NCBI GenBank assembly: GCA_947626125.1
Contig: CANQRA010000009.1
Location: 1 to 32,076, forward strand
Length of the DNA stretch: 32,076 nucleotides
Reading direction: 5' to 3'
From: an uncultured Bacilli bacterium
GTDB lineage: Bacteria > Bacillota_I > Bacilli_A > RF39 > UBA660
Under the pieces are notes generated by a model, which ran no database searches, had not been told where the DNA came from, and saw only the letters and a list, made by a program, of their open reading frames with translations. The position numbers were made by a program, and so were the translations under genes. Shown piece after piece: positions 1 through 32,076 of this stretch. Within the stretch, counting starts at the first letter, position 1, and each line of letters begins with the position of its first letter.

Positions 1-2
1 CT

Positions 3-611
3 GGATTTACGATTGCCAGTGAACAAGAAGGCGTATCTTCTAAAGACATTGCGGTCGGTAATGTGGTGAGAACTTCTCCTTATGCGGGCGTTAAGAAAAA
101 GAAGGGTGCGGAAGTTAAATTATATGTTTCTACCGGCGATGAAACAATTATCTTAGAAGATTATGTGGGTGAAAACTATTTAGAAGTTAAAGGCGCTTTG
201 GAAGCAAGAGGTTTAGTTGTTAATATTGAAGAAGAAGCTGTCGATAGTGATAGTGAATTTAAAGCTAATGATGTTGTAAGACAATCTGTAGCTAAAGGAG
301 AAAGTCTTAAAAAAGGCGAATCTATTACCCTTGTTATCGCGGTAGTCGGGGTTGTTTATCCAGATTTTACTGATGGTAGTTATACAGTTAGTGATGTTGA
401 AGACTTCTGTAAGGAACACAATGTTACATTACAAATTACCGAGACAACGAGTAGCGATAATTTAGATGGAACGATTTATAGACAAAGTAGAAATGCGGGA
501 GACACAGTAACCGCAGGAGCTACATTTAAAATATGGGTTTATCGAAATGCAATTGAAGATGAAGAAAATCCCGAGATACCTGATGAAGAATGTACGGACG
601 GTTTATGTTAG
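3..611 (+). CDS. prkC: C-terminal part of PASTA-domain Ser/Thr protein kinase (PrkC/Stk-like), truncated by the window start
   Basis: Frame is open upstream of the track start (GFTIASEQEGVSSKDIAVGNVVRTSPYAG...). Repeated PASTA-like units (VGENYLEVKGALEARGLVVNIEEE...; GDTVTAGATFKIWV). Followed by rsgA and rpe, the usual order. Confidence 0.85.
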   Translation, partial: GFTIASEQEGVSSKDIAVGNVVRTSPYAGVKKKKGAEVKLYVSTGDETIILEDYVGENYLEVKGALEARGLVVNIEEEAVDSDSEFKANDVVRQSVAKGESLKKGESITLVIAVVGVVYPDFTDGSYTVSDVEDFCKEHNVTLQITETTSSDNLDGTIYRQSRNAGDTVTAGATFKIWVYRNAIEDEENPEIPDEECTDGLC

Positions 612-1435
612 AACAGGGTTTAATTATTAAAGTAGTTAGTGATACTTTTACGGTTAAAGTGCGTGATAAAGAATACGACTGCAAAGGAAGAGGCAAATTT
701 CGAAATGATAATTTAAAACCCGTCGTAGGCGATAAGGTTTTAGTAGATATCGATAAGAAAGTGATTGAAAAAATCGAAGAAAGAAAATGTTTGTTAACAA
801 GACCTCCCGTCAGTAATATCGACATAGCTTTAATTGTGACAAGTATAAAAAAACCTGAGATTAACTTATCTTTATTAGACAGACTAATAAGTATAGTTAC
901 TATTAACAAAATTATCCCCGTTATTGTATTTACTAAGTTAGATTTAGCAAGTAAGAATGAGTTAAAAGAAATCAAGAATTTAGCTAAATATTATGAAAAA
1001 ATTGGGATAAAAGTTTTTAATAACCGAAAAATAAAAAAATTAAAGAAATATTTAAAAGGCACTATTGTAACAGTCTGTGGACAAACGGGCGCAGGTAAAA
1101 GTACTTTAATTAATGCCTTTGATAAAAATTTACATTTAGAAACTGATGAAATATCGGAAAGTCTAGGAAGAGGTAAACATACCACGAGAGTAGTAGAATT
1201 ATTTGCGGTTAAAGATTTTTATGTTGTTGATACGCCGGGATTCTCTTCCATCGATATAAACATATATAGTAAAGAAGAAATCAGAAATAGTTTTAAAGAA
1301 TTTCAAAAGGAAGAATGTAAATTTAAAGATTGTACGCATGAAAAAGAAATGGGTTGTCAAGTTTTAGAAAAAGTTAATAAGGGCGAAATATTAAAATCGC
1401 GATATACTAATTATTTAAAATTTATAAAGGAGTAA
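605..1435 (+). CDS. rsgA: Ribosome small subunit-dependent GTPase A
   Basis: Circularly permuted GTPase motifs: TKLDL, GQTGAGKSTLIN, DTPGFSS; C-terminal Cys/His zinc motif CKFKDCTHEKEMGC. ATG at 605 overlaps the end of the upstream kinase gene. Confidence 0.93.
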   Translation: MLEQGLIIKVVSDTFTVKVRDKEYDCKGRGKFRNDNLKPVVGDKVLVDIDKKVIEKIEERKCLLTRPPVSNIDIALIVTSIKKPEINLSLLDRLISIVTINKIIPVIVFTKLDLASKNELKEIKNLAKYYEKIGIKVFNNRKIKKLKKYLKGTIVTVCGQTGAGKSTLINAFDKNLHLETDEISESLGRGKHTTRVVELFAVKDFYVVDTPGFSSIDINIYSKEEIRNSFKEFQKEECKFKDCTHEKEMGCQVLEKVNKGEILKSRYTNYLKFIKE

Positions 1436-1437
1436 CA

Positions 1438-2067
1438 ATGATATCAGTAAGTTTTTTAAAAAGTAAATATAGTCGAGAAGAGACCATTAAATTAATTGAT
1501 AATAGTGATGCCTCCTTAATTCATGTTGATTTAATGGATGGCGAATATGTCCCTAATAAAAATTTTACGCTTGAAGAAATAATGCTCCTTTTAAATAAAA
1601 CAAAAAAACCTTTAGATATTCATTTAATGGTTAAAAATCCTTTAATTTATATTAAAGAATTAGTTAAATTAAAACCCTATATTATTACTATTCATTTAGA
1701 TGGCACCCCTAATATTGAAGAGACTTTAGCATATATTAGGAGCCATCATATTAAAGTAGGAGTAGCCATTAATCCGGATGAAAGTGAACATATTGTTGAT
1801 AAGTACCTTGATAAAATAGATTATGTTTTAATAATGAGTGTTTATCCTGGAGCCGGAGGACAAAAGTTTATTTCCGAAGTTTTAGAAAAAGTTAATTATT
1901 TAAAAGATAAGTTCTTGGTGGGAATTGATGGGGGAGTCAATGATGAATCAATAAAATATTTAAAAGATTATCCCTTAGATATCGTTGTCAGTGGTTCATT
2001 TATTTGTATGAGTGATAATTTTAATGAAAGAATTCATTTATTAGAAAAGAATTTACCAAAGGCTTAA
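1438..2067 (+). CDS. rpe: Ribulose-phosphate 3-epimerase
   Basis: HVDLMDGEYVPN, DIHLMVKNP, MSVYPGAGGQKFI, GIDGGVN, VVSGSFI motifs. Confidence 0.93.
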   Translation: MISVSFLKSKYSREETIKLIDNSDASLIHVDLMDGEYVPNKNFTLEEIMLLLNKTKKPLDIHLMVKNPLIYIKELVKLKPYIITIHLDGTPNIEETLAYIRSHHIKVGVAINPDESEHIVDKYLDKIDYVLIMSVYPGAGGQKFISEVLEKVNYLKDKFLVGIDGGVNDESIKYLKDYPLDIVVSGSFICMSDNFNERIHLLEKNLPKA

Positions 2068-2191
2068 CAACCTAAAAAGAGTAAATTTTTTTAATTTTTT
2101 GACAAATATTAACAAATTAAAAATTTTGTCAATTCTTGTATTCTAAAAAATTTATTTCTATGTTACAATTTTAATAGTAGGTGATAAGGTC

Positions 2192-3904
2192 ATGACAAGA
2201 CAAACATTTTTATTAATTGCATCATCTTATTATTTATTTACGATTGTCGTAGTAATCGTGGTTTTAATCGTAATGGATAAAAGATATAAAAAGAGTATAG
2301 ATAAAGAAATTAGTAATTTAGAAAGAGAAAAAAATTTAATTATATCTTCTAGTATATTATCCGAACTTAATAAAGTAGAAGCTTTAGTTAATAATGATGA
2401 ATTAAGAAAAAAGTATAAAGGTTGGCTTAAAAGATTTGAAAATATCAGAGATACCGAAATACCCAAGATAACTGATGAATTAATTGAATTACAAAATGAT
2501 TTTAATGAAAAAAATTATGACAAATTAAAGAAAAGCTTAATAGATGTTGAGGTAGATATCAATTACTTAAAAACGAAATCCGACTTTTTACTGGAAGAAA
2601 TTAGAGAAATTACTTTATCCGAAGAAAGAAATAGAGAAACAATTATTAAGTTAAAGGCCGAATATCGTGAAATTAGAAATTTATATAACAATAATGAAAG
2701 CGATTTTGAAATCATTCAAAAACCAATCGAATTACAATTTGAAAATGTTGATAAATTATTTAGTGCTTTTGAAGTAGCCATGGAAAAAAATGAATATTTA
2801 GAAGTGGGAAGAATTGTTAAAGCCATCGATGATATAATAGGTAATTTAAAAGTAGTTATTAATGAAACCAAAATTATTATTAGCTTGGGTAATGGGTTAA
2901 TACCAAAAAGAATTAATGAAATAAATTCTATTTATCATAAAATGAAATTAGAGGGATTTAACTTAGATTATTTAAACATTGAATATAATATTGAAGAAGC
3001 TAATAAAAAAATTCAAGATATTTTTAGTCGTTTAAATGTGTTGAATGTTGTTGATTCTGTTTTTGAACTAAAAACCATGTTAGACTATTTTGACTCTTTA
3101 TATAATGATTTTGATAAAGAAAGATTAACAAAAACTTTATATGAAGATTATAAAAGGAGTATTTTAATAAAGGTTAGTAAATTAGAAAAAATAAATAATG
3201 AATTATATCGCAAAATTGATGATATTAAGTATAGTTATGATTTATCCGATGATGAAGTTTTAGTTATAAGTGAAATAAAAGAATCATTCAATAACATTAG
3301 AGCTAGTTATGATCGCGTAGTAGAGATGGAAAGAAATAAAACTTTAGCATATTCCCATTTAAATAAAGAAATGGAAATATTAAATAATAAATTAACGAAA
3401 ACTGAAGAAAAATTGAATGTAGCTCTAAAAACTTTAGGTGGCCTAAAAGAAGATGAATTAAGAGCAAGAGACCAACTTGAAGAAATAAAAGATATTCTAG
3501 CTCAAGCTAAAGAAAAGGTTAGAAGCTATAAATTACCCATCATCCCGAAAAATTATTATGTTGAATTAAGTGAGGCCACTTTAGCAATTAATGAAATGGT
3601 TAAAGAATTAGAGAAGAGACCGATTTCGATTAAGACTTTGAATTTAAGAGTTGATACAGCAAGAGACCTTGTCTTAAAAGTTTATAACACCATTAATGAA
3701 ACAGTGAAAACTGCGAAAATGGCGGAAAATGCTATTGTCTATGGGAATAGATATCGCATAAATAAAGAAGTTGATTTAGGACTTTTTAAAGCTGAAAGTG
3801 CTTTTAATAAAGGAAACTTTAAATTAAGTTTAGAAAACGCTATTAATGCCATTAATATTATTGAACCCGGAATTCATGAAAAATTATTAGAAGAGTTTAA
3901 ATAA
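2192..3904 (+). CDS. ezrA: EzrA-like septation ring formation regulator (N-terminal TM plus long coiled coil)
   Basis: Single N-terminal TM followed by about 540 aa of coiled coil with spectrin-like EzrA layout; located just upstream of the NifS-like/thiI pair. Confidence 0.75.
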   Translation: MTRQTFLLIASSYYLFTIVVVIVVLIVMDKRYKKSIDKEISNLEREKNLIISSSILSELNKVEALVNNDELRKKYKGWLKRFENIRDTEIPKITDELIELQNDFNEKNYDKLKKSLIDVEVDINYLKTKSDFLLEEIREITLSEERNRETIIKLKAEYREIRNLYNNNESDFEIIQKPIELQFENVDKLFSAFEVAMEKNEYLEVGRIVKAIDDIIGNLKVVINETKIIISLGNGLIPKRINEINSIYHKMKLEGFNLDYLNIEYNIEEANKKIQDIFSRLNVLNVVDSVFELKTMLDYFDSLYNDFDKERLTKTLYEDYKRSILIKVSKLEKINNELYRKIDDIKYSYDLSDDEVLVISEIKESFNNIRASYDRVVEMERNKTLAYSHLNKEMEILNNKLTKTEEKLNVALKTLGGLKEDELRARDQLEEIKDILAQAKEKVRSYKLPIIPKNYYVELSEATLAINEMVKELEKRPISIKTLNLRVDTARDLVLKVYNTINETVKTAKMAENAIVYGNRYRINKEVDLGLFKAESAFNKGNFKLSLENAINAINIIEPGIHEKLLEEFK

Positions 3905-3929
3905 GAGATAGATTATTTAACTCTTTTTT
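3891..3929 (+). terminator. Rho-independent terminator after the ezrA-like gene
   Basis: AAGAGTTtaAATAA...TTATTTAACTCTTTTTT hairpin with U-tract; the stop codon lies inside it. Confidence 0.75.
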
Positions 3930-3965
3930 GATATAATTGAATAAATAAATAGGGAGTGATACCAT

Positions 3966-5087
3966 TTGACTTATTTAGATTATAGTACAACTACACCAAT
4001 TTCTTTAGAAGCCTTAGATACATATGTGAAAATTAGTAAAGAGTATAGTGCTTCAGCTAATTCTATGCATGCCTTAGGAATGAAAAGTCAAGAATTACTA
4101 AATAATACAACGAAAGAATTAAGTAATATGTTTAATATAATGGATAGAGAAATAATCTATACAAGTGGAGGAATGGAAGCTAATAATTTAGCTTTAATTG
4201 GGCTAGCATTAGAAAGACATAATAAGGGTAAACATATCATTGTTTCTAAATTAGAACATCCATCTATTTATAAAATATGTGATTATTTAGAAAGCCTAGG
4301 TTTTAGTATTAGCTATGTTTCGAATGATGAAGATGGATTAATTATTTTTGATGATTTAAAAAGGTTAATTAGAGAAGATACTATTTTAGTTAGTATTTGT
4401 GCAGTTAATTATGAAACGGGGGTAAGACAACCTTTAAAAATGTTAAGACAAATTATTAAAAAAGAAAATGAAAGTACTTTATTTCATTCAGATTTAACCC
4501 AAGCTTTAGGTAAAACATCAGTTAGTTTTCGCGATATTGATTTAGGAAGTATTTCGGCCCATAAAATATATGGTCCTAAAGGAATAGGCTTTTTATACAA
4601 AAATGACAGTGTGAAATTAACCCCTATTTTATATGGTAATAGTAAGAATGATAATTCTTTTAGTACTCTACCTTTACCTTTAATTGTCAGTATGAAAGAT
4701 GCCATTAAAGTTAGTTTAAAAGACATTGATAAAAGAGAAAAATATATAACTTTATTAAATGAACGGATAGTTAGTAAATTAAAGAATATTGAAGGAATTA
4801 AAATCAATAAAACAAAATATTCTATTCCCCATATTATCAGTCTTAGCTTTGATAAAGTGGCAGCTTCAGAACTTGCCAGTATCTTATCCGATAAAGGTTT
4901 TTGTGTTAGTGCTAATAAAGCGGGCGAAATCTCTAGTAGTGTGATGGCTATTTATAATGATTTAAAAAGAAGTAAATCATGTATGCGAATTAGTTTATCG
5001 CATATGACAACGGTTTTAGAAATTAATAGATTTTTAGAAGTTTTTGAGGTAGAATATAAAAAGCTTTTAGATGTAAGCGAATGGTGA
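3966..5087 (+). CDS. NifS/IscS-like PLP-dependent cysteine desulfurase family protein (canonical loop Cys appears absent)
   Basis: TTG start; LDYSTTTP, TSGGMEANNLAL, SAHKIYGPKGIGFLY (PLP lysine); adjacent to thiI. Catalytic loop reads CVSANKAGEISSS. Confidence 0.85.
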   Translation: MTYLDYSTTTPISLEALDTYVKISKEYSASANSMHALGMKSQELLNNTTKELSNMFNIMDREIIYTSGGMEANNLALIGLALERHNKGKHIIVSKLEHPSIYKICDYLESLGFSISYVSNDEDGLIIFDDLKRLIREDTILVSICAVNYETGVRQPLKMLRQIIKKENESTLFHSDLTQALGKTSVSFRDIDLGSISAHKIYGPKGIGFLYKNDSVKLTPILYGNSKNDNSFSTLPLPLIVSMKDAIKVSLKDIDKREKYITLLNERIVSKLKNIEGIKINKTKYSIPHIISLSFDKVAASELASILSDKGFCVSANKAGEISSSVMAIYNDLKRSKSCMRISLSHMTTVLEINRFLEVFEVEYKKLLDVSEW

Positions 5088-5092
5088 TGTAA

Positions 5093-6280
5093 ATGCAAAA
5101 AATTATATTTTTAAAATATGGTGAATTATCAACAAAGAAAGAAAATCGGAATTTTTTCTTAAAAATATTAAATAATAATATTAAAAAAACTTTGAGTAAT
5201 GTCGAGATTAAATATGATTATGGTCGGATGTTTATTATTCCTGATAATAACAATTATGAAGAAGTTATAGATAAATTAAAAAATATTTTTGGCATTCTGG
5301 AAATAGTCGAAGCCCATATTTTAGAAGATAGAACTCTAGATAGTATTAAAGAAAATATAATTAACATTTTAAATAAGAAAGAATTTAAAACATTTAAAGT
5401 GGAAGTTAAAAGAAGTGATAAGAGTTATCCATTAAATAGTATGGAACTTTGTAAGACCTTAGGTGGTCATATTTTAAAAAATATCAAAGATATTAAAGTA
5501 GATGTTAAAAATCCGGATATAACCGTAAATGTGGAAATAAGATTAAACGAAGTATTGATTTATTTTGATGGAATTAAAGGAAGGGGAGGATATCCGGTTT
5601 CTTCTCTAGGTAAAGGCCTTTTAATGTTAAGCGGGGGTATTGATTCTCCTGTTGCAGGTTACCTTGCGATTAAAAGAGGAATAAAATTAGAGGCTATTTA
5701 TTTTGAAAGTCCACCTCATACGAGTGAATATGCTTTAAATAAAGTTAAAACTTTAGCTAAGGCCCTGGCTTTATATAATAATAGTGAAATTAGATTACAT
5801 ATCATTAATTTTACCCAAATCCAAGAAGAAATTTATAAAAATATTCCCCATGAATATATGATTACAATTATGCGCAGAATGATGTATCGCATAAGTGCCA
5901 TCGTGGCAAGTAGAGTAAAGGCTAAAATTATCGTGAATGGTGAATCTATCGGGCAAGTAGCTAGTCAAACTTTAACTAGTATGAGTGTTATTAATGAAGT
6001 AGTAAGAATGCCCGTGATAAGACCCCTTGCTACTTATGATAAATTAGAAATAATTGATTTAGCTAAACAAATTGGTACTTATGAAACAAGTATCCTTCCT
6101 TATGAAGATTGTTGTACTATTTTTGTGCCACCTCATCCTGTCATTAATCCGAGTAAAGAAAAATGTCTAGAATATGAAAAGTTAATTAATTATGAAGAGA
6201 TGATTTATGAAGCAGTAAAGACGCGGAAAATAATAACTATTTCTTCCAAAGAAGATGATGAATTTAAAGATTTATTATAA
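5093..6280 (+). CDS. thiI: tRNA 4-thiouridine synthase ThiI, short form without a rhodanese domain
   Basis: THUMP-like N-terminus, PP-loop LLMLSGGIDSPVAGYLAIKRG, NGESIGQVASQTL, YEDCCTIFVPPHP. Confidence 0.93.
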   Translation: MQKIIFLKYGELSTKKENRNFFLKILNNNIKKTLSNVEIKYDYGRMFIIPDNNNYEEVIDKLKNIFGILEIVEAHILEDRTLDSIKENIINILNKKEFKTFKVEVKRSDKSYPLNSMELCKTLGGHILKNIKDIKVDVKNPDITVNVEIRLNEVLIYFDGIKGRGGYPVSSLGKGLLMLSGGIDSPVAGYLAIKRGIKLEAIYFESPPHTSEYALNKVKTLAKALALYNNSEIRLHIINFTQIQEEIYKNIPHEYMITIMRRMMYRISAIVASRVKAKIIVNGESIGQVASQTLTSMSVINEVVRMPVIRPLATYDKLEIIDLAKQIGTYETSILPYEDCCTIFVPPHPVINPSKEKCLEYEKLINYEEMIYEAVKTRKIITISSKEDDEFKDLL

Positions 6281-6320
6281 ATAATTATTTTTGAACCATA
6301 CTAATAATGGTGATAGAATA

Positions 6321-6509
6321 ATGATTAGAAATAGTAATTTTAATAAATGTAGTGATTTTTTAAAAAATGATTTTAAAGAAGTAATGAATAGCTATTTTAA
6401 TCCTTTTGAATTTAATTTAGAAAGCAATTATAACTATGAGTTAAATAGTGATAAAATGGCGATGCGCAGTAAAAATCATGCTGAAAGAAAAAAAATCAAT
6501 AGAAAGTAA
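6321..6509 (+). CDS. Small uncharacterised protein with a basic C-terminus
   Basis: ATG at 6321 preceded by GGTGAT; ends inside a clear terminator hairpin. The track start at 6291 has a weaker initiation context. Confidence 0.55.
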   Translation: MIRNSNFNKCSDFLKNDFKEVMNSYFNPFEFNLESNYNYELNSDKMAMRSKNHAERKKINRK

Positions 6510-6524
6510 ACTATTGATTTTTTT
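6491..6524 (+). terminator. Rho-independent terminator
   Basis: AAAAATCAATAG...CTATTGATTTTTTT; the stop codon of the small ORF is in the loop. Confidence 0.8.
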
Positions 6525-6531
6525 AATAAAA

Positions 6532-7527
6532 CTAACAGTCTTTATAATAAGCTTGATTTTTGCTGGTTGGTTTATCAGGATTAGTCATTTTTATGAGACC
6601 ATTTTTTAAGGCGGGGTTTAAATAATTGTTTTTAAATGAAGCTCGAGATTTTAAACCAAGTTTAGTCATTAATTCTTTAGTGTTCATCGCTGGTTCATTT
6701 TCCATTACATTAAGTAATTTTTGAACATAAGGACTTAGATGATTAGCTTCTTTAGAAGTACCTATTACTAATTCTCCTAATGTTTCGTCAATCATTTTTA
6801 GCATAAATTTGATAAATTCATCAAAGTTACCTTTAGAATTACAATTACTAATTGCTTGATAGTATTCTTCTTGATATTTTTTTATTTGCGATTCAATAGG
6901 AACATAAGCAAAGATATCTTCCCATTGCGATAATATAATATTTTGCCATAATCTTGCCATTCTTCCATTTCCATCACTGAAAGGATGAATAAAAACAAAT
7001 TCATAATGAAAAACGGATGATAATATTAAGGGATGAATTGTATCTTTATTTAATTCCATCCAAGCAAATAAATTTGTCATTAAAGACTTTATCATTTCTG
7101 GTTTAGGACAAATATGGATACATTTATTTCCGTCAAAAACACCTTCTTCCCCTTTTCTAAATTCGCCAGATTCTTCGACAGTTAAAAAAGTCATTATGCC
7201 ATGAATCATTTTTAAATCCTCGATTGAATAAGGATTTACTTTGTTCATCATTTCGTAGGCTTTATAGGCATTTTTAACTTCCTCAATTTCTTTTCTTTCG
7301 CCTTTAACTAATTTGCCATCAATTATATCTTTTACTTGATTAAATGATAAAGAATTATTTTCAATTGCTAGAGATGAATGTATCGAATGAATACGATTAT
7401 TTCGCCTCAAAATAGGCATTTTATTTAAATCTTTATAGTTGTCTAATTTGCCAATTTTTTTCATAATAGAAGAAACATATTCTAACATATGATTAGTGAT
7501 GATAAATGGAGGAATGTAATTATTCAT
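6532..7527 (-). CDS. Fic family protein (probable AMP-transferase, class II with N-terminal inhibitory helix)
   Basis: Catalytic motif HPFSDGNGRMARLWQ; N-terminal [S/T]xxxE(G/N)-like inhibitory motif SSLAIENN; C-terminal winged-helix-like region. Confidence 0.92.
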   Translation of the reverse strand: MNNYIPPFIITNHMLEYVSSIMKKIGKLDNYKDLNKMPILRRNNRIHSIHSSLAIENNSLSFNQVKDIIDGKLVKGERKEIEEVKNAYKAYEMMNKVNPYSIEDLKMIHGIMTFLTVEESGEFRKGEEGVFDGNKCIHICPKPEMIKSLMTNLFAWMELNKDTIHPLILSSVFHYEFVFIHPFSDGNGRMARLWQNIILSQWEDIFAYVPIESQIKKYQEEYYQAISNCNSKGNFDEFIKFMLKMIDETLGELVIGTSKEANHLSPYVQKLLNVMENEPAMNTKELMTKLGLKSRASFKNNYLNPALKNGLIKMTNPDKPTSKNQAYYKDC

Positions 7528-7580
7528 TAAGTATCACCTTTTTCTATTTTTATTATACAATATTAAATAATTGTATTCAA

Positions 7581-7616
7581 GGTATCTTGTATGTTATCTT
7601 ATATGTTATCTTGTAT
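7581..7616. repeat. Three tandem 12-bp repeats upstream of fic
   Basis: ggtatcttgtat | gttatcttatat | gttatcttgtat. Confidence 0.85.
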
Positions 7617-7652
7617 GCTGCAGTAATCCTCTTTTTTATTAGAATGGCAAAT

Positions 7653-7675
7653 TTTTGTAAATGATATTTACAAAA
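7653..7675. promoter_or_regulatory. Perfect inverted repeat upstream of prs, candidate operator
   Basis: TTTTGTAAAT-GAT-ATTTACAAAA, 10-bp arms; contains TGTAA-N7-TTACA. Confidence 0.5.
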
Positions 7676-7739
7676 TTAATTTAATTTTTTATAATAATTT
7701 TGGATATAGAAAATGATTTTCTAAAAGATGAGGAGTAGT

Positions 7740-8789
7740 ATGAGAAAAAAGTTAATTTTCGTAAATAATTGTTTACCAAAACTAAGAAAGATATTTCCTA
7801 AGGATATGATCGTGGAAGCAGATTTTATTAGATTTCAAGATGGTTCGGGGAAAGTAAAATTATCGACTGAGTGTAGAGACCAAGATGTTTATGTAATCTG
7901 TGATGTTAATGATAAAACACCTAATCCATATACAGGCCAAATTTTATCACCTGATGACCATGTTAGAGATATTGCCAGAACTGTGGGTGCTTTAAAAGAT
8001 AATCCCGCCCGTAAAAGTTTAATTATTCCTTTTCAACCTTATGGAAGACAACATCGCCGGGTATTTGGCGAATCAACCGAAGCTGCGGATTATTTAAGAG
8101 AGTGTCATTATTTAGGCTTTAAAAATATCCTAACAGTTGACTCTCATGACCCTGATGCTGCCGCGGCTATATCAAAGCATAATTTTGATAATATGTTTGT
8201 GACAAATGAAATGTTAAGAGAATTAGTTATTAAGGAAAAAATCGATTATAAACATCCGGAAAAAATCTTAATTGTTGCCCCAGATGAGGGAGCTCAACAA
8301 AGAGCAAGACATTTTGCTGACCGTTTTGGTTGTAATCATGCTTTTTTCTCTAAAAGAAGAGATGTTACTAAAATAGTTGATGGAAAGAACCCCATTGAAT
8401 CTAAACAATTCGTTGGTTTTTCACCCGAAGAAAAAACAGTTATTATTGTTGATGATATGATTTCCAGTGGGGGAACAATCATTGAAACGGCGAAAGAATT
8501 AAAAAATATGGGAGCTAAAAAGATATATGTCTGCGCTACTTTTGGTTTATTTACAAAAGGGACGAAAGATTTTATTGAAGCATATAAAAATGGCATTATT
8601 AATGGTACATATATTTCTAATTTAACTTATTTAGAAAAAATGCCAATGGATGGTATTAATGTTATTGACTGTACTAATCAAATTAAAGATTTTATTGATG
8701 CTTTACATGAAGGAAAAGAAAATATTTTTGAAGAATTAGGTACCAGGTTTATCTCGGTAGCTAATCTAATTGAAGATGATAATAAATAG
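7740..8789 (+). CDS. prs: Ribose-phosphate pyrophosphokinase
   Basis: PRPP-binding signature TVIIVDDMISSGGTIIETAKEL; FQPYGRQHR; DSHDPDA. RBS GATGAGGAG precedes ATG at 7740. Confidence 0.92.
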   Translation: MRKKLIFVNNCLPKLRKIFPKDMIVEADFIRFQDGSGKVKLSTECRDQDVYVICDVNDKTPNPYTGQILSPDDHVRDIARTVGALKDNPARKSLIIPFQPYGRQHRRVFGESTEAADYLRECHYLGFKNILTVDSHDPDAAAAISKHNFDNMFVTNEMLRELVIKEKIDYKHPEKILIVAPDEGAQQRARHFADRFGCNHAFFSKRRDVTKIVDGKNPIESKQFVGFSPEEKTVIIVDDMISSGGTIIETAKELKNMGAKKIYVCATFGLFTKGTKDFIEAYKNGIINGTYISNLTYLEKMPMDGINVIDCTNQIKDFIDALHEGKENIFEELGTRFISVANLIEDDNK

Positions 8790-8791
8790 CA

Positions 8792-8822
8792 ATAGTAATG
8801 GATTAATTTCATTACTTTTTTC
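8792..8822 (+). terminator. Rho-independent terminator after prs
   Basis: AGTAATG gattaattt CATTACTTTTTT. Confidence 0.75.
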
Positions 8823-8892
8823 ATGTATTTTTGAATTGTGTTCTATTTACAAATTAAAAATCCTCCTTTATAATTGATATTGAGGTGTTAGA

Positions 8893-10089
8893 ATGAAAAT
8901 ATTATCAGTAAATGCTGGTAGTTCATCACTTAAATTTAATTGTATTGAATTACCAGAAGAAAGAGAATTAATAAGTGGCTATTTTGAGAAAATTGGCTTG
9001 AGTGATAGTTTTTATAGTATTAAAATTAATGGCGAAAAAACAAAGAAACAAGCAGAGCTTAAAGACCATAGTGAAGCTATTAAATATTTAATCGAAGAAT
9101 TATTTAATAATAATATTATTAAATCCTTAGATGAAATAGATGGTGTTGGTCATCGTATTGTTCATGGAGGAGACAAATATAATAAATCAACAATAATAGA
9201 TGATGATGTAATTAAAACAGTGGAAGAATTATCTTCACTTGCTCCTTTACATAATCCTGCAAATATTGTTGGGATTAAAGCTTTTAGAGAAGCAATGCCT
9301 AATACACCAATGGTTGGGGTTTTTGATACGGCTTTTCATCAAACGATGCAAGAAAAAGAATATTTATATCCCGTTCCAAAAGAATGGTACCAAAGGTATG
9401 GTGTCCGTAAATATGGGTTCCATGGCACTAGTCATCGTTACATAACGAAAAAGATGCAAGAAATATTAGGTAAAGAAGATGTCAATATAATTAGTTGTCA
9501 TATTGGTAGTGGAGGAAGCTTGTGTTGTATTAAAGATGGCAAAAGCATCGATACAACTATGGGCTTTAGTCCTAACTCGGGTATTATGATGGGAACAAGA
9601 TGTGGAGATATCGATTATTCTATTATTCCTTATATGATGAAAAATGCCCATATGAGTATAGAAGAAGTTGACAATGTTTTAAATAAACAAAGTGGACTTT
9701 TAGCTATAAGTGAAAAATATTCTGACCATCGCGATATTGAAAATGGTATGGCTGAAAATGATGAAAAATGCATTTTAGCTAATGATATGTATATCGATAA
9801 AATAGTATCATATATCGCTCGTTATTATGTAGCCCTAGATGGTAAGGTTGATGCTATAGTCTTTACCGCGGGACTTGGGGAAAATGCCCGAGAATTTAGA
9901 GAAAATATTATTAATAAATTATCTTCTTTAGGTATTTATATTGACTATGATAAAAATGATAGTATAGCTAGTTATTTAGATAAACATGAGGGAATAATAT
10001 CGAGTGAAGAATCTAGTGTTAAAGTTTATGTTATTCCAACAAATGAAGAATTAATGATTGCTCTTGATACCCAAGAATTAATTGGTTAA
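8893..10089 (+). CDS. ackA: Acetate kinase
   Basis: MKILSVNAGSSSLKF; GHRIVHGG; VFDTAFHQTM; YGFHGTSHRY; TMGFSPNSGIMMGTRCGDID. Confidence 0.96.
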   Translation: MKILSVNAGSSSLKFNCIELPEERELISGYFEKIGLSDSFYSIKINGEKTKKQAELKDHSEAIKYLIEELFNNNIIKSLDEIDGVGHRIVHGGDKYNKSTIIDDDVIKTVEELSSLAPLHNPANIVGIKAFREAMPNTPMVGVFDTAFHQTMQEKEYLYPVPKEWYQRYGVRKYGFHGTSHRYITKKMQEILGKEDVNIISCHIGSGGSLCCIKDGKSIDTTMGFSPNSGIMMGTRCGDIDYSIIPYMMKNAHMSIEEVDNVLNKQSGLLAISEKYSDHRDIENGMAENDEKCILANDMYIDKIVSYIARYYVALDGKVDAIVFTAGLGENAREFRENIINKLSSLGIYIDYDKNDSIASYLDKHEGIISSEESSVKVYVIPTNEELMIALDTQELIG

Positions 10090-10108
10090 TTAGAAAGGAA
10101 GATGCCTT

Positions 10109-11080
10109 ATAATAAATAAAAAAATATTAAATAAAATTTATAACGAAATAAAGAAAAATCAAGATATTGTTATTTTAAGGCATGTGGGGCCCGACCCTGA
10201 TGCAATATGTTCTTCCTTAGCTTTAAGGGATGCAATTAAATTAACTTTTCCCCAAAAGAATGTTTATGCGGGTGGGGTAGGAGTTGCTAAATTTAAGAAG
10301 TATGGTAATCTGGATAAATTAGATTACGATAAATTAAATGATGTTTTACTAATTACCTTAGATGTGCCAAATATGGCAAGAATAGATGGCATAGAAAATC
10401 TAAATTATAAAGTAATAATGCAAATTGATCATCATCCTAAACAAGATATTAAAGCCAAAGTAGAATGGGTAGATGAAAGTAAATCAAGTACTTGTCAAAT
10501 GGTTACCGAATTAATACTAAATACTAAATTAGCTTTAAATCAAAGTATTGCGAGTAATTTATTTTTAGGTATTGTTTCTGATAGTGAAAGATTTTCTTTA
10601 AAAAATACGACGATTGAAACATTGGAAACGGTGGTTCAGTTACTCAAAAAAAGTCATATAGATTTTACCAATCTTTATGAGAAATTATATGTAAGACCAT
10701 TTAGTGAGTACAAATTTATTGCTTATATTACAAATAATTTAGTAATTGATGAGCATCACTTTGGCTATATTAAAATAAGCGATGATGTTTTAAGAGAATA
10801 TAATGTAGATGTGGCAACACCTTCAAATTTAATTAATAATTATAATTTTATTGATGATTTATTAGTGTGGACTTTTGTAACCGAAGATGTTAAGAATAAT
10901 CAATATAAAATTAGTATTCGGAGTAGAGGCCCTATCATTAATGAAATAGCCAGCAAATATAATGGGGGAGGGCATAAATACGCCAGTGGAGTTAAAGTAA
11001 AAGAAATGAAAGAAGTAGATGAATTACTTAAAGATTTAAGTATAGCATGTTTAAATTATGAAAATAGAAAAGATAGTTAA
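10109..11080 (+). CDS. DHH/DHHA1 phosphoesterase (NrnA-like); apparent non-canonical AUA start
   Basis: RHVGPDPDA, QIDHHP, GGGHKYASG. N-terminal residues IINKKILNKIYNEIKKNQDIVILRHV are encoded upstream of the track start, which is an internal GTG. Confidence 0.85.
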   Translation: MINKKILNKIYNEIKKNQDIVILRHVGPDPDAICSSLALRDAIKLTFPQKNVYAGGVGVAKFKKYGNLDKLDYDKLNDVLLITLDVPNMARIDGIENLNYKVIMQIDHHPKQDIKAKVEWVDESKSSTCQMVTELILNTKLALNQSIASNLFLGIVSDSERFSLKNTTIETLETVVQLLKKSHIDFTNLYEKLYVRPFSEYKFIAYITNNLVIDEHHFGYIKISDDVLREYNVDVATPSNLINNYNFIDDLLVWTFVTEDVKNNQYKISIRSRGPIINEIASKYNGGGHKYASGVKVKEMKEVDELLKDLSIACLNYENRKDS

Positions 11081-11786
11081 GAAAAAAAGTAGTCTTTATG
11101 AATTATATTTAAGTAATGGTGAGAAGATTAGTTTATATGATGATGTTATTTTAAAATATGAATTACTTTTAAAAAGAGAAATTGACGAAGATAAATTAAC
11201 AGAAATTTTAAATTATAATAGTTATTTGGAAAGCTATAATATTGCTTTAAAATTTATTAGTAGTAAACTAAGGGTAGAAAAAGAAATTCGCAATAAATTA
11301 AAAGATTATAGTAAAGAGGCAATTAATTATACCATAGAAAGACTAAAAAAAGAGAATTTATTAAATGATCAAATATATATAAAAGCTTATATAAATGATG
11401 AAGTAAATTTAAAATTTATTGGTCCTAATAATATTTATTATAATTTAAAAAAATTAGGCTTTAAAGATGATGACATTAAAGATTATTTAGATACTTTTGC
11501 GAGTGATATATGGCAAAGTAAGATTAAAAAATATGTTGATAAAAAAATCAAAAGTAACAATAATTTATCGCCAATTATGTTAAAGTTAAAGGTAACTAAT
11601 GATTTACTTAATAAAGGATTTTATAAAGAAGACATTAATAAAGTATTAAATGAAACTTCCTTTAATTTTAGCCAAGAAATATATGATAGAGAATATCTTA
11701 AATTAAAAAATAAATTAAGTAAAAAATATAGTGGTAATGAATTAGAATACTATATAAAAATGAAATTAAAACAAAAAGGATTTTAA
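11058..11786 (+). CDS. recX: RecX-like regulatory protein
   Basis: Three-helix repeats such as ALKFISSKLRVEKEIRNKLKDYS...AINYTIERLKKENLLNDQIYIKAYINDE; overlaps the end of the DHH gene. Confidence 0.82.
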   Translation: MKIEKIVKKKSSLYELYLSNGEKISLYDDVILKYELLLKREIDEDKLTEILNYNSYLESYNIALKFISSKLRVEKEIRNKLKDYSKEAINYTIERLKKENLLNDQIYIKAYINDEVNLKFIGPNNIYYNLKKLGFKDDDIKDYLDTFASDIWQSKIKKYVDKKIKSNNNLSPIMLKLKVTNDLLNKGFYKEDINKVLNETSFNFSQEIYDREYLKLKNKLSKKYSGNELEYYIKMKLKQKGF

Positions 11787-11807
11787 GGTTAACTTAAGTC
11801 CTTTTTT
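11773..11807 (+). terminator. Rho-independent terminator after recX
   Basis: AAAAAGGAtTTAAGgttaaCTTAAgTCCTTTTTT. Confidence 0.75.
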
Positions 11808-11896
11808 AGTGTAAATATATTGTATATTGCTTGTAAAGTAATACAATTTTATATCTATTTGTTGTAAAATTAAAATAGAAGTAGGAGATATAAAAT

Positions 11897-12337
11897 ATGG
11901 AAGTAAATTTTCGCATAGCTAAAGAAGAAGATATTGAAGAAATTATCAAATTATGTAATGAATGTTTTAATGAAGAAACCAATATTGAATATGCCAAAAG
12001 AATATATAAAGAAAATGAAAATGATGATAAACAGATTTATTTAGTTGGTACTATTGAGGGAAAAGTAGTAGCGCATACAAAAATAACTATCATTCCAACA
12101 ATTTATGAAAAAATGAATACCTACGCGATTTTAAATCATGTTTGTGTTAAACCGGAATATAGAAGACATAATATTGCGACCAAGATGCTTGATGAATGTA
12201 CAAGAATTTGCCGTGAAAAGAAGTGTGTGGCCATGGAATTATGGTCGATGAATTTTAGAGTCCCCGCCCATGAGTGTTATAAACATTATGGTTTTGTGGT
12301 GAATGATGCTAAATTCTTTTCCAAGGAATTAAATTAG
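11897..12337 (+). CDS. GNAT family N-acetyltransferase
   Basis: NHVCVKPEYRRHNIATKMLDECTRICREKKCVAMEL...CYKHYGF. Confidence 0.88.
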   Translation: MEVNFRIAKEEDIEEIIKLCNECFNEETNIEYAKRIYKENENDDKQIYLVGTIEGKVVAHTKITIIPTIYEKMNTYAILNHVCVKPEYRRHNIATKMLDECTRICREKKCVAMELWSMNFRVPAHECYKHYGFVVNDAKFFSKELN

Positions 12338-12350
12338 AAAGAGGTATGAA

Positions 12351-12998
12351 ATGAAAATAAGTAATATATATATTGGTGGTTGGTTTCAAAGAACAATGTT
12401 ACAATTATCCGAAATTTATGATTTTTTAAGAGAGATAAAAACCCAATTAAAATTAGATAGCAAGAAATTAGCTAATTATCATAAAAACCTAGAAATTGGT
12501 AAAATTGAATATGGGGTACAAGGGGAAGAATATATTGAAATTACCACTGCCCTTAATATAACAGTTAAAATATTTGAAGATGGTCTAATTATTTTAAAAA
12601 ATAACAGTGTAAATGAGAATACTTTATTTGCGGATATTAATAAATTAACAGATTATTATGAAAATAGATTATCCCCAGCCTTTAGTTATTTGTTTAGTTT
12701 AGGGGCTCCCGTACCAAAGGAATTAGCCAACATTGAAACTGTCTATCCATATTTTATTGTTTGTGATAATGCTACAAAAGAAGATATGACAGAACTTTTA
12801 AGCCAAACAGAAAAGCAAAAGTATTTTGAGTTTAATAATCCTAAATATGATGTTTTAAGAGGGGATAAGTATTACTTCATTAATAATAAAAAACAATCCA
12901 TAGATAACATCGAAAGATATATTGAAGAACAAATCTTTATTAGAGAATTTAAAGGACAATTACATAGATATTTAAATATTCATCGTAGTAAATGCTAA
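12351..12998 (+). CDS. Uncharacterised protein, N-terminal portion (probably frameshifted into the next ORF)
   Basis: Good RBS (AGAAAGAGG). Reading continues in another frame at 12976-13500 without its own RBS. Confidence 0.6.
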   Translation: MKISNIYIGGWFQRTMLQLSEIYDFLREIKTQLKLDSKKLANYHKNLEIGKIEYGVQGEEYIEITTALNITVKIFEDGLIILKNNSVNENTLFADINKLTDYYENRLSPAFSYLFSLGAPVPKELANIETVYPYFIVCDNATKEDMTELLSQTEKQKYFEFNNPKYDVLRGDKYYFINNKKQSIDNIERYIEEQIFIREFKGQLHRYLNIHRSKC

Positions 12999-13500
12999 TG
13001 TTAAAGGATCAGAAATAATTAAGTTTACTACCAAATTAGAGGGGTATGCGAAAACGATAAATTTAATTGAAGGTAGAATTAACCAAATGAGTACCTATAT
13101 TTCTACAAGAGAAAAAATTGCTAAAAGTGATGCAGAGCTTGCTGAGTTCTTAGCTATCTCAGGTTATCGTTATGAAACGCTTAGAGATACTTTAGAATAT
13201 ATTAAATACTTGTGGTCAATGATGAAAAATTATGTTCAATCAGCGCAAAAATTATTTGATGGCATTAAACAAGATATTACCTCTAGTTCAGTTGATAGTT
13301 TAACTATTGTTTCATCTATGACCGCGGGAGCAGCATTACTTGATTTATTTACAGGATCAGCGCCAACATTTACTATTTTTGGCGTAGTCTATTTCTTTAT
13401 CTTAGCCTTTATTGGTTGGGCTTCAACTAAAATATTGAGCAAGATTTCTAAAAATCGGAAGTATGAAGTATCCGATATAACTTATGATAAAAATATATAA
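12976..13500 (+). CDS. C-terminal portion of the frameshifted protein: helical stalk plus two predicted TM segments
   Basis: Open frame IFIVVNANVKGSEIIKFTTKLEGYAKTINLIEGRINQMSTYISTREK...; TM-like segments LTIVSSMTAGAALLDLF and IFGVVYFFILAFIGWASTKIL. Confidence 0.55.
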   Translation: MFIVVNANVKGSEIIKFTTKLEGYAKTINLIEGRINQMSTYISTREKIAKSDAELAEFLAISGYRYETLRDTLEYIKYLWSMMKNYVQSAQKLFDGIKQDITSSSVDSLTIVSSMTAGAALLDLFTGSAPTFTIFGVVYFFILAFIGWASTKILSKISKNRKYEVSDITYDKNI

Positions 13501-13504
13501 AATA

Positions 13505-13540
13505 AAAAGGTGATGGAATGTATTTAATTCATCACCTTTT
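13505..13540. terminator. Convergent bidirectional terminator
   Basis: AAAAGGTGATG...CATCACCTTTT, 11-bp stem between convergent genes. Confidence 0.75.
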
Positions 13541-13555
13541 ATAAACTAATTTTAA

Positions 13556-14578
13556 TTATTCGGCTGTGTCTTCTTTAGCGTTAAGTTCAGCATTTAAGTT
13601 GATACCATATTCGCTATCTAAATCAGAATCAACAATATCCATATTATATAAGTCGCGATAATATTTTAAAGTATGAATTCTAATCTTGCTATCTTCTTCA
13701 ATTTCTCTATCAGCTAATATTTCTGTAATTTTAGATTTTAAGTTTTCTAAAGTATCTTTTTCTCTGGTTGCATTACGATAAATAACATGATAGCCAAGTT
13801 CCGTAGTAACCATTTCTTTGCTATATTCGCCATCTTTTAATTTATATGCTGCATCTACTAATTCATCATATTCATGCCCTAAAACATAGTAGTTAATGTC
13901 GCCTAAGTTACCATCTTTACTCTTCGTACTTTCATCTTCAGAATATTCTTTAACTAATTCTTTAAAAGTAGTAAGAACATCTTTAGAATCTTTTAATTTT
14001 TTAAGAATTTCATCAACAGTAGCTTTCGCTTTGGCTTCAGCTTCTTTTTTCTCATCACTAGTCATACTATCTGTAACTTTAGGAACTACTAAAATATGAT
14101 AAACTTCAATATCGCCTTTAGCTTCTTTATTATAGTAATTTTCAATATCTTTATCAGTTACTTGTAATTTAGCATATGCGTCAATGGCATGACTGCGTAA
14201 GCTTTCAACATATACATAGTCTTTATAAGCATCAATTGATGGGAATTTGGTATAATTCTCCATAAAAGCTAATAAAGCATCTTCACCACCATAATAAGTA
14301 ATCATAGCTTCAACAGTATTTTCAGCTTCTTCTAAGGCATCATCAGTATAATCGGCAAATTCTGTTTCGAAGATATATTTATCGATTAAATCTGTTGTAG
14401 TAGATAATCCATATTCCTTTTTTAATACTTCATAAATGTCATTGGCACTGATTGAATGTTCTTTATCATCTTTCTTAAATGTAACCACCGCTTCTTCACC
14501 ATTAGCAAGTTTTGGTATTCTTCCACATCCACATAATGATAAAAGACATACAGCACTTATAATAAAAATTTTTTTCAT
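13556..14578 (-). CDS. prsA: PrsA-like parvulin (PpiC-type) peptidyl-prolyl isomerase lipoprotein
   Basis: MKKIFIISAVCLLSLCGCG lipoprotein signal; EVYHILVVPK...FKELVKEYSEDESTKSKDGNLGDINYYVLG...LGYHVIYR parvulin core; AGGAGG-type RBS upstream of 14578. Confidence 0.87.
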   Translation of the reverse strand: MKKIFIISAVCLLSLCGCGRIPKLANGEEAVVTFKKDDKEHSISANDIYEVLKKEYGLSTTTDLIDKYIFETEFADYTDDALEEAENTVEAMITYYGGEDALLAFMENYTKFPSIDAYKDYVYVESLRSHAIDAYAKLQVTDKDIENYYNKEAKGDIEVYHILVVPKVTDSMTSDEKKEAEAKAKATVDEILKKLKDSKDVLTTFKELVKEYSEDESTKSKDGNLGDINYYVLGHEYDELVDAAYKLKDGEYSKEMVTTELGYHVIYRNATREKDTLENLKSKITEILADREIEEDSKIRIHTLKYYRDLYNMDIVDSDLDSEYGINLNAELNAKEDTAE

Positions 14579-14699
14579 TTTTTCCTCCTCAAGCTTTATT
14601 ATATCAAAAGTATTTAATAAATACAATGAAATTAAGCACTCACACTTAAAAAGATTAACCATAAATTATTAATGAATAGACATAAAGGAGGAGTGAATT

Positions 14700-14786
14700 A
14701 TGAGTTGTGGAAATAACGGAATTGGCGCTGCTATTATATTAGTATTATTTATTTTACTTATCATAATTGTAGGAGCCTACATTTAG
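14700..14786 (+). CDS. YjcZ-like small hydrophobic sporulation-type peptide (28 aa)
   Basis: Not in the supplied track: MSCGNNGIGAAIILVLFILLIIIVGAYI*, RBS AAAGGAGGAG. Resembles Bacillus YjcZ-family peptides. Confidence 0.75.
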   Translation: MSCGNNGIGAAIILVLFILLIIIVGAYI

Positions 14787-14808
14787 TCTAACTTAAAGGA
14801 GGTATATA

Positions 14809-14949
14809 ATGAGCTGTTGTAATAAAGGTGGGCAAGGAGGAAATCCTTGTAACCAAAATAACAATAATAATGCTTACAGCTACTTTTTTATAGTATTAAT
14901 ATTGTATATATTACTTGCTATAATTATTGGTGGAAGTATTATTTACTAA
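14809..14949 (+). CDS. YjcZ-like small membrane peptide (46 aa)
   Basis: Not in the supplied track: MSCCNKGGQGGNPCNQNNNNNAYSYFFIVLILYILLAIIIGGSIIY*, RBS AAAGGAGG. Confidence 0.65.
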   Translation: MSCCNKGGQGGNPCNQNNNNNAYSYFFIVLILYILLAIIIGGSIIY

Positions 14950-14971
14950 AGAAGCGCAGGCTTCTTTTTTT
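14949..14971 (+). terminator. Rho-independent terminator
   Basis: AAGAAGC gcag GCTTCTTTTTTT. Confidence 0.75.
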
Positions 14972-14988
14972 GTATTTGTTGGTTAATC

Positions 14989-15016
14989 TTGACAAAGAAA
15001 AATAAAAGAGTATACT
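14989..15016 (+). promoter_or_regulatory. Sigma-A-type promoter
   Basis: TTGACA-N16-TATACT upstream of the ORF at 15046. Confidence 0.65.
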
Positions 15017-15045
15017 AATTTATCAGTAAAAAAGAGGGGAATTGT

Positions 15046-15969
15046 ATGAAAGAGTTAACGAATAATACCATGAGTATCATAAATAGTATTAGAATAATAA
15101 CAAAAGATATATTGGCATTTTATTATGCATTAATAAATAGTAAAGAAATTAATGAAGATATGATAAAAGAACTAAAACATAATATCGAGCTTTGTCATAG
15201 TCTTTATGAATCTTTAGGGAATAATCCAGCCGATATGCAAGCCATCCTTCAATATTTAAACCCTCCAAAAGCTTTAAATTATCCTAGCGATGATATTGAT
15301 GCTATATTAAAGGGAGTTGACTTAGTTAATTATCGGATAACTAAAAATATTGCGCATATTTTATTTAGTCATCCTAAAGTTATGATAAATAATACGCTTT
15401 TAGTTCATCCTTATGCTTATCCTGTCATAAGTATATCTTGTAGTGATATTATTAACTCGTTAATTGCTATTTTAAATCAATATATTAATGATGATAATTT
15501 AGATGAGGATAAAAAGCATTATTTAAGAAAAATGTTATTTTATCTATTATTTGTTAATCCTAGAGTAGAGAGTTCTTTAATAGAGCAAGGGTTTGGAATT
15601 AATTATGAAATAGAATGGCATCTTACTGATGTTACCGAAGAATTAGGAATAGATTTAGTTATTGCGTAAGCCGAAAGACGTAATATAGTAGGAAGTATTT
15701 ATAATAAATGGGCTTCTTATTATCTTTATAATTTTGATGGCCAAGATAAAAATCTAATTCTATTTTCCCAAATATTACTACGTATGTGTTTAATGTTTTA
15801 TGGAAATGAACGTGCCTTAGAAATAAGAGATAAAGTTTTACAAGATTGGCATGAAAAAGTTTATAATGAACCAACTAATATCTTATTTTCTTTAGGAATT
15901 AAAGAAATATTTTCTCATTTAGAAGAAGATAAGAGTAGAGTAATTAAAGGCAAAAAAAGAGCTATTTAA
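15046..15969 (+). pseudogene. Uncharacterised protein gene interrupted by an in-frame TAA (15667-15669)
   Basis: Same frame continues open after the stop: ...LGIDLVIA*AERRNIVGSIYNKWASYYLYNFDGQDKNLILFSQILLRMCLMFYGNERALEIRDKVLQDWHEK...KGKKRAI*; the downstream ORF has no clear RBS. Confidence 0.65.
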
Positions 15970-15987
15970 ATTAAATAGGTAGCTCTT
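15957..15987 (-). terminator. Terminator for capA (minus strand)
   Basis: AAGAGCTA...TAGCTCTT followed by a T-run on the minus strand. Confidence 0.65.
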
Positions 15988-17188
15988 CAATTTTAATGGA
16001 GTCATCATACTTAGTTAATACATCACTAAATTCTTGATATAGACTCTTATAATCTTTTAAATAACTTTCATTCATTTTACTAAAAGGAATGACTACATAG
16101 TCGTTTCTTTTCTTTTCCTCATTGTAATATTTATAATTATAGTTGATATCAGCTCCAATATTTTCCACAGTTATGGTAGTTGTATTGGTATTTGGGTCAA
16201 CGGTTTTAATAATATCCATGGTAGCAAACATGCCAAAAGAAGATACTTTGCGTACATAAGCCGTATTGTCAGGATGGTTTTGCCCAGAGATAAAATTACC
16301 AAAGGAATAGAAAACAACAGTATTACCAATTCTTTCCCAAGGTTCAATACAATGAGAATGAGTACCAAGAACAATATCAACACCATTGTCAGCTAAAAAT
16401 TTAGCTTGTTCTCTTTGTTTTGCTGTAGCCTCTTGTTTATATTCCGTTCCCCAGTGCATAGCTACGATTAAGACATCGACTTTATCGCGAACGCTTTGAA
16501 TATCTTTTAAAACTTGTTCTTCATCAAATAAATTAACAAGATATGGTTCATCTTTTGGAACAGGGATACCATTAGTTCCATATGTATATGATAACATCGT
16601 ATAAGTGATGCCATTTGCTTCCATAATAGGGAAGGTATTTCTTTCTTCTTCACTTGTAGCCATTCCGGTAGCTAAGATATCTTTTTGTTGGTGCCACCAT
16701 TTAGCACTATTCTTAGCTCCACTTGCCCCTTTATCCATGGAGTGGTTAGTAGCTAGGGAAACTAAATTAAACCCGATATCTAACATGTTTTCCCCAAATG
16801 CAGAAGGAGTATTAAAACGCGGATAATTACTAAGGGGCGAATCTTCATCAAATACTGTTTCTTGGTTATAATATTTTATATCGTAATCTTTAATTTTGTC
16901 TTTCGTAAAAGTTAACATATCAGAAAAATCATAAGTTTGGGTAGCACTATTATAAGCAGCTCTATAAACATTGGAATGAATTAGGCCATCACCCGTCGCA
17001 ATTAAACTAGCTTTGTAAGTTTTAATTTCTTTATCTTCGTCTTTATTTTTATCCGTATCATTATTAATATCTTGAATATTGGCATGACTAAAATTATGAT
17101 AAATAATTTGATAACTAAAAGTAAATAACACGCCGATTAAAACTAAGATAACACTAGTAAAAATAATCTTTTTCTTCTTATTTAACAT
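15971..17188 (-). CDS. CapA-like protein (poly-gamma-glutamate synthesis/metallophosphatase family), membrane anchored
   Basis: ASLIATGDGLIHSNVY, FNLVSLATNHSMDKG, VLIVAMHWGTEY, VDIVLGTHSHCIEPWE, VFYSFGNFISGQ. Confidence 0.9.
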   Translation of the reverse strand: MLNKKKKIIFTSVILVLIGVLFTFSYQIIYHNFSHANIQDINNDTDKNKDEDKEIKTYKASLIATGDGLIHSNVYRAAYNSATQTYDFSDMLTFTKDKIKDYDIKYYNQETVFDEDSPLSNYPRFNTPSAFGENMLDIGFNLVSLATNHSMDKGASGAKNSAKWWHQQKDILATGMATSEEERNTFPIMEANGITYTMLSYTYGTNGIPVPKDEPYLVNLFDEEQVLKDIQSVRDKVDVLIVAMHWGTEYKQEATAKQREQAKFLADNGVDIVLGTHSHCIEPWERIGNTVVFYSFGNFISGQNHPDNTAYVRKVSSFGMFATMDIIKTVDPNTNTTTITVENIGADINYNYKYYNEEKKRNDYVVIPFSKMNESYLKDYKSLYQEFSDVLTKYDDSIKIEELPI

Positions 17189-17547
17189 TATTTTAATACC
17201 TCATAAACATCTTTAACATCCATCGTTGGACGCATACCATGATTAGGTAATAAATGCATATGATAATGTTTAATCTTTTGACTATTACCATAATTAACAC
17301 AAACACTTAATTCTTTAGCATTTAATCTCTCCATAATATGATTAATATATTTTTTAGCAACTTCATTAATATGCGTTACTAAATCACTAGGAAGGTCCAT
17401 CAAAGAATCATAATGTTCTTTAGGAATAATTAAAGTATGTCCATCAACATTAGGATAAGCATCCATAATAACAATAACTTTATCATCTTCATAAAGTTTA
17501 TAACTAGGCACTTCGCCTTTAACAATTTTACAAAATAAACATTCCAT
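17188..17547 (-). CDS. HIT family protein
   Basis: MECLFCKIVKGEVPSYK...; HIT motif KHYHMHLLPN; stop overlaps the capA start (TAATG). Confidence 0.93.
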   Translation of the reverse strand: MECLFCKIVKGEVPSYKLYEDDKVIVIMDAYPNVDGHTLIIPKEHYDSLMDLPSDLVTHINEVAKKYINHIMERLNAKELSVCVNYGNSQKIKHYHMHLLPNHGMRPTMDVKDVYEVLK

Positions 17548-17604
17548 TTTTACCACCACCAACATTGTACTAAATTTCTTAGGAAAAGTCTATGTTTTAA
17601 ATAA

Positions 17605-17639
17605 TATAAAAAGCTAGATTTACTTATTATATCTAGCTT
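17605..17639 (-). terminator. Rho-independent terminator (minus strand)
   Basis: AAGCTAGAT...ATCTAGCTT with T-run on the minus strand. Confidence 0.7.
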
Positions 17640-17644
17640 AAAGT

Positions 17645-18490
17645 TTATATTTCTCTTTTTAATGAAGGACCATCTGTTTTTAAATATGGTTCATATTCAT
17701 CAACATATGTGCGATAAGTTGCATAAAGGGCATCTGGTTCATAAATAGCGTGATAAAATCTACTATTAAGTACTATGCGCCATGCTTCTTTGGGCAGTTC
17801 ACTTATATTAAAGACTTTTTTTAAAGTAGCATTACCATTTACAACTTCATAATATTTAATTGTTTCATCAGAATTATCAAGAGTAACAATGGTTTCATAA
17901 TCGGGTACTTTAAATGAATTATTGTTAAATCCTTTTTGGGTTAAATACATTATAAGTGGTTGGGGATATAAAGGACCGGTGGCAAAGGATTTTCTAAATT
18001 CTTCTTCATCTTCCTCGGATAAAGCAAAATATTCGGCACTCATGCGGGCACTAACTTTTAAATTATTTTCATGACAGTGTCTATTGCCATTTATTACTTC
18101 ATTAATAAAAACATTACCTTTTCTTCTTAAGATGTAAATAGTATCCTCGATTGGGGCATAAACAATTTGTTTAAGTCCATCTTCTTGCCATAAAGATAAG
18201 TCGTCAGGATTAATTCTTATAATTAATCTATCCATCCATTCTTTCGTAAAGGTGTCTTCATCTTGACAATAACCATAGTAGTATTTTAAATAGTCAGCAT
18301 CGCCATTTAAATAAGCTAAAGTTTGCCTACATTCTTTGGAGCCCGCCCTTATTCCTATTAAGTTACTATTTTGGGATTTAAATTTTGCTAAGTAGTAGCG
18401 TAAATCCATAACTTCTTTAATATGAGCAAAACCAAGTGGTTCATTATTATATCCTCTGTAAGGGTCATTTTCTAAATATTGGTATTCCAT
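17645..18490 (-). CDS. Uncharacterised protein (281 aa)
   Basis: Long ORF with upstream RBS and own terminator; no family recognised. Confidence 0.65.
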   Translation of the reverse strand: MEYQYLENDPYRGYNNEPLGFAHIKEVMDLRYYLAKFKSQNSNLIGIRAGSKECRQTLAYLNGDADYLKYYYGYCQDEDTFTKEWMDRLIIRINPDDLSLWQEDGLKQIVYAPIEDTIYILRRKGNVFINEVINGNRHCHENNLKVSARMSAEYFALSEEDEEEFRKSFATGPLYPQPLIMYLTQKGFNNNSFKVPDYETIVTLDNSDETIKYYEVVNGNATLKKVFNISELPKEAWRIVLNSRFYHAIYEPDALYATYRTYVDEYEPYLKTDGPSLKREI

Positions 18491-18539
18491 AATTCCTCCT
18501 TAATTTTCTATATTAAACTATATTTTTTTAAATTACAAC

Positions 18540-19229
18540 TTAATTTTTTAAAGATTTTAATTGCTCTTTTTGATATTGAGTTAATCTATATGATTCACAA
18601 GCTTTTTGGATTGATTTATTATAAATCCAGGGTTTAATGGAATCTTTATTTTTAGTAAAAAAGTTTAAAGTAGCTTCGTAATATTTAATAAAAAGAAGAG
18701 AATAAGCCCAAGATATAGCCATATTAACATAGTAATAATTGCTGTTTATATTTACTAAAATATTTAAGATGCCTTCATAATACGCATCATCAAGATAATA
18801 ATTTAATAAAACGACGATGGCAAAGCGGAGGGTAAATTCTTGGTTACTTTTTAGATACTTTTTAATGTAAAGAAGATAATCTTCACGATATTCTTTAATA
18901 AATTTTAGAGAGGATACAAATGTATCACAAAGAGCCCAATTATCGATTAAAGGAAGAGTTTTTTCAATTAAAGAGACTTTATCTAAAAAGGGGATATCAA
19001 TATAAGCAATAGAGAATAATTTTATTAAAATACACTCAAAGTAATGATAATCTAAAAATGAGATAATTTCTTCATAACGATAATTTTTTAATAAATCTTT
19101 CGTTATTTTTCTAATTAAAGGAATTTTAACCCCGATTATTTCATAGTTAGTAGGGCAAATCTTAGATTGAAATTTTTGATAATTAAGATCTTGATATTGT
19201 TTTAGTAAATTTATAATATTCATAACCAT
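18540..19229 (-). CDS. AlkD-like DNA alkylation repair HEAT-repeat protein
   Basis: GVKIPLIRKITKDL, DNWALCDTFVSSL, FTLRFAIVVLLNYYLDD, YVNMAISWAYSLLFIKYYE. Confidence 0.82.
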   Translation of the reverse strand: MVMNIINLLKQYQDLNYQKFQSKICPTNYEIIGVKIPLIRKITKDLLKNYRYEEIISFLDYHYFECILIKLFSIAYIDIPFLDKVSLIEKTLPLIDNWALCDTFVSSLKFIKEYREDYLLYIKKYLKSNQEFTLRFAIVVLLNYYLDDAYYEGILNILVNINSNYYYVNMAISWAYSLLFIKYYEATLNFFTKNKDSIKPWIYNKSIQKACESYRLTQYQKEQLKSLKN

Positions 19230-19317
19230 TTCCTTTAGTTAAGAATAATATAAAATTTAGTGAATGTCAAATTTATGATTGTACTTGTCAATTAGTGTTA
19301 ATATTTACTTAAAGATA

Positions 19318-19345
19318 TTGCTTTTTTATGTAAAATAAGTATAAT
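19318..19345 (+). promoter_or_regulatory. Candidate sigma-A promoter
   Basis: TTGCTT-N16-TATAAT upstream of the large surface protein gene. Confidence 0.55.
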
Positions 19346-19371
19346 AGTTGATATTAAAAGAGGTGTTTGGT

Positions 19372-22300
19372 ATGAAGAATAAGAAAGACTTAGGCTTAAA
19401 ATTAGGTGTGATTGCCGTTTTATTAGTAATGGTAATGACTGTGAGCTTATTTTATAAAAGATATGATAAAGGTATCTATAAAAATTCTTTATATACATTA
19501 GCTTATGATACGAGTGAATTTGTTTATTTATCTGACATTAATTATATAGAAGAAGATTCTTATGTGGAACCTGGATATTATTTAAGAAAAGATAAAAATA
19601 GTTCTAGTGGTTTAATTACCGTGAATATTGAAGGGGAGAAGAAACCTTTTATTAAGGGATTGTCCGCTTGGGCGACTTCTAATTTAGTTTATGATGTTAG
19701 CAGTTATAATTACGATTATTTTACTGCTTACTTAGGAGTAGATGCTAAAGAAACGAGTACTTATTACAATAGTGGGGTAACTTTTACGATTTATACCTCA
19801 AATGATGGTAAGGAATGGACAGAAGCTTATAAATCAGGAGTAAAAAAAGGTTGGGATGATGCCGACTTTGTTAAAATACCTCTTAAGGATGTAAAATATT
19901 TAAGATTATATGCTTATGAAAATGGCGATTCTTGGTATAGCATGTGGTATGATGATGCTGTTTATGCAGATGCTAAATTAATTAAAGAAGGTTATCAAGA
20001 AAGGAATGTTGAAGATAATACCATTGTTAAAAAATTAAGTACTTATGATGCAGAAATCAAAAAATATGATGAAGCTATTAAAAATGGTGATTTTAGTAAA
20101 TTAGATGAATATAAGCTTACTTTATTACAAAGAGATTTTGTCAGTAATGTTGGTTATGATATTTTACAAGCTTTATTAAATTATAGTGATACATATGAAA
20201 CTGTTTTAGCTTGGTTAATGAATGATTATGAAACCTTAGAATTATATGTTTTAGGGGGTAAGCCTGATGGTAACTATGTAACAAGCTTAAATATTTTAAA
20301 TGATTTATATTTTAAATATAAAGATACTGATTTAAAGAATGAAAATAAAACAGAAAAAGGGACAGTTTTAAAAGACTTATACAAAGAAATGATGGTAACT
20401 TTATCTTTGACGCATTCAGCGAATGTTGGTTTGTGGGTAAGTGGAGCACCAGAAAATCCTTTGGACCCGAATGGTTCTAGTGCTGAAGTAAGATACGAAA
20501 TATTTAAGAAATTACATCATGATGGCTTATTAACAAATGATATATTTGAAGATTTAACTGTGGAAGAAATGCGTTTTGTTATGAATAATATCATCGATGA
20601 TGAAGAAATTATTTGGTTAAATAATTATACAACCCAAAATAATAGTAAAAATCCTTATACTTATATTACTTATCGTTTTGGTTATGATTACACAAATAGT
20701 AAATATTATGATGAAAGTTTAAAAGATGAGTGGAATAGTAAAAAAAGAGGAAACTTACCTTATGCTTATAATTTTGATGAATATGGTATAACTTATAAAG
20801 CTGGATATCCTAAATTATGGATTGTCTTTGAAGAAGGTTCTGTATGTGGTGGCTTATCTAAAACTGGTTCAAATATCTGGGGTAGTTATGGGGTGCCATC
20901 AAGTGTTGTTAGTCAACCTGGTCATGCGGCTTATATTTATATATCTTTAGATGATAAGGGACGCAAAGTATGGAACTTAGCTAATGATGTTTCTGGCTGG
21001 GGACAATCAGGGAAAACCGAAAAATTAAGCGTAAGAATGCCTAATGGTTGGGGCGATGGCGATTATGTTGGCGCTTACCCTGCTAGTTATGTCGTTTTAG
21101 CTACGGCTGCCTTGGCGGATTATGCAAACTATGAAAAAGCTGAAGAAATATTAATGCTTGCAGATGTTTATAAAAATGACTATATAACATTAGAAAAAAT
21201 ATATCGGGAAGCGCTAAAAGTCCAAAGTATTAATTTCTCTGCTTGGTTAGGCTTAGTTGAAAATTATGAAAACCTAGAAAAAACGGAAGAAGAATATTAT
21301 GCTTTAGCCGAAGAAATAACTACTAACTTAGGTAATTATCCATTGCCAATGCACGATTTATTAAGACTTATTGGTAATCATTTAACTACTCCTAATTATA
21401 AAGCTAAATGGCTTAAATTAGTGGAAACGGCTTTAACGAAAGCTACGGAAAGTAATCCCGATTTAGTTAATGATAATGTTAAAAAACAAGTGGCTAATTA
21501 TTTATTAAATGCAAATAAAGATGCCATAGCAACATTCTCCTTTGATGGGGATAATGCTGGTAAAATAGTGCTTTCTAAAGCTTTTGAAGGTAATGAAGTT
21601 ACATGGCAATATAACTTAAAGAGTAGCTTAAGTGAAAGCGATTGGCATGATGCGGAAGGTTTATCGCATACTTTAACGGAAGAAGAATTAAACTTAATTC
21701 ATGAAGAAACGGATATTTTAATAAGAATCGTCGGAGCTCTTGATACCGTTTATGATATTCCAATTGAAAAAGCGATGATGAGTGAAAAATTAACCATGAA
21801 TGATTATGAAAACAAATTTGTGGGCTTTGATGATACGATGGAATGGCAATATGTTGGTGATTCAACATGGACTAAATTTAGGGAAAAAGAACCTGAATTA
21901 AGTGGCAATGTCGAAATAAATGTCCGTGTAGGAAGAAATAAAAATTTAACTCCAAGTGAAGCGAAAACATTTACATTCACGGATTTAGGGGAAAAAGATG
22001 AACAAAAATATATCCCTATTTCCCGTTTGTCTGTTCATAGTGTCTCATCAGAAGAATTAACTAGAGAAAATGATGCCAAAGAGAACGCGATTGATGGTAA
22101 TTTAAATACAATGTGGCATACTTTATGGGATGGTTCCGACCAAGAAAAATATATCGTTTTAGCTTTGGATAAACCAGCTTATATAAATGCTTTAGAATAT
22201 GTTCCACGTCAAAGTAGTCGTAATGGGATAGTTTTAAAAGCCGATGTTTTAGTTAGTATGGATGGTATTAACTGGGATGTTGCCGTTAGTAATGTGGAAT

Positions 22301-23193
22301 GGGATAATAATAATTTAAGTAAAATAGTAAACTTTACTAATGTTCATGAAGCATTATATGTTAAATTAGTGGGGGTTGAAACTTATGGCGATTACATGAG
22401 TGCAGCGATGATTAATCTATTTGAAGATGCCACAAGAAATACTCCACCAACTGCTGAAGTAGAATATAGTACAGAAGAATTAACTAATCAAGATGTTACA
22501 GTTAAATTAGTTAATCCAAGTGAAAAAATAACGATTAAAAATAATGAAGGTAAAGATACTTACATCTTTACAGAGAATGGCGAGTTTACTTTTGAATTTG
22601 TCGATGAAGATGGTAATAAAGGTAGTGTTACGGCTAAAGTAACATGGATAGATAAAGTACCACCTAAGGGAGAGGTTATATATAGCACAACTTCTAATAC
22701 AAGTGGCAGTGTAGAAGCGGAGATTATACCGGATGAAGATGCGACCGTAGTAGGGGTTAGTAAATATACTTTTGCTAAAAATGGGGAATATACTTTTACT
22801 ATTAAAGATAGTGCTGGTAATATAAGTGAAATTGTGGCTAAGGTTATTTGGATTAATGAAGAAGTTACTAACAATGATAATAATACAAATAATGAAACTA
22901 ATTCATCTGATAAAAATGAAAGCAATAATAGTGTTAATAATGCGGATAAAAACACTAATAATAATGCATCTAATAAACCCGAAAATAATAATAGTAATAA
23001 TAATGCAAATAATGATAATGATGATATGCCAACTTTAGAAGAAAATACTAAACCAGAAACAAATGAATTAGAAGAAAATAATTCATTAAATGGAACTAAA
23101 TTAATTGAAACTATTATGATTGTCTTAAGTGTATTGATTGTATCTCTAAGTGTTATATACTTTATTATAAGACATAAAAATAAAACTAATTAA
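19372..23193 (+). CDS. Large membrane-anchored surface protein: NPCBM-like, transglutaminase-like, F5/8 type C, Ig-like repeats, Asn-rich stalk, C-terminal TM
   Basis: N-terminal TM; NPCBM-like region (IKGLSAWATSNLVYDVSSYNYDYFTAYLGVD); GSVCGGLSK / QPGHAAYIY / ANDVSGW; F5/8C (AKENAIDGNLNTMWHTLWDGS...); two repeated Ig-like units; C-terminal TM. Confidence 0.8.
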   Translation: MKNKKDLGLKLGVIAVLLVMVMTVSLFYKRYDKGIYKNSLYTLAYDTSEFVYLSDINYIEEDSYVEPGYYLRKDKNSSSGLITVNIEGEKKPFIKGLSAWATSNLVYDVSSYNYDYFTAYLGVDAKETSTYYNSGVTFTIYTSNDGKEWTEAYKSGVKKGWDDADFVKIPLKDVKYLRLYAYENGDSWYSMWYDDAVYADAKLIKEGYQERNVEDNTIVKKLSTYDAEIKKYDEAIKNGDFSKLDEYKLTLLQRDFVSNVGYDILQALLNYSDTYETVLAWLMNDYETLELYVLGGKPDGNYVTSLNILNDLYFKYKDTDLKNENKTEKGTVLKDLYKEMMVTLSLTHSANVGLWVSGAPENPLDPNGSSAEVRYEIFKKLHHDGLLTNDIFEDLTVEEMRFVMNNIIDDEEIIWLNNYTTQNNSKNPYTYITYRFGYDYTNSKYYDESLKDEWNSKKRGNLPYAYNFDEYGITYKAGYPKLWIVFEEGSVCGGLSKTGSNIWGSYGVPSSVVSQPGHAAYIYISLDDKGRKVWNLANDVSGWGQSGKTEKLSVRMPNGWGDGDYVGAYPASYVVLATAALADYANYEKAEEILMLADVYKNDYITLEKIYREALKVQSINFSAWLGLVENYENLEKTEEEYYALAEEITTNLGNYPLPMHDLLRLIGNHLTTPNYKAKWLKLVETALTKATESNPDLVNDNVKKQVANYLLNANKDAIATFSFDGDNAGKIVLSKAFEGNEVTWQYNLKSSLSESDWHDAEGLSHTLTEEELNLIHEETDILIRIVGALDTVYDIPIEKAMMSEKLTMNDYENKFVGFDDTMEWQYVGDSTWTKFREKEPELSGNVEINVRVGRNKNLTPSEAKTFTFTDLGEKDEQKYIPISRLSVHSVSSEELTRENDAKENAIDGNLNTMWHTLWDGSDQEKYIVLALDKPAYINALEYVPRQSSRNGIVLKADVLVSMDGINWDVAVSNVEWDNNNLSKIVNFTNVHEALYVKLVGVETYGDYMSAAMINLFEDATRNTPPTAEVEYSTEELTNQDVTVKLVNPSEKITIKNNEGKDTYIFTENGEFTFEFVDEDGNKGSVTAKVTWIDKVPPKGEVIYSTTSNTSGSVEAEIIPDEDATVVGVSKYTFAKNGEYTFTIKDSAGNISEIVAKVIWINEEVTNNDNNTNNETNSSDKNESNNSVNNADKNTNNNASNKPENNNSNNNANNDNDDMPTLEENTKPETNELEENNSLNGTKLIETIMIVLSVLIVSLSVIYFIIRHKNKTN

Positions 23194-23203
23194 AGGAAGA
23201 AAG

Positions 23204-23238
23204 ACAGGTATGCAAATATTTAAATACCTGTTTTTTTA
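23204..23238 (+). terminator. Rho-independent terminator
   Basis: ACAGGTA...TACCTGTTTTTTT. Confidence 0.75.
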
Positions 23239-23363
23239 TGCTTTTTTATAATAATTTTCAATTTTTTTAAAAAATTTTGCTCAAAAAAAAGGAAATGGCG
23301 AAAAAAACTTTTATATATAAAGTGAAGGGTGTAGAAGATGCACTTTTCTAGAAAGGAGTCAAA

Positions 23364-24221
23364 ATGCCAAAAACTAAAAAGTTTTTAACTTTAAAATATG
23401 ACCATATGTTTAAAACTGTTGTCTTGAGTGATGATTTTACTTTTCTAAATAACATCTTATCAGATATCTTAGAAAAAGAAGTATTTGTCGAAAAAGTTAA
23501 ATTAAATGAATTACCAATTGAAGATACTGAAGATAGAGTACAAATTGTTGATGTTTTAGTAAAAACAAGCGATAACGAAGTCATTAATGTGGAAGTTAAC
23601 ATCAATTTTAGTAATTTAATAATGGAAAGAAACTTAATGTACTATTTTTCTTTATTATTGGATAATTATGATAAAAAGGAAGATAATGAAGAAACCAGTA
23701 AAATAATTCAAATTAATTTAAATTTTGAAAAAGTAGGCAAAGTACCCAAAGAAGAAATAAGAATTCATAATATGACATTAGGGAAAGTGGAATACGACAA
23801 TTTTAAAGTAATAAATGTCAATCTTTTAAAGTACAAGAGAATGTGGTATGATAAGAATATAAATGGAGATAAAGAACATTTATATTTAGTAATGTTAACT
23901 TCGAATAAAAACGAGTTAGAAGAATTAGGAAAAAAAGATGCGTTAGCAAAGAAAGTAGGTAGTAAGGTGTTTGAATTAAATGAAGATGAAGAAAAAAGAA
24001 TTCAAATGAAACTGAAAAAAGATGCTCAGTACATTGCCAGAAAAGAAAGAGAGTTGGCGGAAGAAAGAGGCATCAAAAAAGGCCTTAAAAGAGGCATCCG
24101 TGAAAATCAAATTACCACCGTGAAAAGAATGCTACAAAGAAATATGGATATTAAAGAAATTGTTGAAATATCTGGTTTAACCGAACAAGAAATTCAAGAT
24201 ATTCAAGATAAGATGAAATAA
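23364..24221 (+). CDS. Rpn-family recombination-promoting nuclease / PD-(D/E)XK transposase-like protein
   Basis: LKYDHMFKTVV, IVDVLVKTSDNEVINVEVNINF (PD-(D/E)XK-like core), ERNLMYYFSLL, and C-terminal GIKKGLKRGIRENQ...MLQRNMDIKEIVEISGLTEQEIQDI. Confidence 0.85.
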   Translation: MPKTKKFLTLKYDHMFKTVVLSDDFTFLNNILSDILEKEVFVEKVKLNELPIEDTEDRVQIVDVLVKTSDNEVINVEVNINFSNLIMERNLMYYFSLLLDNYDKKEDNEETSKIIQINLNFEKVGKVPKEEIRIHNMTLGKVEYDNFKVINVNLLKYKRMWYDKNINGDKEHLYLVMLTSNKNELEELGKKDALAKKVGSKVFELNEDEEKRIQMKLKKDAQYIARKERELAEERGIKKGLKRGIRENQITTVKRMLQRNMDIKEIVEISGLTEQEIQDIQDKMK

Positions 24222-24259
24222 GAATTATAAGTTGTAATAAAGAAAGAGAGAGGATTAAA

Positions 24260-24514
24260 ATGTTTGATTCAGTTATTGAAGAATATTTGACCCAAGATGA
24301 AAAAGAGCAAATAGCAAAAATTAAAAAAGCTTTAGTTTTCAGAAAGAAGGAAAGAGATGACGCTTGGCAAAAGGGATTTGATAGAGGTATTATTGTTAAT
24401 CAATTTCAAATGGTAGAAAGAATGTTAGAAGAAGGTCTGGATATTAAAGCTGTCGCGAAAATATCTAGACTTAGTGAAAAAGACGTAAAAAGAATCAAAA
24501 ATGACCGGTCGTAA
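24260..24514 (+). CDS. Stand-alone Rpn C-terminal-tail protein lacking the nuclease domain
   Basis: KKERDDAWQKGFDRGIIVNQFQMVERMLEEGLDIKAVAKISRLSEKDVKRIK aligns to the C-terminus of the upstream Rpn; RBS AGAGAGAGG. Confidence 0.75.
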   Translation: MFDSVIEEYLTQDEKEQIAKIKKALVFRKKERDDAWQKGFDRGIIVNQFQMVERMLEEGLDIKAVAKISRLSEKDVKRIKNDRS

Positions 24515-24545
24515 AGGTGATGAAATAAATTCATTGCCTTTTTTG
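24513..24545 (+). terminator. Rho-independent terminator
   Basis: AAAGGTGATGAA ataaa TTCATTGCCTTTTTT, 12-bp stem with two G-U pairs. Confidence 0.7.
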
Positions 24546-24592
24546 TTACTCTATAATATAATACAAAAGGCAAAGGCAAAAGGGTGATAATA

Positions 24593-26140
24593 ATGAATTT
24601 AAAAGAATTATTTTCAATAAAGGAAATATTTGAACCTCTTATTTATTATAAGGGAGAAGTATATTTAGGAGATTCTTTATACAATACTAAAGGTAATGAA
24701 CTTGCTTTAAATGCTCGGGAAGTAAAAGGGAAGAATGCTTATTTAGAATTTTTAGAAAAGTATTATTTTAATTATATGCAAGGAGTATTTACCCATTATG
24801 AAAAGGGGCATGTTCCAGATTTAAAATATAGTGTTGTTAATAAAATAACGATAAATGAAAAGGGAAAAAGAGTTTTAAGATTTTGTTTAGCTAATTATTT
24901 ATTTGAAAAATTACATTTTACTGGTTTAAACTTTTGCAGTTTACAAGCCTTTGATGATGCTTATGCGGAGCGTTTAAGTGATGAAGAATTAATTGATATA
25001 GCAAAGGATAAAGTAAGGGAGTGGCGAAGCATTTTACAAAATGTGAAAGATAATGGTAAAAATTCGCCCTATTATGAACAAGTTCAAAGTAATTTTGCGG
25101 AAGATTTAAAAGAGTATAAATTAGAAAATATTTTAAAGGCTAAAATCGCGGTGTATACAGAATTTTTAGTAACTATTAAAAGATATTTATTGCCTTTATT
25201 TAGCAAGGATTTACCTTTAGAGGAATTTGTAGCCTGTTATGACTATGATAAATTATGTTTGTTACTTGTATATGAATTATTAAGAGATTTAAATAATATG
25301 GAATCATTTAATCGCGGAATGTTTTTAGTCGTTCAAAATTATGTTAATGCAGTAAATAGTTTAAGAAAAAAAGGCCATTATAATCCTTCCGTAGTTGTTA
25401 ATAATATTGGTTCTAGTAAAAATTATACTGTTAATGTTGACCAGATAATTTCCATGTATGAAGATTATTTAAAACAATATCCATTAGTGGCAACACCTCC
25501 TTTAAATGAAGATAAAATAAATGAATTATTAAGCGATTATGATTACAGCAGAGAAGAAGTTGATTCGAAAACGGAAGAGGGAGCTAAAAAAATCTTTGAA
25601 CTTTTAGACCAACAAAAAGAAGAACAAATGCTTTTAGCTAAGTGGGAGTTCTTTCCGAAAGGAGAAAGAGTAACTACCAATAACCATGGAATAACTAGTA
25701 GTAAAAGATGGGATATTGATGAAGAAGAATTATTAAGAAGAATGAAAATTGCTCGTGATTTTATTGAAAGTTCTAATTATTACTATGTAACTTTAGGGAA
25801 AGATACTTTCCTTGGTTATATGGCTTATTTATATCGAAATGGTAAAGTTATTTTTATGCGGGATTACACCCAAATAAAAACGAAAAGAGAATTATTGTCA
25901 TCCGGTATATATGTCATGAATTATGAAGATTTTATTAAATTTTCAAGGCTTAGTAAAACTACTTTAATTACTTATCTTAATGATTATCAAAGATATGGAG
26001 TTAAGAGAATATATCATTACAAAAATATGGATGAGACGATTAGTAGATTACAAAAAGAAATTGTTGGTAATGAATATAGAGAACAAGTTAAAAGATTTAT
26101 TGAAAGATTAATTGAAAGTGGGGAACTTTCTAGAAAATAA
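24593..26140 (+). CDS. Uncharacterised protein (about 515 aa)
   Basis: Long ORF with RBS AGGGTG; translationally coupled to the next ORF; no family recognised. Confidence 0.75.
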   Translation: MNLKELFSIKEIFEPLIYYKGEVYLGDSLYNTKGNELALNAREVKGKNAYLEFLEKYYFNYMQGVFTHYEKGHVPDLKYSVVNKITINEKGKRVLRFCLANYLFEKLHFTGLNFCSLQAFDDAYAERLSDEELIDIAKDKVREWRSILQNVKDNGKNSPYYEQVQSNFAEDLKEYKLENILKAKIAVYTEFLVTIKRYLLPLFSKDLPLEEFVACYDYDKLCLLLVYELLRDLNNMESFNRGMFLVVQNYVNAVNSLRKKGHYNPSVVVNNIGSSKNYTVNVDQIISMYEDYLKQYPLVATPPLNEDKINELLSDYDYSREEVDSKTEEGAKKIFELLDQQKEEQMLLAKWEFFPKGERVTTNNHGITSSKRWDIDEEELLRRMKIARDFIESSNYYYVTLGKDTFLGYMAYLYRNGKVIFMRDYTQIKTKRELLSSGIYVMNYEDFIKFSRLSKTTLITYLNDYQRYGVKRIYHYKNMDETISRLQKEIVGNEYREQVKRFIERLIESGELSRK

Positions 26141-26586
26141 TGACCAGAGATTATTTATATGCTTCTTTAATAAGAGATGAAGAAGTTATCAACAAAATTT
26201 TGGCTCTAGATAATGAAATATGTTTTACGAATATTACTTTTGATGATTTATTAACATTATTAAATAGGAATATAGAAATTAAAAATGTAAGAAGGGGAAG
26301 CTTTATAACGGATGGTAGTTTAAATGTCGTTATTCCTTTACTTATAGATTATAGTTTATATATTGATAATTTATTTATTAATGATTATTTAAAGGGAATT
26401 ACTAGTTATTTTATCCAAAAAATCAAAGACTATTATGCTTTAAATAATGAAGATATTAACATTAATTTAATAACTAACGAGCAATATGAAGGACTAACTA
26501 ATATCTATATAATAGGTAACAGAGAATTTATTAATGATATAGCAAGAAAAGTAGCTCAAAGTGTATGTATAGAACTCGATTATTAA
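26140..26586 (+). CDS. Uncharacterised protein (148 aa), coupled to the upstream gene
   Basis: TAATG overlap with the upstream stop; followed by a terminator. Confidence 0.7.
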   Translation: MTRDYLYASLIRDEEVINKILALDNEICFTNITFDDLLTLLNRNIEIKNVRRGSFITDGSLNVVIPLLIDYSLYIDNLFINDYLKGITSYFIQKIKDYYALNNEDININLITNEQYEGLTNIYIIGNREFINDIARKVAQSVCIELDY

Positions 26587-26600
26587 ATTGGGTTCTTTTT
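26571..26600 (+). terminator. Rho-independent terminator
   Basis: AGAACTC...GGGTTCTTTTT. Confidence 0.65.
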
Positions 26601-26639
26601 CCTTAATTTTTGCATAGATTAAATTAGGGAGTGATGAAT

Positions 26640-27191
26640 TTGTCTAATTATAGAGAAATTGTAACTAAGGCTGTTATTGGGAAAGCGAAAAAAACAAGCA
26701 CAAGTAATTTTAGTTTAGAACCAGAAGAAAAAGCTAATACAGTTTTAGGTTGTTGGGTTATTAACAATACCTTTAATGGGGCGAATAATAATGGTAGTGT
26801 TTTAATTACCGGTTCTTTTGATGTTAATGTTTGGTATTCATATGATAATGATACTAAAACTGCAGTTAGTACTAAAAGATTTAGTTATTCTGATAAAATG
26901 AATGTGCCTTTAAAGAATGATACAACTCTAGATAATAATTCGGAAATTATTGTGCGTAGTTTAAAACAACCAACTGTTACAAATGTTGATGTTAATAATG
27001 GTATTGTTAATTTAACGATTGAAAAAGAATTAGGGGTTGAAATTGTTGGTAATACCAAAGTAAAAATAAGTGTCGAAGATTTAGATGATGATTATGAAGA
27101 ATTAATTGATGAAGAAGAGGAAGAAACGATTGATAACGAAATAAACAATGTAAATGAAGAATATTTAGACACGGAAGTAGTAGATAAGTAA
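26640..27191 (+). CDS. cotE: Outer spore coat protein CotE
   Basis: SNYREIVTKAVIGKAKKTSTSNFSLEPEEKANTVLGCWVINNTF...GSFDVNVWYSYDNDTKTAV, QPTVTNV, acidic C-terminus. TTG at 26640 fits the AGGGAG RBS; ATG at 26634 is an alternative. Confidence 0.92.
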   Translation: MSNYREIVTKAVIGKAKKTSTSNFSLEPEEKANTVLGCWVINNTFNGANNNGSVLITGSFDVNVWYSYDNDTKTAVSTKRFSYSDKMNVPLKNDTTLDNNSEIIVRSLKQPTVTNVDVNNGIVNLTIEKELGVEIVGNTKVKISVEDLDDDYEELIDEEEEETIDNEINNVNEEYLDTEVVDK

Positions 27192-27222
27192 GTCAACGAA
27201 AAACTGTTGACTTACTTATTCT
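27185..27222 (+). terminator. Strong rho-independent terminator after cotE
   Basis: TAAGTAAGTCAAC gaaaaact GTTGACTTACTTA, perfect 13-bp stem. Confidence 0.8.
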
Positions 27223-27263
27223 TATTTGTTATACTAATGGTAATAGAAAAAGGAGGAATAATC

Positions 27264-27533
27264 ATGGCTGTTAAATTAAGATTAAAAAGAATGGGAGCAA
27301 AACAAAAACCATTTTATCGTATAGTAGCTGCTGATTCAAGATTTCCAAGAGATGGTCGTTTTATTGAAACCGTGGGAACATATGACCCAATTAAAGGTGC
27401 TGATAAAGTAACTCTTGATGAAGAAAAAATTATGAATTGGTTAAATAATGGAGCTGTACCAACAGATACAGTAAGAAATATTTTATCTTCTGCTGGTATT
27501 ATGGCTAAATATGCGAAATCTAAAAAGAATTAG
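27264..27533 (+). CDS. rpsP: 30S ribosomal protein S16 (bS16)
   Basis: [53 protein letters not shown]. Confidence 0.97.
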
Positions 27534-27543
27534 GTGAAGGCAA

Positions 27544-27789
27544 ATGGATGTAGTAGAATTTGCGGAATATTTAGTAAAAAGTATTGTCGTAGAAAAAGAC
27601 TTAGTTAAAGTATCTCTTTTTGATGCTGATGAAGATATTACCATTTTAGAAATATTAGTTCCAGAAAGTGAAATGGGAAGAGTAATAGGAAAAAATGGGA
27701 AAACATCATCAGCAATCAGAACTATAATTGGGGCTTATGCGGCAATTAATAAAAAACCAAAAGTTAAAATTAATATTGATTCATTTTAA
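27544..27789 (+). CDS. khpA: KH domain RNA-binding protein KhpA
   Basis: VVEFAEYLVKSIV...VPESEMGRVIGKNGKTSSAIRTIIGA; directly follows rpsP. Confidence 0.93.
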   Translation: MDVVEFAEYLVKSIVVEKDLVKVSLFDADEDITILEILVPESEMGRVIGKNGKTSSAIRTIIGAYAAINKKPKVKINIDSF

Positions 27790-27813
27790 GAAATAGTCTC
27801 TATTTCTTTTTTT
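27788..27813 (+). terminator. Rho-independent terminator after khpA
   Basis: AAGAAATAG TCT CTATTTCTTTTTTT. Confidence 0.7.
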
Positions 27814-27825
27814 CTAGGAGGTTCT

Positions 27826-29655
27826 ATGATTTATTTACCAAAGGTAAAGACATGTTCACTAATTAGTAAGACACTAAATGCTATTTATGATGTCTATGAA
27901 GAAGAAATAAAAAAAGATAGTCCCCAAAATATTTATATTTATAAAGAATTTACGGATAATGAAAATATTATGAAAGAATTAAATGCTCTAGGTATTTATG
28001 TAATAGAGGAGCTCTCTAAGTTAAATCCTCAAGACATTTTAATAATTACTTATTTAGGCATAGATGAAGATAGTTTAAATTATTTAAATAATAATCATAT
28101 TAAATATATTGATACTACGCATAGTAAAATAGCTAAATTAACTAAATTAATAAAAGAAGAGCAAGAGAAAAATTATCAAATTATTATGGTAGGTAACCAT
28201 GAGTTAAACACGGTTCATAACATTAATTATGTTCATTCATTTAATGAATTAAATGAGCTATCTATAAAAGATAATGTTTTCCTTAGTAAAATGCCTACAT
28301 TTAATTCACAAGAATTTATCAAAATAGCGAATTTTCTTAAAGATAAAACTAAAAACATTTTTATTTATGATAATAAATATCCTTGGACGCAAGAATTTAA
28401 TGATATGTTAGAAAGTTGTCAACATGTAAAAAATGTTTTTAGTATTAATTATCAACATGAAAATTATCCCTGTTTTTATCATTTAGAAGATTTTCTAAAA
28501 TATATCTTAGAAAATAATTATTCTAACGATGAAGATTATGCTTTTATATGTTCTTCCGATACCCCATATAAAGAATTATTAAACTATAAATATTTATTAA
28601 CATTTTTATTGTTCTATAAAAAGTGTTATCAAGAAATAAAAGATAGTCTAAAATTGTTTAACAAATCTTTAAATGTTGATGATAACAAAATTATTAAAGA
28701 TTTTATTAGCGACTTTAATGATTTAAATAGTGATGGCAAATATATAAGAGGAACTTTAATCGCGTTAGGTAAACTCCTAGCAAGTGATAATACGGATAAT
28801 TATGTTCCTCTAGCCACAGCCTATGAAACCATGGAAAGTGCTATTTTAATTCATGATGATATTATCGATAATGCTAAAGTAAGAAGAGGGAAGCCAACTA
28901 TCCCCAAAAGAATCTGTAATACTTATTTAAATAAAAGAAAAAATAATAATTATTATCAAGATACTTTAAAATTAGCTAATTCTGTCGCTATTTGTTTAGG
29001 TGACTATGGTTTATTTGCGGCCAGTAAATTAATTAGTGATTCTTATCAAGATAATTTAACAGAAATCTTAACAGAATATAATGATATAGTTATAAAAACA
29101 ATTAAAGGAGAAATAATTGATGTTTATTTACCTTTTAATGCTAAGTATCAATTTAAAGAAACAACGGAAGAAGATGTTCTTAATATCTATCATTTAAAAA
29201 CTAGTTATTATACCATTATTGGACCTGTTAAATTAGGCTATATATTAGCAAATAAAGAATTACCTAAAAATATTATCAACATTTTAAATAATATTGGCAT
29301 AGCTTATCAATTAAAAGATGATATGTTAGGTATTTTAAGTAATGTTGATACTCTAGGTAAATCAACATTATCTGATATAAAAGAATTTAAACAAACTTTA
29401 TTATATTCTTATATGATGAAATCAGAATATAAAGAAGAATTCTTAAAATATTATGGTAAAAATAATCTAACTAAGAAAGAAGTAAAAAATATTCAAGAAT
29501 TATTAATTAAAGCAGGAGCTATAAATTATAGTGAACTTTATTTAAAAGACTTATATTATAATTCTTTGGAAGAGATAGATAATCTCGATATAAAAGAAGA
29601 ATATAAAGCTCTTTTCAAAGGGTTAATTATTTATTTAAATAGAAGAGAGAAGTAG
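27826..29655 (+). CDS. Degenerate IspH-like domain fused to a trans-polyprenyl diphosphate synthase
   Basis: C-terminal half: GKYIRGTLIALGKLLA, LIHDDIIDNAKVRRGKPT (first Asp-rich motif), YQLKDDMLGILS (second). N-terminal half aligns with IspH by eye: QDILIITYLGIDEDSLNYLNNNHIKYIDTTHSKIAKLTKLIKEEQEKNYQIIMVGNHE. Confidence 0.82.
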   Translation: MIYLPKVKTCSLISKTLNAIYDVYEEEIKKDSPQNIYIYKEFTDNENIMKELNALGIYVIEELSKLNPQDILIITYLGIDEDSLNYLNNNHIKYIDTTHSKIAKLTKLIKEEQEKNYQIIMVGNHELNTVHNINYVHSFNELNELSIKDNVFLSKMPTFNSQEFIKIANFLKDKTKNIFIYDNKYPWTQEFNDMLESCQHVKNVFSINYQHENYPCFYHLEDFLKYILENNYSNDEDYAFICSSDTPYKELLNYKYLLTFLLFYKKCYQEIKDSLKLFNKSLNVDDNKIIKDFISDFNDLNSDGKYIRGTLIALGKLLASDNTDNYVPLATAYETMESAILIHDDIIDNAKVRRGKPTIPKRICNTYLNKRKNNNYYQDTLKLANSVAICLGDYGLFAASKLISDSYQDNLTEILTEYNDIVIKTIKGEIIDVYLPFNAKYQFKETTEEDVLNIYHLKTSYYTIIGPVKLGYILANKELPKNIINILNNIGIAYQLKDDMLGILSNVDTLGKSTLSDIKEFKQTLLYSYMMKSEYKEEFLKYYGKNNLTKKEVKNIQELLIKAGAINYSELYLKDLYYNSLEEIDNLDIKEEYKALFKGLIIYLNRREK

Positions 29656-29659
29656 GAAA

Positions 29660-29702
29660 AGAAAAAATAGACTCATACGCCATTAGCATATGGGCCTATT
29701 TT
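29660..29702. terminator. Convergent bidirectional terminator
   Basis: AATAGaCTCATA...TATGGGcCTATTTT. Confidence 0.65.
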
Positions 29703-29707
29703 AATGT

Positions 29708-30811
29708 TTATTTTTCAAATTCGCCTTTAAGTAACATTTTTTCTAGATTATGAGCTTGTCTAATAGTCTTAGATGTACTATCAGCAAAGCTTGTAATTTT
29801 GCCATCTTTTAAAATGCAATAACAATCAGGACGCATTAATTCATTAGTTATTAAATAAGTATTATGAGAAGTTAAGACTGATTGAAATTCTTGTCTACTA
29901 TTTATATATTTTAAGATATAAGCTGATAATTCATAATGGTAAAAAGCATCAAATTCATCTAAATAAACAAAAGAAATATTTTTGGTTCGATTCATCCAAT
30001 AAAAGAATAACCATAAAGACTTAGTGCCCGTGGACGCTACTATGTCAAAACGAGCTGTATAATTTTTGTATTTAACTCCGATTATCTTTTTCCCCATATC
30101 ATCTATTTCGCATAAGTGATAGTTTTGCCCACAGTCTTTTAAGAATTTTTCAAAGGAGGTTAGTAAACGATTATTAATAATAAAATCGTTCATATTTTCA
30201 TTATTAGCCATGACACCCATAAATTCATTGGCTTTTAAGCTTCTAAACCATAACATATTATTAACAAATTCCATAAATATTTTAACTGAACTATCATCTG
30301 TCCAATATAAAGTATTATTATAAATAAATTTTAATACGGACATATCTTTATTTGTTCTTTTAGATATATCAATGGTTTGAGCTTCTTCAATGTTGTTATC
30401 AAATTTATTTGTTTCATAATTATATTTAAATAATAATTTATCATTTTCATATAATTCTTCGGATAAAAGTTTTGAATGAGGATTTTTTTGATATAAATAA
30501 CTTATTTCTTTATTACCAAATAAAAATTCATATTTAAACTCAACAACTTCATCAACGGAGTCTCCGTTTAAATAATAGGTATATAGAATATTCTCCATAC
30601 CATGATTATCTGTAAGGTGAGTAGTAATATCCATTATGGCTGCCCCTAAATTACTTTTACCAGAATTGTTGGGACCATATATTAACATCTTATTAACTAA
30701 ATTATTTTTAATAAGTGCTTGATTAAATTCATAATCCCTGATTTTAGAAAAATCTAAATCGATTTGATTTTTAAAATTCTTAAAATTTTTAACACTAAAT
30801 TTTTTTATCAT
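29708..30811 (-). CDS. AAA/ABC-type ATPase of the RecF/OLD-like (AAA_15/AAA_21) class
   Basis: MIKKFSVKNFKNFKNQIDLDFS, Walker A YGPNNSGKSNLG, Walker B SFVYLDEFDAFYH, VLTSHNTYLITN. Confidence 0.85.
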   Translation of the reverse strand: MIKKFSVKNFKNFKNQIDLDFSKIRDYEFNQALIKNNLVNKMLIYGPNNSGKSNLGAAIMDITTHLTDNHGMENILYTYYLNGDSVDEVVEFKYEFLFGNKEISYLYQKNPHSKLLSEELYENDKLLFKYNYETNKFDNNIEEAQTIDISKRTNKDMSVLKFIYNNTLYWTDDSSVKIFMEFVNNMLWFRSLKANEFMGVMANNENMNDFIINNRLLTSFEKFLKDCGQNYHLCEIDDMGKKIIGVKYKNYTARFDIVASTGTKSLWLFFYWMNRTKNISFVYLDEFDAFYHYELSAYILKYINSRQEFQSVLTSHNTYLITNELMRPDCYCILKDGKITSFADSTSKTIRQAHNLEKMLLKGEFEK

Positions 30812-30936
30812 AAGTTTCACTCCCATTTAAATTATAGCTCCTTTGTATTTGTTTTTCAATATTAATGTAATTTTTTTACACTATATAATATGATGATAAT
30901 TTGGTTTATTATACTAAATATGAATTTTTTGTGAAA

Positions 30937-30963
30937 TTAGCACTCGGCTATTGCAATTGCTAA
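30937..30963 (+). promoter_or_regulatory. CIRCE-like HrcA operator
   Basis: TTAGCACTC-N9-AATTGCTAA: left arm perfect, right arm 7/9 to GAGTGCTAA, exact N9 spacer. Confidence 0.8.
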
Positions 30964-30979
30964 TCAAAAGTGCTATACT
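30951..30979 (+). promoter_or_regulatory. hsp20 promoter overlapping the CIRCE-like site
   Basis: TTGCAA-N17-TATACT with extended -10 (TGCTATACT). Confidence 0.75.
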
Positions 30980-31048
30980 TAAATCATGTAAGGGATAAAA
31001 TATTCTCTTATGGGTATTATAATTATATAAAGAAAGGAAATGATTAAT

Positions 31049-31462
31049 ATGATGATGATACCAAGAAGAAATAATTTTGATTTATGGGAGGAGTTATTTA
31101 AAGATCCATTCTTTGATGACACATCTAAAGTAATGCGTACCGACATTAAAGAGGGTAGAGATAATTACAATATTGTAATTGATTTACCAGGATATGAAAA
31201 AGAAGATATCAAAATTGATATTGAGAATGGCTATTTAAATGTAACAGCCAAGATGGATAGCAAACATGAAGATAAAGAAGATGGCAAATTCGTAAGAAGA
31301 GAAAGATATTTTGGCGAATGCTCTAGAAGCTTCTATGTTGGCGATGAAGTAGAGAGTGAAGATATTAAAGCTTCATTTAAGAATGGAACTCTTTGCTTAG
31401 AAATTCCGAAAAAAGAAGAACAAAAGAAATTAAACGAAAAGAAATACATTAATATTGATTAA
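31049..31462 (+). CDS. Hsp20/alpha-crystallin family small heat shock protein
   Basis: RTDIKEGRDNYNIVIDLPGYEKEDIKIDIENGYLNVTAK...RRERYFGECSRSFYVG...ASFKNGTLCLEIPK. Confidence 0.93.
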   Translation: MMMIPRRNNFDLWEELFKDPFFDDTSKVMRTDIKEGRDNYNIVIDLPGYEKEDIKIDIENGYLNVTAKMDSKHEDKEDGKFVRRERYFGECSRSFYVGDEVESEDIKASFKNGTLCLEIPKKEEQKKLNEKKYINID

Positions 31463-31466
31463 AGAT

Positions 31467-31505
31467 AATAACTATTAGGGAAACCCTAATAGTTATTTCT
31501 TTTTA
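31467..31505 (+). terminator. Strong rho-independent terminator after hsp20
   Basis: AATAACTATTAGGG AAA CCCTAATAGTTATT, perfect 14-bp stem, then T-rich tract. Confidence 0.85.
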
Positions 31506-31530
31506 GAAAATACCATTATATGCCAGATGT

Positions 31531-31570
31531 TTACCAAGAGCTGGCAAAAGATGCCAAGAGTTGGCAAATA
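31531..31570. repeat. Two 20-bp tandem units, each partly palindromic
   Basis: ttaCCAAGAGcTGGCAAAag | atgCCAAGAGtTGGCAAAta, preceded by a TGCCA half-site at 31521. Confidence 0.75.
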
Positions 31571-31616
31571 TAGTGTTAAATTGTAATTTTTTCTGCAAAA
31601 TAGTTACGAAAAATGA

Positions 31617-31645
31617 TTGACATTCAACCAAATTCTATGTACAAT
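31617..31645 (+). promoter_or_regulatory. Sigma-A promoter of the terminal lipoprotein gene
   Basis: TTGACA-N17-TACAAT. Confidence 0.8.
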
Positions 31646-31790
31646 GTAATTGTATGTATTAGGGAGAGGTTGTGAAATTAAATTGTTATGTTATTTTGGT
31701 TAATTTATAGCAATATAAACTATCAATTAATATAACATTTATTTTTTACTCGGTAGATGCATATAAATTTTAGTAAAGGAGGAGGATAGA

Positions 31791-32076
31791 ATGAAAAAGA
31801 AAATCGTAATTGGCTTCATGTTCGTTTTTGCTTGTTTTGCCTTGTCTGGATGTGGTTGTTCTAAATCTAATTTCTCTGTTTCATTTAATTCTAATGGCGG
31901 TTCTTCTGTGAGCTCTCAAACTGTTAAATCTGGTGAGTCTGCTTCTAAACCTGCTGACCCTACGAGAGACGGTTATACTTTCTCTGGCTGGTTCCTTGAT
32001 TTAAATGATTCTCAACCTTTTGATTTCTCTTCAAAAATTGATAAAGACATCACTCTTTTCGCTAAATGGAGCTCTA
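31791..32076 (+). CDS. Lipoprotein with InlB B-repeat/Flg_new-like domain, truncated by the window end
   Basis: Not in the supplied track (no stop in window): MKKKIVIGFMFVFACFALSGCGCSKSNFSVSFNSNGGSSVSSQTVKSGESASKPADPTRDGYTFSGWFLD...ITLFAKWSS; lipobox LSGC; RBS AAAGGAGGAGG. Confidence 0.87.
   Translation, partial: MKKKIVIGFMFVFACFALSGCGCSKSNFSVSFNSNGGSSVSSQTVKSGESASKPADPTRDGYTFSGWFLDLNDSQPFDFSSKIDKDITLFAKWSS

Follow-up and report, generated by a model that had tools for sequence, protein, structure and literature searches.

A gene joining an IspH fold to a prenyl diphosphate synthase

The window (by which we mean the whole stretch of 32,076 nucleotides analysed here) contains, near its end, a 609-residue open reading frame in which an IspH (LytB) fold and an intact-looking prenyl diphosphate synthase are fused in frame. 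The features along this frame are as follows:

27826..29655, + strand: IspH-like/polyprenyl synthase fusion, 609 aa, the only PF02401 match and the only PF00348 match of the genome
27826..28611, + strand: N-terminal IspH-fold domain, residues 1–262, predicted to be catalytically dead (Pfam LYTB; AlphaFold2 pLDDT 85; Foldseek to IspH)
27853..27855, + strand: C10, counterpart of E. coli IspH C12, a cluster ligand that is kept (alignment)
28120..28122, + strand: H99 (codon CAT), at the place of cluster ligand C96 (alignment)
28378..28380, + strand: Y185, at the place of cluster ligand C197 (alignment)
28567..28671, + strand: single predicted helix, residues 248–282, from the IspH C-terminus to the first synthase helix (full-length AlphaFold2 model)
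28714..29652, + strand: polyprenyl diphosphate synthase domain, residues 297–609 (PF00348; motif residues invariant in 31 sequences)
28855..28869, + strand: first aspartate-rich motif, DDIID, residues 344–348 (alignment)
29317..29331, + strand: second aspartate-rich motif, DDMLG, residues 498–502 (alignment)

The Pfam LYTB/IspH family matches residues 24–182 (58.5 bits for a cut-off of 24.5, E = 8e-16) and the polyprenyl_synt family (PF00348) residues 301–559 (144.8 bits for a cut-off of 27). The original prediction, made from the letters alone, had recognized a prenyl synthase in the C-terminal half by its GKxxR, DDIID and DDMLG motifs; the Pfam score bears this out, and the motifs lie at G304-K-Y-I-R, 344-DDIID-348 and 498-DDMLG-502. 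Residues D344, D345, D348, D498, D499, K305, R308, R353, R354, K458 and Q495 are invariant in the 31 synthase sequences aligned. In the AlphaFold2 model of the full-length protein (pLDDT 88, pTM 0.81), helix 248–282 runs without interruption from the C-terminus of the IspH half into the synthase and contains most of a stretch found conserved in the alignments, TPxKExxNYKYLLxFLLFYK. This predicted helix would tie the fold of the IspH half to that of the synthase.

Upstream of the fusion, in the same orientation, lies a gene for a CotE-like outer spore coat protein (26634–27188, PF10628, 152.6 bits), followed by rpsP, a KhpA-type KH gene and the fusion itself. Its presence is a hint of possible sporulation, present or past, in this reduced lineage. 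A cotE-like frame is also found about 640–650 bases upstream of the fusion in relatives with either an intact or a decayed IspH half. Two adjacent frames that precede the CotE-like gene in the window (24584–26140 and 26140–26586, + strand, 518 and 148 aa) have no Pfam matches; relatives G003 and G037 have similar-looking frames ahead of cotE (loci L035 and L065). Further upstream are a PD-(D/E)XK nuclease family transposase-type gene (23364–24221, + strand, PF12784) and an 84-aa frame (24260–24514) that resembles the C-terminus of the PF12784 product.

The N-terminal half has the fold of IspH

When the N-terminus was compared as a single sequence with the PDB (phmmer), no match was significant, the best IspH hit having an E value of 0.43; the resemblance to IspH is therefore remote. 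A profile built from 20 orthologous N-termini, on the other hand, matched the IspH structure 3dnf with an E value of 5e-37. The AlphaFold2 model of residues 1–262 (pLDDT 85, pTM 0.75) gave the same answer: its 12 best matches in the PDB are all IspH structures (E = 7e-11 to 5e-9, TM-scores 0.70–0.78), and the first match to another protein has an E value of only 0.01. By both the profile and the model, the domain has the IspH trefoil fold. The likeness to IspH first proposed from an alignment by eye is thus upheld by the Pfam score, by the orthologue profile and by the structural comparison.

The window copy lacks key residues of the reductase

Alignment to intact orthologues (E. coli numbering is used for the catalytic positions) indicates that the triad of cluster ligands is reduced to its first member in the window copy: C12 is kept as C10, C96 is replaced by H99 and C197 by Y185. 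This agrees with the original prediction, which had seen the first cysteine kept, a histidine in the place of the second and no counterpart of the third. The damage extends well beyond the ligands. The residues found at positions H41, H74, H124, E126, T167 and S269 are D, L, L, T, P and D, respectively, and the S225–N227 loop is deleted. The window copy consequently lacks three attributes of an active IspH, namely (i) the three cysteines, (ii) the diphosphate pocket and (iii) E126 and T167. In IspH, the diphosphate pocket is formed by H41, H74, H124, S225, S269, T168, N227 and Q166, and substitutions in the E. coli enzyme are severe, E126Q retaining 0.3% activity and H124A and H124F very low activity (PMC8837944). 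Because of these published roles of the pocket, E126 and H124, no reductase activity is to be expected of decayed copies, including those in which the cluster ligands persist.

Judging from its residues, the IspH half of the window protein is non-catalytic as a reductase, as had been proposed: two cluster ligands, the pocket and the proton-donor residues are all absent. The iron–sulfur cluster is probably gone as well in this species. The original case, however, leaned on the cysteines and supposed that close homologues would not retain all three. This part does not hold, since the nearest relatives (G003, G030, G033, G036 and G037) keep the complete triad, but they do so without H41, H74, H124, E126, T167 and the S225–N227 loop; on these grounds the triad is not expected to rescue activity either there or in the window copy, and the predicted loss of activity stands. 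The suggestion that the dead domain might bind HMBPP, IPP or DMAPP found no support and was discarded: the diphosphate pocket is gone, and its residues H41, H74, H124, S225, N227 and S269 were the first to decay.

The fusion is widespread and its IspH half has decayed repeatedly

The same fusion is present in 33 of the 37 other members of the genus that were sampled, as well as in other genera, so that its conservation in relatives is established; neither half was found in the remaining four genomes (G020, G024, G028 and G034). No relatives of the fusion were found on viral contigs. Across relatives, the IspH half grades from an E value of 6e-70 to barely detectable. Twelve members of the genus have a complete-looking IspH half and no upstream pathway (G001, G007, G008, G009, G010, G015, G021, G022, G023, G025, G027 and G035), and T167S in G015 is the sole change among the catalytic residues checked in them. 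The IspH residues examined are also kept in G040 and G052, the S226 position being variable in G040, and three loci outside the genus (L086, L089 and L130) encode full-length, high-scoring IspH halves. The IspH half is decayed in 22 members of the genus, six of which (G013, G016, G019, G026, G029 and G032; 540–561 aa) have lost most of its middle subdomain. Altogether, the lengths of the family form a series of 640, about 610, 540–561, 455–460, 407–425 and ~355 aa. The 455–460-aa forms, which carry a remnant of the domain, and the 407–425-aa forms, which carry a short stub, occur outside the genus, where the IspH domain is trimmed to stubs of 60–100 residues and is therefore dispensable on longer time scales. 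The domain is absent from a sister clade of synthases of ~355 aa.

In the synthase tree, full-length and stub forms make up one clade (SH-aLRT 92), and an independent origin of each fused protein was rejected on this basis. In a tree of 40 sequences, the distribution of intact and decayed states requires six changes (five to six in bootstraps), at least three of which are forced by well-supported branches. Decay on one occasion only is disfavoured for the genus, the grouping of all decayed members in one clade being rejected with p-AU = 0.033, a modest level of support for several losses. The residues lost show the reductase to have died, as far as it can be read from them, in the window species and, through several losses, in other parts of the genus.

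The genus lacks the pathway leading to HMBPP

The host of the window is known from a draft genome of 1.24 Mb in 92 contigs, 90% complete. A profile search of this genome, in which the fusion is the sole LYTB match and the sole polyprenyl synthase, revealed no separate intact ispH, the existence of which the original prediction had wished to see checked. Family searches found neither IspG nor DXR in any of the 38 genomes of the genus, and HMG-CoA reductase was found neither in these nor in any of 100 relatives searched; control searches gave matches where expected in reference genomes such as those of E. coli and B. subtilis. The genomes are all drafts (62–95% completeness), so that these absences rest on many genomes and no closed one. 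DXS was found in 3 of the 38 genomes, UppS in 36 of the 37 searched (G037 was not sampled) and the core proteins of the SUF cluster-assembly machinery in all 38. In short, the absence of IspG and DXR shows that the genus has lost the pathway making HMBPP, yet it has kept the fusion. The cells appear to make undecaprenyl diphosphate, starting from prenyl diphosphates, without a known route to IPP or DMAPP; we therefore infer that they take up precursors. Those relatives that bear a name are assemblies of uncultured Bacilli, Tenericutes or Bacillota, and many of their sample names refer to the rumen or an animal gut.

Stand-alone IspH genes were encountered in a few relatives. G030 has a well-conserved one (L072:3925–4776) beside its decayed fusion, IspG and DXR being absent; its GC content (26.6%, versus 26.1% for the host contig) is consistent with a genuine second copy. 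Outside the genus, G116, G118, G123 and G132 (loci L099, L103, L108 and L118; completeness not given) have a stand-alone IspH and no IspG was found in them, which fits the idea that IspH may be of use on its own. In G045, which is the same as G120, the IspH frame is cut by a TGA near the end of a contig (L068:3846–4583) and a second piece lies on another contig (L069:3880–4002); the gene may be broken, the assembly may be interrupted there, or TGA may be read as an amino acid.

Order of loss and selection in the decayed domain

The order in which residues were lost was read from the 49 columns that are invariant in intact fusions, using 18 decayed sequences; the alignment of the third subdomain is uncertain in the most decayed copies. 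None of the 18 retains an equivalent of H41, H74 or H124, while C12, C96 and C197 persist in 14, 14 and 13 of them, respectively. The 18 sequences are not independent, and a Fisher test of this contrast, which takes no account of common descent, does not yield a usable probability. Counted by lineage, about five keep all three cysteines, namely G012 with a ten-member clade (G000, the window genome itself, excepted), G004, G018, G011/G016 and G013. In the other decayed lineages, some or all of the triad is lost. The alignment thus indicates that the substrate pocket was lost first and the cluster ligands last, the triad generally outliving catalysis; the window copy, with two ligands lost, would represent a further step of decay than its triad-keeping relatives.

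For the IspH half, omega in close decayed pairs ranges from 0.11 to 0.40, with upper 95% bounds of 0.21–0.61. It is 0.05–0.17 for the synthase half of decayed pairs and 0.07–0.19 for intact pairs. The closest pair to the window copy, G000/G003, gives 0.76 and is too diverged to judge. Hence, in decayed relatives, the IspH half is relaxed but not neutral.

Interpretation

The reading we favour, and hold to be reasonably probable, is that the protein formerly had two activities: its IspH half has since lost catalysis and persists as a folded domain rigidly attached to the essential synthase, a decay repeated within the genus. The ancestor would have carried an IspH, which converts HMBPP to IPP and DMAPP, fused to a prenyl synthase consuming these products; the pathway making HMBPP would then have been lost in the genus and the fusion retained. 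Where the IspH half is intact, the species probably obtains HMBPP from neighbouring microbes and reduces it; we know of no described case of HMBPP uptake. The reductase would have died in the window species and, separately, elsewhere in the genus. The dead half would stay folded because it is translated, in the same frame, before the essential synthase, and because of the predicted shared helix. Omega values below 1 point to such a constraint, and retention of the decayed domain may help the synthase to fold or stay stable. The triad probably still holds a cluster in most decayed relatives, either as a structural pin or as a redox-sensitive element. Decayed species would use imported IPP and DMAPP and, as gene content suggests, the synthase presumably runs on scavenged C5 diphosphates and supplies UppS for the undecaprenyl carrier. 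Scaffolding or regulation of chain elongation by the IspH half, put forward in the original prediction, is possible. We regard as rather doubtful the stronger proposal that IspH has turned more than once into a non-catalytic iron–sulfur domain holding or controlling a synthase, with sister species that have a working IspH living on their neighbours' HMBPP.

A regulatory iron–sulfur pseudoenzyme appears unlikely. Here, the domain of most decayed species would still carry a cluster on the conserved cysteines, and its redox or iron state would switch the synthase and thus the supply of cell-wall lipid carrier, the window copy being secondarily clusterless. The triad is indeed retained while every pocket histidine is lost, the decayed domains of G002, G006, G033 and G037 contain exactly three cysteines, which are those of the triad, G013 and G016 keep it despite a largely deleted middle subdomain, and the SUF machinery is present. 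A structural role, however, explains the same pattern, and the triad could bind another metal. Besides, the triad is partly or wholly lost and the synthase kept in the window copy, in G014/G031, in the G019/G026/G029/G032 clade and in L101; therefore the cluster is not required for the synthase.

Less likely still is a neutral relic, that is, an IspH half without any role, which survives because upstream stops or frameshifts would be lethal and which is worn down by missense changes and in-frame deletions. The graded loss of length across the family, from 640 aa to the ~355 aa of the forms without the domain, is what this reading expects, as is an omega that is, in decayed pairs, 1.4–4 times that of the synthase; in the middle subdomain of the G033/G036 pair, omega is 0.59 [0.25–1.66], compatible with neutrality. 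For the domain as a whole, however, omega falls clearly short of 1 in all close decayed pairs; the cysteines of the triad, moreover, have been retained selectively, and structure prediction still gives the domain an IspH fold.

That the window protein still works as an IspH, with a changed set of ligands (C10, H99 and one more residue), is hardly credible: C10 is kept, and H99 is a possible iron ligand, as histidines can ligate iron in other proteins, but the equivalents of H41, H74, H124, E126, T167, S225–N227 and S269 are all absent and so are the upstream enzymes. In E. coli, moreover, E126 and H124 mutants are nearly dead (PMC8837944). An assembly or binning artefact, for which the draft state of the genome (92 contigs, 90% complete) might speak, is equally implausible given that 33 further members of the genus, assembled separately, carry this fusion in frame, and that other loci of the genus have a cotE-like gene upstream at a comparable distance.

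With the IspH half read as a folded, non-catalytic partner of the synthase, the genus offers a natural series of enzyme halves (intact, then decayed, then trimmed) along which the losses can be put in order. It raises the question of whether a bacterium can live with IspH alone by scavenging HMBPP, a compound that activates human γδ T cells, and that of the purpose of an iron–sulfur cluster once the chemistry is gone.

Comparison with known systems

Word searches of the open-access literature (subscription journals being outside their coverage) found no report of an IspH–prenyl synthase fusion or of an IspH pseudoenzyme. With the HMBPP reductase IspH/LytB (PF02401; 3dnf, 3ke8 and 3szu), the window copy shares the fold, the domain order and the C10 ligand, and relatives such as G003 and G033 keep all three ligands; it differs by the loss of the pocket, of the proton-relay residues and of two cysteines, by the C-terminal synthase and by the absence of the upstream pathway. 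The synthase half has the motif residues of polyprenyl diphosphate synthases (PF00348) of the type with a DDxxG second motif, to which the window protein adds an N-terminal IspH-derived domain of 250 residues. IspH also precedes a C-terminal partner in the fusion with ribosomal protein S1 (NCBIfam PRK00087, a model named bifunctional), but there IspH is of the active type and the partner lies outside isoprenoid metabolism, unlike in the window fusion. Partial MEP pathways are described in Listeria and Mycoplasmoides gallisepticum, where the early enzymes are kept and the last ones are missing (PMC13001223); the pathway is likewise incomplete in the window genus, but here only the last enzyme remains, and then dies. 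Finally, in the representatives described of the reduced gut Tenericutes RF39 and RFN20, the MEP genes are present, ispA is mostly missing and bactoprenol synthesis is decaying (PMC7301438). The window genus, also composed of reduced gut Bacilli, is the mirror case: it has the synthase and no MEP pathway.
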